Assembly (NCBI GenBank): GCA_022510525.1
Contig: JAFLTH010000005.1
Span: 4,754-66,527 of the forward strand
DNA length: 61,774 nucleotides
Direction of reading: 5' to 3'
Origin: Lachnospiraceae bacterium
Lineage (GTDB): Bacteria; Bacillota; Clostridia; Lachnospirales; Lachnospiraceae
Under the pieces are notes generated by a model. It was not told where the DNA came from and searched no databases. It was given only the letters and a program-made list of their open reading frames with translations. The position numbers and the translations under genes are program-made. Shown here one piece after another: positions 1-61,774 of the stretch; positions within the stretch are counted from its first letter, which is position 1, and the number at the start of each line of letters is the position of its first letter.

Positions 1-595
1 GATACTGATTATTTACATAAGCATTATCGTTTGTGCTCTGATACTGATTATTTACGTAAACATTATCGTTTCCGCTTTGATACTGATTGCCGCCATAAAC
101 GCTGCCTTCATTACGGTATGTATCGGAATAGTATGTATTATAGGTATTCCGGACATTGTCATAACCATCAGATACGGGTTGGATTCCGGAAAATCTACCG
201 CCCGTGTTATAGGGTGCAGACTCTGCAGGAGATGCTTGGTATATGTTCTGCCCAGTCTCAACCGGTACCGACTGATATACATTCTGCTCAGTCTCAACCG
301 GTGCCGACTGATATACGTTCTGTTCAGCCTCAACCGGTGCTGATTGATATACGTTCTGCTCAGCCTCAACCGATGCCTGATATACGTTCTGCTCAGTCTC
401 TGCAGGCGCTGATTGATATACGTCCTGCCCTACCTGTGTCTGGTACACATCAGGTGCATTATAAATCGTATCACTTTCATTCCGTACAACCTGTTCGGTC
501 TGCTCCGGAGCCTTATATCCGCAAATATGACATTCTCCATCCTGAAGATATGCCCCACATCTTGGACATACGTTTAATTGTTCCTGTTCGTTCAT
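1..595 (-). CDS. Zinc-ribbon protein with tandem repeats (3' end cut by window edge)
   Basis: The reading frame starts at the ATG at 595 and stays open to the left edge, so only the first ~198 residues are seen. Residues 10-26 hold CxxC-x9-CxxC, a typical small zinc ribbon. They are followed by about six 11-12-residue repeats of the form YQSAPVETEQNV (residues ~50-120), then a stretch rich in N, Y, G and S with a 13-residue repeat NQYQSGNDNVYVN at the edge. This design is common in clostridial proteins whose C-terminal part is a membrane or secreted domain, but that part is not visible here. It lies 34 bp downstream of cinA and may be cotranscribed with it. The function is unknown. The opposite strand is also open here only because the repeats suppress stops. 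Confidence 0.75.
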   Translation of the reverse strand, partial: MNEQEQLNVCPRCGAYLQDGECHICGYKAPEQTEQVVRNESDTIYNAPDVYQTQVGQDVYQSAPAETEQNVYQASVEAEQNVYQSAPVEAEQNVYQSAPVETEQNVYQSVPVETGQNIYQASPAESAPYNTGGRFSGIQPVSDGYDNVRNTYNTYYSDTYRNEGSVYGGNQYQSGNDNVYVNNQYQSTNDNAYVNNQY

Positions 596-629
596 TTTAA
601 TAATCACACCTTTCTCCCGGTCTGAGATA

Positions 630-1895
630 TTATTTTGCTCCAAAAGTCACTTCACTATAATAAGCCAGAATAGATTCCCGCATAAGGGACAAAGCGGCTG
701 AAACACTACTCTCGCGAACTTTCATTCTATTACCCGAAAAATGATATTCTTTAACATCAATACGTCCACATACGCTGCAGGCGATGTAAACCAGTCCCAC
801 CGGTTTTTCATCTGAGCCGCCGTCAGGTCCTGCCACACCGGTTATACCTACAGCTACGTCAGCCTTGGCATAAAGTGCCGCTCCTTTGGCCATTTCCTTA
901 GCCACTTCCGAACTCACCGCCCCATACTTCTCAAGTAAAGGCTTCTTGATTCCAAGAATCTTGCGTTTTGACTTATTGGAATATGTTATATATCCGGTCT
1001 TAAATACTTCGGAAACTCCCGGTACATTTATGAGCCTTGCCGCCAACATACCTCCGGTACAGGATTCCACTGTGCTGACCGTAAGATGATTTGCCGTCAA
1101 AAGGTCTACTACGGCATTTTCCAGCGTAACATCTTCATGAGTTGTATAAACATTGTTTCCAAAACGTGTTTTTAACTCTTTGACTATAGGCTTAACAAGT
1201 TTTTTTGCTTCTTTTTCATCCTCTGCCCTTGCAGTTACCCTAAGATGCACCTCTCCGGTCTTGGCATAGGTTGCAATTGTAGGATTGCTCTGGGCATTTA
1301 TCAAGTCTTCCACCATTGATTCGGCTTTGCTTTCACCAACACCGCAGATTTTCACGGTCTGTGAGTAAATAATACCCGGCTCCAGTTCATTTAAATACGG
1401 CATAATCGCATTTTCAAACATTGGAATAAGCTCATTGGGCGGTCCCGGCATAAGCACCACATGCTTACCGTTATCCTCTATAATTACTCCCGGTGCCGTA
1501 CCGTTAGGGTTTTCAACTACTATGGCACCCTCAGGCATCATAGCCTGTTTCCAGTTATTTTCCGTAATCTCAATGCCCCTGCTGCTGAAAAATGAAGCAA
1601 TCATCTCTTTGCTTTGCTCATGCATATAAAGGTTTCTTCCAAGCGCCCTTGCAGCCACTTCCTTGGTAAGATCGTCCTGAGTAGGTCCGAGACCTCCGGA
1701 AAGCAACAGAATATCGGCTCTGGAGAGAGCCGTCCTAATAACGCTCATAAGCCGTTCCTCATTATCACCCACTACATCCTGATAATAGCAGGACAGACCC
1801 AGCGCAGCGCATTTCTCGGCTAGGTAAGCCGCATTGGTATTAACTATATTTCCCAAAAGAATCTCTGTTCCAACTGAAATAATTTCTACTATCAT
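630..1895 (-). CDS. cinA: CinA family protein (competence/damage-inducible; NMN amidohydrolase type)
   Basis: At 421 residues this is the full-length two-domain CinA. The N-terminal MoCF-biosynthesis/COG1058 fold spans about residues 1-170 and contains GGLGPTQDD at 67-75. The C-terminal CinA domain (about 260-415) has the ESCTGG and GITGVAGPDGG stretches expected for NMN deamidase. Family knowledge: the C-terminal domain hydrolyses nicotinamide mononucleotide to nicotinate mononucleotide for pyridine nucleotide salvage, and the N-terminal domain can act as an ADP-ribose pyrophosphatase. It follows pgsA by 15 bp at the end of the yicC operon. In many Firmicutes cinA precedes recA, but here a zinc-ribbon gene follows instead. 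Confidence 0.93.
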   Translation of the reverse strand: MIVEIISVGTEILLGNIVNTNAAYLAEKCAALGLSCYYQDVVGDNEERLMSVIRTALSRADILLLSGGLGPTQDDLTKEVAARALGRNLYMHEQSKEMIASFFSSRGIEITENNWKQAMMPEGAIVVENPNGTAPGVIIEDNGKHVVLMPGPPNELIPMFENAIMPYLNELEPGIIYSQTVKICGVGESKAESMVEDLINAQSNPTIATYAKTGEVHLRVTARAEDEKEAKKLVKPIVKELKTRFGNNVYTTHEDVTLENAVVDLLTANHLTVSTVESCTGGMLAARLINVPGVSEVFKTGYITYSNKSKRKILGIKKPLLEKYGAVSSEVAKEMAKGAALYAKADVAVGITGVAGPDGGSDEKPVGLVYIACSVCGRIDVKEYHFSGNRMKVRESSVSAALSLMRESILAYYSEVTFGAK

Positions 1896-1910
1896 ACTTT
1901 TATTATCTTC

Positions 1911-2444
1911 CTATTTTGTCTCTTTCATAACGTCTTTGTTTTTAACAAGGTAATCAATAAGTGAAATAACCGTAAGTATAACCGCTATCCACATGACTAC
2001 TTCGGTCAATATGCTGATAGCTTCTATATCCGCAATCATCAGGCATATCATAACCATCTGGAAAGTAGTCTTAAATTTACCAAAATAGCTGGCTGCAATT
2101 ACCACCCCGTTATCGGAGGCAATCAATCTGAAACCGCTGATAATGAATTCCCTTGCAATAATAACGATAACCACCCAGGCAGGTATCTTTGCCATTGCAA
2201 CCAGACACACCAGTGCCGAACATACCAGAAGTTTATCTGCCAGCGGGTCCATAAATTTACCGAAATTGGTTACCAGATTATATTTCCTTGCAATCTTGCC
2301 GTCCAGCAAATCCGTAAGGCTTGCTATTATAAATATCGCAAGTGAAATCCATTTGTCAACATTAGTTATGTCAACCAACATAAATACTACAAAAAAAGGA
2401 ATAAGAATCACACGAAATATTGTAAGCTTATTAGGCAGATTCAT
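1911..2444 (-). CDS. pgsA: CDP-diacylglycerol--glycerol-3-phosphate 3-phosphatidyltransferase
   Basis: This 177-residue membrane enzyme makes phosphatidylglycerol phosphate, the committed step to phosphatidylglycerol and cardiolipin. The CDP-alcohol phosphatidyltransferase signature DGx2ARx8Gx3Dx3D is perfect at residues 48-70 (D48, G49, A52, R53, G62, D66, D70). Several hydrophobic helices surround it. The start overlaps the end of rimO by 14 bp, so the two are translationally coupled. The order rimO-pgsA-cinA is standard in clostridia. Confidence 0.95.
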   Translation of the reverse strand: MNLPNKLTIFRVILIPFFVVFMLVDITNVDKWISLAIFIIASLTDLLDGKIARKYNLVTNFGKFMDPLADKLLVCSALVCLVAMAKIPAWVVIVIIAREFIISGFRLIASDNGVVIAASYFGKFKTTFQMVMICLMIADIEAISILTEVVMWIAVILTVISLIDYLVKNKDVMKETK

Positions 2445-3759
2445 CTTCTAATTCTCCAATCAAATCATATTCATAAGCCCCGGTAATCCTGACTTTTACA
2501 AAATCACCGGTCATAAGTTCCCTGTTTGTGTTTATAAAAAGAAAACCGTCTACATTCGGAGCATCTTTATATGTCCTTGCAATATAGGCATCCTCATCTG
2601 CAACCTTACCCTCTATTATTGCATCCACAAGTCTGCCTTCCATAGAAAGTGCCTCATCAAATGCAATCTCCTGCTGCAGTTCCATAAGCTGCGCCTGTCT
2701 TTCTTCCTTGACTTCATCGGGAATCTGCCCCGGCATCAGTGCCGCAGGCGTATCTTCCTCCTGAGAATAAGTAAAAACTCCCAGACGGTCAAATTCCATC
2801 CTGTCTACAAAACTTAAGAGTTCCTTATGTTCTTCATCGGTTTCTCCCGGAAAACCTGTGATAAGGGTAGTCCTTATACAAATATCCGGTATTTCCCTTC
2901 TTAACTTTTCAATTATTTCTATAAGCTCACGGCTGTCGGTCCTTCTACCCATGCGTTTAAGAACGCTGTCACAGCCATGTTGTATGGGCAAATCCAGATA
3001 ATGACAGATTTTGGGTTCTGTCTTTATGACATCTATCAGGTCATCATCAATTTCTTCAGGGTAACAATATAAAATACGGATCCAGACAAGACCTTCTATG
3101 CTACAGAGCCTGTGAAGCAGCTCAGACAGCATCTTTTTACCATATAAATCAATGCCGTAGATTGTGGTCTCCTGTGCCACCAGAATCAATTCCTTTACAC
3201 CGCCGTCCGCAAGTCTTCGCGCTTCCTCAAACAGACTGTCCATCGGAACGCTTCTGTAGTTGCCGCGCACCTTAGGTATGATGCAGTAAGTACAGTGTTT
3301 ATTACAGCCTTCCGCAATCTTGAGATAAGCATAATGCCCGCCTGTGGTAACAATGCGCTTAGTATCCGTAAGCGGAGCTGAATCAAGCTCTTTATAATGA
3401 TTCTTAAATTCAGAAAGTGCAGCGGTAATTTCATCAATTGCCGCCGTACCGATAATAATATCCACTTCCGGAATTTCTTCCTGTATTTCTTCTTTGTATC
3501 GCTGCGCAAGACAGCCTGCAACAACGAGCGTTTTCAGTTTCCCGCTTTTTTTAAGCTCCGCCATTTCAAGAATGGTGTCTATACTCTCCTGCTTGGCATC
3601 ACCTATAAAACAACAGGTATTTATAACTATAATATCCGCCTCGGTCTCATCATCGGTAAATTCATAGCCTTTTTCTGATAAAAGGCCAAGCATCATCTCG
3701 GAATCGACCAGATTCTTGTCGCAGCCTAAAGAAACAAATAATATTTTATCACTGTTCAT
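2431..3759 (-). CDS. rimO: Ribosomal protein S12 methylthiotransferase RimO
   Basis: RimO is a radical-SAM enzyme that adds a methylthio group to the conserved aspartate of ribosomal protein S12. With the start chosen here (ATG at 3759) the protein begins MNSDKILFVSLGCDKN, as the family does. The radical-SAM CxxxCxxC motif is at residues 152-159 (GCNKHCTYC), the N-terminal UPF0004 cysteines are at about 13, 49 and 83, and a TRAM domain closes the C-terminus. The frame is open 26 residues further upstream, but that part is basic low-complexity sequence overlapping rpoZ and is unlikely to be translated. The chosen start overlaps the rpoZ stop by 11 bp. Confidence 0.93.
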   Translation of the reverse strand: MNSDKILFVSLGCDKNLVDSEMMLGLLSEKGYEFTDDETEADIIVINTCCFIGDAKQESIDTILEMAELKKSGKLKTLVVAGCLAQRYKEEIQEEIPEVDIIIGTAAIDEITAALSEFKNHYKELDSAPLTDTKRIVTTGGHYAYLKIAEGCNKHCTYCIIPKVRGNYRSVPMDSLFEEARRLADGGVKELILVAQETTIYGIDLYGKKMLSELLHRLCSIEGLVWIRILYCYPEEIDDDLIDVIKTEPKICHYLDLPIQHGCDSVLKRMGRRTDSRELIEIIEKLRREIPDICIRTTLITGFPGETDEEHKELLSFVDRMEFDRLGVFTYSQEEDTPAALMPGQIPDEVKEERQAQLMELQQEIAFDEALSMEGRLVDAIIEGKVADEDAYIARTYKDAPNVDGFLFINTNRELMTGDFVKVRITGAYEYDLIGELEDESA

Positions 3760-4060
3760 CGTCCCGTTCTTCATTATCCTGTTCTTCGGAGTCCTGATTT
3801 TCAAGTTCCTGTTCTTCAGGGTAATCTTCATCTTCATTCAAAATCCTGATTTTAGCCTGATCAAGCTCCTCTACCGCAACCGAAAGAGGCTTTTTCCCCT
3901 CATAACCCTCTATAAGAGCCTCGTCACCTGAAATAAGCTGTCTTGCACGTTTAGATGTAGCCATAACTATTGAATATCGACTGCTTACTACAGGCTCATT
4001 GCCTTCTTCTACCTCACTGTTAACTACTTTCATTAAATCTGTGTAAGATGGATGTAACAT
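3749..4060 (-). CDS. rpoZ: DNA-directed RNA polymerase omega subunit
   Basis: This 103-residue omega subunit helps assemble and stabilise RNA polymerase. The core motif SRYSIVMATSKRARQL (about residues 27-42) and the following KKPLSVAVEEL are diagnostic. The C-terminus after about residue 75 is a very acidic tail of E, D, Q and N residues, as often seen in clostridia. The start is fixed by an AAAGGAGAG ribosome-binding site. The start codon overlaps the gmk stop as TAATG. The pairing gmk-rpoZ is near universal. Confidence 0.95.
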   Translation of the reverse strand: MLHPSYTDLMKVVNSEVEEGNEPVVSSRYSIVMATSKRARQLISGDEALIEGYEGKKPLSVAVEELDQAKIRILNEDEDYPEEQELENQDSEEQDNEERDDEQ

Positions 4061-4695
4061 TATTTCTCTCCTTTCGCAATAGCTTCAAGCTCTGCTCTGA
4101 TATTTTCAATAAACTCCTCATTCCTGTATGGTGCGCTGCGTGCCGCTTCAACAATCTCATGCAGATTTTTCACACAGGTTTCCAAATCATCATTGATTAA
4201 AATATAATCATATTCCTCTATTCCCTTAGCTTCCTCAACCGCCCGGTTAAGTCGTTTTGTCACAACTTCCGGCGACTCGGTACCTCTTCCCGTAAGCCTG
4301 CGTTCCAGTTCGGCTACATCAGGCGGCATCACAAACAACAATAAAGCCGTCGGAAATTGCCTCCTGATTTTCATAGCGCCCTGTATTTCGATTTCCAATA
4401 CCACGTTTTTACCGGCCTTAAGCTGCTTCTCTACGTAATCTCTGGGTGTACCGTAATAATTATCGCAGTAACAAGCATATTCTATAAAGCCTCCGGCTTC
4501 AATCCTTTTCTCAAATTCCTCTTTTTTCAGGAAAAAGTATTCCCGCCCGTCTTCTTCACCGGGCCTGGGCGCTCTGGTCGTCGCCGATATGGACAGTGCA
4601 TAATTATCGTATTCATCTATAAGCCTGTTCATTAAAGTACCCTTGCCGGCTCCCGAAAACCCGGAAACCACAATCAAAATACCTTTATCTTTCAT
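4060..4695 (-). CDS. gmk: Guanylate kinase
   Basis: Gmk phosphorylates GMP to GDP, an essential step of nucleotide metabolism. From the ATG at 4695 the protein has 211 residues, the normal family length. The P-loop GFSGAGKG is at residues 12-19 and the GMP-binding part includes TTRAPRPGE and REYFF. The frame extends 40 codons upstream, but that part overlaps remA and has unrelated basic sequence, so the internal ATG was chosen. It overlaps remA by 11 bp and rpoZ by 1 bp. Confidence 0.95.
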   Translation of the reverse strand: MKDKGILIVVSGFSGAGKGTLMNRLIDEYDNYALSISATTRAPRPGEEDGREYFFLKKEEFEKRIEAGGFIEYACYCDNYYGTPRDYVEKQLKAGKNVVLEIEIQGAMKIRRQFPTALLLFVMPPDVAELERRLTGRGTESPEVVTKRLNRAVEEAKGIEEYDYILINDDLETCVKNLHEIVEAARSAPYRNEEFIENIRAELEAIAKGEK

Positions 4696-4945
4696 CTGTA
4701 TCTCCATCCTCTGCCTTTGCCCTGCCTGCAATAGTTTCAGGCAATAGCGCCGACAGCACAATCTGACTATCCTCCATAACCAGAACAGCTTTTGTTTTTC
4801 TGCCCTGTGTGGCATCTATTGCCATTCCCGTCTCTTTGGCCTTCTGCACCAAACGTTTGATAGGTGCGGAGTCCGGATTGACGATAGCTATGATTTTTCC
4901 TGTATTGACCACATTACCAAAGCCTATATTAATAAGTTTTCCCAA
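4685..4945 (-). CDS. remA: RemA family DNA-binding regulator (DUF370)
   Basis: This 86-residue protein begins GKLINIGFGNVVNTGKIIAIVNPDSAP, which is characteristic of RemA/YlzA (DUF370). In Bacillus subtilis RemA is a ring-forming DNA-binding activator of extracellular-matrix and osmoprotection genes. In clostridia it is nearly always found between yicC and gmk, as here. The initiation codon is TTG at 4945, supported by GAGG eight bases upstream and by the lack of any in-frame ATG. The target genes in this organism are not known from the window. Confidence 0.92.
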   Translation of the reverse strand: MGKLINIGFGNVVNTGKIIAIVNPDSAPIKRLVQKAKETGMAIDATQGRKTKAVLVMEDSQIVLSALLPETIAGRAKAEDGDTDER

Positions 4946-4988
4946 TATTCATTCCTCTTATAGCTATATACAGATAACATATGTTATT

Positions 4989-5867
4989 TTACTCTATGTT
5001 CTGAATCTGCTCACGAACCTTTTCTATCTCGGTTTTTAATTCTATGGCACGATTGGAAATCTCCAGATCCGTTGTCTTTGAAAGAATCGTATTGGCTTCC
5101 CGATTCATCTCCTGTGCAATGAAGTCCAGCTTACGTCCGATACTTCCGCCCTGCCTGAGATTTTCTCTGGTCGTCTCAATATGACTTCTTAAGCGTACCA
5201 GTTCCTCATCCACACATACTTTATCTGCAAAAATAGTTACTTCCATAAGCAGCCTGTTCTCATCCACCTGCGCATCTTCAAGCAGTTCCGCCACTTTATC
5301 TTTTAACTTCTTCTTATATTCATCAATTATCTCCGGGGAACGTTCCGTGATATAATCCACATTTATGAGCATCCCGTCAAGTTTGTCAATGAGGTCATCT
5401 TTTAAATTCTCGCCCTCTTTTATCCTGGTCTCCACAAAGCCTTCCGCCGCACCTTTTAAAGCTTTAGAGAGCAGCGCCCACAATTCCTCTTCATCTATGG
5501 TCTGCTCTTCCATGCTAAGAACTTCCGGATATCTGGACAGATTGGATACCCTGATATCATTATCAAGTGAAAAATCCTCGGCCATCTGCTCTAAATATTT
5601 CATATATTCGGAAGCAAGCTCCTTATTGTACTTTACGCAGATATTTGATTCGGTAAAGTCTTCATAACTTATGAAAATGTCTACCTTACCCCTCTGAATA
5701 TAATTTTTCAGCTCATTTCTTATAGCTGACTCAAAAAAATTGAGCTTCTTGGGCATCTTAATATTTACATCCATATATCTGTGGTTGACAGACTTCATCT
5801 CCACCGTAATTTTACGGTCCCCCTCGGTGATTTCACATCTGCCAAACCCGGTCATACTCTTTATCAT
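4989..5867 (-). CDS. YicC family endoribonuclease-like protein
   Basis: The 292-residue protein opens with IKSMTGFGR, the signature of the YicC-like N-terminal domain. It ends with a DUF1787 domain containing LDFIAQEMNREANTI. The Escherichia coli member YicC is reported to be an endoribonuclease acting on small RNAs. The role in Firmicutes is unsettled. It is the first gene of the seven-gene operon to cinA and has a good sigma-A-type promoter about 50 bp upstream. Confidence 0.92.
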   Translation of the reverse strand: MIKSMTGFGRCEITEGDRKITVEMKSVNHRYMDVNIKMPKKLNFFESAIRNELKNYIQRGKVDIFISYEDFTESNICVKYNKELASEYMKYLEQMAEDFSLDNDIRVSNLSRYPEVLSMEEQTIDEEELWALLSKALKGAAEGFVETRIKEGENLKDDLIDKLDGMLINVDYITERSPEIIDEYKKKLKDKVAELLEDAQVDENRLLMEVTIFADKVCVDEELVRLRSHIETTRENLRQGGSIGRKLDFIAQEMNREANTILSKTTDLEISNRAIELKTEIEKVREQIQNIE

Positions 5868-5914
5868 CGTAATACCTTCTTCTTATGCAGTATTTTTCAT
5901 ACGTAATCTATTTT

Positions 5915-5943
5915 ATTATAGAATAATCAAAGAGTCTAGTCAA
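5915..5943 (-). promoter_or_regulatory. Sigma-A-type promoter for the yicC-cinA operon
   Basis: Reading the minus strand, TTGACT (5943-5938) and TATAAT (5920-5915) are separated by exactly 17 bases. This is a near-consensus vegetative promoter. It points at yicC, whose start is at 5867. The rest of the divergent region 5868-6071 is AT-rich. No clear promoter was found for rqcH, apart from an ATTGTA/TACAAT inverted repeat near 5974-6000. Confidence 0.7.
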
Positions 5944-6071
5944 GCATACGAAGATTGAAAAATAGAGTGATTTATTGTAAAATCTATATCACGGTACAAT
6001 AAATAATAAAAATTAGAATAACATTAGTTATTATATAAAACAAATAAACAGAAAGGTTCGGTATCCGGGAA

Positions 6072-7817
6072 ATGGCTTTCGATGGAATCACGGTTGCAAA
6101 CATTGCAAAAGAATTAAATGACAATTTAACAGGCGGGCGCATATATAAAATTGCACAGCCGGAATCGGATGAGCTTCTTATTACCATTAAAAACAATGCA
6201 TCTCAGTACAGGCTTTTAATATCCGCCGATGCCTCACTCCCGCTTATTTACCTGACCGATAAAAATAAGCAAAGCCCAATGACTGCTCCGGGCTTTTGTA
6301 TGCTGCTTAGAAAACATCTCCAGAATGCAAGGATTCTGGACATTACCCAGCCGGGACTGGAGCGTATTATCAGAATCCGTATGGAACACCTAAATGAAAT
6401 GGGTGACCTATGTCAAAAAACACTTGTTATTGAAATAATGGGTAAGCACAGCAATATAATCTTCTGCAATGAAGAAAATATGATAATAGACAGCATTAAA
6501 CATATTTCCGGTATGGTCAGCTCCGTCCGCGAAGTGCTTCCCGGCAGGGAATACTTCATACCGCAGACACAGGACAAAGCAGATCCGTTGGAACTTCATA
6601 CGATACCCGAAAATGATTTTATCACAAAATTATCTTCTATGCCAATGCCTGCTTATAAAGCATTGTACAGCGCATATACCGGTCTCTCACCCATAATTGC
6701 AAATGAGATATGTTTTCGCGCCGGCATAGATGGCGATATGCCTGCCAATGTTCTTGATGAGTCCGCTCTTAGACAGATTTATGTAAACCTAGTCTCTGTC
6801 CTTGAAAAAATAAAAAGCGGTTCATTTGAACCCAATATAATATATGATAAGAATACTCCTATTGAGTTTGCTTCAATTCCGCTCACTATTTATGCCGATA
6901 AAGATAACACCTGTTTTCCTTCAATAAGCGAGGTATTGGAACATTATTATGAGGAAAAGAATACTGTTACAAGAATACGTCAAAAATCCGCTGATTTGCG
7001 CAAAATCGTTCAGACAGCATTGGAGCGTAATGTCAAAAAATACGACCTCCAGCTCAAACAGATACGCGACACCGAAAAGCGTGATAAATACCGGATTTAC
7101 GGGGAATTGCTCAATACCTACGGATACAACGTTGAGCCGGGAGCCAAATCTATGGAGGCTCTGAACTACTATACCAACGAGAATATCACCATACCATTGG
7201 ACGAAACACTGACGCCCTCAGAGAATGCCAAGAAATATTTCGATAAATACGGAAAACTGAAACGTACTTTTGAAGCGCTTTCAGAGCTTACCGTTGAAGT
7301 AAAAGAAGAAATTGAGCATCTTGAGTCGATTTCAACCGCCCTGGATATTGCACTTCAGGAAGAAGATCTGGTGCAGATTAAGGAGGAACTTATAGAAAGC
7401 GGCTACATCCGCAGAAAAGGCGGCGGCAAAAAGGCAAAGGTCACAAGTAAACCCTTCCACTATATCAGTTCCGACGGCTTTCATATGTATGTCGGAAAAA
7501 ACAACTACCAGAACGACGAACTCACATTTAAGTTTGCAACCGGTAACGACTGGTGGTTCCATGCAAAGAAAAAGCCGGGCTCGCATGTAATTGTCAAATC
7601 GGAAGGAAAAGAACTTCCGGACACTACTTTTGAGGAAGCCGCAAGACTTGCCGCCTATTACTCCAAGGGGCGGGAGCAGGAAAAGGTGGAAATTGATTAT
7701 CTGAAGAAAAAAGATGTTAAAAAACCTAACGGAGCCAAACCCGGATTTGTTGTGTATTATACAAATTATTCTATGGTGATTGATTCAGATATATCTAATA
7801 TAGAACAGGTGTTATAG
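6072..7817 (+). CDS. rqcH: Rqc2/RqcH-type NFACT ribosome quality-control protein
   Basis: The 581-residue protein has the full NFACT layout: an NFACT-N domain from residue 1 (MAFDGITVANIAKEL), helix-hairpin-helix and coiled-coil regions (about 180-440), and an NFACT-R domain (about 460-570) with the diagnostic GNDWWFHAKKKPGSHV. In Bacillus RqcH binds the 50S subunit with a stalled peptidyl-tRNA and adds C-terminal alanine tails that mark nascent chains for degradation. Older annotations call it fibronectin-binding protein. It is a single gene divergent from yicC. Its 3' end has been duplicated outside the coding frame (see the repeat at 7782). Confidence 0.93.
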   Translation: MAFDGITVANIAKELNDNLTGGRIYKIAQPESDELLITIKNNASQYRLLISADASLPLIYLTDKNKQSPMTAPGFCMLLRKHLQNARILDITQPGLERIIRIRMEHLNEMGDLCQKTLVIEIMGKHSNIIFCNEENMIIDSIKHISGMVSSVREVLPGREYFIPQTQDKADPLELHTIPENDFITKLSSMPMPAYKALYSAYTGLSPIIANEICFRAGIDGDMPANVLDESALRQIYVNLVSVLEKIKSGSFEPNIIYDKNTPIEFASIPLTIYADKDNTCFPSISEVLEHYYEEKNTVTRIRQKSADLRKIVQTALERNVKKYDLQLKQIRDTEKRDKYRIYGELLNTYGYNVEPGAKSMEALNYYTNENITIPLDETLTPSENAKKYFDKYGKLKRTFEALSELTVEVKEEIEHLESISTALDIALQEEDLVQIKEELIESGYIRRKGGGKKAKVTSKPFHYISSDGFHMYVGKNNYQNDELTFKFATGNDWWFHAKKKPGSHVIVKSEGKELPDTTFEEAARLAAYYSKGREQEKVEIDYLKKKDVKKPNGAKPGFVVYYTNYSMVIDSDISNIEQVL

Positions 7818-7886
7818 ATTCAAATATCATAAATATAGAACAAGTATTACAGATTCAAATATCATGAATACAGAACATGTGTTATG
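7782..7886 (+). repeat. Three tandem 35-bp copies at the 3' end of rqcH
   Basis: Copies at 7782-7816, 7817-7851 and 7852-7886 all begin GATTCA and share a GAACAnGTnTTA core, with a handful of substitutions between copies. The first copy codes the last residues of RqcH. The other two lie beyond the TAG stop. Since 35 is not a multiple of three, the duplication does not extend the protein. Confidence 0.85.
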
Positions 7887-7913
7887 TATTTAGATCTGAT
7901 AGGTAGATATGTA

Positions 7914-7960
7914 AAATCTCCCGTCATTACTGGGTTTACCCAAAAGTTAACGGGAGATTT
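7914..7960. terminator. Bidirectional terminator between rqcH and the coat genes
   Basis: Two 11-base arms, AAATCTCCCGT and ACGGGAGATTT, enclose a smaller TGGGT/ACCCA hairpin. A-rich and T-rich ends flank the outer arms on both sides. It sits between the convergent rqcH and coat-protein genes, so it can end both transcripts. Confidence 0.75.
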
Positions 7961-7968
7961 AATATTTA

Positions 7969-8229
7969 TTATAGGGTTTTTTCGGTAAATAATGACTTTA
8001 CATGATTAATTTCTTCCTGTGTGGCTTTCTGTGCCGGAACATAGTAGGATTTATCCCTTGCTATCTGATAAAGCTCTTCCTGTGACTGCTCGCAGGCATT
8101 TCTGAACTGTTTTAAAGTCTGTTTTAATTCTTTATTTTCCGTCTGAGGTATCATTTCACCAAAACGTATCAATTCTCCGTTGATTCCCGTTAAAGTATCT
8201 GCTACCATTGTCTTTTCCTGCAACTGCAT
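7969..8229 (-). CDS. CotF-like spore coat protein
   Basis: This is an 86-residue small helical protein of the clostridial CotF-like (coat F) family. The diagnostic part is EELYQIARDKSYYVPAQKAT followed by a short helix at the C-terminus. Family knowledge: these proteins are structural components of the spore coat. The start has a strong GGAGGG ribosome-binding site. It follows the other small coat gene by about 20 bp, and both end at the terminator at 7914. It has no transmembrane segment or signal peptide, as expected for a protein assembled from the mother-cell side. Confidence 0.8.
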   Translation of the reverse strand: MQLQEKTMVADTLTGINGELIRFGEMIPQTENKELKQTLKQFRNACEQSQEELYQIARDKSYYVPAQKATQEEINHVKSLFTEKTL

Positions 8230-8249
8230 ATTATTCCCTCCATTTCCGT

Positions 8250-8435
8250 TTAGTTTAAGAATTGCATTAACTGTTGTTTGTTCTGCATTGCGGATTGTGC
8301 GCCTTTTTCAAAGAACTGTTTTACCTGGCTGTCTGTTGCATTTTCCGCGTATTCTTTCATTTTGCAGTGTGTTACGTCGTAACCGCCCATGAGGTGGCGG
8401 AGGTTCTGTAATTCTAATTCTGATAAGTTTGCCAA
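8250..8435 (-). CDS. Small spore-coat-associated protein (CotF-like partner)
   Basis: With a TTG start at 8435 this is a 61-residue helical protein beginning (M)ANLSELELQNLRHLMGG and ending QSAMQNKQQLMQFLN. Proteins of this kind accompany CotF-like genes in many clostridia and are usually called spore coat proteins or left hypothetical. The TTG is chosen because AGGAGG lies eight bases in front of it. A longer in-frame extension to 8468 would overlap that ribosome-binding site. It forms a two-gene unit with the coat gene at 7969. Confidence 0.7.
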   Translation of the reverse strand: MANLSELELQNLRHLMGGYDVTHCKMKEYAENATDSQVKQFFEKGAQSAMQNKQQLMQFLN

Positions 8436-8471
8436 TTTGGTTACCTCCTGATTTAATTTTTTGGTCAAGAG

Positions 8472-8502
8472 ATATTATGGCTGAATTATGTGGGAAATAT
8501 GC
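8472..8502 (-). promoter_or_regulatory. Candidate sporulation (sigma-E-like) promoter of the coat genes
   Basis: On the minus strand GCATATTT (8502-8495) matches the sigma-E -35 consensus KMATATTY exactly. It is followed by CATAATAT (8479-8472), close to the -10 consensus CATACAnT. The spacing is one base longer than usual. It is about 37 bp upstream of the first coat gene, which fits mother-cell expression. Confidence 0.5.
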
Positions 8503-8565
8503 AAAGAATTTCAAACAAACTCAAAAAATAACAACCGTTATAAAAATAAGATATTACAAACGGAC

Positions 8566-8703
8566 GAGGGGGAGGGACATATATTACTATGAAAGGCACG
8601 CTTGCGCTCCGACTCCGACGCAACGGTACTAAGCTCGAAAATACCTCGCTAAGTACCGGCGTCTGCATAGGGCCTTTCTTAGTAATATATGTCCCTCCCC
8701 CTC
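8566..8703. repeat. 138-bp palindromic element with nested inverted repeats
   Basis: Arms at 8566-8596 and 8673-8703 are 31-base inverted copies with one mismatch. They start GAGGGGGAGGGACATATATT. Inside, 8617-8634 and 8648-8663 form a second imperfect stem around CGGTACTTAGC. The element is GC-rich at its outer ends in an AT-rich surrounding, has no coding potential of its own, and shows no clear target-site duplication. It lies in the 8436-8908 gene-free stretch. The rest of that stretch holds the coat-gene promoter at 8472, and nothing recognisable was seen at 8704-8908. It resembles a MITE or other dispersed palindrome. Confidence 0.8.
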
Positions 8704-8908
8704 TGGGTATTGGAATGCTTCCATCAATAACAACTATTATTGATTAATTTATTTTTCATGACTTGCTTAATTATATCAATACTCGTAAATGTCAACTTAA
8801 TTCCCTAAAATTTTACTATTATCTATTTGGAATTACATGATACCTCATATGCTTAGCTTTAATATTAATAACTACCATTATTTGTTCAATGTCTTACATT
8901 ATTCCATT

Positions 8909-9271
8909 TTATTTCATATAAACAGCATCATTACGAGAAAGTAAGTATACACAATACTGATTCATACTGATACCTTCCCGTTTAGAATGTTCAGCTAATA
9001 ATTTATGCAGACTACGAGGTATTCTCAACTTAAACTGGCCGGAATAATCTTCAAGACTGTCTGGTTCCTGAATCTCAATGCCCTCCTCAAGTGCAGCTTC
9101 AAGCCATGCTCTTTTCGCGTCCAGTGCATTTGTAACTGCAGCCTCTACTGTTTCACCACAAGTAATGCAGCCCGGAAGGTCTGGATAAGATACCACAAAT
9201 CCACCTTCATCCTTATCTTCCACAATTTCCATCCTATATGACATCTCCAAATAATCATCAAGCGTCTTCAT
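8909..9271 (-). CDS. hicB: HicB family antitoxin
   Basis: From the ATG at 9271 the protein has 120 residues. The N-terminal partial RNase-H-like fold carries the HicB signature GFVVSYPDLPGCITCGET. The C-terminus (about 80-120) is a ribbon-helix-helix DNA-binding domain with LRIPRSLHKLLAEHSKREG. HicB binds and neutralises HicA and represses the operon. The frame is open 22 codons further upstream, but that part overlaps hicA with unrelated sequence. It overlaps the hicA stop by 14 bp. Confidence 0.88.
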   Translation of the reverse strand: MKTLDDYLEMSYRMEIVEDKDEGGFVVSYPDLPGCITCGETVEAAVTNALDAKRAWLEAALEEGIEIQEPDSLEDYSGQFKLRIPRSLHKLLAEHSKREGISMNQYCVYLLSRNDAVYMK

Positions 9272-9512
9272 TATTTTCGTCCTCACTTTCCACAATCTGC
9301 TTAACCATCTCAACATAAACTTTTTTAATCGGTTCATGCTTTGGTATTGTAATCGGCTGGCATCCCGATTTTCTGAATGTGTAATGACTGCTACCGCTTT
9401 TCGGTGAATTCATTTCATATCCATAACTCTCTAAAACTTTGCGTAACTCTTCAAAACGGAGGCCTTTAGATAATGAACATATACGTTTTAATAGTTTATC
9501 CCATTTTGACAT
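9258..9512 (-). CDS. hicA: HicA family mRNA interferase toxin
   Basis: This 84-residue protein has the dsRBD-like HicA fold. It has KVLESYGYE early and the catalytic-histidine motif SGSSHYTFRK around residue 43, then ITIPKHEPIKK. HicA cleaves mRNA when it is not bound by HicB. The protein is slightly longer than typical at both ends. The gene order toxin then antitoxin is the classic hicAB order. No good Shine-Dalgarno sequence precedes the ATG, which suggests low translation. The catalytic histidine is present, so the toxin looks intact. Confidence 0.87.
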   Translation of the reverse strand: MSKWDKLLKRICSLSKGLRFEELRKVLESYGYEMNSPKSGSSHYTFRKSGCQPITIPKHEPIKKVYVEMVKQIVESEDENNEDA

Positions 9513-9532
9513 TTCAAATACATCTTACCTTT

Positions 9533-9561
9533 ATTATATTTGGTGTCGTATTTGGTGTCAA
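9533..9561 (-). promoter_or_regulatory. hicAB promoter with overlapping direct-repeat operator
   Basis: On the minus strand a consensus TTGACA (9561-9556) and TATAAT (9538-9533) are spaced by 17 bases, about 20 bp in front of hicA. The spacer and -35 carry two copies of GACACCAAATA with a 12-bp period. A repressor bound there would block polymerase, so this is a likely HicB (or HicAB) operator. Promoter assignment is strong; the operator role is inferred. Confidence 0.75.
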
Positions 9562-9578
9562 TTATTTTATATTAAATA

Positions 9579-9606
9579 TTCCCCACCGACATAAGCCAGT
9601 GGGGAA
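9579..9606 (-). terminator. Terminator downstream of the flippase gene
   Basis: TTCCCCAC and GTGGGGAA form an 8-bp GC-rich stem about 30 bp after the stop of the leftward gene at 9636, followed by an AT-rich stretch. It separates that gene from the hicAB promoter. Confidence 0.7.
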
Positions 9607-9635
9607 CATTTACATACTATACCATTTATATCCCG

Positions 9636-11270
9636 CTATTTCAGTAGATGTACCTTCTTTGCCACCCTAACTAATAGTTCCCCTTTAGGCAGAGTCTTAA
9701 GCTCGGCTTCGTTTACTACTCCAAGTTCTATTATCATAACAAAATAAATAACACCCGCTATTCCCATTGCTACCAACAATGATATTCTGTTCATCCGGAT
9801 AAAATAGTAAATCGCATTATAGGATGCGAATGCGGCAACTCCCATACATGCTGCTGCTATCAGGGGTTTTAGGTAGGTTTTCATAATGTCTTCTTTGTAT
9901 TGCAGGTATTTTTTGACTGAAATATGATTTAGCAGGCACATCATGAAGGAATAGGCAATATTGGCGCCTGCCAGGGCGTATAGGTCCAGTTTGGTGTATA
10001 GCAGAAGGAGTATCAGGATGATTACCTGTACTATTAATGCAATAACTGAGTGTATTACCGGAATATTGACTTTTCCGATGCCTTGCAGCACTGCATTGGA
10101 AAGGGTGGACAGGCCGTAGAGGATCACGGTGACGGACAGCACCATTAGAATACTGGCTGCGGTATCGAGGGCTTCTTTCTGGGGATATATGAATTGTACT
10201 ACCGGTTTGGAGAGTACAAGCAGTCCTACCGCCGAAGGGATTGCGATTAACATGGTCATCCAGGTTGCCTGGCGTACCTTGTGGCGGGTTTCGTCTTCAT
10301 TATGGACTGCAAAAGTTGCGGATATCGACGGTATGGAGGCTGAAGACATGGCAGAAGCAATCGCTATGGGGATATTTACTATGGAAATCGCCTGTGTGGC
10401 AAAAATTCCGTATTTTATTACTACCAATGACTCGTCCATCCCTGCGGCGTCTATCATAATGTGCTGATAAATGTACATATTTACGACAGTGGAGCAGTTA
10501 TATACGAAGGTACTCAGAATGAATGGGGTAACAGTTGTTATTATTACCTTAAAGATTTCTCCGTAGCTTTCGGTAAGAGGTGTCTTGTCTCTTTTTATCC
10601 TTTTATCTATTATGTCTTTATTGAGGCGGTACATTCCAAACATAAATAAAAGCGCTATAAGCACACCGACGCCTGTCCCAATGGCGCTGCCTGAGGCACC
10701 GTAGACTGCTTTCGTGGTTTCGTCCCTGTCTGAGACCATACCTATCAGCAGATATGCCGCAAGTATACTTATTCCTGCATTAAAAATCTGTTCAAGAATC
10801 TGTGAAATAGAGGTATGAACCATGGTTCTATGCGCCTGAAAATATCCTCTAAGGACACCCAGCAGTCCCGAAAAGAATATGGTCGGAGCAAATACGCGCA
10901 GTACAGGCGTAGCATTATCCACTTTTACCAGATAAGAAGCTCCGAAAAATGTGATTAAAGAGGCTATGCCGCCCACCACAATTACATAAATCAGAGCGCA
11001 CTGAAATACCCTCTGGGCATTTCGATATTCCTTATAAGCCAAGCGCTGCGCAATGACTTTTGAAATGGCAGAGGGTATGCTATACGAAGAAACCAGTAAA
11101 ATTATGGTATAAATATTGATTGCACTGCTATAATAGCCGTTTCCTTCAAGACCGATTATACTGGTCAGCGGACTGCGGTATAACAGGCCTATTATTTTTA
11201 CAATAATGCCGGCTGCCGCCAGGATTCCGGCCTGAAGCACAAAGCTATCTTTCTTCTTCTGTTGTGCCAT
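9636..11270 (-). CDS. MOP-superfamily flippase of the YtgP/SpoVB (MurJ-like) type
   Basis: The 544-residue protein has about 14 hydrophobic helices across its whole length. It opens with a short basic stretch then SFVLQAGILAAAGIIVKIIGLLYR, typical of the SpoVB/YtgP group. Members export lipid-linked cell-wall precursors: YtgP (also called Amj partner MurJ) acts in vegetative growth and SpoVB in spore cortex synthesis. Sequence alone does not tell me which of the two roles applies. It lies 21 bp downstream of glgA and could share its transcript. Confidence 0.85.
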   Translation of the reverse strand: MAQQKKKDSFVLQAGILAAAGIIVKIIGLLYRSPLTSIIGLEGNGYYSSAINIYTIILLVSSYSIPSAISKVIAQRLAYKEYRNAQRVFQCALIYVIVVGGIASLITFFGASYLVKVDNATPVLRVFAPTIFFSGLLGVLRGYFQAHRTMVHTSISQILEQIFNAGISILAAYLLIGMVSDRDETTKAVYGASGSAIGTGVGVLIALLFMFGMYRLNKDIIDKRIKRDKTPLTESYGEIFKVIITTVTPFILSTFVYNCSTVVNMYIYQHIMIDAAGMDESLVVIKYGIFATQAISIVNIPIAIASAMSSASIPSISATFAVHNEDETRHKVRQATWMTMLIAIPSAVGLLVLSKPVVQFIYPQKEALDTAASILMVLSVTVILYGLSTLSNAVLQGIGKVNIPVIHSVIALIVQVIILILLLLYTKLDLYALAGANIAYSFMMCLLNHISVKKYLQYKEDIMKTYLKPLIAAACMGVAAFASYNAIYYFIRMNRISLLVAMGIAGVIYFVMIIELGVVNEAELKTLPKGELLVRVAKKVHLLK

Positions 11271-11291
11271 GTTGAAATTCCATCCTTATTA

Positions 11292-12737
11292 TCAACCAAT
11301 CAGCCAGTCATACATTTCCTGATATTTTTTAGCGGATACGTGCCATGAGAAATCTGCTGACATAGCACGGTCAACTATCTTATTCCATTCTCTCTTTTTA
11401 TCATAATATATTGATTCTGCATAACGAATCGTACTTAACATCTCGTGTGCATTATAATTCACAAAACTAAAGCCCGTACCGGTACTTTCATATTCGTTAT
11501 AAGGCTGAACGGTATCCTTCAGACCGCCTGTTTCACGCACAATCGGCACAGTTCCGTAACGAAGTGACATCAACTGGCTTAAACCGCAGGGTTCAAACAA
11601 CGACGGCATCAGGAATGCATCACTTGCCGCATATATCTTATGGGACAAAGCGTCTGAATAATAAATGTTGGCGGATACTTTACCATGATATTTCCAGTCA
11701 AAATGACGGAACATATTTTCATACTGTTCCTCACCGGTTCCAAGTGCAACAATCTGTACATTATCATTGCAAAGTTCATCCATAACATATGCTATTAAAT
11801 CGAAACCTTTTTGGCCGGTCAGTCTTGAGACAATACCTATCATCATTGTCTTGTCATCCTGTGTAAGACCAAGCTCAGCCTGCAGTGCACGCTTGTTTTT
11901 AATTTTTTCCTTGCGAAAATTCACTGCATTATAATTGAATTCTATATTTGAGTCTGTTTCAGGATTAAACTCTTCATAATCAATTCCGTTAACTATACCG
12001 CGCAGGTCGTTTGCTCTTGCACAAAGTAAGCCGTTCAGACCCTCACCGTAAAATGCTGTTTTAATTTCTTCAGCATATGTATCACTTACCGTTGTAATTG
12101 CGTCCGAATAAACCAGACCGCCTTTTAACAGGTTGGCATCCTTGTAAGCCTCCAGTTTGTCGGCTGTAAAGAAATAGTTCGGAAGTCCGGTAATCTCCTG
12201 TACCTCTTTAACTCCCCACTTACCCTGGAATTTCAGGTTATGTATAGTCATTACGGTCTTGATACCGCGATAAAACTCTCCGCCCTGGAATCTTTCTTTT
12301 AAATATACCGGAATAAGTCCTGTCTGCCAGTCGTGGCAGTGGATTAAATCGGGCTTGAAATCAATTACCGGAAGTATGGATAACGCAGCTTTACAGAAGT
12401 AAGCATATTTTTCAATCTCAAAGAGCGCATTATCGCCATATGGCTTAAATCCGTTAAAAAAAGATTCATTATCAACAAAATAGTATTTAATTCCGTCTAC
12501 CTCTGCCTCAAGAATACCCACATACTCATTTCTCCAATGAAAGTCCATATAAAAATGTGTCTTATATTGCAGCAGATCTTTCATCTTCTGTGACATACAG
12601 GTATATTTGGGAAGAATTACTCTTACATCAAAAAACTCCTTATCAATACATTTGGGCAGCGAACCGACAACATCAGCCAATCCGCCGGTTTTGATAAACG
12701 GAACACCCTCAGATGCAACAAATAAAATCTTCTTCAT
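11292..12737 (-). CDS. glgA: Glycogen synthase (ADP-glucose type, GT5)
   Basis: GlgA transfers glucose from ADP-glucose to growing glycogen. The start at 12737 gives 481 residues beginning MKKILFVASEGVPF. The ADP-glucose-binding KTGGL is at residues 16-20, and the C-terminal GT-B domain has FEPCGLSQL. An ATG five codons upstream lies inside the GGAGGG ribosome-binding site, so it was rejected. No other glycogen genes are adjacent. The neighbours are the spo0A remnant upstream and a flippase downstream. Confidence 0.95.
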   Translation of the reverse strand: MKKILFVASEGVPFIKTGGLADVVGSLPKCIDKEFFDVRVILPKYTCMSQKMKDLLQYKTHFYMDFHWRNEYVGILEAEVDGIKYYFVDNESFFNGFKPYGDNALFEIEKYAYFCKAALSILPVIDFKPDLIHCHDWQTGLIPVYLKERFQGGEFYRGIKTVMTIHNLKFQGKWGVKEVQEITGLPNYFFTADKLEAYKDANLLKGGLVYSDAITTVSDTYAEEIKTAFYGEGLNGLLCARANDLRGIVNGIDYEEFNPETDSNIEFNYNAVNFRKEKIKNKRALQAELGLTQDDKTMMIGIVSRLTGQKGFDLIAYVMDELCNDNVQIVALGTGEEQYENMFRHFDWKYHGKVSANIYYSDALSHKIYAASDAFLMPSLFEPCGLSQLMSLRYGTVPIVRETGGLKDTVQPYNEYESTGTGFSFVNYNAHEMLSTIRYAESIYYDKKREWNKIVDRAMSADFSWHVSAKKYQEMYDWLIG

Positions 12738-12837
12738 GAAATAACCCTCCAAAATACTCTTCTTAAATGAAAGCCATAAGGCCTGCGTTTATTATAACTC
12801 ATTTTGGGATGTAATAAAAGGATTATTTTCCAATATA

Positions 12838-13362
12838 TCAATATAAATTACGGTACTGAAGACGTATTTTATCGGCAATCAGGGCAATAAACTCTGAATT
12901 TGTCGGCTTTCCTTTGCCGGTATTAATTGTGTATCCGAACAATGCATCCAGTGTTTCCATTTTGCCTCTTGACCATGCTACTTCAATGGCGTGTCTTATG
13001 GCACGCTCCACTCTGCTCGGAGTAGTCTGGTATTTGCCTGCAATCGTAGGGTACAAAATCTTGGTAATTGAGCCTAACATTTCGACATCCTCTACTGACA
13101 TCATAATTGCTTCGCGCAGATATTGATATCCTTTGATATGCGCAGGTACTCCTATTTCATGTATCATATTAGTGACGTCCCGCTCCAGATCATGTGTCGT
13201 ATCCGGCCTGGATGCTGCCTTTATTTCCTCAACATTATTATCGTTCCTGCTTGACGGCACCGTTATCATAATCTGAAATTCTTTGTCTCCATTCATCAGA
13301 TTATTCAGTATCTGATACACATTTTCGTTGTCTCTGGTTACAGTTAAATTTAATTGTTCCAT
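12838..13362 (-). CDS. spo0A: Spo0A with a truncated receiver domain
   Basis: Residues ~70-174 are an excellent Spo0A C-terminal effector domain: [47 protein letters not shown] and [14 protein letters not shown] are family hallmarks. The first ~35 residues ([18 protein letters not shown]) still resemble the start of a receiver domain. The rest, including the phosphoacceptor aspartate and the switch residues, is missing. The protein is 174 residues instead of about 260-270. The acidic pocket DD(N) has also become TRDN. The start is fixed by GGAGG six bases before ATG 13362. Only 154 bp separate it from spoIVB, too little to hide the missing ~90 codons. The location after spoIVB is the normal spo0A locus. 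Confidence 0.88.
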
Positions 13363-13416
13363 AGATATCCTCCAATCAGTTTCCCCATTATCCTGCAGAT
13401 TTCCCACAATTTTTTT

Positions 13417-13477
13417 AGGAAATAACAAGTTTCCTTTTATTTCCATTTTATGCTAGTAATATTATAAACAATGCTAG
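13417..13477 (-). promoter_or_regulatory. Inverted and direct repeats in front of spo0A
   Basis: The 154-bp gap between spoIVB and spo0A contains a perfect AGGAAA-7-TTTCCT palindrome (13417-13435). It also holds two ATGCTAG copies 21 bp apart (13450-13456 and 13471-13477) around an AT-rich TATAAT-like segment. These could be operator and promoter elements. No convincing 0A box or sigma-H promoter was seen. Confidence 0.35.
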
Positions 13478-13516
13478 GGTTCCATGGAATATTTAGGCAT
13501 CGCATTAAATTTTATG

Positions 13517-14788
13517 TTACTGCACCAGCATGTTCTCGATAAAAATGCCGTATCCGCTGGTGGCATCCTGCACAAGCACATGAGTAACCGCACCGACCAG
13601 CTTACCGTTTTGGATAATGGGGCTTCCGCTCATTCCCTGAATTATGCCGCCTGTGAGGGTTAAAAGTTCCTCGTCCGTAATTTTTATAACCAGACCTCTG
13701 TTAACATTGTCATTTTCAAGATGAAGTTCCTCAATTTCAATATCATAGAACTTAGGTTCGCCTGTGACAGAGCAGATGATTTTAGCCGGACCGGTTTCCA
13801 CCTCCTGTTTTAAGGCAATCGGAATTGGTTCATAGACTTTATTCGCTGCTATTTCCTCCCCACATATACCAAAGATTCCTTCCGGGGTGTTTTTGGTTAT
13901 CTCACCGATGACGTTATCGCTCTCATATTCAATATATCCGGTCAATTCGCCGGGAGAACCGTCTTTTCCTCTTGTAATTCCTATAATTTCGGTTTTATAT
14001 AAGGTTCCTTCCTCAAGCTGCATAAGCGTTGAAGTGTCTATATCATTAATTCCATGTCCGAGTGCCCCAAAGGTGTTATTTTCATCAATATATGTCAAAG
14101 TACCAATGCCCTGTGCATTGTCTCTGATCCATATACCAAGTTTCCATTCACCGTTTTGATTACTTTCAGGTTTTACTTTTACTTCGGTAATCTCTTCATT
14201 ACGGTTGATACTCATTATCATTTCTCCGCCTTCGGAAGTCTCTACCATTGAGATAAACTGCTTCTTATTTTCAACTTTTTCTCCATTTACATTAAGAATA
14301 TAGTCTCCGGCCTGAAGAATGTAGTTGGCAGGGGAAACCGTATCTCCGTTTTGATTTTTAAATTCTCCTATTCCGACAACCAAAACTCCCTCCGTCTTTA
14401 CATAGATTCCGATGGGAAGACCTGAGGGACTCAGCATTTTATCCTGAATAACCTGAATATCTACGCTTTTATACGGAAAAATCCCAAAAAGCTTCAAATT
14501 CATTATATAGTGGTCGATTTGATTTGCCTTGAGCGTTACTCCTTTTGTAAAGTCCACATGCAGGCTTTGTACCTGTGTGGAAAGACTTTCCACTGCCTCA
14601 CCCTGATATATTTCTCCGGAGGCCGGTACATGAAAATCCAGCTGCTGTTCCACCCCTGCACGTATTTTTATTGTAGATGGTACCTTTTTCCAGTAGTCCA
14701 TGTACACTGCCGTTAAAAGAGTCACAACGGATGCAGTAAGAAATATATATAAAAATCTGCGATAATTTTTTATTTTATATTCACTCAT
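13517..14788 (-). CDS. spoIVB: SpoIVB serine peptidase (S55 family)
   Basis: SpoIVB is secreted from the forespore and starts the signal that activates pro-sigma-K processing by cleaving SpoIVFA. The 423-residue protein has an N-terminal membrane anchor (about residues 12-28), a PDZ domain (about 130-200) and the S55 peptidase domain. That domain carries the conserved LGHGIND and the nucleophile motif GMSGSP (S387). Length is normal. It lies between recN and spo0A as in all spore formers. The terminator at 14821 separates it from recN, so it likely has its own promoter. Confidence 0.93.
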   Translation of the reverse strand: MSEYKIKNYRRFLYIFLTASVVTLLTAVYMDYWKKVPSTIKIRAGVEQQLDFHVPASGEIYQGEAVESLSTQVQSLHVDFTKGVTLKANQIDHYIMNLKLFGIFPYKSVDIQVIQDKMLSPSGLPIGIYVKTEGVLVVGIGEFKNQNGDTVSPANYILQAGDYILNVNGEKVENKKQFISMVETSEGGEMIMSINRNEEITEVKVKPESNQNGEWKLGIWIRDNAQGIGTLTYIDENNTFGALGHGINDIDTSTLMQLEEGTLYKTEIIGITRGKDGSPGELTGYIEYESDNVIGEITKNTPEGIFGICGEEIAANKVYEPIPIALKQEVETGPAKIICSVTGEPKFYDIEIEELHLENDNVNRGLVIKITDEELLTLTGGIIQGMSGSPIIQNGKLVGAVTHVLVQDATSGYGIFIENMLVQ

Positions 14789-14820
14789 TACGATTAATTC
14801 CCTTCTGACTAATTACATAA

Positions 14821-14853
14821 AAAAAGAACATACATCATAAGTATGTCCTTTTT
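14821..14853 (-). terminator. Terminator after recN
   Basis: A 13-base stem (AAAAAGAACATAC with GTATGTCCTTTTT, one G/T pair) around a short loop lies 28 bp past the recN stop. T-rich sequence follows on the leftward strand. It uncouples recN from spoIVB. Confidence 0.75.
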
Positions 14854-14880
14854 ATTATGTGATAAATCTAAAATTTTAAT

Positions 14881-16566
14881 TTAATATTGCTTTGATTTTG
14901 TTGCCAATTCTTTCATCTCTTTTGCATTATTAATGACATTCTCCGTAATTTCGGCGCCTCCAAGCATTCTTGCAAGCTCTTCTATACTCTTATTTTCATC
15001 CAGCTCACATATCTGCGTTGTGGTTCGTTCATCTTTTAACGATTTTTCGATTAAAAAATGAGTGTCGGCCATCGCCGCAATCTGAGGAAGATGAGTAATA
15101 CAGATGAGCTGGTGTTTTTGTCCGAGAATTCCCATTTTTTCAGAAACCTTCCAAGCGGTTTTGCCGCTTATGCCTGTATCAATTTCGTCAAAGATCAAAG
15201 TTTCAATCTCATCCTTATCCGCAAGTACCGTCTTGAGGGCAAGCATTATTCTGGACAATTCACCTCCGCTTGCAACCTGAGAAAGCGCACGCAGCTCCTC
15301 TCCGGGATTGGTGGATATCATAAAAGCTGTCTGGTCATAACCGCCTGCCCCGATTCTATCCTCCGAAGAATCCACTCTGATTTCAAACTCAACATCTATA
15401 AAATTCAAGTCTATCAATGCCTTTTTCATAGAGTCGGCAAGATTGGCAGCGCTGCTTTTGCGTATTGACGATACTTCGGCACATAATTTAAGAAGCTCTG
15501 TTTTTAATTTATTTTCTTTTTGCTGCAATTTTTGCCTGTACTCATCAAAATTTTGGTACATTTTCAGTTTTTCCTGCAGTTTTTCGTAATATACAAGGAT
15601 ATCTTCAATTGAGTTCCCATATTTTGACTTAAGATGATTGATGACATCCAGTCTTTTTTCAACCTGATCTAAGAGCTTGGCATCAAAGCCTGCCTCGGAA
15701 AGATAGTCTGCGGCAGCCCTGTTATAATCATTAAGTAAGCTGTCAATATCAAGCAGCTGTTTCTCAAATTCCTGCAACGCCTCATCAAAAGAAACGATGG
15801 AACGTATTTCTTTTATCGCCCTTCCGATAGCATCTCCGGCACCTCCGTTGTCATATCCGCTCATCCGGTGGGATATTGACATTGCTTCCTGTATTTTTTG
15901 TCCGTTTATAAGCTTCTGATAAGATTTCTGAAGCTCTTCATCCTCTCCTACTATAAGTTTAGCTTCCTCTATTTCGGCAGCCTCGAATTCGGCAAGTGAA
16001 ACTTCCCGTTTTCTGGTTTCTTCATCCACATCATTCAATAACAGCTGTTTTTCTATTTCTTTGTACTGTTCATAACATTCTTTGAGCGCCTTCTTTTTTT
16101 CAAATAAGGTTTCTCCGGAATAATCGTCCAGTATTTCCAGTTGCTTTAGATGTGAAAGCAGAGACTGATGTTCATGCTGACCATGTATATCTATCAGAAT
16201 TTCAGCCAGTGCTTTAAGCTGTTTGGCACTGACTGTCTCTCCGCATACTTTGCATATAGATTTACCGGCCATTATCCTCCTTTGAAGGATTATAGTGCCA
16301 TCATCTTCTATTTGAAGCTCCATCTGCCGTATCCTGGCCAACTGCTCTTCTTTTTCCACCTGAAAAACCAGTTCAACCAAAGCATAATCTGCTCCGGTAC
16401 GTATCATTTCTCTGTCAGCCTTAGCTCCAAGGGCAAGGTTAACAGAACCTATTATGATGGATTTACCGGCTCCGGTCTCCCCTGTCATTATGTTTAAACC
16501 GTTTCCAAAATACACTTCGGTTTCATCAATTAATGCAAGATTTTTCACATGCAGGCTTATTAACAT
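14881..16566 (-). CDS. recN: DNA repair protein RecN
   Basis: RecN is an SMC-like ATPase that gathers DNA ends during double-strand break repair. The 561-residue protein has the Walker A GETGAGKS at residues 29-36, a long central coiled coil (about 150-380), an SMC-type signature near LSQVASGGELSRIMLA, and the Walker B region IFDEIDTGISG. Length is normal. It follows nadK by 23 bp. The arginine repressor gene that often sits between nadK and recN is absent here. Confidence 0.95.
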   Translation of the reverse strand: MLISLHVKNLALIDETEVYFGNGLNIMTGETGAGKSIIIGSVNLALGAKADREMIRTGADYALVELVFQVEKEEQLARIRQMELQIEDDGTIILQRRIMAGKSICKVCGETVSAKQLKALAEILIDIHGQHEHQSLLSHLKQLEILDDYSGETLFEKKKALKECYEQYKEIEKQLLLNDVDEETRKREVSLAEFEAAEIEEAKLIVGEDEELQKSYQKLINGQKIQEAMSISHRMSGYDNGGAGDAIGRAIKEIRSIVSFDEALQEFEKQLLDIDSLLNDYNRAAADYLSEAGFDAKLLDQVEKRLDVINHLKSKYGNSIEDILVYYEKLQEKLKMYQNFDEYRQKLQQKENKLKTELLKLCAEVSSIRKSSAANLADSMKKALIDLNFIDVEFEIRVDSSEDRIGAGGYDQTAFMISTNPGEELRALSQVASGGELSRIMLALKTVLADKDEIETLIFDEIDTGISGKTAWKVSEKMGILGQKHQLICITHLPQIAAMADTHFLIEKSLKDERTTTQICELDENKSIEELARMLGGAEITENVINNAKEMKELATKSKQY

Positions 16567-16589
16567 ATTAATCTCCCATTCTTGCGATA

Positions 16590-17420
16590 CTATTCCGCCA
16601 TTTTCTTACGCAGTATTTCCAAAAAACTGTCGGAATTGAGCTTTAGTATCCCGGTTGTACTGTCTGCTCTCTTTATAACGATTTTATCCCCTGTCTTTAA
16701 CGGCATATTGTGTGTTCCGTCAAAATTGACCTCTAAGGTCTGTACAAGTCCGCCTCTTACTGTCGGAATATCGATAACAATTTCATCCTCAGGTGATAAT
16801 ATTATACTTCTGGTATTGAGAGTATGCGGACAGATTGGTGTAAGCATGATAAGGTTGGCGGCAGGTTCAACTATAGGACCACCCGCCGACATATTATATC
16901 CGGTCGAACCTGTGGGAGTCGCTATTATTACACCGTCTGCGCTGTATCCGTTTAAAAAACGTCCATTTACATAAATATCAAATTTCAGCATTTGCAGCGT
17001 ACCGCATCTTGCAATTACAATATCATTAAGGGCAACATCATTGATTACAGCAGGATCACTATATACCGTACCAGCAAGCATCATACGCTCTTCTCTGGTG
17101 AAATTTCCTGCCATAAGCTGACTAAGCGCCATCTCAATATTGCTGCTTTCAATTTCTGCCAGATAGCCAAGGGTTCCCAGATTGATACCAAGTAACGGAA
17201 TTCCGTAATTAATCATATCTCTTGCCGCTCTAAGAAGAGTCCCGTCTCCGCCAAGTACGATTGCGCAGTCTGTGTTGTCCGGTATGGATGCGGTTGAAAC
17301 TTCATTATAAAAATCGCATACAACATTAACCCCGTGTGAACTAAGATAGGATTTGATCCTCTCGGTATAGCTGCCTAAGGGGTCTTTCTGTTTATTTGTT
17401 ATTAGAAAAATATTCTTCAT
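16590..17420 (-). CDS. nadK: NAD kinase
   Basis: NadK phosphorylates NAD to NADP. The ATG at 17420 gives 276 residues. The catalytic GGDGTLLRAAR motif and NGYSADGVIIATPTGSTGY are both present. An adjacent TTG one codon upstream could also serve as start, but GGAG is better placed for the ATG. It sits 52 bp after tlyA in the nusB-to-recN gene string. Confidence 0.94.
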   Translation of the reverse strand: MKNIFLITNKQKDPLGSYTERIKSYLSSHGVNVVCDFYNEVSTASIPDNTDCAIVLGGDGTLLRAARDMINYGIPLLGINLGTLGYLAEIESSNIEMALSQLMAGNFTREERMMLAGTVYSDPAVINDVALNDIVIARCGTLQMLKFDIYVNGRFLNGYSADGVIIATPTGSTGYNMSAGGPIVEPAANLIMLTPICPHTLNTRSIILSPEDEIVIDIPTVRGGLVQTLEVNFDGTHNMPLKTGDKIVIKRADSTTGILKLNSDSFLEILRKKMAE

Positions 17421-17474
17421 CAAATATCAACTCCATCTGCATAACGGGCTGTGTCATGCTTTCTAACATTATTT

Positions 17475-18362
17475 TTAATCCAGATTTCGATGAGCTTTGC
17501 TCACAACATCAGTCACAAGTTCATTTCCGGTATCTTCACTGTCCCTTCCGGTCCCGCTTTCAATGAGCATTTGCAGCTGTGCCTCGGCTTCAGCCTCTGT
17601 TATGGACATAACAGTCTGCTCAATATTCTCTCTTTTTTCCAGAAAGACCAGATACTCAATATTTCCCTCCGGTCCCTTGATTGGTGAAAAAGATAGTCCT
17701 TTTACTTCAAATCCGATCATATCCGCAAAAATAAGCACTTTTTTTATAACTTCTTCATGAATTTCCGGCTCTCTGACTACACCTTTTTTCCCGACTTTCT
17801 CTTTTCCCGCTTCAAACTGGGGTTTTATAAGGCAAACTATGTGTGCATTATCTTTTAACAGGTTTCTCGCCGGAATGAGAATTTTGGTCAGGGAAATAAA
17901 AGAAACGTCCACGGAGGCAAAATCCAGCCTGTCTTCAATATCGTCCGGCTGCATATAACGAAAATTGGTCTTCTCCATACAGACTACCCTCTCGTCATTA
18001 CGCAGCTTCCATGCCAGCTGTCCATGCCCCACATCCACGGAATAGACCTTTAGTGCGCCGTTTTGCAGCATACAGTCCGTAAATCCGCCTGTGGAAGCAC
18101 CTATATCCATACAAACTGCTCCGGTAATGTCTACCTCGAACTCCTGCATAGCTTTCTCAAGCTTCAGACCGCCTCTGCTCACATATCTGGGAGTCTCACC
18201 TCTTACTTCAATATGAACTTTGCCCTCTTCAAAAGCGGTTCCGGCCTTGTCTTCCCGTTGTCCGTCCACAAAAACGCTGCCTGCCATTATGATTGCCTTG
18301 GCTTTTTCCCTTGAAGGCGCAAGTCCATTCTTTACAAGCAGCATGTCCAATCTTTCTTTCAT
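17475..18362 (-). CDS. tlyA: TlyA family rRNA 2'-O-methyltransferase
   Basis: The 295-residue protein has an N-terminal S4 RNA-binding domain (residues 1-60, RLDMLLVKNGLAPSREKAK) followed by an FtsJ-type Rossmann methyltransferase with CMDIGASTGGFTDC. TlyA methylates 2'-hydroxyls of cytidines in 16S and 23S rRNA in mycobacteria. In clostridia the exact target is presumed similar. The start overlaps the dxs stop by one base (TAATG), so the two are coupled. The old name hemolysin A is not supported by the fold. Confidence 0.92.
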   Translation of the reverse strand: MKERLDMLLVKNGLAPSREKAKAIIMAGSVFVDGQREDKAGTAFEEGKVHIEVRGETPRYVSRGGLKLEKAMQEFEVDITGAVCMDIGASTGGFTDCMLQNGALKVYSVDVGHGQLAWKLRNDERVVCMEKTNFRYMQPDDIEDRLDFASVDVSFISLTKILIPARNLLKDNAHIVCLIKPQFEAGKEKVGKKGVVREPEIHEEVIKKVLIFADMIGFEVKGLSFSPIKGPEGNIEYLVFLEKRENIEQTVMSITEAEAEAQLQMLIESGTGRDSEDTGNELVTDVVSKAHRNLD

Positions 18363-20218
18363 TAAATAGCACCTGTTATCTTGCCAATAATTGATTCTGC
18401 GTCTATTCCGGTCTCCTGTTTTAACATTTCCACGTTGCCATGCTCTACGTATTCATCCGGCAGTGCAATACACAGTACTTTGGCATTGGTATTTAAAGAA
18501 TCCACATACCCTCTGACACTTTCACCAAAGCCGCCGTTTGCGACGTTTTCTTCCATTGTTACTATTAATTTATGCTCATTGCAGGCTTCTCTGATTGCCT
18601 CTTCATCAATGGGTTTAACAAATCTTGCGTTGGTCAACGAACAGGAATAGCCCATTTCTTTAAGCCTGCTATGTACATCCAGAGCTACTTTTACCATACT
18701 TCCGACTGCAAAGAGCATTATATCCTTTTCTTTATAGATACCCTCGCTCTTACCCATAGCCATCGGTTCCCTGTATTCCGCAAGCCCGTCAAAGGCTTCA
18801 CCGCGCGGATAGCGTATTGCAAAGGGTGCGGAATATGCAACCGCAAATTTAATCATATCTGAAAGCTCCCATTTATTCTTGGGCGCCATAATATGCATAT
18901 TGGGAATGTTGGAAAGGTAGGATAGGTCAAATATACCCTGATGGGTCTCTCCGTCACTTCCCACTAAGCCTGCCCTGTCAATAGCAAAGATGACCGGAAG
19001 ATCCTGAAGGCAGACATCGTGCAATATCTGGTCATAAGCCCTTTGTAAAAAAGATGAATAGACTGCCACAATCGGTTTCAGTCCGCCCGCAGCAAGTCCT
19101 GCTGCAAAGGTAACCGCATGCTCCTCAGCTATTCCCACATCAAAAAAGCGGTCGGGATACATATTCCTGAATCTTTTAAGACCGGTTCCGTCGGGCATCG
19201 CCGCAGTAATTGCAACAACCTTTTCATCTCTCTGTCCAAGTTTGCACATAACCGTTGAGAAAATATCGGTATAATTAGCTTTATTTCTTGGTTTGCTGGG
19301 TATTCCGGTCTCGATATCAAAGGGCTCCGCACCATGAAATCTTGCAGGATGACGCTCCGCAGGTGCATAGCCTCTACCTTTTTGGGTAATGACATGGATA
19401 AGCACCGCACCTCTTACCTTTCTGGCCTCTTTTAACATACGCAGCATAGCCGGAATATCATGACCGTCCACCGGTCCTAAATATGTAATACCCATATCCT
19501 CAAAAAACATTCCCGGTACTATTAAGTGCTTGAAACTGCTCTTGGCACGTCGTATCTGGGATACTACTTTATCACCGTATTTGGATTTACCATGCAGGGA
19601 ATTGTAGACTCCTTCCTTCAAATCAAGATACATATCAGCGGTTCTGATACTGTTTAAATATTTGGAAACTCCGCCTACATTTTCAGAAATTGACATATTG
19701 TTATCATTTAATACGATTATAAAATTAGTTTCCAGACGTGACGCATTATTTAAGGCCTCATAAGCCATACCGCCTGTCAATGAACCGTCACCGATCACCG
19801 AGATTATAGTGTTTTTTTCACCTTTTATATCTCTTGCCTTGACCATTCCAAGCCCTGCTGAAATCGAAGTAGAACTGTGTCCCGTATCAAAGCAGTCACA
19901 ATCGCTTTCCTTGCGCTTGGGAAATCCGCTTATTCCGCCGTATTTGCGCAAATTTATGAAACCATCTCTTCTTCCGGTAAGAATCTTGTGTGTATAGGAC
20001 TGATGTCCCACATCCCAGATTATCTTATCCTCCGGAAGATTCAAGAATAAGTGCAACGCCATTGTCAGCTCCACGGCTCCCAGATTGGAACCCAGATGTC
20101 CCCCTGTTACACTTATCGTTTCAATCAGGAACTGCCTTATTTCCTGTGCAAGCGCATTATAATTCTCAGCTCCGATATCCTTTATGTCATTGGTTTTTTC
20201 TATTTTTTCCAAAAACAT
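18362..20218 (-). CDS. dxs: 1-deoxy-D-xylulose-5-phosphate synthase
   Basis: Dxs condenses pyruvate and glyceraldehyde 3-phosphate, the first step of the MEP isoprenoid pathway. About 618 residues, normal length. The thiamine-diphosphate site GDGSLTGGMAYEALNNA and the transketolase motif DRAGLVGSDGETHQG are clear. The ATG at 20218 is preferred over a GTG three codons upstream because GGTGA lies five bases before it. It directly follows ispA, placing two isoprenoid steps side by side. Confidence 0.95.
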   Translation of the reverse strand: MFLEKIEKTNDIKDIGAENYNALAQEIRQFLIETISVTGGHLGSNLGAVELTMALHLFLNLPEDKIIWDVGHQSYTHKILTGRRDGFINLRKYGGISGFPKRKESDCDCFDTGHSSTSISAGLGMVKARDIKGEKNTIISVIGDGSLTGGMAYEALNNASRLETNFIIVLNDNNMSISENVGGVSKYLNSIRTADMYLDLKEGVYNSLHGKSKYGDKVVSQIRRAKSSFKHLIVPGMFFEDMGITYLGPVDGHDIPAMLRMLKEARKVRGAVLIHVITQKGRGYAPAERHPARFHGAEPFDIETGIPSKPRNKANYTDIFSTVMCKLGQRDEKVVAITAAMPDGTGLKRFRNMYPDRFFDVGIAEEHAVTFAAGLAAGGLKPIVAVYSSFLQRAYDQILHDVCLQDLPVIFAIDRAGLVGSDGETHQGIFDLSYLSNIPNMHIMAPKNKWELSDMIKFAVAYSAPFAIRYPRGEAFDGLAEYREPMAMGKSEGIYKEKDIMLFAVGSMVKVALDVHSRLKEMGYSCSLTNARFVKPIDEEAIREACNEHKLIVTMEENVANGGFGESVRGYVDSLNTNAKVLCIALPDEYVEHGNVEMLKQETGIDAESIIGKITGAI

Positions 20219-20229
20219 AGTGCTCACCT

Positions 20230-21138
20230 TTATTTTTCTCTGTAAATTAACTGCTCCACTAATTTTTCCAAAAACAGATTTCTCCCGGGAAAAGACTGCA
20301 AAATACCAATCGCCTCATTTGACAGCTGCTCTACCTTCTCTTTGGACTTTTCCAGTCCATATATAGTAACATGTGTTATTTTATTATTCTTTTCATCACT
20401 GCCTACGGGCTTCCCAAGTATCTCCATATTACCTGTAACATCCAGGATATCGTCCTGTATCTGGAATGCAACGCCAATGTTATAAGCACATTTTTCAATT
20501 GCTTTTATCTGTTCTTTATCCGCACCTGCAAGTATGGCCCCTATCATCATTGAGCTCTGTATGAGCGCTGCCGTCTTATGCTCATGGATAAAAAGCAAAA
20601 GCTCTCCGGTTACACTTTCTGTTTCCTTGGCGGACTCTGCCTCAATATCTGCGCACTGTCCTCCGATCATTCCGTAGATTCCGGCCTTTTTACTTAAAAC
20701 AGTAAGTGCGGAGGCTACTTTACGATATTCTTCATAATTTTCCGCATACTCAAATGACTTACATGCTGTCTCGAATGCATAATTTAGCAGACCGTCTCCG
20801 GCAAGTACCGCCATACCTTCACCGTATACCACATGCGTTGTCTTCCTGCCACGCCTGTATTCGTCATTGTCCATAGCCGGAAGATCGTCATGGACCAGCG
20901 AATAATTGTGTATCATTTCAATCGCTGCCATGAATGGCTCTATAAGCGGGTTATTACCGCCAAACATTGCATAGGTCTCAGCCATAAGCATTGGGCGCAG
21001 TCTTTTCCCGCCCGCCGTTACCGAATAATTCATTGCTTCAATAACGGTTCTCTGGTATCCCTCTTCCTTAGGCAGATAAGCCTTAAGAACCTCTTCCATA
21101 TGAAGTGTTTTTTCCTTCAATTCTTCGTCAAAATTCAT
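20230..21138 (-). CDS. ispA: Polyprenyl (farnesyl/geranyl) diphosphate synthase
   Basis: This trans-prenyltransferase elongates dimethylallyl diphosphate with isopentenyl units. The two aspartate-rich motifs, DDLPAMDND and DDILD, are present. The residues before the first motif suggest a short-chain (C15) product. The start at 21138 gives 302 residues with GGTG six bases upstream. A start six codons earlier (21156) lacks a ribosome-binding site. It overlaps xseB by 11 bp. The string xseA-xseB-ispA-dxs is standard. Confidence 0.93.
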   Translation of the reverse strand: MNFDEELKEKTLHMEEVLKAYLPKEEGYQRTVIEAMNYSVTAGGKRLRPMLMAETYAMFGGNNPLIEPFMAAIEMIHNYSLVHDDLPAMDNDEYRRGRKTTHVVYGEGMAVLAGDGLLNYAFETACKSFEYAENYEEYRKVASALTVLSKKAGIYGMIGGQCADIEAESAKETESVTGELLLFIHEHKTAALIQSSMMIGAILAGADKEQIKAIEKCAYNIGVAFQIQDDILDVTGNMEILGKPVGSDEKNNKITHVTIYGLEKSKEKVEQLSNEAIGILQSFPGRNLFLEKLVEQLIYREK

Positions 21139-21349
21139 CCAGTTCACCGTCTTCATTTATTTTCAGAACCTGTTTTTCAACCTTGTCTATTTTGCCGTTG
21201 CAGTAGCTTATAAGTTTCATCCCTTCCTGATAAGCCCGAAATGACTCTTCTAAGGTAATATCCTCTTCCTCCAACTGCTCAATGACAGTCTCTATCTGAT
21301 CAAAAGCCTCTTCTAATGAAATATCGGGCTCCTCATTTTTCTTACTCAT
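21128..21349 (-). CDS. xseB: Exodeoxyribonuclease VII small subunit
   Basis: This 73-residue helical protein has the XseB core SLEEAFDQIETVIEQLEEEDITLEESF followed by YQEGMKLISYC. It forms the small subunit of exonuclease VII, which degrades single-stranded DNA. It overlaps the stop of xseA by 8 bp and the start of ispA by 11 bp, consistent with translational coupling. Confidence 0.93.
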   Translation of the reverse strand: MSKKNEEPDISLEEAFDQIETVIEQLEEEDITLEESFRAYQEGMKLISYCNGKIDKVEKQVLKINEDGELDEF

Positions 21350-22562
21350 ATGACTCCTCCAATGAAATCTTTTGCCTGCTCATAACTTTTGCATTGATTA
21401 TGCCGTCTTTTACATAAACGTTAAGCTCATCTTCCGGTTTGATCTGTTCTATGCTGTAGACCGTTCTTCCCTGAATATCCGATACATAGGAATAACCCTG
21501 ACTTAACTTTTCAAGCGGGGACAAGCCTTTCATCTGCTCAACATAGAGCGCAAGCCTGTGACGTCTGTCGGAAATCTTACGCATTATTGCATCCTGAAGG
21601 GCTTCTTCGAGTTTAAGAGCATAGGTACGTTTCTCACGGATCTGATTGACGGGACTTAAATATTTAATCCTCATCCGGTAATTCTCCAGTCGACTCCTGT
21701 TCTGCCCTATGAGGTTTTTGAACATATGCTGCATAGTGTATGCATATTCTTTTATTTTATCATTCAATTGTTCTATGGGATAGACTGCTAACTCGGCAGC
21801 CGCAGAAGGTGTTGGAGCCCTGAGATCGGCCACAAAGTCTGCGATTGTTGTATCCGTTTCATGTCCGACTGCGGAAATAATCGGAATAGGACAGTCGAAA
21901 ATTGTCTGCGCAACAGCCTCTTCATTAAAAGCCCACAGGTCTTCTATGGAACCTCCGCCTCTTCCTACGATTATAGTATCTACATTAAAGCGTTCCATTG
22001 CCCGAATTCCGTTAACTATGCTCTGCACGGCCATATCACCCTGAACTATTGCAGGATATAAAATAAGCTGCACATATGGATTTCTACGCGTTGCTATCTG
22101 AATTATGTCCCGGATCGCAGCCCCGGTTTCCGCCGTAACAATTCCAAGGCGGTTTATATATTGCGGTATTGGCTGCTTGTACTCCTTTGCAAACATCCCG
22201 CGTTCTTCAAGTTCTGCCTTCAAGCGTTCAAAGCGTTCATATAATGCTCCCGCTCCGTCCTGTTTGATTTCCCTTGCATAAAGCTGATACTTGCCGTCAC
22301 GCTCATATACGTCAACCGAGCCGGTTACAACTACCTGCTGCCCGTCTATCATTCTAAAGGCAAGTCCGCTCCGGTTTCCTGCAAACATAACACAGGCTAT
22401 TGCACCTTTTGAGTCTTTTAACGTAAAATAAATATGTCCGGATGAATGGTATTTACAATTACTGACCTCCCCCTTTACAGAAATGGAGTTCAGCATAAAA
22501 TCCTGTGTGAACATATTTTTGATATATGAATTAACTTGTGTGACCGTATATACATTCTGCAT
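21342..22562 (-). CDS. xseA: Exodeoxyribonuclease VII large subunit
   Basis: XseA is the catalytic subunit of exonuclease VII. The 406-residue protein has an N-terminal OB-fold (about residues 1-100, VKGEVSNCKYHSSGHIYF). The catalytic domain has TAETGAAIRDI, VGRGGGSIEDLWAFN and SAVGHETDTTIADFVAD, followed by a coiled-coil C-terminus. Slightly shorter than the E. coli protein but typical for clostridia. Confidence 0.95.
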   Translation of the reverse strand: MQNVYTVTQVNSYIKNMFTQDFMLNSISVKGEVSNCKYHSSGHIYFTLKDSKGAIACVMFAGNRSGLAFRMIDGQQVVVTGSVDVYERDGKYQLYAREIKQDGAGALYERFERLKAELEERGMFAKEYKQPIPQYINRLGIVTAETGAAIRDIIQIATRRNPYVQLILYPAIVQGDMAVQSIVNGIRAMERFNVDTIIVGRGGGSIEDLWAFNEEAVAQTIFDCPIPIISAVGHETDTTIADFVADLRAPTPSAAAELAVYPIEQLNDKIKEYAYTMQHMFKNLIGQNRSRLENYRMRIKYLSPVNQIREKRTYALKLEEALQDAIMRKISDRRHRLALYVEQMKGLSPLEKLSQGYSYVSDIQGRTVYSIEQIKPEDELNVYVKDGIINAKVMSRQKISLEESYE

Positions 22563-22601
22563 AATAACACCTGCTATTTGTTTGCAATTAGCTTTATAAC
22601 A

Positions 22602-22997
22602 TTATGCAAATTTGGCTAAAATGCCGTTTATAAAACTTGGTGAAGCATCCTGACCGAACTTCTTGGCAAGCTCTACCGCTTCATTTATCGCCACTCCTGT
22701 GGGAACATCCTCATCATAATTAATTTCATAAACCGCAAGTCTTAATATAGTCAGATCCACCTTTCCCATTCGGGCAGTGTCCCAGTTTTCAGCTTTTTCA
22801 TTCAGCATACTGTCTATAGTTTCGAGTTTATCCACGATTTTCTGGTATTTGGAAGAAATATATTCCGTATCTTTGGCATCTGCAGCACAATCATCCTCAA
22901 AAAACAGCTTCTGCTGCAGTGTCATTTCTTCCAATGTATTAAATTCTATACGAAACAGCAGTTTAAAAATCTGTTCCCTCAATTCTCTTCTGCTCAT
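22602..22997 (-). CDS. nusB: Transcription antitermination factor NusB
   Basis: This 131-residue all-helical protein begins SRRELREQIFKLLFRIEF and ends with GVAINEAVELAKKFGQDASPSFINGILAKFA, the NusB C-terminal signature. NusB works with NusE in rRNA antitermination. An AGGAG ribosome-binding site precedes the ATG. It follows the Asp23 gene by 18 bp. Confidence 0.95.
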   Translation of the reverse strand: MSRRELREQIFKLLFRIEFNTLEEMTLQQKLFFEDDCAADAKDTEYISSKYQKIVDKLETIDSMLNEKAENWDTARMGKVDLTILRLAVYEINYDEDVPTGVAINEAVELAKKFGQDASPSFINGILAKFA

Positions 22998-23015
22998 GTA
23001 AGCTCCTAATCAGTC

Positions 23016-23402
23016 CTATTTGTCTTTTGACACTTTAACACCCGCTATTCGAATATTAACATCTGTCACATCTAAACCTGTCATATTTTCAACTGAATTT
23101 TTAACTCTGGTCTGTACACGCTGGCAGGTTGCAGGGATATTATAGCCATATTCAATCATAATAGCCAAATCTATTCTTACCTTTTTGGACAATACTTCCA
23201 CCCTTACACCTTTGGCAATATTTTTTACGCCTACCATACTAAGGAGTTCATTAGTTACATTTCCGGACATGGCTGCAACACCTTCTACCTCGGTTGCCGC
23301 AAGCGCCGCAATCATTGCAACTACATCATCGGCTATTTTCACCGACCCCAGCTTCTCATCTTCATTTAATTCCAGTGTATTCTTACCTGTTTCCTGATCC
23401 AT
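23016..23402 (-). CDS. Asp23/Gls24 family envelope stress protein
   Basis: The 128-residue protein has the Asp23 core: GSVKIADDVVAMIAALAATEVEGV, then alternating beta strands with LAIMIEYGYNIPATCQRVQ and the terminal VNIRIAGVKV. Family members are small cytosolic proteins tied to the membrane or to envelope stress. In clostridia one copy (YqhY-type) always sits in front of nusB, as here, and has been linked to fatty-acid synthesis control in Bacillus. It opens the nusB gene string. Confidence 0.9.
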   Translation of the reverse strand: MDQETGKNTLELNEDEKLGSVKIADDVVAMIAALAATEVEGVAAMSGNVTNELLSMVGVKNIAKGVRVEVLSKKVRIDLAIMIEYGYNIPATCQRVQTRVKNSVENMTGLDVTDVNIRIAGVKVSKDK

Positions 23403-23467
23403 ATAAATAACCTTTCCTTTCCCTAAACCTGAAATATTTGTAACTTATACGATATCAATTTGGAATA

Positions 23468-23496
23468 AGTATACCAAAATTTGTATTTCTTTACAA
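23468..23496 (-). promoter_or_regulatory. Sigma-A-type promoter for the asp23-nusB gene string
   Basis: On the minus strand TTGTAA (23496-23491) and TATACT (23473-23468) are spaced by 17 bases, about 66 bp before the Asp23 start. The -35 overlaps the stop codon of the upstream transglutaminase gene. Confidence 0.6.
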
Positions 23497-24813
23497 CCAG
23501 AAACTCATACTGTACTGTTCCATATTCTCGGTATACGAAACCACTCCCTCCGGGCAGTCAAGATAGTGAAAAATTTTCTGTTCCCGGATAAGCAGTTTAT
23601 GCAGCTTATCATAAATTTCCTCAGAAGCGCATTTAAGTGTAATATAGGTTCTGCCCTTATCGTATCCGTCCTTAAAGATATTTGACAGCTGTTCTTCATC
23701 AACTGAGAGTAGATAAAGCCCCTCTCTTACATAGTAATTGGCATCCATTGATGTACAATGAGGCAGCTCTACCACATTATCTATAGTATGGGTTTTGTTA
23801 AGCTGCTCCGTAGTAACGCATAAATAGTCATAGTTAATTGTCGGTATCTTGTCTTCGGAATGATCCTGTCCCTTACCGACAGTCTGATATGAAGCATCTC
23901 CCCATGTTGTGTCAACATAGTACCAATTCCCGTCTATTTCCACCAGATTCCAGGCATGACCTTCACCTGTCGATACCTCTCCCAATACCAGTTCCGCTTT
24001 TAAGCCGACTCTTTGTAACAGATACTGTGTCGCCTTGGCATAACCCTGACAAACCGATTTTCCATCTATAAACACCGAGCATATATTTTGATTGTTATCT
24101 GAAGAATCACTATATTCAGTATGATTTATTAAATATTCATAAATGTATTTTACGGTTTCATATTCATCTGCTTCGGAAGATAGTTCCTTAAGACATTGGT
24201 TTACATAACTATCTATCTGTTTCCGACATACTTCCACAGCCTCGGCATCCATATTATAGGTCCCGGTAAAAGTGATTTTCTTAATCATATCCCCCAGAGT
24301 ATACTGAGTATAGGTATAACCGTCCACATAAAATATTTCGGGATGATCGTTTAGCACACACTGGAATATGCGTGAAATTTCCTCTTTATCTATACTTGAA
24401 AGTTTCACGTCATCATTAAATCCCTGCAATGCCCACAAAATCTCTATATATAAATCCTGTTCGTTTTCGCTTAAGACACTATATGCATAGTAATCTTTCT
24501 GCTGTTCCTTAATGACCTTCCTGTTATCATCAGTCAGCTCTCCGATTTCATTTAAGAGATCATCTTTTTTTGACACGACAATATCTGAGCCTTCATATAT
24601 ATGGATGGTTTGCTCCGATGCGGAATAAGATGCTGCTTTCTTACCTTCAACACCTGTTTCAATAACACTTGTTATTCCACTGTCCGATATATCAGGCTCC
24701 GACATATCGCTATCCGGCACAGGATGCATGGCAAGCTCCCCTGTCTCTCTTAGATAGGCAAGTCCCACTGTCAAAACTACCATAGTCAAAAATAAGCAAA
24801 GTACTCTTTTCAT
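23491..24813 (-). CDS. Exported transglutaminase-like cysteine protein
   Basis: From the ATG at 24813 the protein has 440 residues. An N-terminal hydrophobic helix (KRVLCLFLTMVVLTVGLAY) is a signal anchor. A long variable region follows. The transglutaminase-like core has the Cys-His-Asp triad in SVCQGYAKA (C255), GEGHAWNLV (H286) and YYVDTTWGD (D301). Such proteins act as extracytoplasmic proteases or cross-linking enzymes; the substrate here is unknown. A longer frame to 24882 overlaps prfC and lacks a ribosome-binding site, so it was rejected. Confidence 0.85.
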   Translation of the reverse strand: MKRVLCLFLTMVVLTVGLAYLRETGELAMHPVPDSDMSEPDISDSGITSVIETGVEGKKAASYSASEQTIHIYEGSDIVVSKKDDLLNEIGELTDDNRKVIKEQQKDYYAYSVLSENEQDLYIEILWALQGFNDDVKLSSIDKEEISRIFQCVLNDHPEIFYVDGYTYTQYTLGDMIKKITFTGTYNMDAEAVEVCRKQIDSYVNQCLKELSSEADEYETVKYIYEYLINHTEYSDSSDNNQNICSVFIDGKSVCQGYAKATQYLLQRVGLKAELVLGEVSTGEGHAWNLVEIDGNWYYVDTTWGDASYQTVGKGQDHSEDKIPTINYDYLCVTTEQLNKTHTIDNVVELPHCTSMDANYYVREGLYLLSVDEEQLSNIFKDGYDKGRTYITLKCASEEIYDKLHKLLIREQKIFHYLDCPEGVVSYTENMEQYSMSFWL

Positions 24814-24868
24814 GAAATCACCTTCTATCTCCGGGTGTTTTGGGACTGCCCTTCCGTCTTTAAGTATG

Positions 24869-26476
24869 CTAATTTCTGCCAAACTCGGAAAGTATCAGCC
24901 CTTCATTCCTCTCTACCGTCATTCCTATGCTCCACGGATTAATAAACAATAGAAGCGGATCACCCTTTAAATCTTTGATTTTTTTCATATCCGAAGTGCC
25001 TGTAAGCCTGTCCAGATCAATATCCTTATTTTCAATCCAGCGGATATGCTCATAAGGCAGATTTTCCAGACGAATTTCCACATTATATTCATTCTCCAGC
25101 CGGTATTTTAAGACATCAAACTGCAGTACACCTACAACACCTACAATAATTTCTTCCATACCCGTATTAAATTCCTGGAAAATCTGAATTGCACCTTCCT
25201 GTGCAATCTGCGTAATACCTTTAACAAACTGCTTACGTTTCATTGTGTCAAGCTGTCTCACTCTTGCAAAATGTTCCGGTGCAAAGGTCGGTATCCCCTC
25301 ATACCTGAACTCTTCTTTGGGCATACAGAGCGTATCGCCGATTGAAAATATTCCGGGATCGAAAACACCTATGATATCTCCGGCATAGGCCTCCGTTAAT
25401 ATCTTACGCTCATCAGCCATTATCTGCTGCGGCTGTGAAAGCCTCATAACCTTACCGCCCTGTACATGCTTAACCTCCATGCTGGACTCATATTTGCCCG
25501 AACATATGCGCATAAACGCAATCCTGTCCCTGTGCGCCTTATTCATATTGGCCTGAATCTTAAACACAAAAGCGGAAAATTCATTTTCCACAGGACTTAC
25601 AGGTCCTATATCCGCCTTACGCGGCAACGGCGGCGTTGTCATCTTTAAAAAGTGCTGTAAAAAGATTTCCACACCAAAGTTAGTGAGTGCGGAGCCAAAG
25701 AATACCGGAGTCAGCTCGCCCGCACGTATATTGTCCAAATCATACTCTGCACTGGCTCCGTCTAACAGCTCTATCTCATCCGTAAGTTTGTTCTTAGCCT
25801 CATCTCCTATATAAGACAAAAGCCTGTCCTCTTCTTCAAGCGGAATAATTGTAGCCTGTCCTTCTTTTGTACCCTTTTCGGTATCGGAATAGGTGATTAC
25901 ACTTCTTGTTTCTCTGTCATATACTCCTTTAAAGCCCTTACCGGAACCGATAGGCCAGTTGATGGGACAGGTGGCGATTCCAAGTTCTTTCTCAATATCG
26001 TCCAGTAACTCAAATGTATCGTTGGCATCCCTGTCCATTTTATTTATAAAAGTAAAAATCGGAATCTTTCGCATAACACAGACCTTGAACAGTTTTCTGG
26101 TCTGCGCCTCAACTCCTTTGGAAGCATCAATGACCATGACTGCGGAATCCGCCGCCATAAGCGTCCGATAAGTATCCTCCGAGAAATCCTGATGCCCCGG
26201 TGTATCCAGTATATTAATACAGAACCCGTCATATTGAAATTGCAGTACTGAAGAAGTTACCGAAATACCTCTCTCCTTCTCAATTTCCATCCAGTCGGAT
26301 ACTGCATGTCTTGCGGTTGCTTTTCCCTTGACGCTTCCCGCAAGATTGATTGCACCTCCGTACAATAGAAACTTCTCTGTCAGGGTTGTCTTACCTGCAT
26401 CCGGGTGTGATATAATTGCAAAAGTCCTTCTTCTGTTGATTTCGTCTGCATGATTGCCCACGTTTTTATCCTCCAT
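24869..26476 (-). CDS. prfC: Peptide chain release factor 3
   Basis: RF3 is a translational GTPase that recycles RF1/RF2 from the ribosome. The 535-residue protein has the P-loop SHPDAGKTTLTEK, switch-I/II sequences ERGISVTSS and DTPGHQDFSEDTYR, and NKMDRD in the G4 position. Its domain order is that of RF3 rather than EF-G. Length is normal. It lies 14 bp downstream of deoB. Confidence 0.95.
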   Translation of the reverse strand: MEDKNVGNHADEINRRRTFAIISHPDAGKTTLTEKFLLYGGAINLAGSVKGKATARHAVSDWMEIEKERGISVTSSVLQFQYDGFCINILDTPGHQDFSEDTYRTLMAADSAVMVIDASKGVEAQTRKLFKVCVMRKIPIFTFINKMDRDANDTFELLDDIEKELGIATCPINWPIGSGKGFKGVYDRETRSVITYSDTEKGTKEGQATIIPLEEEDRLLSYIGDEAKNKLTDEIELLDGASAEYDLDNIRAGELTPVFFGSALTNFGVEIFLQHFLKMTTPPLPRKADIGPVSPVENEFSAFVFKIQANMNKAHRDRIAFMRICSGKYESSMEVKHVQGGKVMRLSQPQQIMADERKILTEAYAGDIIGVFDPGIFSIGDTLCMPKEEFRYEGIPTFAPEHFARVRQLDTMKRKQFVKGITQIAQEGAIQIFQEFNTGMEEIIVGVVGVLQFDVLKYRLENEYNVEIRLENLPYEHIRWIENKDIDLDRLTGTSDMKKIKDLKGDPLLLFINPWSIGMTVERNEGLILSEFGRN

Positions 26477-26490
26477 TATTATGTCCGTAA

Positions 26491-27648
26491 TTAAAATGTA
26501 ATAATCGATTTACCTTCAAACTCCGGTTTTATTCCAAAGTAGTCGAGAATGGTGGCACCAATGTCAGAAAACTGGTCTCTGGTACCGATATTGCCCGGTT
26601 CTACATTGGCACCATACATAATAAATGGCGTATGCTCTCTGGAATGGTCGGTAGATACCGTATATCCCGGATCGCAGCCATGGTCTGCGGTTAACATAAG
26701 TATATCATCTTTACGAAGCCTGGAACAGATTTGGGGAAGTTTGGCATCAAAGTAGCTCAAAGCCTTGGCATAACCGTCAATATCATTACGATGTCCGTAA
26801 AGCATATCATAATCTACCAGATTTACAAAGCATAAGCCCTCAAAATCCTTGTCCATATATTCAAGAGTTTTCTCAATCCCCTCTTCATTTCCCTTTGTAT
26901 AAGTGTATTCCGTAATTCCGGCTCCTGCGAAAATATCATAAATCTTGCCAACCGAAATAACACTCTTACTTGCTGCGGATAACTGATCCAGCATAGTCAC
27001 CGCCGGTGGCTTAAGCGAAAAGTCATGTCTCCTTGGAGTTCTTGTATAATTGCCGTTTTCACCTATAAAAGGTCTTGCAATCACTCTTCCTACTCCATGC
27101 TCTCCCTGTAATAATTCCCTTGCCATACGACAATATTCATATAAAGTCTCTACAGGAACCACATCCTCATGTGCCGCAATCTGAAAAACACTGTCCGCTG
27201 AAGTATATACGATGAGCTTTCCGGTCTGCACATGTTCATCACCGTAATCTTTAATGACCTCGGTTCCCGAATACGGTTTATTACAAAGGACTCCCCTGCC
27301 TGTCATTTCACTGAACCGCTCAAGCAAATCGGCAGGGAAACCATCCGGATATACCGGCAGCGGTTTCTTGGAAATTATTCCCGCTATTTCCCAATGTCCT
27401 ATGGTTGTATCCTTCCCTTTTGAGGCTTCCTTCATTCGTGCAATCCTGGCGGTGGGATTTGCGACCTTTTCCCCACACTCAACGCCGTCTATATTAAATA
27501 AACCCATTTTTGCCATATTAGGCATGGAAAAATAGGAACTGGAAGATACGGACTTAAGAGTATTGGTTCCCTTATCACCATAGTCCGCCGCATCTTCCAT
27601 TTCCCCTATTCCAAAACTATCCAATACAATCAGAAAAACTCTTTTCAT
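26491..27648 (-). CDS. deoB: Phosphopentomutase
   Basis: DeoB interconverts ribose/deoxyribose 1- and 5-phosphates in nucleoside catabolism. The 385-residue protein is an alkaline-phosphatase-fold metalloenzyme, with VLDSFGIGEMEDA at the N-terminus, metal ligands in LTADHGCDP and STDHSREHTPF, and KGKDTTIGHWE. The start at 27648 has AGGAGG in front. A 15-codon upstream extension overlaps that ribosome-binding site. No other nucleoside-catabolism genes are adjacent. Confidence 0.95.
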   Translation of the reverse strand: MKRVFLIVLDSFGIGEMEDAADYGDKGTNTLKSVSSSSYFSMPNMAKMGLFNIDGVECGEKVANPTARIARMKEASKGKDTTIGHWEIAGIISKKPLPVYPDGFPADLLERFSEMTGRGVLCNKPYSGTEVIKDYGDEHVQTGKLIVYTSADSVFQIAAHEDVVPVETLYEYCRMARELLQGEHGVGRVIARPFIGENGNYTRTPRRHDFSLKPPAVTMLDQLSAASKSVISVGKIYDIFAGAGITEYTYTKGNEEGIEKTLEYMDKDFEGLCFVNLVDYDMLYGHRNDIDGYAKALSYFDAKLPQICSRLRKDDILMLTADHGCDPGYTVSTDHSREHTPFIMYGANVEPGNIGTRDQFSDIGATILDYFGIKPEFEGKSIITF

Positions 27649-27680
27649 CTTTTGCCTCCTTATATTCAGTAATCCACTTC

Positions 27681-27728
27681 GCAAGAATTGCAAAGCGATT
27701 CTTGCAGTTCAGGGTTCTTCCCTGAACT
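27681..27728. terminator. Two adjacent hairpins between spoIIIAH and deoB
   Basis: The first hairpin pairs GCAAGAATTGC with GCGATTCTTGC (27681-27705). The second pairs AGTTCAGGG with CCCTGAACT (27706-27728). They lie downstream of spoIIIAH and could end that operon. A TATACT just upstream on the minus strand means they might instead form the 5' leader of deoB. The first hairpin has a relative at 40627. Confidence 0.5.
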
Positions 27729-27764
27729 TAGTATATCACGAAACCGACGAATATGCACTATTCT

Positions 27765-28469
27765 CTAATTTGCATTGACAGTACTTATAACAATGGCATC
27801 TGCACTGACGCCTGTCTTACGTATTACAATATCCTCAATCTGTGCACGCTGTGCTTCGGACAATTCTTTGGTATTCACCACAACATCTACGGTATCTCCG
27901 TCAATGCTTACAACCGCATCATCAAAACCTTTAGCTTCAAGCAGGATTTCGGCAGCAGTTTCTTTCTCTGCAATATCAGTCATTGAAATCATATTGTTTA
28001 CGGCTTCCTGCTTCTGGGTTTCGCTGATATTGGCATTGTTAATGATTTCTAAAAGGGTTTCCTTATTTTGCGCTCTTGTCTGCTCTTTCTGCAGCTTGGC
28101 CCCGGACAATGTAGACATTCCTGCTGATGCCGTAAATACAGCTTCTCCCGGAGTTTCTGTCTCTGCAAGCATCTGAGTACCTTCATCTGATGTATCCGAG
28201 CTTATTACCTCCACATCACTGTCCAGACTTAAGATATCGCCTGAAGCCTGTTCAAGATCCTCATCCGACAAATCCAGGAGGACACTGTAATCGGTTTCCT
28301 CATCCGACAATGCCAGATTGCCCATATCATCTGTTGCAATCACACCGTTTACTGTCAGGATTTCCTCATCTGTTACCTTTGTTCCTGCGAAATTCAGGTA
28401 TCCCGCTACCGCAATCATAATTGCCAGTGCTGTTATCATCACCTGATTCTTCTTAATCATATTTTTCAA
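27765..28469 (-). CDS. spoIIIAH: Stage III sporulation protein AH
   Basis: SpoIIIAH sits in the mother-cell membrane around the forespore and binds forespore SpoIIQ to form the feeding-tube channel. The 234-residue protein has one N-terminal membrane helix (about residues 8-27). A long acidic linker follows, then a YscJ/FliF-like ring-building domain at the C-terminus (about 135-230, ETLLEIINNANISETQKQEA). It ends the spoIIIA operon. The linker is longer than in Bacillus, as usual in clostridia. Confidence 0.92.
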   Translation of the reverse strand: MKNMIKKNQVMITALAIMIAVAGYLNFAGTKVTDEEILTVNGVIATDDMGNLALSDEETDYSVLLDLSDEDLEQASGDILSLDSDVEVISSDTSDEGTQMLAETETPGEAVFTASAGMSTLSGAKLQKEQTRAQNKETLLEIINNANISETQKQEAVNNMISMTDIAEKETAAEILLEAKGFDDAVVSIDGDTVDVVVNTKELSEAQRAQIEDIVIRKTGVSADAIVISTVNAN

Positions 28470-28486
28470 GCTATTCTCCCCTTTAA

Positions 28487-29146
28487 TTAATATTTGGATT
28501 TCCCTTTTACTACTCTTATCTTATTCGCATCAATTCCAAATAATACCTGTATTGTCTCAATAATATTTTCTTTTACAACTGCGGAATCTCCGCCTTGTGC
28601 AATTACCACAACTCCTTCCACCACAGGTTGTATAATTTTACTGACATAAGGAACATTCTGCCCCTCTTCATTTACGGTATATACAGTGACACTTTCCTGC
28701 TGTACTTCTCTGATTGTCCTCTTACCACCTTCTGCGTCCTCTTCAGCGGTTTCATTTACCTCTATCGGTATATCTTTTTCCAGAATCCGTGTTTCGGACT
28801 CCTTCAATGTAATAAGTACATCCACATCTCCTGCGCCTTCAATACAGGCTAAGGACTGCTCCAGCTTCTCCTCCCAGTACCCTGTATAGGAAAGGTCATA
28901 ATCTTCGTTCGGGTATGATGTAGTGCTAAGCGTATCCTGTCTCTGAGTGTTTTTTTCAACTATATCAGAACCATTGTCCGTTATATCGGACTTCTTTGAG
29001 GAAGTTTTCTGTTTTGAATCATTGCTATTAACAGGCAGCGCAATAATACACAGCAATATACCGGATAATACCATAATAAGAAGCTGGTCTTTACGCAATT
29101 TCCTACCACCTGTTATTTTATTTATCAGCTTATTCAACCGTTCCAT
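28487..29146 (-). CDS. spoIIIAG: Stage III sporulation protein AG
   Basis: SpoIIIAG forms a large ring in the mother-cell side of the SpoIIIA-SpoIIQ channel. The 219-residue protein has one membrane helix near residues 20-40 (QLLIMVLSGILLCIIALPV). The ring domain includes LEQSLACIEGAGDVDVLITLKES and ends KENIIETIQVLFGIDANKIRVV. It overlaps spoIIIAF by 17 bp. Confidence 0.92.
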   Translation of the reverse strand: MERLNKLINKITGGRKLRKDQLLIMVLSGILLCIIALPVNSNDSKQKTSSKKSDITDNGSDIVEKNTQRQDTLSTTSYPNEDYDLSYTGYWEEKLEQSLACIEGAGDVDVLITLKESETRILEKDIPIEVNETAEEDAEGGKRTIREVQQESVTVYTVNEEGQNVPYVSKIIQPVVEGVVVIAQGGDSAVVKENIIETIQVLFGIDANKIRVVKGKSKY

Positions 29147-29948
29147 ATATACTCACCTCCATATACTCTTCCTCAATTCCGAGCACTGTACAAAACCTTT
29201 CCTTTAATGTGTCGCTCATCTTCTGTTTGTCAGGATATTCCTTATGGTCAGATTCATGAGCGGATTCATAGCTTTGCTCCTCTTCTTTATCTGTAGTAAT
29301 CTTCTGAATTGATACTTTCTCTACTCTGACAATATTACTGCCATCTGAATTGTTATCATCCAATTCATTATCGCTCCAATTATCGGAATACCCATATGCG
29401 CCATTCGTATTTTCATAACCTTCCAGTACCCTTACCGCAACCCGTATCATTGAGAGTTTATACTTTTCATAACTACTGTTATCATTGTTGGCATAACTGT
29501 TATAATAACTTTTAGTAGAAATATCTGATTTATCGGATATACTGACATCCACCGAAACCTTTATAACCGAATATCCCTCGCCCGAAATTTCATTATTTAA
29601 TTTGGATTTAATTTCCTTTTCCATCCCCGATATTAAGCCTGCATTCAAGGAATTGCTTCCCAAACCTTGACCATTGATCAATTCTCCATATGAATCGCCT
29701 GACGCCATATCACCTGTGAACAAACCCGCATTTAATTCCTCCGCCATTCCGGAAAGCCGTGCATTCCATTCTTCATCACTTCCACCTATAAGCTTATATA
29801 TCGGTGACAAAAACTGAATCAATATTACGAGACCGACTATGAGCTTCATATATTTTGCATACTTCTGCTCCGGAGCAAAGTGAATCACAGCCTGCCCCGC
29901 AATCATAAAAATACCTATTTTGCCGATAAGCTTTACAAATTCATTCAT
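29130..29948 (-). CDS. spoIIIAF: Stage III sporulation protein AF
   Basis: SpoIIIAF is a membrane component of the spoIIIA channel. The 272-residue protein has two N-terminal hydrophobic helices (about residues 5-25 and 33-50). A soluble region rich in S, N and D follows, with a YscJ/FliF-like C-terminus. It is longer than the Bacillus protein because of the polar insert. Its start touches the spoIIIAE stop. Confidence 0.9.
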   Translation of the reverse strand: MNEFVKLIGKIGIFMIAGQAVIHFAPEQKYAKYMKLIVGLVILIQFLSPIYKLIGGSDEEWNARLSGMAEELNAGLFTGDMASGDSYGELINGQGLGSNSLNAGLISGMEKEIKSKLNNEISGEGYSVIKVSVDVSISDKSDISTKSYYNSYANNDNSSYEKYKLSMIRVAVRVLEGYENTNGAYGYSDNWSDNELDDNNSDGSNIVRVEKVSIQKITTDKEEEQSYESAHESDHKEYPDKQKMSDTLKERFCTVLGIEEEYMEVSIYGTVE

Positions 29949-31084
29949 TACATCCCCCGATTTGTCGAATATGCCGCTATGGCTATACTTATTATAAAAA
30001 GGGCAATAGCCGAAAGCGCCAGCTTCAAAAGCATTAAACTTCCGTCTCCCACACGGTTTGCGCAGTTGGTCATTCTTTTGTCACTGACAATTCCTATCAA
30101 TGCTGCACTAAACTTCAACACACCGGCTAAGAGCAGGATTTTCAGTATAGGCAGGGTGCAGACGATTATCATAACAATTGTTATGTAAATTCCTATGCTG
30201 TTTTTGATAAGTACGGCAGAGCCTATTACCATTTCAAACATTCCCTCTGTCAGGTTTCCTATTCCCGGAATGACCGAAACCGCCTTTTTTAATGCCGATG
30301 CTTCCAAAGCATCTACTATCGGAGAAATCATAGACTGTAAAATGCTGAAACCGGTTATGATACCAAGTGTTATTTTAATGCAGCCTCCTATGAATTTATC
30401 AGCAAGATCCAGCATCATATTCAGCTTTTCCTCCATCCATACACCATTTATGATACTTAACAGGACAAAGCTGTTAATCAGCGGAATCAATATTGACAAA
30501 TAGCATTGTTGGATTATGTAAACCGCAATAAAAAAAAGTTGATTGTATGCTACTGCCGAAGCTGCCCCTGAGGCTGTGCCTATTGCCAGAAGATACGTAG
30601 GAATGAGCACTTGAATAAAAGTTATAACCTGATTTAACATTCCCTTTACAATAGATGCAGCATTTCCGAATACCTTAACCAATATGGCAATCAACAGCAG
30701 ATATATAAAGTAAAATGCAATATCGGATACCTGCCGGCTTTGAAAAACATCTGCAAAATTGGAGAACAAGGCAGCCGTTATACCAAGAATAAGTATCATC
30801 ACAAACAATGCTCTGATTTCCCCGACCTGTGCCGTAAAAGAATCGCCAATCCCCGATACCAGCGCTCCTACAGCCTTTAATATCTTTCCTTGCATTATTA
30901 AAGATAACACTTGTTTCCCATCAAAATGATACTCCGGAAACATGTCCTGCAAAGTTTTTTCGGCAACGTCCAGATCCATCTCCTGCCAGATACCCTCCGT
31001 TGCCGATGCCTCTACTGTAAGCGGGGGCATCATTATATGGATTATTATTAAAAATAATATAATAACATATGTTTTGTTTTTCAT
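29948..31084 (-). CDS. spoIIIAE: Stage III sporulation protein AE
   Basis: SpoIIIAE is the polytopic membrane core of the SpoIIIA complex. From the ATG at 31084 the protein has 378 residues. A cleavable signal-like N-terminus (KNKTYVIILFLIIIHIMMP) is followed by about seven hydrophobic helices, with the conserved VIPGIGNLTEGMFEMVIGS. A 22-codon upstream extension overlapping spoIIIAD has unrelated sequence and was left out. The gap to spoIIIAD is 10 bp. Confidence 0.92.
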   Translation of the reverse strand: MKNKTYVIILFLIIIHIMMPPLTVEASATEGIWQEMDLDVAEKTLQDMFPEYHFDGKQVLSLIMQGKILKAVGALVSGIGDSFTAQVGEIRALFVMILILGITAALFSNFADVFQSRQVSDIAFYFIYLLLIAILVKVFGNAASIVKGMLNQVITFIQVLIPTYLLAIGTASGAASAVAYNQLFFIAVYIIQQCYLSILIPLINSFVLLSIINGVWMEEKLNMMLDLADKFIGGCIKITLGIITGFSILQSMISPIVDALEASALKKAVSVIPGIGNLTEGMFEMVIGSAVLIKNSIGIYITIVMIIVCTLPILKILLLAGVLKFSAALIGIVSDKRMTNCANRVGDGSLMLLKLALSAIALFIISIAIAAYSTNRGM

Positions 31085-31094
31085 AACAGCCCTA

Positions 31095-31481
31095 CTATCC
31101 CGCCAGTTCCTGTATGCTTTCCATAAGGGCAAACAGCACCGGCATACCAATCAACAGGATGTACATCTTACCCATTGTCTCAACTTGTCCTGCAACACCC
31201 CCATAACCGGCATCTTTGCAGATTCCCGAACAGAACTCACATATGTAAGCGGCACCGACAGCCTTAAACAATAACGATAGATATTGAAAGCTGTCTCCAA
31301 GATACCCTTGAAGCCTTTCCATCCCCGTAAGTATGGCGGTAAAATAATTGATTGAATATGTGAGTATTAGCAGGCACACGGCTAGTCCAATATAAACTCC
31401 GTATTCTGCTTTCTGACTCTTGATCGGAATGGCAATCAGCACTCCTGCCAGTCCAATTAACGCAATTTTAACAATATCCAT
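31095..31481 (-). CDS. spoIIIAD: Stage III sporulation protein AD
   Basis: This 128-residue membrane protein has four hydrophobic helices and the conserved FKAVGAAYICEFCSGICKDAG. SpoIIIAD is a small integral part of the spoIIIA channel. It is in its usual place between AC and AE. Confidence 0.92.
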   Translation of the reverse strand: MDIVKIALIGLAGVLIAIPIKSQKAEYGVYIGLAVCLLILTYSINYFTAILTGMERLQGYLGDSFQYLSLLFKAVGAAYICEFCSGICKDAGYGGVAGQVETMGKMYILLIGMPVLFALMESIQELAG

Positions 31482-31509
31482 GCGAAATCCGCCTCCTGTT
31501 AAATCATAA

Positions 31510-31704
31510 TTAAATTGTAAACAGGTCCTGTATCATTATAAATAGGTCGTATATGTAAGGTACAAGCCAGGTAAGTACCAGAATCAAACCGGCAAGACTT
31601 ACTAAAAATGCCTGTTCATCCCTGCCGCTGTGTTTCAGTACCTGACATAACATTGTAACCAGTATTCCGACTGCTGCTATTCTAAAAATAAGACTTATGC
31701 CCAT
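31510..31704 (-). CDS. spoIIIAC: Stage III sporulation protein AC
   Basis: This 64-residue protein has two membrane helices with LIFRIAAVGILVTMLCQVLKHSGRDEQA, the SpoIIIAC signature. SpoIIIAC is related in sequence to the N-terminal half of SpoIIIAD. It lies 19 bp after spoIIIAB. Confidence 0.92.
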   Translation of the reverse strand: MGISLIFRIAAVGILVTMLCQVLKHSGRDEQAFLVSLAGLILVLTWLVPYIYDLFIMIQDLFTI

Positions 31705-31723
31705 CTCTTCCCCCTCATGTATG

Positions 31724-32242
31724 TCATAATAATATAATAGTCAAAAACAAACCTGCCATGACGCTTATGCTCATAATTACTTTACTCTTACTTTCATATT
31801 CCGATTCAGTGCGGTGTATGCGCTCTTCTATCATATCCAGAGATTGTCCTATGTTTTGCGCCTGAGTAGTCTCGTCCAATATTCCCAGCTGCTCCGGAAT
31901 TTCAATCAAGACTGCTTTTTCTTCTTCCTTAAGCGGCATAGTTTTCATGCACTCAACAAGCCTCTCTTTCCAGATATTATCAAGCATGCTTCCGTCATTT
32001 TCTTCAAGTCTCTTGAAAATATCATTAAAGGCTTCTTTAAACGGCTCTTCCATACACTGTCCCATTATCATGCAGATTTCAGGCAAAGTCCGCTTTCCGT
32101 ATTGCATTTCATTCTGCATTCTGAGTATCATTCTCCGTATTTGCCGAAGCTCAATAATACGCGTTTTCTCATCGGACACCCTGTTAATACCCAGACCGAT
32201 ACACCCCATCATAAGTAAGATGATTCCTGCCAGTTTGAGCAT
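31724..32242 (-). CDS. spoIIIAB: Stage III sporulation protein AB
   Basis: The 172-residue protein has a hydrophobic helix at each end and a helical body containing LRQIRRMILRMQNEMQYGKRTLPEI. It is similar to type II secretion GspF proteins. The start overlaps spoIIIAA by 34 bp, tighter coupling than elsewhere in the operon. Confidence 0.92.
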   Translation of the reverse strand: MLKLAGIILLMMGCIGLGINRVSDEKTRIIELRQIRRMILRMQNEMQYGKRTLPEICMIMGQCMEEPFKEAFNDIFKRLEENDGSMLDNIWKERLVECMKTMPLKEEEKAVLIEIPEQLGILDETTQAQNIGQSLDMIEERIHRTESEYESKSKVIMSISVMAGLFLTIILL

Positions 32243-33177
32243 AATATCCTCTCTTTATCATAAATACCAATAATATTACACCTGTTATTTTTCTTCCCAA
32301 GCAGCATATAACGTTCAAAAAGCTGCTCTTTTATCACATTTTTCATATAGTCTTTGCTACACATCTCTTCGATAGAAAAGCTATGAATGGTAGCCAGCAG
32401 CTTACAACCGCACCGGATAGCATTATGCATTGCCTCAACATCCTGAATGCTCCCAAGCTCATCAACCGCAAGTACCTCGGGCGCCATTGAGCGGATAAGC
32501 ATCATCATACCCTCGCACTTTGGACAGGCATCCATCACATCGGTACGTATACCGATATCATTCTGCGGCACGCCCAGATAACTGCCCGCAATCTCAGACC
32601 TTTCATCCACCACTCCAATGTTCCGGCCTTTCCCATAGGCATTTCCTTCGGAAAAGTTACGTACCAGATCGCGCAGCATAGTTGTTTTGCCGCAGCCCGG
32701 AGGTGATATTATAAGTGTATTTAAGATTTCCCCGTTATCATACAGGAAGGGAAGCGCCTTATCGGATACTCCTTTGACCTCATGGGCGATACGGATATTT
32801 AAATAACGTATGTATTTTATATTTCTTATCTTGTTGTGTTCTTCTAAAATAACCTGTCCGCACAGCCCGATCCTGTGTCCGCCCGGAATTGTCATGAATC
32901 CCTGTCTGATTTCATCCGCAAAAGCATAAATTGAATAATGACACACATGCGTAAGTACCGCTTCCAGTTCTTTTTCGCTGCTTATCATTGCTTCCGACAC
33001 TTCTTCGCTCACATCTCCGCTCTCATTAAGAAACCATTCTCTGTTATTCATAAGTACTGTAACAGGCTGGTTGACCCGCAGGCGTATTTCCTGCAAATCT
33101 TCTGCCTGTTCTGCCACTTTTACCCAGGCGGAGCGCATGAAGTCCGGAAAAATATGTAGGATTTCTTCTTTCTGCAT
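32209..33177 (-). CDS. spoIIIAA: Stage III sporulation protein AA (secretion-type ATPase)
   Basis: SpoIIIAA is the cytosolic ATPase of the spoIIIA channel, related to secretion-system ATPases. The 322-residue protein has the Walker A SPPGCGKTTML at residues 158-168, and VLAVDELGSIQD as the Walker B region. It is the first gene of the eight-gene spoIIIA operon, which is complete and free of disruptions here. Confidence 0.93.
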   Translation of the reverse strand: MQKEEILHIFPDFMRSAWVKVAEQAEDLQEIRLRVNQPVTVLMNNREWFLNESGDVSEEVSEAMISSEKELEAVLTHVCHYSIYAFADEIRQGFMTIPGGHRIGLCGQVILEEHNKIRNIKYIRYLNIRIAHEVKGVSDKALPFLYDNGEILNTLIISPPGCGKTTMLRDLVRNFSEGNAYGKGRNIGVVDERSEIAGSYLGVPQNDIGIRTDVMDACPKCEGMMMLIRSMAPEVLAVDELGSIQDVEAMHNAIRCGCKLLATIHSFSIEEMCSKDYMKNVIKEQLFERYMLLGKKNNRCNIIGIYDKERILCSNWQESSYL

Positions 33178-33197
33178 CTTCCTCGCCCCCTTATCTC

Positions 33198-33225
33198 AAT
33201 ATATGAAATGTTGTCCAAGTTATGA
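33198..33225 (-). promoter_or_regulatory. Candidate sigma-E promoter of the spoIIIA operon
   Basis: On the minus strand TCATAAC (33225-33219) and CATATATT (33205-33198) resemble sigma-E -35 and -10 elements with a 13-base spacer, one short of the usual. They lie about 20-45 bp before spoIIIAA, the operon being sigma-E dependent in Bacillus. The match is moderate. Confidence 0.4.
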
Positions 33226-33290
33226 CTGAATTATTTTATATATTTTCGTTGTAAAAAGTCGGTTTATGCGACGTAATTTAGGGCATAAAA

Positions 33291-33336
33291 AATCCTCCAA
33301 TACGGGCAGTTATTTTAATGCCTGAATTGGAGGATT
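33291..33336. terminator. Terminator between the MNT/HEPN pair and spoIIIAA
   Basis: AATCCTCCAAT and ATTGGAGGATT form an 11-bp outer stem, with a CAGG/GGCAG-type inner pairing in the loop. A-rich and T-rich stretches flank it. It ends the leftward MNT/HEPN transcript, 15 bp past the HEPN stop. Confidence 0.7.
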
Positions 33337-33350
33337 ATATTTTAATGCAT

Positions 33351-33755
33351 TCACTTTTTTCTTAGTAAATATTCTTCAACCTTTGCAATCAATGTAGTGG
33401 CATTGCTTACCAACGACTTTGTTTCGTCTTTATTAGCAACGTAAAAATCATCATAATCTGACTTACTTCTAATTGTCTCGGCCCTAGCCACAATCTTATA
33501 GTCTTCTGCATCAAACGGTGTATTATTATTACTTACAAAATATTGATTAAACTGTGAGATGATTCCTCTATGTGATTTAGTTGGTATTTTTTCACTGGCA
33601 AGCAACGCCGTACACGCTTTTTCTAAGGCATAATATGCTCTGTTATTATCCGATGCATAAGAATCCTTCTCCAATAATATCTTTGCATCATCCAACAACT
33701 ATCTAGCGCGTCCAATCCTTGATTTCGCTAAATTAATGTAATTACTCTCATCCAT
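33351..33755 (-). pseudogene. HEPN-domain toxin gene with an in-frame amber codon
   Basis: From ATG 33755 the frame reads MDESNYINLAKSRIGRAR and then meets TAG at 33701-33699. It then continues as an uninterrupted HEPN protein of the UPF0332 type (LLDDAKILLEKDSY, NNRAYYALEKACTALL, KSHRGIISQFNQYFV). The sequence on both sides of the TAG fits the family, so the codon replaced a sense codon. Two TTG codons follow the TAG directly and could allow re-initiation, giving a 115-residue product from 33698. The start overlaps the MNT stop. The partner nucleotidyltransferase is intact. It may be a decayed toxin or an N-terminally shortened but functional protein. Confidence 0.65.
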
Positions 33756-34086
33756 AAATCACCTGTCCCTCCTTTTCAATATTGACAAAGAAATCATACC
33801 AGGACTTCTTCTCTTCAAATTCATTAAATGGAATGCAAAGTGCATTTATGACAACAAAATACTTCATTGCAATATCTGTCACTATGTCTATCAAAATATC
33901 TGTATACCTTTCCGATTCTTTCCTATCACAATTTGTTAAAAGAATAATATCAATGTCTGAATCATCGTGATAATCGCCACGTGCACAGGAGCCAAACAAA
34001 CGGCATTGTACTACGTCATCTCCAATGCACTCTTGAATCTTTTGCACGAATTCCACAATAATACTATCTATTAAATCTTTATTCAT
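33748..34086 (-). CDS. MNT-type minimal nucleotidyltransferase (antitoxin)
   Basis: This 112-residue protein has the nucleotidyltransferase motif GSCARGDYHDDSDIDIILL (G32, S33, D44, D46), the catalytic pattern GSx10DxD. In MNT/HEPN toxin-antitoxin pairs this enzyme blocks the HEPN RNase by adding nucleotides to it. The order MNT then HEPN with overlapping genes is typical. The protein looks complete. Upstream, 34087-34169 is AT-rich with no clear terminator for rarA. Confidence 0.85.
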   Translation of the reverse strand: MNKDLIDSIIVEFVQKIQECIGDDVVQCRLFGSCARGDYHDDSDIDIILLTNCDRKESERYTDILIDIVTDIAMKYFVVINALCIPFNEFEEKKSWYDFFVNIEKEGQVIYG

Positions 34087-34169
34087 ACATTCACTATGCT
34101 TTCAAAAAACAAAATATTATTACTCTTATATTATACTAAATAATACAATAATAACCAACGGAATATTTT

Positions 34170-35525
34170 TTATAATCTTTCTATATTTCTAATATTCTTC
34201 CCCTTCTTCCACTCCAAAATCTTATCCAGCCTATCCCGAACTAAAGCCTCATCCCCCTGCTCTGTCGGGAAATAATATCTGGTCCCCTGCATAGACTCCG
34301 GAAAGCACTCCATATCGGTAATCTTCTCTTCAGTATTATGCGCATACTGATACCCTGCACCATAATCTAACTCCTTCATCAGCTTAGTCGGTGCATTTCT
34401 TAACTGAAGCGGCACCGGTTCCGCAACCTTATTCTTAACATCATCCTTACATTTCTCACAGGCCATATAAAGTGCATTGGACTTAGGGGCCATTGCAAGA
34501 TAAGTTACCGCATGCGTCAGATGTATGTCACACTCCGGCATTCCAAGGAAATGACAGGCCTGATAGGCATTGACTGCAACAGTCAATGCATTGCTGTCTG
34601 CCATACCGATATCCTCACTGGCAAAACGTATGAGCCTTCTTGCAATGTAAAGGGGATTTTCCCCACCTTCTAACATCCTGCACATCCAGTAAATTGCGGC
34701 ATCCGGATCGCTGTTGCGCATGGATTTATGCAGGGCTGAAATAATATTATAATGCTCCTCTCCAGCCTTATCATACATCAGCGATTTACGGTTGATACAC
34801 TGAGCAAGTCCCTCGTTCGTTACTACAATACTGCCCTCCGGTGTGATTTCGCCGTTTAAAACCGCCATTTCCAGAGTATTTAACGCCATTCTGGCATCAC
34901 CGTTTGCAAAAACGGCAATTGCTTTTAGCTGTTCTTCTTTTATCTCTATCCTTTGACCTGCAAAGCCTGCAGGATTTTGCAGGGCATTTTGCAAAAGGCG
35001 TATAAGGTCATTTTCCTCCAATGCTTTGAGTACGAATACTTTACACCTTGAAAGAAGCGCCGCATTAATCTCAAAGGAGGGATTTTCCGTGGTCGCTCCG
35101 ATAAGGAGAATGCTTCCTTTTTCCACAAAAGGCAAAAAGGCGTCCTGCTGTGCCTTATTAAAGCGATGTATCTCGTCTACAAAAAGCACTGTCCTGACAC
35201 CCATTCTGCGGCTTAAATCAGCCTGATTCATAACTTCCTTTATTTCTTTTATTCCGCTTGTTACAGCGCTGAAATTGATAAAATCTGCCTTGGTTCTTTC
35301 GGCAATGATTCCTGCCAGCGTTGTCTTTCCGACTCCCGGAGGTCCCCAGAATATCATAGAAGAAATCTGGTCCTTCTCTATAAGCTGCCTAAGCATCTTC
35401 CCCTGCCCAAGCAAATGCTCCTGACCGATAAAGTCTTCCAGTTTCTGCGGGCGAAGGCGACTTGCAAGCGGAATCATTTTCGCTGAACTATCCGGCATTG
35501 AATCAAACAATGTTATCTGTTCCAT
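34170..35525 (-). CDS. rarA: Replication-associated recombination protein RarA (MgsA)
   Basis: RarA is a clamp-loader-like AAA+ ATPase that acts at stalled replication forks. The 451-residue protein has the P-loop GPPGVGKTTLAG, the Walker B LFVDEIHRFNK, the sensor ATTENPSF, and a C-terminal tetramerisation domain (ALHKSMRNSDPDAAIYWM). Length is normal. The start overlaps ptsI by 13 bp, so the two are likely cotranscribed, an uncommon pairing. Confidence 0.94.
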   Translation of the reverse strand: MEQITLFDSMPDSSAKMIPLASRLRPQKLEDFIGQEHLLGQGKMLRQLIEKDQISSMIFWGPPGVGKTTLAGIIAERTKADFINFSAVTSGIKEIKEVMNQADLSRRMGVRTVLFVDEIHRFNKAQQDAFLPFVEKGSILLIGATTENPSFEINAALLSRCKVFVLKALEENDLIRLLQNALQNPAGFAGQRIEIKEEQLKAIAVFANGDARMALNTLEMAVLNGEITPEGSIVVTNEGLAQCINRKSLMYDKAGEEHYNIISALHKSMRNSDPDAAIYWMCRMLEGGENPLYIARRLIRFASEDIGMADSNALTVAVNAYQACHFLGMPECDIHLTHAVTYLAMAPKSNALYMACEKCKDDVKNKVAEPVPLQLRNAPTKLMKELDYGAGYQYAHNTEEKITDMECFPESMQGTRYYFPTEQGDEALVRDRLDKILEWKKGKNIRNIERL

Positions 35526-37180
35526 ATATATGAACTCTCCCTAATTTTTTTGCGTACTTCCAAAAACACTCCAGGTGACACGCTAATCTCATCAATTCCT
35601 ATTCTTATCAGTCTTTCCGTAACCTCGGTATCCGCTCCAAGCTCCCCGCATACGCCTATCCACTTGCCTTCCTTATGGATAGCTTCCGCGGACATCTCTA
35701 TAAGTTTAAATATTGCATCATGATGAGGATTAAAAAATGGCTGGACATTCCGATTCTGTCTGTCTATCGCCAGTGTATACTGGCTTAAATCGTTAGTCCC
35801 TATACTGAAAAAATCCGCTTCCTTCGCCAGCTTATCGCTTATCAGGGCTGCTGCCGGTGTTTCAATCATAACACCAATCTCTACCCCTTCTTTATAGGCT
35901 ATTCCTTCCTTCTTAAGCTCTCTTTTAACCTGTCCCGCTATTTCCCTGACCATCTGGATTTCCTCCGGTGCAATTATCATCGGTATCAATATTGACAGAT
36001 TTCCATATATTCCCGCTCTGTATAACGCTCTAAGCTGGGTTTTGAAAATTTCAGGACTGCTTAGACATATTCTGACAGCCCTATACCCAAGTGCCGGATT
36101 TTCTTCATCATCCAGTCTGAAATAATCGGCTTTCTTATCCGCTCCTATATCCATCGTCCTGATTATAACCTTTTTATCACCCATTTTTTCAAGGACCTGT
36201 CTATATACGCTAAACTGCTGTTCTTCTGTCGGAAAATCGTTATTCTCAAGATATAAGAATTCACTTCTGAAAAGCCCTATGCCTTCGGCGTCATTCGCTA
36301 TAGCGGCGTCAACATCCCGCAAATTTCCGACATTTGCATAAAGGCGTATTTTTTTCCCATCAAGGGTTATACTTTCTTTTCCTTTAAAAGTACTTAGTTC
36401 TTTCTTCCGCTTTTGTATTCTGTTTATTTTTTCGCGATATTCCGAATACATATCTTCGTCAGGATCTATATAGGCCACTCCGTTTTCACCATCCAGAATA
36501 GCCGTATGTCCATCATACGGTTTAAGCCCTTCAATACTTTCAATCGAAACAATTGCGGGAATCGCCATACTTTTTGCCAGAATAGATGTATGGGAATCAG
36601 GTGAACCCTGTTCCAGCATAAAACCAAGCAGCTTGTCTCCCGGAAAGCGAATCGTATCGGACGGCGTAAGGTTCTTAGCCGCCAATATTGCGGGTTCGTC
36701 CAGATTTATAACTTTAACCGCATCGCTTACATCCCGATCGGCTTTATCCTTATCGGAAATCAGCCGTATTACTCTTCCTGACACGTCCTCTATATCCGAG
36801 GCACGCTCTTTCATGTAGCTGCTGTCCATTTCCTGAAACATACCGGAAAACTTTTTCCCGGTCTGCCATACTGCATATGCGGCATTAATCTTTTCATCAG
36901 CTATCATTTTCTCTACAGACTTTATAAACTCACCATCCTCAAGTATCATACGGTGAGCCTCAAAAATAGCGGCATTTTCTGCACCTATATCCGCTAAAGC
37001 CTTGTCATACAATGATTTTAGCTGTAAGACCGCCTTTTTATTTGCCTCTCTGTAATGTTCTATTTCTTTTTCGGGATTATCCGTATTGTACCGCTCTATC
37101 CTTGGCTCATCCTGGTCATAATAATGAATCTTTCCTATACAGATATCCTTAAATACGCTCTTTCCATACAGAGTAACCAT
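35513..37180 (-). CDS. ptsI: Phosphoenolpyruvate-protein phosphotransferase (PTS enzyme I)
   Basis: Enzyme I takes phosphate from PEP and passes it to HPr to power sugar uptake. The 555-residue protein has the phosphohistidine site GSPDSHTSILAKSM (H197), and a PEP-utilising C-terminal barrel with LFRSEFLYLE, IRTMDIGADK and SIGTNDLSQYTLA. It is about 15-20 residues shorter than most. No ptsH is adjacent. It follows the ATPase gene of the tryptophan-type ABC transporter by 21 bp. Confidence 0.94.
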   Translation of the reverse strand: MVTLYGKSVFKDICIGKIHYYDQDEPRIERYNTDNPEKEIEHYREANKKAVLQLKSLYDKALADIGAENAAIFEAHRMILEDGEFIKSVEKMIADEKINAAYAVWQTGKKFSGMFQEMDSSYMKERASDIEDVSGRVIRLISDKDKADRDVSDAVKVINLDEPAILAAKNLTPSDTIRFPGDKLLGFMLEQGSPDSHTSILAKSMAIPAIVSIESIEGLKPYDGHTAILDGENGVAYIDPDEDMYSEYREKINRIQKRKKELSTFKGKESITLDGKKIRLYANVGNLRDVDAAIANDAEGIGLFRSEFLYLENNDFPTEEQQFSVYRQVLEKMGDKKVIIRTMDIGADKKADYFRLDDEENPALGYRAVRICLSSPEIFKTQLRALYRAGIYGNLSILIPMIIAPEEIQMVREIAGQVKRELKKEGIAYKEGVEIGVMIETPAAALISDKLAKEADFFSIGTNDLSQYTLAIDRQNRNVQPFFNPHHDAIFKLIEMSAEAIHKEGKWIGVCGELGADTEVTERLIRIGIDEISVSPGVFLEVRKKIRESSYIWNR

Positions 37181-37201
37181 CGTAAAACCCCTCGTTCAAC
37201 T

Positions 37202-38005
37202 CTATCTCGACAACAATATCCTGTCATTATCCAGCTGCCTGCCCGCACATATCTGAAACTGTTTAAGCAGATCATCTATCGTCAACTGCTCTCTTTCTTC
37301 CCCTTTGACGTCCAGCACTATATTTCCGCCATCCATCATAAGCGTCCTATTTCCCATTTCAAGCGCCTGATGCATATTGTGTGTAACCATCAGACAGGTA
37401 ATCTTCCTCTTGGCAATAATCTCTTTGGTCAACTCCAGCACTTTGGCAGCCGTTGCCGGATCAAGAGCCGCAGTATGCTCGTCAAGCAGAAGAATTTTAG
37501 GCGTCACCATAGTTGCCATAAGCAGCGTAAGTGCCTGTCTCTGACCGCCTGAAAGCAGTCCCACCGGCTGTTTCATCCGATCCTCCAGCCCCATATTCAG
37601 CAAGGATAGCTGTTCCCTGAACTTCTGCTTTTCTTTACTGTTTATCCTGCTGAAATATGCATGTCTTGCCGTAGATGCCCTAAGATACGCAAGCGCCATA
37701 TTTTCCTCAATTGTCATATGCGGTGCGGTGCCCTTAAGCGGGTCCTGAAAAAGATGTCCTATCACCTTACTTCTTAGATATTCTTTCTTGTAGGTAATAT
37801 TTTCACCGTCTAATATGATCTGTCCTTCATCCACATAAAAATTACCCGTAATCGCATTAAAAAGAGTGGATTTCCCGGCTCCGTTGCTGCCCACAATTGT
37901 TGCAAAATCGCCGTCTTCAAGTTTAAGATTCACCTTATCAAGCGCCTTTTTTTCATTTACCGTACCGGGATTAAATGTTTTGGAGACATTCTTAATTGTC
38001 AGCAT
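37202..38005 (-). CDS. trpZ: ABC transporter ATP-binding protein (tryptophan-type uptake)
   Basis: The 267-residue ATPase has Walker A VGSNGAGKST, the signature LLSGGQRQALTLL and Walker B KILLLDEHTAAL. It belongs to the group that works with TrpX/TrpY-like subunits. The ATG at 38005 is preceded by a purine-rich AAGGGGGTGAAG. The frame extends nine codons further, into the permease gene, with no better site. It overlaps the permease gene by 14 bp. The substrate is inferred from the Trp T-box in front of the operon. Confidence 0.85.
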   Translation of the reverse strand: MLTIKNVSKTFNPGTVNEKKALDKVNLKLEDGDFATIVGSNGAGKSTLFNAITGNFYVDEGQIILDGENITYKKEYLRSKVIGHLFQDPLKGTAPHMTIEENMALAYLRASTARHAYFSRINSKEKQKFREQLSLLNMGLEDRMKQPVGLLSGGQRQALTLLMATMVTPKILLLDEHTAALDPATAAKVLELTKEIIAKRKITCLMVTHNMHQALEMGNRTLMMDGGNIVLDVKGEEREQLTIDDLLKQFQICAGRQLDNDRILLSR

Positions 38006-38945
38006 CAACTTCACCCCCTTTTCTGTTTGCACGGATTATCGCATTTTTTTGTTTGTAAAAAAGTGCTTTCTCTTTTAAGTACGGGAAGGCAATCGCCACT
38101 GCAACGATAATTGCGGAAACCAGCTTAAGCGCCTCCGCCGGTACATTCATTCTAAGTGCCAATGCCACTATAAAGCGGTAAAGGCAACTTCCAAGCACGA
38201 CACCAATGACTTTTCTAAGTACACTGCCTTTTCCTATAAGGGTTTCACCTATGATCAGGCTCGCAAGCGCGATTGTAACCATACCGGTTCCCAGATTAAT
38301 GTCGCAGGATTTCTGATACTGTCCAAGAATCGCTCCTGAAAGTGCAGTCAGTGCATTTGCCACACAAAGTCCTACCGTAATCATAAAAAGGGGATTGATA
38401 CTTGATGCGCGAACCATATATTCATTATCGCCTGTAGCACGAATTGATAAACCAAGCCTTGTATTTAAAAACCAGGCCAGCAGTATGCCTATAATAAGTA
38501 CGATTACAAACACGATCAAAAATTTATACCAGCTATTATACCATGATGCCGATATTTTATCTTTTGCCAGACTGAAAATCGTATCACAGGCAAAAAGATT
38601 GACATTGGATGAAAAGCCCATTACCGCTATATTGACTGTATACAGTCCTGTATTGACTATGATACCGGCCAAAATGGAAGGAACTCCCATTCTGGTCTGT
38701 AAAAAAGCCGTAACAAAGCCTGAACATATCCCCGCTCCCATAGCCGCAAAAAGCGCAAGAAACGGATGTCCTGATATCGTGACCATCGCACCCACCGCAC
38801 ACCCCAGGGTGAAGCAGCCGTCGGTGGAAAGGTCCGCAATATTTAAAATACTAAAAGATATAAACAAGGCCAGCGCAACCAGCGAATAAATACAGCCAAG
38901 CTCCAGTGCGCTTTGTAAAATTGACAATGTAAATATAGAACTCAT
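37992..38945 (-). CDS. trpY: ABC transporter permease (tryptophan-type uptake)
   Basis: The 317-residue protein has about eight to nine hydrophobic helices and belongs to the branched-chain-type permease family. Recognisable parts are FISFSILNIADLSTDGCFTLGCAVG and TGDNEYMVRASSIN. It lies between the lipoprotein gene and the ATPase gene. The gap of 87 bp after trpX contains no obvious terminator. Confidence 0.85.
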   Translation of the reverse strand: MSSIFTLSILQSALELGCIYSLVALALFISFSILNIADLSTDGCFTLGCAVGAMVTISGHPFLALFAAMGAGICSGFVTAFLQTRMGVPSILAGIIVNTGLYTVNIAVMGFSSNVNLFACDTIFSLAKDKISASWYNSWYKFLIVFVIVLIIGILLAWFLNTRLGLSIRATGDNEYMVRASSINPLFMITVGLCVANALTALSGAILGQYQKSCDINLGTGMVTIALASLIIGETLIGKGSVLRKVIGVVLGSCLYRFIVALALRMNVPAEALKLVSAIIVAVAIAFPYLKEKALFYKQKNAIIRANRKGGEVDADN

Positions 38946-39032
38946 TTAATCCCTCATTCGATTGTCCTAATTATTTTAAATAACTTACGCTATTTAATTG
39001 CTCAATTATATTATACTAAATACTATTGCTTA

Positions 39033-40208
39033 TTATTGAAACTCTTCCGCTGTCTGAATTTCAACTAATTTTGAACACATACTCTCAAACATACTATAAT
39101 CCAAGCCAATAGCTTCTGCTGTTTCGGTATTTACCGTGGCAATACCGTTATCCTGAGTTACAACTGCCGTAGAAGCCGGGTCTGCACCGTTTACCAGTAT
39201 TTCCACTACCATATCTGCGGTGGCAGTTCCAAGTTCTTCATAGTTTACGCCATAACCCATAAAAGCTCCGTTAAGTGCAAAGGAATCGGCTCCGGCATAG
39301 TGGGGAACTTTTGCATCAATGAATTTTTCATAGATTGCAAGCTCTGCTGTCATTACATTATTATCAGTCGGTGTAAAAATTGCGTCAACTCCTGCAGCAA
39401 CCAGTGCATCTGCAGCAAGTGAGATTTCACCGTTGTTGGTACCTGTTTTTTCAACTACCTCTATTCCTTTGTCCTCGCAGTAAGCCTTTGCATCCGCAAT
39501 AGCTGCCGTTGAGGAATCCTGACTTTTATCATAAAGAAGTCCTACTTTGGATATGTCAGGATTAGCTGCCAGCATTAAATCAAAAATTGCATTAGTGTCA
39601 AGCGCATCCGAAGTTCCTGTTATATTGGAGCCCGGTGCATCCATGCTTTCTACAAGACCTGCGCCTACAGGGTCAGATACTGCCGAGAATACTACCGGAA
39701 TCAGGCTTCCGTCATCCTTGGGATTCTCTGCGGTTGCATTCTGCATCACCATAGCAGTCGGTGTTGCCACCGGAACAATAATATCAACATTAGAAGCAAT
39801 AAGATCTGTAGCAATCTGGTTCATAACTGTGGAATCGGCCTGACCGTTATAGGTATAATCCGCATAATCAAACTCTATTCCAAGCTCTGCGCCCTTTGCA
39901 TCAAGCTCTGCCTGAACTGCAGCTACAATCTGATTCAAAGAAGCATCATCTACATACTGTACAATACCTACTTTGTAAGATGCACCGTCGTGATCTCCGC
40001 CTACGAGCTGCTCTTCTCCGCCTTCGGAAGCATTATCCTGATTATTCGTCTGTGAGTCGGTATCAGTCTGTGCCCCGTCATTTACCGTGTTATCTTCTGT
40101 CTGTGAATTATTTGACGAATTTCCGTCTGCTGCATTAGAACCGCAGCCTGCAAGTGTTGCAGCCATGGTTGCTGCCGTTAATAAAAGTGCCAAAGTTTTC
40201 TTTTTCAT
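39033..40208 (-). CDS. trpX: ABC transporter substrate-binding lipoprotein (tryptophan-type)
   Basis: The 391-residue protein has a lipoprotein signal ending LAGC (C22). A low-complexity S/N/D/Q linker (about 25-70) follows, then the TrpX-type binding domain (GIVQYVDDASLNQIVAAVQAEL, VPVATPTAMVMQNA, GYGVNYEELG). Family knowledge: these proteins bind tryptophan or related amino acids. The T-box leader with a UGG specifier directly upstream supports tryptophan. It starts the trpXYZ-like operon and has a GGAGG site. Confidence 0.88.
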   Translation of the reverse strand: MKKKTLALLLTAATMAATLAGCGSNAADGNSSNNSQTEDNTVNDGAQTDTDSQTNNQDNASEGGEEQLVGGDHDGASYKVGIVQYVDDASLNQIVAAVQAELDAKGAELGIEFDYADYTYNGQADSTVMNQIATDLIASNVDIIVPVATPTAMVMQNATAENPKDDGSLIPVVFSAVSDPVGAGLVESMDAPGSNITGTSDALDTNAIFDLMLAANPDISKVGLLYDKSQDSSTAAIADAKAYCEDKGIEVVEKTGTNNGEISLAADALVAAGVDAIFTPTDNNVMTAELAIYEKFIDAKVPHYAGADSFALNGAFMGYGVNYEELGTATADMVVEILVNGADPASTAVVTQDNGIATVNTETAEAIGLDYSMFESMCSKLVEIQTAEEFQ

Positions 40209-40235
40209 AATTTTTCCTCCTATTTTTAAATATCA

Positions 40236-40537
40236 AAAAACCGTCCCAAGCACAATGCCTGAGACGGTAATAAACTAAATTATTATCGCGGTACCACTCA
40301 AATTGACAAGACAGAATCTGCCTTAAGTCCACCTTTTACCATATACTCACCATATATGCCGCCTTGATAACGGGTACGGTTCCCGCCGGTACCTACTGAT
40401 ATTCAGCCCGGCCTCAAAAGTCCATTCGGTATAAGCACCATACTGCCTTCCACCACCGGCAGCTCTCTGTGACGGCTCTCCTATACTTACTACTCTTTCT
40501 CACAGGTTTAATTTTATTAAATTCTTACATTATAACT
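40236..40537 (-). ncRNA. T-box leader with tryptophan (UGG) specifier
   Basis: Reading the minus strand, the leader contains the distal stem-I motifs (AGAGAGCTGCCGG, GGTGGAAGGCAG). The specifier region GAATGGACTTTTGAG follows, with TGG at 40424-40422. Next come the T-box antiterminator core TGAGTGGTACCGCG (40300-40287), and a terminator hairpin ACCGTCTCAGGC/GCTTGGGACGGT followed by six Ts (40268-40235). Uncharged tRNA-Trp would pair with the specifier and let transcription proceed into trpX. It fills most of the 40209-40693 gene-free stretch. A hairpin at 40627 is the only other feature there. Confidence 0.92.
40240..40268 (-). terminator. Regulated terminator of the T-box leader
   Basis: A 12-bp stem with a 5-base loop is followed by a run of six Ts on the minus strand. 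It overlaps the 3' part of the antiterminator structure, which gives the usual either/or switch. Confidence 0.85.
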
Positions 40538-40543
40538 TATTCT

Positions 40544-40572
40544 ACCATAATCTATCTGTTACAAATTGTCAA
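40544..40572 (-). promoter_or_regulatory. Promoter of the T-box/trpXYZ operon
   Basis: A consensus TTGACA (40572-40567) and a TATGGT (40549-40544) are spaced by 17 bases on the minus strand. Transcription would begin near 40537, giving a leader of about 330 nt. Confidence 0.65.
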
Positions 40573-40626
40573 TACTATTTTTTCAGAAAATATGGTAATA
40601 TAAACGTAAGCCTACGGCTAACGCTA

Positions 40627-40649
40627 CAAGAATTGCTATGCAATTCTTG
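40627..40649. repeat. Perfect 10-bp hairpin related to that at 27681
   Basis: CAAGAATTGC and GCAATTCTTG pair around TAT. The core GCAAGAATTGC is shared with the hairpin at 27681-27705, so it may be a small dispersed palindrome. It lies about 45 bp before the PHP-domain gene. Confidence 0.55.
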
Positions 40650-40693
40650 CTACTCATTAAGGAACTCATTATGAAAGGCAAGGGGTGTTATAG

Positions 40694-41521
40694 ATGAAAA
40701 TAGACATGCACTGTCACACTAAAGAGGGGTCTCCCGACGGAAAAGTTACTCTTCTGGATAACATTGAATTACTTAAGGAACGCGGTTTTAACGGAATGCT
40801 GATCACTGACCATAATTCCTATAAGGCTTGCCGTTATTATAAAAATCTGGAAAATAAACCGGAGGATTTTACCGTACTTTGTGGGATTGAGTACGATACG
40901 TTAAACGCCGGACATATCATAGTGATTCTTCCAACCGATGTCTTCCCAAAGATCATGGAGCTGCGGGGTCTTCCTGTGGGACTTTTAATCGAAATAGTGC
41001 ATCACTATGGCGGAATATTGGGGCCTGCCCATCCATGCGGAGAAAAATTTTTAAGCACTTTTAACACACGAATCGGGAAAAAACTGAAAGAAGATTTAAT
41101 CAAAAGATTTGATTTTATTGAGACCTACAATGCCTGCGAAGACGATTACTCCAACTCTGATGCAAAAGAGCTCGCCAAAAAATATGACCTTCCCGAATTT
41201 GGCGGCAGCGATTCGCATAAAGAAGATTGTGTGGGCTGTGGCTACACAATCCTGAAGAAAAACGTCGCAAATGAAAGCGAGCTCATACAATATGTAAAAG
41301 AAGGACAAGCAACCAAAGCTGACGGAACACACTATTTCTTTACAACCAAACAAAAACTCGGAAAAGTAAATAATGTTTTGGTATATTCTTTCTGGTTCTA
41401 CAATAGATTCCTTGCATTTATGAGGAGTAATGCCAGAACGTTTGAACTTAAGAATAACAAACAGCTTCAGCCTGTCAGATACCGCAAGGTGAAATATATA
41501 GATTTATCGGAAGATGATTAA
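40694..41521 (+). CDS. PHP-domain phosphoesterase-like protein
   Basis: The 275-residue protein has the PHP metal-binding motif DMHCHT at residues 4-9. TDHNSY, an HHYGGILGPAHPCG segment and GGSDSHKE supply further metal ligands. PHP proteins hydrolyse phosphoesters with di- or trinuclear metal sites. This short stand-alone type is often annotated as PHP-domain protein or histidinol-phosphatase-like; its substrate is not known. GGGG in AAGGGGTG provides the ribosome-binding site. It is a single plus-strand gene facing the leftward CmpB gene. Confidence 0.85.
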   Translation: MKIDMHCHTKEGSPDGKVTLLDNIELLKERGFNGMLITDHNSYKACRYYKNLENKPEDFTVLCGIEYDTLNAGHIIVILPTDVFPKIMELRGLPVGLLIEIVHHYGGILGPAHPCGEKFLSTFNTRIGKKLKEDLIKRFDFIETYNACEDDYSNSDAKELAKKYDLPEFGGSDSHKEDCVGCGYTILKKNVANESELIQYVKEGQATKADGTHYFFTTKQKLGKVNNVLVYSFWFYNRFLAFMRSNARTFELKNNKQLQPVRYRKVKYIDLSEDD

Positions 41522-41528
41522 AGCATTG

Positions 41529-42443
41529 CTATCTGCCTATCTTTTCCATTACTACATTTTTTAATTCTTCAAATGTAACCTTGAATTTACTTGATACCAT
41601 GTCAGGATTGTTGATTATCATGTCACGCTCATAAAAGTCAAGCATTTCCTTGTAATTCTTCCGGTTCTCCATATAGAGATTGTAACGTGCCCGCAGTTCC
41701 GCTATTTCATCAAGAACATTGCTTACATAAGCTCCGGGCTTATTCTGAATTGTCTCTTTTATACTGCTAAAGCGTTGTGCAAGACTGTCTGCAAGCTCAT
41801 CCATTTTAAGCTCGCGCACCTGTCTTTTCTGCTCTTTTTCCTCATTATTTATAGCAATAATGACATCCAGCCTTCTCTGCATCCTTTCCATTTCCTCCTT
41901 AACTCTCTGCATCTTGGCCAGAACATCCCTAAGATCCAGAGCAGCCTTAAAGGACAGGGCAAAATCTCCCGCAATATAGATTGTCAGTATAAATGTAACA
42001 TAGCCCAATATATTGGGCGGTATTGACAACATAAAGGCTTCTATCGGCTGATGTATGACTTTGGTCATAAATATAGTCAAAAATCCCCAAACGATTGTTG
42101 AGCGGAGACAGATATGCCCCTTATAATTAAATTTTCTTTTGGAGTAATCCCAGTATCTGACATCAAACAGAGTATCCATAATAACTCCGACCACAAATTC
42201 AAGCGCCGTTGCGCCTATGCAGCCCGCAATATAGGTCAAAATAACATTGTCCTGAAACGGCAGGGAAACTATATACATCATAGTGGCTCCGCTTCCGTAT
42301 AAAGGCAGAAACGGACCTCTGATAAATCCACGATTGATAAACTGTCTGCTCCTGATAGAAACATTTGCAGATTCAAAACACCAACCAAGAAAGCAGTATG
42401 TGTAAAATATAAAAAGCCATTGAATCATACTATAAATGTGCAT
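41529..42443 (-). CDS. CmpB-like (PF06541) membrane protein
   Basis: The 304-residue protein has an N-terminal domain of about five membrane helices with the family hallmarks FYTYCFLGWCFES and RGFIRGPFLPLYGSGA. A long helical, probably coiled-coil, cytosolic tail (about 170-304) follows. Databases name the family putative ABC transporter permease, but no partner ATPase is adjacent and the function is not established. It lies 24 bp downstream of ylmH. Confidence 0.8.
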   Translation of the reverse strand: MHIYSMIQWLFIFYTYCFLGWCFESANVSIRSRQFINRGFIRGPFLPLYGSGATMMYIVSLPFQDNVILTYIAGCIGATALEFVVGVIMDTLFDVRYWDYSKRKFNYKGHICLRSTIVWGFLTIFMTKVIHQPIEAFMLSIPPNILGYVTFILTIYIAGDFALSFKAALDLRDVLAKMQRVKEEMERMQRRLDVIIAINNEEKEQKRQVRELKMDELADSLAQRFSSIKETIQNKPGAYVSNVLDEIAELRARYNLYMENRKNYKEMLDFYERDMIINNPDMVSSKFKVTFEELKNVVMEKIGR

Positions 42444-42467
42444 CTTGCTATCCTTCTCTATTGTATA

Positions 42468-43244
42468 TTATGCGAATATGCCTACCTCTACCCTGTCTTT
42501 TCCCTTTTTACTGACGCCGCTTTGCCCATAATACAAAAACTTTCCGTACCCTCTTACCGTTACGGCATCGTCTTTCTTTAGCTGATAACTGGTATTTTCT
42601 ACAAGAATTCCGTTTACAAAGATTTTACCGGAACAAAACAGGTCCTGACTACTGTTTCTTGAAATATTATATATCTTAGCGACAACTGCGTCAATTCTAA
42701 GAGAAGCGACTGTCAGAGATTCCGTTCTTGGTTCCGGCATTTCAAGCATGGCTTCCCCTTCCGGAATACGGCATATTACGTTAGTATGCTTAACCTGATT
42801 CAGATTATCGATAATGTAGTCAGCTATATTTTCATGGCAAAACAGGATGGCACCCTGCTCTTTGCCCCTAACAAAAATATCTCCTATTGTACTGCGCTCA
42901 ATCCCAAGGTTCATTAATGCACCAAGAAAATCTCTGTGTGTTAAATGTTCGGCAAATTTGGGTGTTGAAGGGCGTATTTCTATGTGTGTGATTGGAAACG
43001 GCTCATCATAGCCAAGATTATCGGGACTGCCAAAGCGTACGATTTTGCGTTCGCACATGGGCGAACCACCGTTCATACTGTAACCGGCATACGAGACTTC
43101 CCTTTCAACCGCATAGAAAACCTGCTGCTCTGATAAGCCTAAAAAGGGAGTGTAGGTGTAGATGCCGCGGGTATAGGATTTGTCGGCAAGCTCCAGTATG
43201 CGTTTTTTCAGTTGTTGCAGGTCTTTTTCACCGGTTAGGGGCAT
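42468..43244 (-). CDS. ylmH: YlmH-type S4-domain RNA-binding protein
   Basis: The 258-residue protein has the YlmH N-terminal region (PFLGLSEQQVFYAVERE), the central RDFLGALMNLGIERSTIGDI, and a C-terminal S4 domain (about 180-240) ending VRGYGKFLYYG. Bacillus YlmH sits in the division cluster and acts in ribosome quality control. Here it stands alone with the CmpB gene. A 7-bp hairpin (AGCATAG/CTATGCT, 43260-43278) lies just upstream of the start. Confidence 0.9.
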   Translation of the reverse strand: MPLTGEKDLQQLKKRILELADKSYTRGIYTYTPFLGLSEQQVFYAVEREVSYAGYSMNGGSPMCERKIVRFGSPDNLGYDEPFPITHIEIRPSTPKFAEHLTHRDFLGALMNLGIERSTIGDIFVRGKEQGAILFCHENIADYIIDNLNQVKHTNVICRIPEGEAMLEMPEPRTESLTVASLRIDAVVAKIYNISRNSSQDLFCSGKIFVNGILVENTSYQLKKDDAVTVRGYGKFLYYGQSGVSKKGKDRVEVGIFA

Positions 43245-43437
43245 GGTTTTCTCCGTAATAGCATAGTTTTGCTATGCTTTGCTTATAAGTGAAATATTTA
43301 CTTAGTTTAAATAGCATCAATGTGGTAATTATATCAGATATATAAAAATATTGAAATATTTTAAGGTATTTTAATATTTATGCTCTTATAAATTTTACAA
43401 CACTATTTTTTATATTTATTTAAGAATTTAATTTTAT

Positions 43438-43478
43438 AAAGGAAGGTGTCATCTGCTACGGCAGATGGACCTTCCTTT
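43438..43478. terminator. Strong hairpin in the divergent ylmH-fic region
   Basis: AAAGGAAGGT-GT-CATCTGC pairs with GCAGATG-G-ACCTTCCTTT around a TACG loop, followed by Ts in either direction. The 387-bp stretch 43245-43631 has no gene. It is AT-rich apart from this hairpin and one at 43260. The hairpin is not at the end of any recognised gene, so it may end a small RNA or act as an attenuator. Confidence 0.55.
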
Positions 43479-43631
43479 TAAATCACATCCGGCAATTCAT
43501 ATCATCAGTAAATGTTCCTAAGGACGTGAATTATTTTTTCTATAAATTACACCACCACAAACAACCCTTTATATGATACAATGGGTACTGACAGATAAAT
43601 GAATGTCTGCGAAAGGAGCATTGCTATCAAA

Positions 43632-44405
43632 ATGACCAATTATGAAAAATCTATAGCCCTGTGGCAACAAAAAAATATAACAACCGATGCCGAGCTTGCA
43701 GAGGCTTTAAACGGACATAGCATTGCATTTGCCTATCACTCCGGCAAACTGGAAAATGAAAATATCACCTACAATGATACCAGAGAAATTTTTGAGCATG
43801 ATGGGGTAACATCCTATACCGGAGATTTACAGACATTATTTGAAATCCGTAATGCTAAGAATGCAAATGAGCTGCTCCTGTCTGCCTTTAACAAAAAACT
43901 TGCATTTGATGAATCTCTTATAAAAGAATTCCATAAAAGTCTTACACAGAACACCTATGATACACGCCGCTGGCAGCTTGGAGAACGCCCCGGAGAATAT
44001 AAATTACATGACTATGTAACAGGAAAAGATGAAATAGGAGCTGCTCCGGAAGATGTGGCGGAAGAAATTTCCGAATTGCTCGATGAACTTCAAGATATAG
44101 AAAATAAGAATGCCTTGATTTCTGCGGCATATTTTCATGCTAAATTTGAAAACATTCATCCATTTGCAGACGGAAATGGGCGCACCGGCAGGCTGGCAAT
44201 GAACTATTTTCTTATCGTTCACAACCATCCGCCGATTATTATCCATGAAGAAGACCGCAAGGCTTATTATACCGCGCTTGAAGTCTGGGACTCCGTACAA
44301 GACCTAGAGCCACTCTGTGCATTTCTTAAGGAACAGACGTCAAAAACATGGGCAAAACAGCTTGCGCGTGCAGAACATAAAAATACAAATAAATCCGGTA
44401 ATTAA
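43632..44405 (+). CDS. Fic-domain protein with N-terminal inhibitory helix
   Basis: From the ATG at 43632 the protein has 257 residues. The Fic active-site motif HPFADGNGRTGR is at residues 176-187. The N-terminal auto-inhibition motif (S/T)xxxE(G/N) occurs as SGKLEN at 37-42, making this a class II Fic protein. Such enzymes usually transfer AMP to target proteins when the inhibitory helix is released. No antitoxin gene is adjacent, consistent with built-in inhibition. An ATG 11 codons upstream is possible, but AAAGGAG lies after it. Confidence 0.87.
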   Translation: MTNYEKSIALWQQKNITTDAELAEALNGHSIAFAYHSGKLENENITYNDTREIFEHDGVTSYTGDLQTLFEIRNAKNANELLLSAFNKKLAFDESLIKEFHKSLTQNTYDTRRWQLGERPGEYKLHDYVTGKDEIGAAPEDVAEEISELLDELQDIENKNALISAAYFHAKFENIHPFADGNGRTGRLAMNYFLIVHNHPPIIIHEEDRKAYYTALEVWDSVQDLEPLCAFLKEQTSKTWAKQLARAEHKNTNKSGN

Positions 44406-44432
44406 CATCCTGATAAACCGGTGTTCGAAATA

Positions 44433-46520
44433 CTATTTAGCAATAACTTTCCTGTTCCTTAATAATATTCCTCCGATACCTAAGAGTACAAGTCCAACTA
44501 CCATAAGTATTAACACTTCTGCAACCGACACACTCTCCTTATACAATATCGGAAACACCTTTTCAATCCTCTCAGGATAAAGTGACACCGCCACACTGAC
44601 CGCATTATTTATAAAATGCATCATCATAGACGGATAAATGCTCCCTGTCTTATATGCCACATAGCAAAGCACCAGTCCCAAAAGCCCCGTCGGGATAAAC
44701 TTCACCAGACTCATATGATAGATTCCAAATAACACCGCTACAATCGTAATCGCCGTAGATACACGGTATCTTGCTTTCATGGAATTGTATATAAGTCCGC
44801 GAAACAGCATTTCCTCACAGATGGCAGGCGCCAGAGCTATAACAAAGAATACGCTAAACACATTACCGTCCATTATTGTCGAAAAAGTCAGTTCTACATT
44901 TTCAGCACTCTGCGGAAACAGGGAAACCAGAATCAATGATAATACCATATTTATAGGATACATTCCAAGTATCACGAAAAACGCGCCTATGAAGCTCATA
45001 ATTCCGGTCTTATGAAAGCCATATGTCAGGCATATGTCCTTTTTTGTATAAAGTACAACCGCAAGCGGCACAAGCAGTAAAATAAGCTGAGTTCCAAACA
45101 CACCCCAAAGGCCGAATTTAAGCTGGAGCATACTTCCTGCATAAAGCACCAGTACGATACTAAGCGCAACCACAAACCAGACATCTGATACGGTAGGCAC
45201 ACCGCCCTTTTTCAGATTCTCACGTTTTTCAAACAGCTGCAGCCCACCTTTCCCGTCACTAAACAGTATTGATTCGCTATCATAAATCTTACTTAAGAAT
45301 AAAATAGCAAATACGGCATAGGCGACATTGCTTATAAGCACAACCGCAATTATTGTATAGTCGATTTTGAAAATCAACATATTTTTAATAAGCAAACATA
45401 TGTTTGCTACTGGTATCATTGCCATTGTTTGTGTCAACTCTATATTCGGAATGAATCCGATATAGCCTGTAAACATAACTACCAGAGTCAACGGAGTTAT
45501 ATAATTATTGGCCTCCTTATAGCTTTTTGCAAAGGAAGTCACACACATGGTAACCGCGCTTATAAAAAGAGAAAATGCAAAAATTGCCAGAATTCCTACC
45601 AAAATTGCCGGATAAAATTTGGCCATATCAAGGCCTGCGGTATCGGTCTGCATATCCATGATCTTATACAAATAAAAAGCAATCCCGCCCATTGAAATAA
45701 TATTTAGCAGTGCAGAAATCATACCGATTATCGCAACCGTTATAAACTTTGAAACTATAAGCTGTCTGTTGGTTACCGGAAGTGTCAGAATCGTTTCCAG
45801 GGTTCCCCTTTCGCGCTCTCCCGCCGTTGTGTCAATGGCAGGATACATAGTTCCCATAAGCAGGCTTATTATCAGCATAAACGGCAGGACCGAACCCATT
45901 ATGCTGCCCAATGACTGCTCACTGCTTGCAGTATCCTTATTTTCATAATGTACAGGCTCCAATATTTCATGTATGTCCAGTCCGGCATCTTTAATCTTGG
46001 CCTGTGTAAGCTCTTCAAGATAATCGTCAAACACATCCATAACTATGTTCATTGCATAAGCGGAATTTGTTACGGAGGATATATAGTAAACATCATAGTT
46101 AAGCTTTCCTTCCTGCATTGTCCCGAGTATGTATACATCAAGTTCTTCGGCCTCCAGTGCAGCTTTATAATCATCTATGCTTTCCGCATCTAATATTGTA
46201 ATTGTGTATACATTCCCCTCATCATTGTCCTCCGCCCTATCTTCCGTATCGACTTCACCCCGGCTTCCTTTATCTCTCCACTTATCATTATTTTCAGTCA
46301 GCTTGTGCAAAAAGGCACCGTCATCCTCCGCCTCTATGGCAATCCTGTAGTTCTGTGCTGCCATACCGGATGAAACCATTGCCATTACCTGCATTGCTCC
46401 TATGAAAATAAGAGGATAAAGAATTACAGGTACAACCAGCATCATGACAACTGTTTTTTTATCCCGGAGAACATCCAGCATTTCTTTTTTAACCAAGGTT
46501 TGTATAATCTTAGTGTTCAT
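44433..46520 (-). CDS. ABC-2 permease fused to a CPBP-type membrane protease
   Basis: The 695-residue protein has two parts. Residues 1 to ~410 are a NatB-like ABC-2 permease with an N-terminal helix, a large extracytoplasmic domain (about 55-190) and five to six membrane helices. Residues ~430-695 are a CPBP (Abi) glutamic protease-like domain with CEEMLFRG (568-575), FGIYH (H602) and HFINN (H635). CPBP enzymes include CAAX prenyl proteases and bacteriocin-immunity proteins. The fusion implies that exported material is cleaved or that the domain serves in immunity. It overlaps the ATPase gene by 11 bp. Confidence 0.88.
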   Translation of the reverse strand: MNTKIIQTLVKKEMLDVLRDKKTVVMMLVVPVILYPLIFIGAMQVMAMVSSGMAAQNYRIAIEAEDDGAFLHKLTENNDKWRDKGSRGEVDTEDRAEDNDEGNVYTITILDAESIDDYKAALEAEELDVYILGTMQEGKLNYDVYYISSVTNSAYAMNIVMDVFDDYLEELTQAKIKDAGLDIHEILEPVHYENKDTASSEQSLGSIMGSVLPFMLIISLLMGTMYPAIDTTAGERERGTLETILTLPVTNRQLIVSKFITVAIIGMISALLNIISMGGIAFYLYKIMDMQTDTAGLDMAKFYPAILVGILAIFAFSLFISAVTMCVTSFAKSYKEANNYITPLTLVVMFTGYIGFIPNIELTQTMAMIPVANICLLIKNMLIFKIDYTIIAVVLISNVAYAVFAILFLSKIYDSESILFSDGKGGLQLFEKRENLKKGGVPTVSDVWFVVALSIVLVLYAGSMLQLKFGLWGVFGTQLILLLVPLAVVLYTKKDICLTYGFHKTGIMSFIGAFFVILGMYPINMVLSLILVSLFPQSAENVELTFSTIMDGNVFSVFFVIALAPAICEEMLFRGLIYNSMKARYRVSTAITIVAVLFGIYHMSLVKFIPTGLLGLVLCYVAYKTGSIYPSMMMHFINNAVSVAVSLYPERIEKVFPILYKESVSVAEVLILMVVGLVLLGIGGILLRNRKVIAK

Positions 46521-47289
46521 CTGCCATGCCCTCCTTTACGATCAGTTCGGAAAAGACATCCCGCAGATTATCTTTGCCAAGCTCATACTTCAGCTCCCCA
46601 GGTGTTCCTTCGCTTATGATCTTGCCCTGATGTATCATAATGATCCTGTCACATAGATACTCAGCCTCCTCCATATAGTGGGTTGAATACAGTATGGTCT
46701 TTCCGGCCTCACGCTCTTTTTTCATAAAATCAATAATTGCGGCGCTGCTAAGTATATCCAGCCCAAGCGTCGGCTCGTCAAAAATATAGACCTCAGGATT
46801 ATGTATAAGGCACCTGGCAATGGAAGCACGCTGAGTCTGACCGGTAGAGAGTTTTTCAATCCGGTTGTCTATAAAGTCGTCCATTGAGAGGAGTTCTCTG
46901 ATTTCTTCTATCTTATTTTCCACAGCATCTTTCTCCATGCCATACATCACACCCAGCATCCTTAGAAATTCGCCTGTGGAAAATCTGCCATAGAGTTTTG
47001 TATTGTTGGAAAGGTAGCCTATATGCCTTTTTATCTCTATATCGTCCGTAATCTCTTTATCACCTATCCGTATGCTGACAATTCCGCTTGTAGGCTTCAT
47101 AAGTTTGGACATCATTCGCAACAGAGTAGTCTTTCCGGCCCCGTTTGGACCAAGGATTCCGACTATTTCTCCCCGTCCGATTGTTAACGAAATTCCGTCC
47201 ACCGCGTTGATATCGACTTTTTTACTCTTTTTCTCGTTTCTGGTAAAGGTTTTTACCAGGTTGTCAGCCATGATCCTATTTTCATTCAT
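46510..47289 (-). CDS. ABC transporter ATP-binding protein (NatA-like)
   Basis: The 259-residue ATPase has Walker A GPNGAGKTTLLR, signature LSTGQTQRASIA and Walker B VYIFDEPTLGLD. It pairs with the fused permease downstream. The start at 47289 has AAGGAG ten bases upstream. It lies 4 bp after the DUF6773-like gene, so the HTH-membrane protein-ATPase-permease genes form one operon. The closest known systems are NatAB-type sodium or peptide exporters. Confidence 0.9.
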   Translation of the reverse strand: MNENRIMADNLVKTFTRNEKKSKKVDINAVDGISLTIGRGEIVGILGPNGAGKTTLLRMMSKLMKPTSGIVSIRIGDKEITDDIEIKRHIGYLSNNTKLYGRFSTGEFLRMLGVMYGMEKDAVENKIEEIRELLSMDDFIDNRIEKLSTGQTQRASIARCLIHNPEVYIFDEPTLGLDILSSAAIIDFMKKEREAGKTILYSTHYMEEAEYLCDRIIMIHQGKIISEGTPGELKYELGKDNLRDVFSELIVKEGMADEH

Positions 47290-47293
47290 AAGG

Positions 47294-47806
47294 TTAAGTC
47301 TCCTTATCATCTTCTTTTTCCAGACTTTTCACACGCTTTTTATATATAGATACACAAAATGTAAGCGCCATAAAGCAAAATCCAAAGCAGCACAAGCCTA
47401 AGATTATTCCTACAATTGCTGCGTCATATATCTCATTAGAACTCATATAAGATAACGTAAAATTAAAAACTCCTACCACAACTCCGGCAAATAAACTTGC
47501 AAATAAATTAACGGCGGGGGTGGGGGAAAGTCTTCTATCCCATAGTCCGTTTCTTATACAATCAATGCCAATATAAAGTGCCAGACACGTAAAAACAACC
47601 CATTCACCAATAAAATACTTCCAATCCAGCTTTCCATATGCTAATGACTGTATTATCATTGACGCAAACAGCCCCCAGAATGCCAGCCAGCATCCGTTAT
47701 GCTCAATCTTAAGCATTTTCTGTTCCTGCATTTCATCTAAATTATTCTTTAATTTACGTTTTACTTTAGTATTGGCTGTTTCACTATTCACTGACTTCTT
47801 CATCAT
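47294..47806 (-). CDS. DUF6773-like membrane protein
   Basis: From the ATG at 47806 (GGAGG six bases upstream) the protein has 170 residues. A charged N-terminal helix (about 1-40) is followed by four hydrophobic helices with FWGLFASMIIQSLAYG and SLFAGVVVGVFNFTLSY. It resembles small membrane proteins (DUF6773) that sit beside Xre-type regulators in Lachnospiraceae. Function unknown. It overlaps the regulator gene by 23 bp. Earlier in-frame starts overlap the regulator further and lack a ribosome-binding site. Confidence 0.7.
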   Translation of the reverse strand: MMKKSVNSETANTKVKRKLKNNLDEMQEQKMLKIEHNGCWLAFWGLFASMIIQSLAYGKLDWKYFIGEWVVFTCLALYIGIDCIRNGLWDRRLSPTPAVNLFASLFAGVVVGVFNFTLSYMSSNEIYDAAIVGIILGLCCFGFCFMALTFCVSIYKKRVKSLEKEDDKET

Positions 47807-48005
47807 TATCATCCTCCCAAAATAATTCGTCAAGCGTTCTGTTAAGTACACGGCATATGGAGCGGCAGAGCTTGATTGTCGGATTATATTCTCCCTTTTC
47901 AATCGCATTTATTGTCTGTCTGGATACTCCGACAGCTTCCGCTAAATCTTTCTGCGTCATATCCTTATGTGCCCTTGCCGCTTTAATTGCAAGATTTTTA
48001 GACAT
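47784..48005 (-). CDS. Xre-family HTH transcriptional regulator
   Basis: This 73-residue protein is essentially one Cro/C1-type helix-turn-helix domain (KDMTQKDLAEAVGVSRQTINAIEKG), followed by PTIKLCRSICRVLNRTLDELF. It begins the four-gene ABC/CPBP operon and probably controls it, as such YozG-like regulators do. The upstream stretch 48006-48305 is AT-rich with a TTGACA at about 48131, plus the terminator at 48201. No clear operator was identified. Confidence 0.85.
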   Translation of the reverse strand: MSKNLAIKAARAHKDMTQKDLAEAVGVSRQTINAIEKGEYNPTIKLCRSICRVLNRTLDELFWEDDNDEEVSE

Positions 48006-48200
48006 TACATCACCTCATTAAAAGCTTACGAAACACAATTTAGTTATACAATACTTCTTATAATACAAGTAATGAAAGTCACTAAATCGCTATGTTCTGG
48101 GAATAGATTAATACTAATATTACATTTTGTCAAGTATATTTTACCATAATTATTATATATTTTACTTTTATAGATCAAAAACTTAAAAGAGTAAAATTTA

Positions 48201-48244
48201 AAAACCCTGATAAATCCTGAAACAGGTTTCTTTATCCGGGTTTT
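48201..48244 (-). terminator. Terminator after the G3E/YcgQ fusion gene
   Basis: AAAACCCTGATAAA and TTTATCCGGGTTTT form a 14-base stem with one mismatch. A CCTG/CAGG pair lies inside, and T-rich sequence follows on the leftward strand. It lies about 60 bp past the stop at 48306. Confidence 0.75.
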
Positions 48245-48305
48245 AAATTTATAATGGCACTATTGATTTTCTATATATTCTACAATTACGGTTGGCAATA
48301 CCGTC

Positions 48306-49235
48306 TCACACAAAACTAATAACCTCTTCCTTAGGCTTCTTGGTCTGCTCGACGCTTATCGCATGCAGCACAGGCCCTTCTCCGTTATAATCCGCAAAGT
48401 ATTCCTTGGATACCTTAGCCGTCACTTTTACCCACTGTCTGTCAGTCAATGTATCCGTCTTGTCATATTCACAGGCAAAACCCAAAAATGCCATGTCGTC
48501 TGCACAGCAGGTCATAGCCATCCTGCCCGGCACAAAATATCCTTTCGGAAAAGTCTTAGGCACAAGTACCATCGCCGTAAACTGCACGGTCTTGCCCTCA
48601 TATCTTCCGATATGGTCCAGCGAATCCAGATACCAGATTCCATAACCCTCGTTATTTAATTCCAGTATCGGTGCGGACAAATCATAAGGCAGATCGTCTT
48701 CCATAATCTCATTGACTTCACCGTTGGAATCCTCAAAAACTATCTCCGCTTTCTGGTTGATTGCCTTGACATTCCTCTTATAGCTGCTTAAATCCTCCAC
48801 ACCGTCGCAACGGTTAAAAATAATCAGCTCCGACTTACGCAGCATCTCGGCAAGCAGAGATTTCATATTGGTGAAATACATCGGGAAAGTGGAAGCATCA
48901 ATTGTAGTTACCTGCTGTTCTACCGTCCAGTGCCAGGGTAGTTTCATATTTTTGTAGTTCCACATCCCGTTATATTCAATGATAATGCGCTCCGGTTTAT
49001 GCTTTTTCTCAATCTCAATCAGATGCTGTGAATTAAAATCTTCTTCATTTTCTATGAGTTCCAACACTGTTCTGCTCTTTTTAAGAAGCTCCTCATCATA
49101 TTCAATTTCCCCTTCTTCACACAGAATGAGCAGAGTCGTGCCTCGAATCTGAAAGTATGGCTGTGCCAGCGTGTAAGTAATAAACTCGGTTTTACCGCTC
49201 TCAAGAAAACCATTGATAACATATACCGGTTTCAT
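48306..49235 (-). CDS. G3E GTPase fused to a YcgQ/DUF1980-like C-terminal domain
   Basis: The 309-residue protein begins with a CobW-type P-loop NGFLESGKT (9-16) and has NRCDG (141-145) as G4. The metal-binding CxCC motif of true CobW/ZNG1 proteins is replaced by CEEGEIEYD (39-47). The C-terminal ~95 residues (GKTVQFTAMVLVPKTFPKGYF, TCCADDMAFLGFACEY) resemble the C-terminal domain of YcgQ (TIGR03943/DUF1980). YcgQ normally pairs with the permease YcgR in zinc-starvation regulons. No such permease is present. It follows the His-rich GTPase gene by 13 bp. A metal-related role is inferred. Confidence 0.78.
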   Translation of the reverse strand: MKPVYVINGFLESGKTEFITYTLAQPYFQIRGTTLLILCEEGEIEYDEELLKKSRTVLELIENEEDFNSQHLIEIEKKHKPERIIIEYNGMWNYKNMKLPWHWTVEQQVTTIDASTFPMYFTNMKSLLAEMLRKSELIIFNRCDGVEDLSSYKRNVKAINQKAEIVFEDSNGEVNEIMEDDLPYDLSAPILELNNEGYGIWYLDSLDHIGRYEGKTVQFTAMVLVPKTFPKGYFVPGRMAMTCCADDMAFLGFACEYDKTDTLTDRQWVKVTAKVSKEYFADYNGEGPVLHAISVEQTKKPKEEVISFV

Positions 49236-49248
49236 ATTTTTTCACTCC

Positions 49249-50430
49249 TTACTTTTTAAATAAAGCCGCCAGCTTATCCTCTTTTAATTCCGAACCGATA
49301 ACACAGATTTTCCCTGTAACATCGGGTTTTCCGTCTCTGATATCGGATTCCTCCGGAACATAATCAAAGTAAACCCAGTTTCCGCCTCCCGATGAAACCA
49401 TACCCTTGGCACGAAGTACAATACCGTATTCTTCTTCGTGTTCAAGTTCTTTCAGTCTATCAGCAATTTCACTCCTGGTATATGTTGTGGGAGTCTCAAT
49501 ACCCCAGCTTGTGAATATTTCATCTGCGTGGTGGTGATGATGATCATGGTCATGGTCGTGATGATGGTGATGGCCATGTTCGTCATCATGGTGATGATCA
49601 TGCTCGTCATCGTGGTCATGGTGATGATGATGGTCATAATCATCGTCGTGGTCATGGTGGTGATGATGGCTATGTTCATCATCGTGGTGATGGTGATGAT
49701 CGTGCTCGTGCTCACCGTCGTGATCGTGATGATGCCCATGCTCGTGCTCACCGTCGTGATCGTGATGGTGATGATCATGCTCATCCTCATCTTTAAGCGC
49801 CATCACTTCTTTCATTAATTCAGCCTCCAAATCCTTAGCACCCTCAATGGTCTGTAAGATATCCTTTCCATCAAGCTCATCCCAGGGAGTCGTAATAATA
49901 GTAGCCTTGGCATTATGCTCTCTTATCATATCAACACAGGCCGACAACTTCTCCTCATTCAACTTATCGGTTCTGCTAAGTATAATCGTTCCTGCATGTT
50001 CTATCTGATTGACAAAGAACTCTCCGAAGTTCTTAATATACATCTTGCACTTACAAGCATCTACAACGGCAACTGCACTGTTCAGCTCAACGCTCTCGTC
50101 TTTCATAGCTCCCTGAACCGCCTTCATAACATCCGAAAGCTTACCTACTCCCGAAGGTTCGATCACAATCCTTTCCGGTGTATAGGTGGATAAAACTTCC
50201 TTAAGTGAGGTTGCAAAATCACCTACCAGCGAACAACAGATACAGCCGGAATTCATCTCTTTAATCTCTATTCCGGCCTCCTTTAAAAAGCCTCCGTCAA
50301 TGCCGATTTCGCCAAATTCGTTCTCAATCAGAACTACCTTTGTATCCGAAAGTGCCTCTTTTAACAGTTTTTTAATCAATGTAGTCTTGCCGGCTCCAAG
50401 AAAGCCGGACACAATATCAATTTTTGTCAT
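49249..50430 (-). CDS. CobW/ZNG1-type GTPase metallochaperone with His-rich insert
   Basis: The 393-residue protein has P-loop GFLGAGKT (9-16) and the metal-binding GCICC (62-66). A C-terminal CobW_C domain follows the insert. Between residues ~213 and ~301 is a run of about ninety residues made mostly of H, D, E and G. This is much longer than the His-rich tails of most relatives and can bind many metal ions. Such GTPases deliver Zn (or Co/Ni) to metalloenzymes. It is in one operon with the upstream ABC transporter and the downstream YcgQ-like fusion. The DNA is repetitive there (49530-49795). Confidence 0.9.
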   Translation of the reverse strand: MTKIDIVSGFLGAGKTTLIKKLLKEALSDTKVVLIENEFGEIGIDGGFLKEAGIEIKEMNSGCICCSLVGDFATSLKEVLSTYTPERIVIEPSGVGKLSDVMKAVQGAMKDESVELNSAVAVVDACKCKMYIKNFGEFFVNQIEHAGTIILSRTDKLNEEKLSACVDMIREHNAKATIITTPWDELDGKDILQTIEGAKDLEAELMKEVMALKDEDEHDHHHHDHDGEHEHGHHHDHDGEHEHDHHHHHDDEHSHHHHHDHDDDYDHHHHHDHDDEHDHHHDDEHGHHHHHDHDHDHHHHHADEIFTSWGIETPTTYTRSEIADRLKELEHEEEYGIVLRAKGMVSSGGGNWVYFDYVPEESDIRDGKPDVTGKICVIGSELKEDKLAALFKK

Positions 50431-50453
50431 TTTAACGCCTTACCTTTCTAAAT

Positions 50454-51254
50454 TTAATCCAGATTTAACTTTTTCTCCATAACATACCATGTCAGGAAAT
50501 AGAAAATAACACTGTATATCAATCCGGAAATCAAAGCAAATTCCCATCCCACCCCGAAAAGTGATGATGTCAATGAGCCGTTGTTACTTGTTCTGTTTAC
50601 AATAGAAATTGTCATTATATAAATTATGGTAAATATCCGTTGAACAACATAAATACCATAATAGAAACCGAATGATGCAAGTACTTTGTGGTTGGAAGAT
50701 AACTGCCCCAGTGATATACAGGCGGTAACCTTAAGTATTCTGGCAATTACTGTGATAAGTGATGCCACAAATGTCATAAATATCGAAAAACCGGTTACTC
50801 TGCTATAACTGTTTATAATATCCACATAAAATTCCATTGCCTCCTTAAAGCCTCTCATAGCTTCTTCACTGCTGGTAAAAAGAAATACAACAGAAAGATA
50901 TATCAATATGGAATTGCCTACAATCCATATTACGGCTGCAAGCACCTTTGCAATAATGATATGATGCTTATCCACCGGAAGAGTATGCAGCAGATATCCC
51001 TCATCCCCGTATACCGATACATAAAATCTATATATAAGGTATATTATGGTCACGATCATGATAACAAACATACTTATTACATATGTTGCCAGAACCAGCG
51101 TTCCCGTCACCTCTACAAGTTCATTCTCCGAGGAAAACAAGGTCATATGAACCGTTATATATGCAAGTATTGACATAAGAATAAGAAAAATATCCATGGG
51201 AACGAGTAATTTCCATGTTGCCTTAAACTCATATTTCATTAATTTACCTAACAT
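50454..51254 (-). CDS. ABC-2 type permease
   Basis: The 266-residue protein has six to seven hydrophobic helices and begins MLGKLMKYEFKATWKLLVP, as many ABC-2 permeases do. DEGYLLHTLPVDKHHIIIAK is a conserved loop in this group. Its ATPase is encoded just upstream with a 7-bp overlap. The exported substrate is unknown. It precedes the His-rich CobW gene by 23 bp. Confidence 0.8.
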   Translation of the reverse strand: MLGKLMKYEFKATWKLLVPMDIFLILMSILAYITVHMTLFSSENELVEVTGTLVLATYVISMFVIMIVTIIYLIYRFYVSVYGDEGYLLHTLPVDKHHIIIAKVLAAVIWIVGNSILIYLSVVFLFTSSEEAMRGFKEAMEFYVDIINSYSRVTGFSIFMTFVASLITVIARILKVTACISLGQLSSNHKVLASFGFYYGIYVVQRIFTIIYIMTISIVNRTSNNGSLTSSLFGVGWEFALISGLIYSVIFYFLTWYVMEKKLNLD

Positions 51255-51946
51255 GCAAACACCTCCCTGAAGAAACGGTCTATGGTCTTGCCTTCCCTCC
51301 GTCTAATCTCATTAGCCGGTGCATGCAGAATAATATTACCGTATTTTAGAAAAATAACCTCATCCAGAATACTCTCCACATCGGAAATCAGATGTGTGGA
51401 AAGCAATATTGTCGCATTTCTGTTATAATTGCTTACTATCGTATGGAGAATATAGTCTCTGGATGCCGGATCCACACCCGCAATCGGTTCATCCAGAATA
51501 TAAAGCTGCGCATCCCTGCTCATGACCAGAATGAGCTGTACTTTTTCCTTGGTGCCTTTAGACAGATTCTTAAGTCTCTCATTGGGTGGAATCTGAAGCC
51601 TGTGAAGCATATCAAAGGCTCTGTCAACTCTGAAATCCGGATAAAAATCTTCGAAATACCGTACCATTTCAATAACCTTCATACCTGAATGAAGATAGGT
51701 CCTCTCCGGAAGATATGATATTCTGTATTTTGTATCGATTCCGGGTTTTTCTCCGGCAATCAGTATCTCTCCGGCTGTCGGCTCCAGCAAGTCATTCATA
51801 ATCTTTATCAATGTAGTCTTGCCGCTACCGTTAGGTCCAAGCAGACCGATAATCCTGCCGGGCTCCAGATTCAGATTTATCTGATTCAATGCAAGTTTAC
51901 CGCCATATGTCTTGGTAAGCCCCATACATTGTACTATAGGTATCAT
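51248..51946 (-). CDS. ABC transporter ATP-binding protein
   Basis: The 232-residue ATPase has Walker A GPNGSGKTTLIK, signature NLSKGTKEKVQLIL and Walker B LYILDEPIAGVDP. It is of the YtrB/CcmA type that pairs with ABC-2 permeases. The KGTKEKV form of the signature is the YtrB-like variant. It overlaps the permease gene by 7 bp and starts 22 bp after the epimerase gene. Confidence 0.9.
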   Translation of the reverse strand: MIPIVQCMGLTKTYGGKLALNQINLNLEPGRIIGLLGPNGSGKTTLIKIMNDLLEPTAGEILIAGEKPGIDTKYRISYLPERTYLHSGMKVIEMVRYFEDFYPDFRVDRAFDMLHRLQIPPNERLKNLSKGTKEKVQLILVMSRDAQLYILDEPIAGVDPASRDYILHTIVSNYNRNATILLSTHLISDVESILDEVIFLKYGNIILHAPANEIRRREGKTIDRFFREVFAC

Positions 51947-51967
51947 TTAATCATCCTTTCCTTTCTA

Positions 51968-52840
51968 TCATATTGTAATACTGTAAGATGTTTCAAAACT
52001 ATCTCCCGCCGGCAGCTGCTGTCCCCATTTACGTTCTTCCCAGGTACCTTCATAATCCGCATCATCACATCTGCCATACCATGGTTCAATACACACAAAC
52101 GGTGCGTTTTTACCCGGCGGAGACCATACTCCAAAAAGCGGTGCGCCAAACCTGACCGTAAGATAAGGAGTGCCGTCCGGTTTAACCAACGCCACTTCAT
52201 GCGCCTGATCATCCTCTATCACAAGCGCATCATTATCAAATAAGTGTTTATCAATCCACATATACCCGTCTTCAAGTTCATAATCAACTTTACGGTTACT
52301 CATAAGACCATCTTCAAGTATTCCCGCCGTAATCTTTTCTTTAGCATCAAACCGGAGCCTGTAATCTCCCTGTTTTGCATCCTCAGCTATCGGACAGCGG
52401 AATGCCGGATGACCGCCTATTGAAAAATGCAGTACCTTATCTGAGGGATTTTTCACTTTCCATTTTACTATGAGAGTGCTTTCATCAAGCTCATAACCTA
52501 TTTCCAAAAGAAATTCATACGGATACTTCTTTAATGTTTCCTTGTCGGATTTCAAAGAAAACCAGATTTCCTTATTGGTCTGGCTCTTTAACGTAAACTC
52601 CATATCTCTTGCGAAACCATGCTGTCCCATACTAAAAGTTTTGCCTTCACACTTATATTCACCCTTATGTAAAGCTCCCACCAAGGGAAACAGCACCGGA
52701 GAAGTTCTTTTCCAGAATCTTGGATCCGCGTTCCACATATACTCTGTTTCTATGCCGGTCCTTTTCATGGATTTTAACTCGGCGCCCATACTATCCACCT
52801 GTATGGTAATCTGCCCGTTACCAATCTGAAATAATGCCAT
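51968..52840 (-). CDS. Aldose 1-epimerase family protein (LacX-like)
   Basis: The 290-residue beta-sandwich protein has the mutarotase-like motifs QHGFARDMEF, IGGHPAFRCP (with the catalytic-type histidine) and ends CIEPWYGRCDD. This LacX-like subgroup interconverts sugar anomers; the exact substrate is unknown. No sugar operon is adjacent. It may be cotranscribed with the downstream ABC transporter. Confidence 0.88.
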   Translation of the reverse strand: MALFQIGNGQITIQVDSMGAELKSMKRTGIETEYMWNADPRFWKRTSPVLFPLVGALHKGEYKCEGKTFSMGQHGFARDMEFTLKSQTNKEIWFSLKSDKETLKKYPYEFLLEIGYELDESTLIVKWKVKNPSDKVLHFSIGGHPAFRCPIAEDAKQGDYRLRFDAKEKITAGILEDGLMSNRKVDYELEDGYMWIDKHLFDNDALVIEDDQAHEVALVKPDGTPYLTVRFGAPLFGVWSPPGKNAPFVCIEPWYGRCDDADYEGTWEERKWGQQLPAGDSFETSYSITI

Positions 52841-52907
52841 TGACTCCTCCGTTCCGCAACATAGCTTGTACTATTTTTGACTTACCTTTTATTATATATC
52901 ATAATTT

Positions 52908-53810
52908 TTACTTTTCCAAGTATCTTTCTTTCAGCTCATGATCTAAAGTCAGCTCATCCATATGATAACGATTCTTCGGTAAAATATTCTCATAATATGA
53001 AAGATGATCAGATAAGGTCTCCAATACTTTGCTATGAAAACATATTTTTAACTCTTTATTCATACGCAGCGCCTTGTCCACAAAAAGAAGTTCCGTTGAT
53101 ATTGCAACCGGTCTGTTTTTATTATCAAATACAAATCTGCCGTCTTTTTGCAGATAGGCTTCCAGCATAATAAAAAATCCCTCCTGCAGCCTCTCCGATT
53201 CATTATAGACTGCAATGCCAATCTTCCATTCCGCACTAAACTGCTTATTCTTTTCAGCCCATTCCCTGACCATTTTCACCGCATCATTATAAACGGAGTT
53301 TACCTTATCCGCTATCTCCTCCGGACGGATTTCCACAATACCTGTTAATTCCTTTAACAGCCTGTCCGATGTTTCACTGCATTCAATCTTTATATGATTA
53401 TCCAGCAGATATTGCAGAAATATAAAAATATGCCTCATATTGAAATCCAGTTTACATAACAAGGCATCCTGTGAATTATATAATTTAAGATAATTTTTAT
53501 TTCCTCTCTTTATTTCAAGCGCAGCTTTACAATATGCTATTTCATTAAGCGTAAAATTCTTTTTCCTGCCAATCCGGTCAGTATAACACAATGTCTCATC
53601 TTCCACCGTCAGTTTCAAATTTCTGCCAATCAGACACAGGCGCATACCCAATACAATAATCAAAAAAATCACAAGATATGAAAATTTCATAATGGTTTCG
53701 GAACCACCCGGATAAATTATCGACAGAACGCTCAGTAATATCCCGAACAAGACGGTTCCGATCCCGACTATCCAGGGAAGCTTTCCTTCACTTACTTCTA
53801 TCTTGATCAT
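52908..53810 (-). CDS. Two-helix membrane protein of unknown function (DUF6560-like)
   Basis: The 300-residue protein has two hydrophobic helices near the N-terminus (about 13-33 and 38-58), a beta-rich domain with LTVEDETLCYTDRIGRKKNF, and a helical C-terminal half. The first part resembles PH-like membrane proteins and the layout fits DUF6560. I do not recognise a specific function. Its start lies 1 bp after the end of the protease gene, so the two are probably cotranscribed. Confidence 0.7.
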   Translation of the reverse strand: MIKIEVSEGKLPWIVGIGTVLFGILLSVLSIIYPGGSETIMKFSYLVIFLIIVLGMRLCLIGRNLKLTVEDETLCYTDRIGRKKNFTLNEIAYCKAALEIKRGNKNYLKLYNSQDALLCKLDFNMRHIFIFLQYLLDNHIKIECSETSDRLLKELTGIVEIRPEEIADKVNSVYNDAVKMVREWAEKNKQFSAEWKIGIAVYNESERLQEGFFIMLEAYLQKDGRFVFDNKNRPVAISTELLFVDKALRMNKELKICFHSKVLETLSDHLSYYENILPKNRYHMDELTLDHELKERYLEK

Positions 53811-53811
53811 A

Positions 53812-54702
53812 CTATCTCCTGTTTCGCTTTACCTTCCTATATTCTTCATTTATAACGGGAAGCGGTACGCTTGCGGTTTCCCCGTTTGAAGTTCCGCCCG
53901 ATATCATACCTATAAAATTTCCGCTTGCGTCAAAAGTCCCGCCGCCTGACATTCCCGGTCTGGCATATCCCAGCCCGTATATCATATATTCTCCGAATTC
54001 ATCAATATAGCGCTCCATATCACCAACGCTGCCTTTATAATAATTTGGTGCATCTTCCGCAGTATGATTTACCGTTATATCATTTGATTCAGAATCAAAT
54101 TCCGTACCCAGACAAAACATCTCGTCTCCGCTTTTCATCGCATTATAGACATCCTTATCTTTTCTGACATATCTTAAATTTTCCAGCTCACTATAATCGA
54201 ATTTAGTATTATCTACGGTCAAAAATCCCACATCATGTTCTTCCGATATTCCAAGAATCTCCGCATCAATATAATATCCCTGCGGAAAATGTATATAACT
54301 TACATGTTCACTCCAGTATTTAAGTACATGCTTATTGGTTACTATCACTATCTGTGTAGGCGTCATCTCCCATATTATCCCGCTTCCATAAGCCTTCCCC
54401 ATATTGACGCTCACAACACAGTCTCTTACGTTCTCATATGCCTTATCACAGTCAGGCTCCGTAAGCACCTTGCATTCCAGAAGCCCAAGCTCAAGCATCC
54501 CCTCGTAAATATCCTGTTCCGTCACCGTCTGTATCAGATGCGGCGGTTTTTCATCGGTTTTGGGAGGTGCCTCTACATCGTTATGGATATTAATGTCAAC
54601 TGTCGGCTCACTCGTACTAACCCGCATAGGGACTGCTGCCGCAATAAGCATTATATAGCAAAAAATATACAGTCTGATACCAGACCATATACCGTTTTTC
54701 AT
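53812..54702 (-). CDS. Exported trypsin-like serine protease
   Basis: From ATG 54702 (GGAGGGG upstream) the protein has 296 residues. An N-terminal signal/anchor (about 10-27) precedes a P/E-rich linker. The protease domain shows the triad in VTNKHVL (H125), EHDVGFL (D157) and PGMSGGGTF (S252). No PDZ domain follows, unlike HtrA proteases. Substrate unknown. It is adjacent to the membrane protein downstream, so they may work together at the cell surface. Confidence 0.85.
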   Translation of the reverse strand: MKNGIWSGIRLYIFCYIMLIAAAVPMRVSTSEPTVDINIHNDVEAPPKTDEKPPHLIQTVTEQDIYEGMLELGLLECKVLTEPDCDKAYENVRDCVVSVNMGKAYGSGIIWEMTPTQIVIVTNKHVLKYWSEHVSYIHFPQGYYIDAEILGISEEHDVGFLTVDNTKFDYSELENLRYVRKDKDVYNAMKSGDEMFCLGTEFDSESNDITVNHTAEDAPNYYKGSVGDMERYIDEFGEYMIYGLGYARPGMSGGGTFDASGNFIGMISGGTSNGETASVPLPVINEEYRKVKRNRR

Positions 54703-54741
54703 ACTACCCCTCCAGTAATAGAATTTTATAATTTCCATGCA

Positions 54742-54770
54742 AATAACTCTCCCCGTATGGGAGAGTTATT
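54742..54770 (-). terminator. Terminator of RNase P RNA
   Basis: AATAACTCTCC pairs with GGAGAGTTATT around a short loop, 8 bp past the rnpB 3' end. The T-run is short. Confidence 0.6.
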
Positions 54771-54777
54771 GTCAACA

Positions 54778-55113
54778 CCAAGCAGAACGATAAGCCGGGT
54801 TATGTCGTGAATGATCATCTATCTGGAACTGCCGTCGCCGGCAGTCTCTAGCGACCCACCTGAGAGCAGGCCGGGCAAGCCTGTAGCCCTCCGTCTGGTC
54901 TTGCTTCGGATGGGGTTTACACAGCCTTCTTTGTTACCAAAGAAGCGGTAGTCTCTTACACTGCCATTCCACCCTTACCGCAGAAAACTGCGGCGGTATA
55001 ATTTCTGTTGCACTATCCTTGGAGTCACCTCCACCGGACGTTATCCGGCATCCTGCCCTGCGAAGCCCGGACTTTCCTCACCGTATACCGGTGCGATCAT
55101 TTATTCTACTTGG
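54778..55113 (-). ncRNA. rnpB: RNase P RNA
   Basis: The minus-strand transcript begins CCAAGTAGAA and ends TTCTGCTTGG, which pair as helix P1. The conserved P4 5' part GAGGAAAGTCCGGGCT is near the start, and CATAACCCGGCTTA near the end completes P4. Other conserved core parts are GGTAAGGGTGGAA, GTAAACCCCATCCG and the CTCAGGTGGGTC region. The RNA is the catalytic subunit that trims tRNA 5' ends. It occupies most of the 54703-55149 gap. Confidence 0.95.
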
Positions 55114-55149
55114 CATTAACTATTAACTTAACAATAATCTTAAACCTTA

Positions 55150-56805
55150 TTATACCTCAAAACAACTTCCGCCCACAAATTCCCTGCACAGAGAATTATT
55201 CGGAAGATTTTCACTACTTACACCCAGGAAATACTCAAGGAATTTGAGCAGCCGCTTAGCCTCATAATATTCCGGTTCGCCTTTTTTAATACTGAAAAGC
55301 AACGGCTCCGCAAACTGTTTAAGAACTGCCAGTTCATAAATCAATGCAGAGTTAAACATTGCGTCTGCCTCCTCCTGGAAGGGGAATATATAATTTTCCT
55401 CACCGCGTCTCACAGACGGCCACATATCAATGGTTCTCTGAGCCGTAGCCCCTCTTGTTCTTGCATCCCTTACCAAACGTCTGAGCAGTCTGGTATCAGT
55501 GGTCGGAATCCTGTTATGTTCATCAATATTCAGACTGGTCAGCGCACTGATGTATATCTTGTATTTACTCTCTGCCGGAAGCGAATGTGACATCTTCTCA
55601 TTCAATCCATGTATACCTTCTATAACGAGAATATCATCCTCACCAAGAGTTGTTATTTTACCGTTATATTCTCTCCTGCCCGTTTTGAAATTAAAGGTAG
55701 GCAGTTCCACACTTTTCCCGGAAAGCAGCTCTAACATATCCTTGTTGAACTGTTCTACATCCAATGCCTCCAGACATTCAAAATCCGGATTACCATCCTC
55801 ATCAAGCGGCGTACTGTCGTGGTTGAGATAATAATTATCCAGACCAATGGGCTTCGGATTCAGGCCATAAGACCTAAGCTGTATGGATAATCTGTGTGAA
55901 AAAGTAGTCTTACCCGAAGAAGAGGGACCTGCTATCATTACAAATTTAATTCCCTCTCTCCTTGCAATATCTCTTGCAATCTCGCCGATTCTTCTCTCCT
56001 GAAGTGCCTCCTGTACCAGCACCATATCCGCAATATTGCCCTCACAGATCTGATTATTCAAATCACCTACGGTATCTATACCAATCTGCTCTCCCCATCT
56101 GCAAGATTGCAGCAGGGTCTGGAAAAGCTTTTTCCTGGGTTCAAATACCGGAAGAACATCCGGCTCACTCTGCTCAGGTAAAAGCAAAATTATACCGCCC
56201 TCATAACTCAATACATCAAATTGGTTTACATAACTTGTGCTTGGCAGCATATATCCATAGTAATAATCAAAATAATCACCCAGACAATATACATTAATTG
56301 TTGAGCTTCTTCTGTAACGGAAAAGCTTTACCTTATCAAACATATTATTTTTTTCAAAAATAGCAATAGCCTCTTCGGAAGGATATGCCTTTTTGGTGAT
56401 GGGCAGGTCGGCTTCCGAAAGCTCATTCATTCTCTTTTTTATAAGCTCAATCTGCTTATCATCGAATTCCGCTCCGTCCTTTTGCCTGCAATAATATCCG
56501 GCGCCTATTGCAAACTCCACCTTGGTCGCCGCTGCAACCTCATATCCTGCCACATCCTTTATGGCCTTCATTAACATCATAATTGCTGTACGTACATAAG
56601 TTTTATGTCCGATTGAATCTCCGTACGTCGCAAAACCCAGGGCACAGTCTCTGTCAACCCTTTTCATAAGCTCACGTATTTTACCGTTAACAAATACAAG
56701 GGCAATAGGCTCATCATAAAGATGTTGATATTCCTTGGCTATGATTTCATACTTTATGCCCTCTTCATACAGTTTCTCATCACCGTTGATTTTAATTCTT
56801 ACCAA
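55150..56805 (-). CDS. Nucleoside kinase with threonyl-tRNA-synthetase-like N-terminus
   Basis: The 551-residue protein has TGS- and SAD-like domains of threonyl-tRNA synthetase type (about 1-230). A uridine-kinase-like P-loop domain follows with AGPSSSGKTTF (K299) and GLDNYYLNHDSTP. The family is common in clostridia and is annotated nucleoside kinase or uridine kinase. The function of the synthetase-like part is unknown. It follows trmK by 46 bp. Confidence 0.9.
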   Translation of the reverse strand: MVRIKINGDEKLYEEGIKYEIIAKEYQHLYDEPIALVFVNGKIRELMKRVDRDCALGFATYGDSIGHKTYVRTAIMMLMKAIKDVAGYEVAAATKVEFAIGAGYYCRQKDGAEFDDKQIELIKKRMNELSEADLPITKKAYPSEEAIAIFEKNNMFDKVKLFRYRRSSTINVYCLGDYFDYYYGYMLPSTSYVNQFDVLSYEGGIILLLPEQSEPDVLPVFEPRKKLFQTLLQSCRWGEQIGIDTVGDLNNQICEGNIADMVLVQEALQERRIGEIARDIARREGIKFVMIAGPSSSGKTTFSHRLSIQLRSYGLNPKPIGLDNYYLNHDSTPLDEDGNPDFECLEALDVEQFNKDMLELLSGKSVELPTFNFKTGRREYNGKITTLGEDDILVIEGIHGLNEKMSHSLPAESKYKIYISALTSLNIDEHNRIPTTDTRLLRRLVRDARTRGATAQRTIDMWPSVRRGEENYIFPFQEEADAMFNSALIYELAVLKQFAEPLLFSIKKGEPEYYEAKRLLKFLEYFLGVSSENLPNNSLCREFVGGSCFEV

Positions 56806-56851
56806 TTACATCACCCTCCTGTTTCTGCTGTATCTTAGTACATTTAAGCAA

Positions 56852-57664
56852 TCAACCTGCTATTTCTTTTAATACCTTCTTACAATCTTTAAGCCTCTCC
56901 GAAACCTCTTCATAACGTTTCTTAATCTTGGGTTTAGAAACATCCTGAAGTTCAAGCCCGGACAAAACTTCTTCATAAATTCCGATTTCCCAATTAATAT
57001 ATTTACATAACACAGGATGCTTATTCGCTATTAAAACCGGACCGTATCTGTCCGCCATGTCCTTATGCCAATCACCGTTAAAACTCTCCTCTGATGGTAG
57101 AGTTTTGCAAGGTTCTACATCTCCAAACTTCTCTTCTGATACTCCGTCAAATACTTCAGATGCAACTTCTCTCTCTGCTGCTTTAGCTACTTTTATAACG
57201 GAATAAAATTTCCCGCCTTCCTCTATCATATTCTCATCAGTTATCATATATCCCTGACTTCTTAGAAAACACCGGAATTGCTGAAGCTCCGATTGAGGCT
57301 GTAAAATCAGTTCCTTAAAAGAAGCGGTCTTTTCAGCATCTTTTTCCAGAATATTCATCATCAGCTTTCCACCCATACCGGCGCAGATAAGAGAATCCGC
57401 CTCTCCGCTTTCAAACTGCTCCAAACCGTCGGAAAGTCTTGTTTCTATGTAGGTATCCAGACCATATTCTCTTATATGTTCTTTAGCCTGACCAAGCGGA
57501 CCTTTCCTTACATCCATTGCAATCACATATGGACTTATTCCCTGATTTATAAGATAAATCGGTACAAAAGCGTGGTCGCAGCCGACATCACATACCCGGT
57601 TCCCTCTTGTAACCATAGAGGCTACCGCTTCCATTCTATCTGAAATGACTATCTTATCCCTCAT
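56852..57664 (-). CDS. trmK: tRNA (adenine-N1)-methyltransferase TrmK
   Basis: TrmK methylates N1 of adenine 22 in tRNA. The 270-residue protein has the SAM motif VCDVGCDHAFVPIYLI, the AGMGG loop (CAGMGGKLM) and LILQPQSE, which are TrmK hallmarks. The C-terminus has a coiled coil. An insert (about 165-200) not seen in Bacillus lengthens it. The ATG overlaps the rpoD stop as TGATG. rpoD-trmK is the normal order. Confidence 0.92.
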   Translation of the reverse strand: MRDKIVISDRMEAVASMVTRGNRVCDVGCDHAFVPIYLINQGISPYVIAMDVRKGPLGQAKEHIREYGLDTYIETRLSDGLEQFESGEADSLICAGMGGKLMMNILEKDAEKTASFKELILQPQSELQQFRCFLRSQGYMITDENMIEEGGKFYSVIKVAKAAEREVASEVFDGVSEEKFGDVEPCKTLPSEESFNGDWHKDMADRYGPVLIANKHPVLCKYINWEIGIYEEVLSGLELQDVSKPKIKKRYEEVSERLKDCKKVLKEIAG

Positions 57665-58788
57665 CAATCCAGATAATCCTTTAATTTACGACTTCTGCTC
57701 GGATGACGCAGTTTTCTGAGTGCCTTGGCTTCAATCTGCCTGATACGCTCACGAGTAACGCTGAATTCTTTTCCCACTTCCTCAAGTGTTCTTGCACGTC
57801 CGTCATCCAGACCGAAACGTAAACGCAATACTTTCTGCTCTCTTTCGGTTAAAGTTCCAAGCACCTCAACCAGCTGCTCCTTTAACAGGGTAAAAGCCGC
57901 AGCATCCGCCGGTACCGGCACATTATCATCCTGAATGAAATCTCCCAAATGGCTGTCTTCTTCTTCGCCGATAGGAGTCTCCAAAGAAACCGGCTCCTGA
58001 GAAATTTTCAGAATCTCTCTAACTCTCTCAACCGGCATATTCATTTCTTCGGCAATCTCCTCAGGGGTTGGTTCTCTTCCAAGCTCCTGTAAGAGTTGTC
58101 TGCTCACACGAATCAATTTATTGATGGTTTCCACCATATGAACAGGCACACGGATAGTTCTTGCCTGATCCGCAATGGCTCTTGTAATAGCCTGACGTAT
58201 CCACCAGGTTGCATAAGTGGAAAACTTATAGCCCTTCCTGTAATCGAACTTTTCTACAGCTTTAATAAGACCCAGATTTCCCTCCTGGATCAAATCCAGA
58301 AAAAGCATTCCGCGTCCAACATACCGCTTTGCAATACTTACAACCAAACGTAAGTTCGCTTCTGCGAGACGTTTCTTGGCTTCTTCATCTCCCATTTCCA
58401 TTCTCTTGGCAAGCTCAATCTCTTCCTCAGCACTGAGCAGGGGAACCTTACCGATTTCCTTTAAATACATCCTGACAGGGTCTTCAATACTGACACCGTC
58501 CGGCACAGACAGATCGATATTCTCAACATCTACTTCATCTTCATCTGCAAGAATAACTTCCTCATCATCTACGTCATCACCCTCTGTGATACGCAGAATA
58601 TCCACACCGTTTTGTTCCAATGTTTCCAGAATCTTGTCAAATTGTTCCTCCTCCAGTGATAAATCATGGAAAAAGTCGTTAATCTCCTGATATTCCAGAA
58701 CATTTCTCTTCTTCTTAGCAATATTTAAGAGTTCTTTAAGACGCTCTTCAAACTTTGCCTGTACATTCTCGTCCATTACTTGGCCCAT
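57664..58788 (-). CDS. rpoD: RNA polymerase primary sigma factor (sigma-A)
   Basis: The 374-residue factor has a short region 1.1 with acidic residues and region 1.2 ([12 protein letters not shown]). Regions 2.1-2.4 contain [20 protein letters not shown]. Region 3 and region 4.2 ([18 protein letters not shown]) follow. These are the exact group 1 sigma-factor motifs. It lies between dnaG and trmK, as in most Firmicutes, and recognises the TTGACA/TATAAT promoters noted elsewhere in the window. Confidence 0.96.
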
Positions 58789-58822
58789 CCTTCCTTTTGG
58801 GGGTTATTCCTTATTTTTGCCT

Positions 58823-60595
58823 TTAATTCAAGGAAATATGCGTTTTGCTAAGTTCTTCCAGTGCTTTTTTGCCCGAAATCACCTGATTTAAGGCATTTAT
58901 ATCCGAACCCGTACGGCTCGAATAGTATTCAAAGCTGTTTTTTTTGACTGAATAAACTATATCGTGGAACGCTTTTTCGCGTTCTGCATCGGAAGTCACT
59001 TCATCCAGTCTGGTATTAAAAAGGGATGCCACCTCCCTCTGCTCCTCTTCATCCTGAAACATACTTATAATTGATGCCGGGTTAAAAGTTCCCTGCTCCA
59101 GGTCATCAAAAAACCTTTCCGCCACCTTTTTATATAAATCTTCGGTAAAATCCTCCACCTGAATATATTTTTTTATTTTCTGATATAACTTCGGTTCCTC
59201 CGTTATCCAGGTAAGCAAAAGCCTTTGTGATTTTCTGGTGTTTTCCTCCGGAATATTTTTCTGCACCTGTGTAGGTTTAGGTCTCTCCACCGGCTTAATA
59301 TAGCCTGTCTGCGCGGCATAAGACGCTACCATTTTCCGCATATTTTCCAGACCTATATTATATCTCGCAGCAACTGACTCCGTATAATTCTCACGCTCTA
59401 CCGCCTCCTCAAAACCACAAAGTTTTTTTGCAATCTCGCGATAGAACCGTGTTTTTGAGTCAGGTTCACTAAGGTCATAATCTCTCTCCAGAATCTTTAA
59501 CTCAAAGAAAAAGCTGTTCTGCGCTTTATCAATACGCTCCTGAAAGGCCTCCGCCCCATTTGCCTTAATAAACTCATCCGGATCCTTGGCGGGCGACATA
59601 TCTATGACCCTCCCCCTGAGTCCGCTCTCTTTCAGAATACTTATTGCCCTGAGCGCCGCACTTATGCCTGCACCGTCACTGTCATAGGCAAGCAGGACTT
59701 CGTCCGTATAACGCTTAAGTAATGCGGCTTGTCCAACAGTAAACGCAGTACCGAGTGAGGCCGCCGCCTGCGTAAACCCGGCCTGATGCATGGCTATTAC
59801 ATCCATATATCCCTCGCATAAAATAATATTATTCTTGCGTGAGGTTCTTGCAAAATTCAGTCCGTACAGGTTCCGGCTCTTGTCAAAAACCATGGTTTCC
59901 GGCGAGTTAAGATACTTCGGTTTAGCATCTCCCATAACCCTGCCGCCAAAACCGATAACCTTATGATTTATGTCCTGGATCGGGAACATTACCCTGTTCC
60001 AGAATTTATCATGCATTCCGTACTTCTCGTCAAAATCCCCAAGTCCGGCTTCACGGATAAGTTCGTCATCATATCCCTTGGAATTCAGGTATTGGACCAG
60101 ATCGTTGCTCGTCACATTGGCAAAACCCAAACCGAACTTTTTCATTGTCTCATCGCTCAGTTCTCTGCCCGATAAATACTTGTATCCAACGGCACCCTTA
60201 GGAGAACGCAGCACATAATAAAAATATCTTGCCGCCTCTTTATTTACCTCAAGGAGCTTTGCCTTTTTACCCTCACGCTTCTTTACTTCCTCGGAATATT
60301 CCACCTCCGGAAGGTTTATTCCCGCCCGCTCCGCCAGCTGCTTGACCGCCTCCGGAAACGAATAGTTCTCGTATGCCATCAAAAACGTAAAAACATTACC
60401 GCCTGCCCCGCAGCCAAAGCAATAATACATCTGTTTTCCCGGAGATACGGAAAATGACGGAGATTTCTCACTGTGAAAAGGACAGAGCCCGAAATAACTG
60501 CTGCCCTTTTTCTGGATACGGACATAACCGGAAATCACATCCACTATATCATTATTAATCCTTACTTCCTCTATCAGTTCATCCGGATAATACAT
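58823..60595 (-). CDS. dnaG: DNA primase
   Basis: DnaG makes RNA primers for replication. The 590-residue protein has the CHC2 zinc finger (C38, H41, C59, C62 in LCPFHSEKSPSF and YYCFGCG). The catalytic TOPRIM domain has VLLAYDSDGAGISAALRA and the ILCEGYMDVIAMHQAG motif. The C-terminal helicase-binding domain is helical. Length is normal. It is downstream of dgt by 24 bp. Confidence 0.95.
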   Translation of the reverse strand: MYYPDELIEEVRINNDIVDVISGYVRIQKKGSSYFGLCPFHSEKSPSFSVSPGKQMYYCFGCGAGGNVFTFLMAYENYSFPEAVKQLAERAGINLPEVEYSEEVKKREGKKAKLLEVNKEAARYFYYVLRSPKGAVGYKYLSGRELSDETMKKFGLGFANVTSNDLVQYLNSKGYDDELIREAGLGDFDEKYGMHDKFWNRVMFPIQDINHKVIGFGGRVMGDAKPKYLNSPETMVFDKSRNLYGLNFARTSRKNNIILCEGYMDVIAMHQAGFTQAAASLGTAFTVGQAALLKRYTDEVLLAYDSDGAGISAALRAISILKESGLRGRVIDMSPAKDPDEFIKANGAEAFQERIDKAQNSFFFELKILERDYDLSEPDSKTRFYREIAKKLCGFEEAVERENYTESVAARYNIGLENMRKMVASYAAQTGYIKPVERPKPTQVQKNIPEENTRKSQRLLLTWITEEPKLYQKIKKYIQVEDFTEDLYKKVAERFFDDLEQGTFNPASIISMFQDEEEQREVASLFNTRLDEVTSDAEREKAFHDIVYSVKKNSFEYYSSRTGSDINALNQVISGKKALEELSKTHISLN

Positions 60596-60619
60596 ACCCT
60601 AACCTTCTTCTTTTTCGTC

Positions 60620-61624
60620 TTAACCGTGCCACGTCTTGGGAATATAAATCTCCTGATATGTGGCAATTGCAAACCTGTCGGTCATTGAACCTATAAAATC
60701 GCATACCAGTCTTTCCGGCTCTTCTCCCTCATCCAGCTTACCAAGTATGAATCTGGGGAGTTTGTCTATGTGTTCAAGATAATAACTGTACAAAGTCTCT
60801 ATAAGTTCCTCCGCCTTACCTTCTTCACTCTTGGCAATCGGATTCTGGTATACGCTTTCAAACATAAACTGCCTGAGTTTCTGCATCGCAGCCTCCACAT
60901 CGGGAGACATACAAATATCATTCTTCCCACGGCTGGTTGTTACAATATCATGTATAAAAAAGTCCAGCCGCTCTCCACAGCTATAACCTATAACATCCCC
61001 TATTTCCTTAGGTACATCGGATTCCTTAAGAATGCCGCCCCTTATTGCATCATCCATATCATGATGGATATAGGCAATCTTATCAGAAAACCTTACCACC
61101 CTGCCCTCTAAGGTGCTTGGCATACCCGAAGTCTGATGATTCCTAATACCGTCCCTTACCTCATAAGTCAGGTTTATTCCCTGCCCGTTCTTTTCCAAGA
61201 TATCCACGGTTCTTACGCTCTGTTCATTATGCGAAAAACCGTATGGACATATACGGTTTAGTGCACGTTCTCCGGCATGTCCAAAAGGAGTATGTCCCAA
61301 ATCATGTCCAAGTGCAATCGCCTCTACCAGATCCTCATTTAACTGTAATGCCTTGGCTATTGTACGTGCATTCTGGCTTACTTCCAAAGTATGCGTCAGG
61401 CGGGTCCTGTAGTGGTCACCCTCAGGAGTTAAAAATACCTGTGTTTTATCTTTCAGTCTTCTAAAAGATTTGCTATGTATGATCCGGTCTCTGTCACGCT
61501 GGAACACAGGCCTGATGTCGCACTGTTCCTCGGGTCTTTGCCGTCCCGCGGAGTTCATGCTAAGCATCGCATAGGGGCTTAAATATTCTTTTTCCCACTG
61601 CTCCAAACTTTCCCGTATATTCAT
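60620..61624 (-). CDS. dgt: dNTP triphosphohydrolase (Dgt-type)
   Basis: The 334-residue protein is an HD-domain enzyme with metal ligands in RLTHTLEV (H78) and LGHDLGHTPFGHAGE (H107, D108). It removes triphosphate from dNTPs, mostly dGTP, and helps balance nucleotide pools. It belongs to the shorter clostridial subgroup. The gene is followed by dnaG in the same operon. A TATAAT-like element at 61674-61679 with a TTGGAA 15 bases upstream may be its promoter. Confidence 0.93.
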   Translation of the reverse strand: MNIRESLEQWEKEYLSPYAMLSMNSAGRQRPEEQCDIRPVFQRDRDRIIHSKSFRRLKDKTQVFLTPEGDHYRTRLTHTLEVSQNARTIAKALQLNEDLVEAIALGHDLGHTPFGHAGERALNRICPYGFSHNEQSVRTVDILEKNGQGINLTYEVRDGIRNHQTSGMPSTLEGRVVRFSDKIAYIHHDMDDAIRGGILKESDVPKEIGDVIGYSCGERLDFFIHDIVTTSRGKNDICMSPDVEAAMQKLRQFMFESVYQNPIAKSEEGKAEELIETLYSYYLEHIDKLPRFILGKLDEGEEPERLVCDFIGSMTDRFAIATYQEIYIPKTWHG

Positions 61625-61673
61625 ACAGCATCTCCATTCTGCATACTATGCCTGTCCATAAAAAACAACTCTG

Positions 61674-61700
61674 ATTATAATATTCTGCTTCTTTTTCCAA
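61674..61700 (-). promoter_or_regulatory. Possible promoter of dgt-dnaG-rpoD
   Basis: On the minus strand a TATAAT (61679-61674) is preceded by TTGGAA with a 15-base spacer, about 50 bp before dgt. The short spacer makes this a moderate call. Confidence 0.4.
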
Positions 61701-61734
61701 AATCCTTTTTTATCTGCAATAAATTGAAATTTGT

Positions 61735-61774
61735 GGGGGACGGATGGAGAGGCGTCGGAGTCGGGGCGGGGCAT
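61735..61774. repeat. GC-rich edge sequence sharing a core with the 8566 element
   Basis: The last 40 bases are GC-rich, unlike the AT-rich sequence before them, and contain GCGTCGGAGTCGG. That 13-mer also occurs (reversed) in the loop region of the palindrome at 8566-8703. It is probably the beginning of a second repeat copy, cut by the window end. Confidence 0.45.

Follow-up and report, generated by a model that had tools for sequence, protein, structure and literature searches.

A native spo0A without most of its receiver domain in a Lachnospiraceae clade, probably kept as a phosphorylation-independent transcription factor

Constitutive alleles of Spo0A, namely Sad67 and effector-only constructs, are known from the laboratory in Bacillus subtilis. 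Passages of a 2024 review (PMC11210211) treat phosphorylation of the receiver domain as common to endospore formers. Response regulators without a phosphorylated aspartate are described in parts of PMC4395418, but those systems retain the receiver domain, most of which is gone from the Spo0A described here. In the literature that we searched, which was thin on subscription journals, we found no report of a natural native Spo0A that is receiver-less or truncated.

The window, a stretch of 61,774 nucleotides from a Lachnospiraceae assembly (GCA_022510525.1), holds a spo0A gene of this kind, and the same form is found in a clade of the family. Like the Spo0A of Bacillus and Clostridia that TIGR02875 describes, the clade's protein has the effector domain, is encoded at the locus seen in full-length relatives, and in 7 of the 11 truncated genomes examined goes with the same type of spoIIG promoter. 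Unlike it, the clade's protein has no receiver past about the first 31 residues and no phosphoacceptor, carries a new conserved motif, and has a promoter of its own that mostly lacks exact 0A boxes. As with Sad67 and the effector-only constructs, activity would be expected without phosphate, but the clade's form is natural, is kept across the clade and includes a conserved stub. The explanation that we think probable is that a clade of the Lachnospiraceae lost most of the receiver from its native spo0A once and kept the protein as a phosphorylation-independent transcription factor. The features of the locus are as follows.

12838..13362, reverse strand: receiver-less spo0A, 174 aa (ORF read, Pfam, TIGR02875)
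13362-13360, reverse strand: start codon of spo0A (ORF read)
13369..13373, reverse strand: ribosome binding site GGAGG (read from the sequence)
13252..13362, reverse strand: stub, residues 1-37 (profile comparison, conservation, dN/dS)
13192..13251, reverse strand: variable linker, residues 38-57 (dN/dS, pLDDT)
12850..13191, reverse strand: Spo0A effector (DNA-binding) domain, residues 58-171 (Pfam, solved structures, AlphaFold2)
13461..13466, reverse strand: presumed spo0A promoter, -10 element TATAAT (promoter pattern search)
13498..13503, reverse strand: GCGATG element at a fixed distance upstream of the -10 (promoter pattern search)
13517..14788, reverse strand: spoIVB, native neighbor (TIGR02860, 374 bits, cut-off 305)
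11292..12737, reverse strand: glgA, native neighbor and source of the tree (profile match and neighborhood comparison)

The effector domain is complete and highly conserved, as a preliminary description of this DNA had stated: Spo0A_C (PF08769) matches residues 63-166 (E = 2.7e-46) over family positions 1-104 of 104, residues 58-171 align with 1FC3 and 1LQ1, two structures of Spo0A effector domains, and dN/dS is 0.007 in 40 close pairs that are not independent of each other. AlphaFold2 models this domain mostly with confidence (block pLDDT values of 87-97, dropping to 67-68 at residues 131-150). The receiver family gave no Pfam match in the 174-aa protein at E values up to 10, and besides Spo0A_C there were two weak matches to unrelated families. 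TIGR02875 was passed with 207.3 bits against a cut-off of 200, yet over profile positions 134-259 of 262 only.

The preliminary description had also put the remaining receiver at about 35 residues with the phosphoacceptor gone, which agrees with what we found, namely the first 31 to 37 residues or so and no Asp56. In local mode, hhalign pairs residues 1-31 of the stub with the same positions of the receiver (probability 94.7, E = 6e-8), and this homologous part corresponds to beta1-alpha1-beta2 of the receiver; residues 32-44 align to the receiver in global mode only (probability 80.9, E = 1.5e-6). The receiver is missing from about residue 38 onward, Asp56 included; in 92 distinct full-length frames, the column of Asp56 shows no other residue, gaps aside. 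The alpha4-beta5-alpha5 region is the dimerisation face of receivers, and the truncated rows inspected have no residues in that stretch. The 174-aa protein lacks both the receiver domain with its phosphoacceptor aspartate and the dimerisation face of receiver-family response regulators.

The locus is the native one, again as proposed earlier, because spo0A-glgA, often together with spoIVB, is common to truncated and full-length loci in the neighborhood comparison. The gap between spoIVB and spo0A is 154 bp, which is too small for the missing part, just as the preliminary description had argued, and the neighbors found are the known ones, so a receiver gene beside spo0A is not supported. A longer start at 13446 was ruled out, since the relatives that we read have ME[QT]L as their common start, whereas the extension is not shared.

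The short gene could in principle be an assembly collapse, or a duplicate with an intact spo0A elsewhere, and the preliminary description had raised both. The window's own genome is 98.6% complete, and its assembly, which is 5.1% contaminated and split into 189 contigs, leaves some room for such an error. However, the short form also occurs in 72 further genomes of the genus and, within the family sample, in 10 genera (among the matches listed), and no full-length Spo0A was found in the window's own genome, where the other Spo0A_C match is a 125-aa receiver-less paralogue. We therefore treat an artefact or a duplicate as a practically negligible explanation. The paralogue (L002, G000:C138) is one of the small proteins that consist of Spo0A_C alone and are encoded close to glycan genes. 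Like the native protein, it is an effector without a receiver, but it lies at another locus, is 52% identical to the native Spo0A of its own genome and has no stub. Its gene has a putative glycosyltransferase gene on one side and, on the other, one that is putatively mannose-1-phosphate guanylyltransferase-like. A second Spo0A_C match of this kind is present in 74 of the 77 genomes of the genus (among the matches listed), and the neighbors were read for L002 only.

Within the genus, 73/77 genomes have a short-form Spo0A, in frames of 175-227 aa (among the matches listed; a stop is reported inside some of the short matches, and it is the gene end in those that we read, which are part of the 73). 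In the same search, and again among the matches listed, the short form of G058 is split over two frames, and three genomes that are 66-86% complete have the small paralogue only. We also searched a family sample of 130 genomes from 129 genera, taking E = 3.3e-43 or better as a strong Spo0A_C match. Among the matches listed, 11 genomes from 10 genera have a strong match in a short frame, 72 have one in a frame of at least 260 aa, and 47 have no match that strong. An order-wide search gave best scores that fit the short form in five more candidate genera of the family (g24, g29, g44, g57, g75) and, outside the family, in g159 and one g17 genome; all of these are candidates by score. Most of the named records are titled as MAGs. 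G494, the sole genome of its genus, has a short spo0A with an in-frame stop. Its spo0A (L175) and its spoIIE (C78:8437-9333) both contain an in-frame TAG, so that these may be pseudogenes, errors or cases of recoding.

The preliminary description had left two alternatives, a Spo0A driven without phosphorelay control or a decaying remnant after the loss of sporulation. Two loci with disrupted copies, the in-frame stop in G494 and the frameshift in G058, fit decay, but the dN/dS values of 0.007 for the effector and 0.053 for the stub (same close pairs), the retention of the short form in 73/77 genomes of the genus (among the matches listed) and the sporulation genes, which are mostly kept, speak against it. 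We consider decay very improbable, and of the two alternatives it is control without the phosphorelay that is supported.

On a tree of GlgA, the product of the neighboring gene, 31 truncated loci fall on one side of a branch and 71 full-length loci on the other (quick search, SH-aLRT 99); the tree took 31 of the 73 truncated rows with GlgA, and the short-form genus g263 (L155), which has no GlgA in its locus, is unplaced. A second GlgA tree, under a mixture model, places 21 truncated and two disrupted rows in one set (99). The truncated form is thus one group on the neighbor-gene tree, and as part of our favored explanation the receiver was probably lost once, long ago.

Other departures from the usual gene were also seen. 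In a Roseburia-labelled MAG (L124:3583-4197), beta1 to beta3 are kept and the rest of the receiver is gone, with E at the phosphoacceptor position by manual alignment. L124 lies outside the truncated group on the tree, so that it is not supported as an intermediate; from its sequence, it is a separate partial loss of the receiver in a single MAG. In L139, spo0A is present as a tandem pair whose receivers are divergent, with N at the phosphoacceptor position of the first copy, and G496, G523 and G551 have close pairs of Spo0A_C matches. L183 (G520:C8) and L182 (G301:C5) are extra receiver-reduced Spo0A genes beside a full-length copy in the same genome. Frames that fit neither form, such as L097, L124, L182 and L183, entered no count. 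The truncated set used below has 74 distinct sequences, leaving out L177 (unknown residues), L175 and L176 (both disrupted) and duplicates, and the full-length set has 93 (92 without duplicates), some of them from outside the Lachnospiraceae.

The stub of the truncated proteins is under a constraint of its own. In the 40 close, non-independent pairs, dN/dS is 0.010 for residues 27-37 and 0.053 for stub residues 2-37, compared with 0.446 for the linker. When gaps are ignored, residues 27-37 have a mean pairwise identity of 0.888 among truncated and 0.416 among full-length proteins, and the effector has 0.928 and 0.806, respectively. Residues 27-37 thus form an 11-residue motif with almost effector-level conservation, whereas full-length Spo0A varies in the corresponding region. 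At position 10, 70/74 truncated proteins have R or K (the window's own has R), and 52/57 full-length rows with a residue at this place have D. D11 is invariant in the truncated proteins, where the most conserved stub residues are D11, L22, I31 and I33, followed by F29, T34, V35 and P36; full-length receivers conserve other residues in this region, with D10, D11 and N12 leading. We take this shift in conservation as a sign of new function. Synonymous sites vary about as much in the stub (pS 0.351) as in the effector (0.377), so the constraint acts at the protein level and a constraint on the nucleic acid is unlikely. Judging by these comparisons, the 37 leftover residues are a newly constrained element and not inert; the preliminary description missed this, as it did the spread over at least 10 genera.

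The stub may be a new association or docking element, and it might form a shared sheet in a dimer. AlphaFold2 gives the stub a pLDDT of 53-65, with a low-confidence helix at residues 12-24 as its sole structure, and the linker a pLDDT below 50 at residues 36-54; because there is no confident fold, dimerisation through the stub has no structural support. Alternatively, a partner, which might be a stand-alone receiver or else a kinase, could dock on the stub motif and supply the control that the lost receiver once gave. This would fit the newly conserved motif, which is no longer part of the local alignment to the receiver beyond residue 31 and is constrained at the protein level, but a neighborhood comparison with the window's genes, which covers the locus only, found no shared extra gene beside spo0A. 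Six of 59 candidates for a stand-alone receiver of the Spo0A type were scored, and a separate receiver protein may yet act in trans. We see this partner as possible, though rather unlikely.

The promoter of spo0A differs between the two sets in counts that come from related, non-independent sequences and whose expected values are plain base shuffles. Exact 0A boxes occur in the 250 bp before spo0A at 7/74 truncated loci (1.9 expected) and at 64/93 full-length loci (2.4 expected). With a looser box in the same 250 bp the counts are 27/74 (9.0 expected) and 74/93 (10.2 expected), so that autoregulation may persist in part of the truncated loci. GCGATR at a fixed distance from the -10 is found in 59 of the 74 truncated promoters (0.17 expected), leaving 15 where this layout is absent, and in 11 of the 93 full-length promoters (0.18 expected). 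In some full-length relatives a 0A box lies beside GCGATR, 29-33 bp before the -10, and TGTCGA[AT] stands right before GCGAT in 9/93 full-length and 0/74 truncated promoters. The composite of TGTCGAA directly before GCGATR, at the fixed distance from the -10, was observed in full-length relatives such as L108, L112, L118 and L133. Based on these counts, it seems that the autoregulatory DNA was mostly lost along with the receiver and that an older promoter element stayed.

In B. subtilis, the -35 of the spoIIG promoter overlaps 0A boxes and is followed by an unusually long spacer. A search for TT[CTG]GACA before TATAAT or TAAAAT found this layout, as TTtGACA or TTcGACA, a 21-22 bp spacer and TATAAT, in 7/11 truncated genomes including the window's own (spacer of 21 bp in six and 22 bp in one; 0.01 expected) and, always with 21 bp, in 15/29 other genomes (0.03 expected), although G480, G482 and G517 among these 29 come from genomes without a native Spo0A in the family listing. 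These counts, too, come from related sequences and are compared with base shuffles. The layout as searched is absent in 4/11 truncated genomes. Since the Spo0A type of spoIIG promoter is kept in most of them, the receiver-less protein probably still works there.

The situation at spoIIE is different in the window's genus. The first half of B. subtilis SpoIIE holds the membrane part, and throughout the genus SpoIIE lacks this half (for example G000:C24:4136-5158 in L197 and L353, and L193-L222), with matches above 200 bits starting at profile positions 413-427 of 764. This truncation also occurs with full-length Spo0A, so it is not a strict companion of the Spo0A truncation. Among the best-scoring 30 of the 77 genus loci, the TTGACA/0A layout was found at spoIIE in none, and CATATA[TA]T was found in all 30, with an upstream partner in 28. 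The window genome's own spoIIE promoter resembles the stretch before spoIIIAA near position 33205 of the window, and in model species the spoIIIA genes are under sigma-E control, so that spoIIE may now be sigma-E dependent in this genus. In five other truncated genera (L337, L338, L339, L343, L345), the TTTGACA-TATAAT type is kept at spoIIE, as judged by eye.

Sporulation genes are mostly kept, and spore formation itself would be a prediction from gene content. Of the SpoIIIA proteins encoded in the window, SpoIIIAA passes its cut-off, SpoIIIAB, AD, AE, AF and AG match with scores under theirs, and no profile match was obtained for the ORF where SpoIIIAH would lie. All 11 short-Spo0A genomes of the family sample match the C-terminal half of SpoIIE (the G494 copy with its in-frame stop), SpoIIGA, and SpoIIAA, the last always below the curated cut-off. 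It could nonetheless be that sporulation has been lost or is rare, and that Spo0A is kept for surface polysaccharide or stationary-phase genes. This would fit the spoIIE genes without a 0A-type promoter in the window's genus, the lack of a SpoIVA match in 6/77 genus genomes (the 39 best assemblies include two of the six) and of a SASP match in G545, the only such case among the 11 family genomes. A gene-content predictor reported in a section of PMC12536801 called 24 Lachnospirales MAGs non-sporulating, an Acetatifactor MAG among them, which points the same way, and three short-form records (L071, L074, L076) are titled Acetatifactor sp. Against it, the C-terminal half of SpoIIE is matched with 199 bits or more in 72/77 genomes of the genus (none over the full-length curated cut-off), SpoIVA is over its cut-off in 71/77 and SpoIVB in 72/77, and the spoIIG layout is kept in the seven truncated genomes mentioned above. 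We regard a Spo0A kept for such other genes as unlikely.

Returning to the phosphorylation-independent transcription factor that we favor, its effector domain would be active without phosphate, so its activity would follow the amount of protein. That amount would be set at the spo0A promoter, with GCGATG and TATAAT replacing the kinases and the 0A-box feedback, and the stub with its conserved motif might, as a weaker part of the proposal, replace phosphate-driven dimerisation or dock a partner. Timing by protein amount is plausible in view of PMC4689505, whose abstract speaks of a gradual increase of Spo0A~P in the context of sporulation. As a broader and only tentative picture, a large clade of gut Lachnospiraceae could be natural spore formers without Spo0A phosphorylation, in which the 37-residue receiver remnant would be a constitutive self-association or docking element, the decision to sporulate would have moved to the transcription of spo0A, and the early cascade would have been rewired, in the window's genus with a membrane-less SpoIIE behind a sigma-E-like promoter.

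Predictors of the type presented in the relevant part of PMC8340488 take the presence of spo0A and a signature score as the mark of spore formers, and our results concern them, since the presence of spo0A says nothing about the presence of its receiver. The clade appears to challenge the rule that Spo0A must be phosphorylated and, having sporulation genes and no phosphorylation site, it offers a natural experiment on the need for phosphorylation. It also bears on how entry into spore formation may be timed by transcription and on how a domain fragment may gain a new function.
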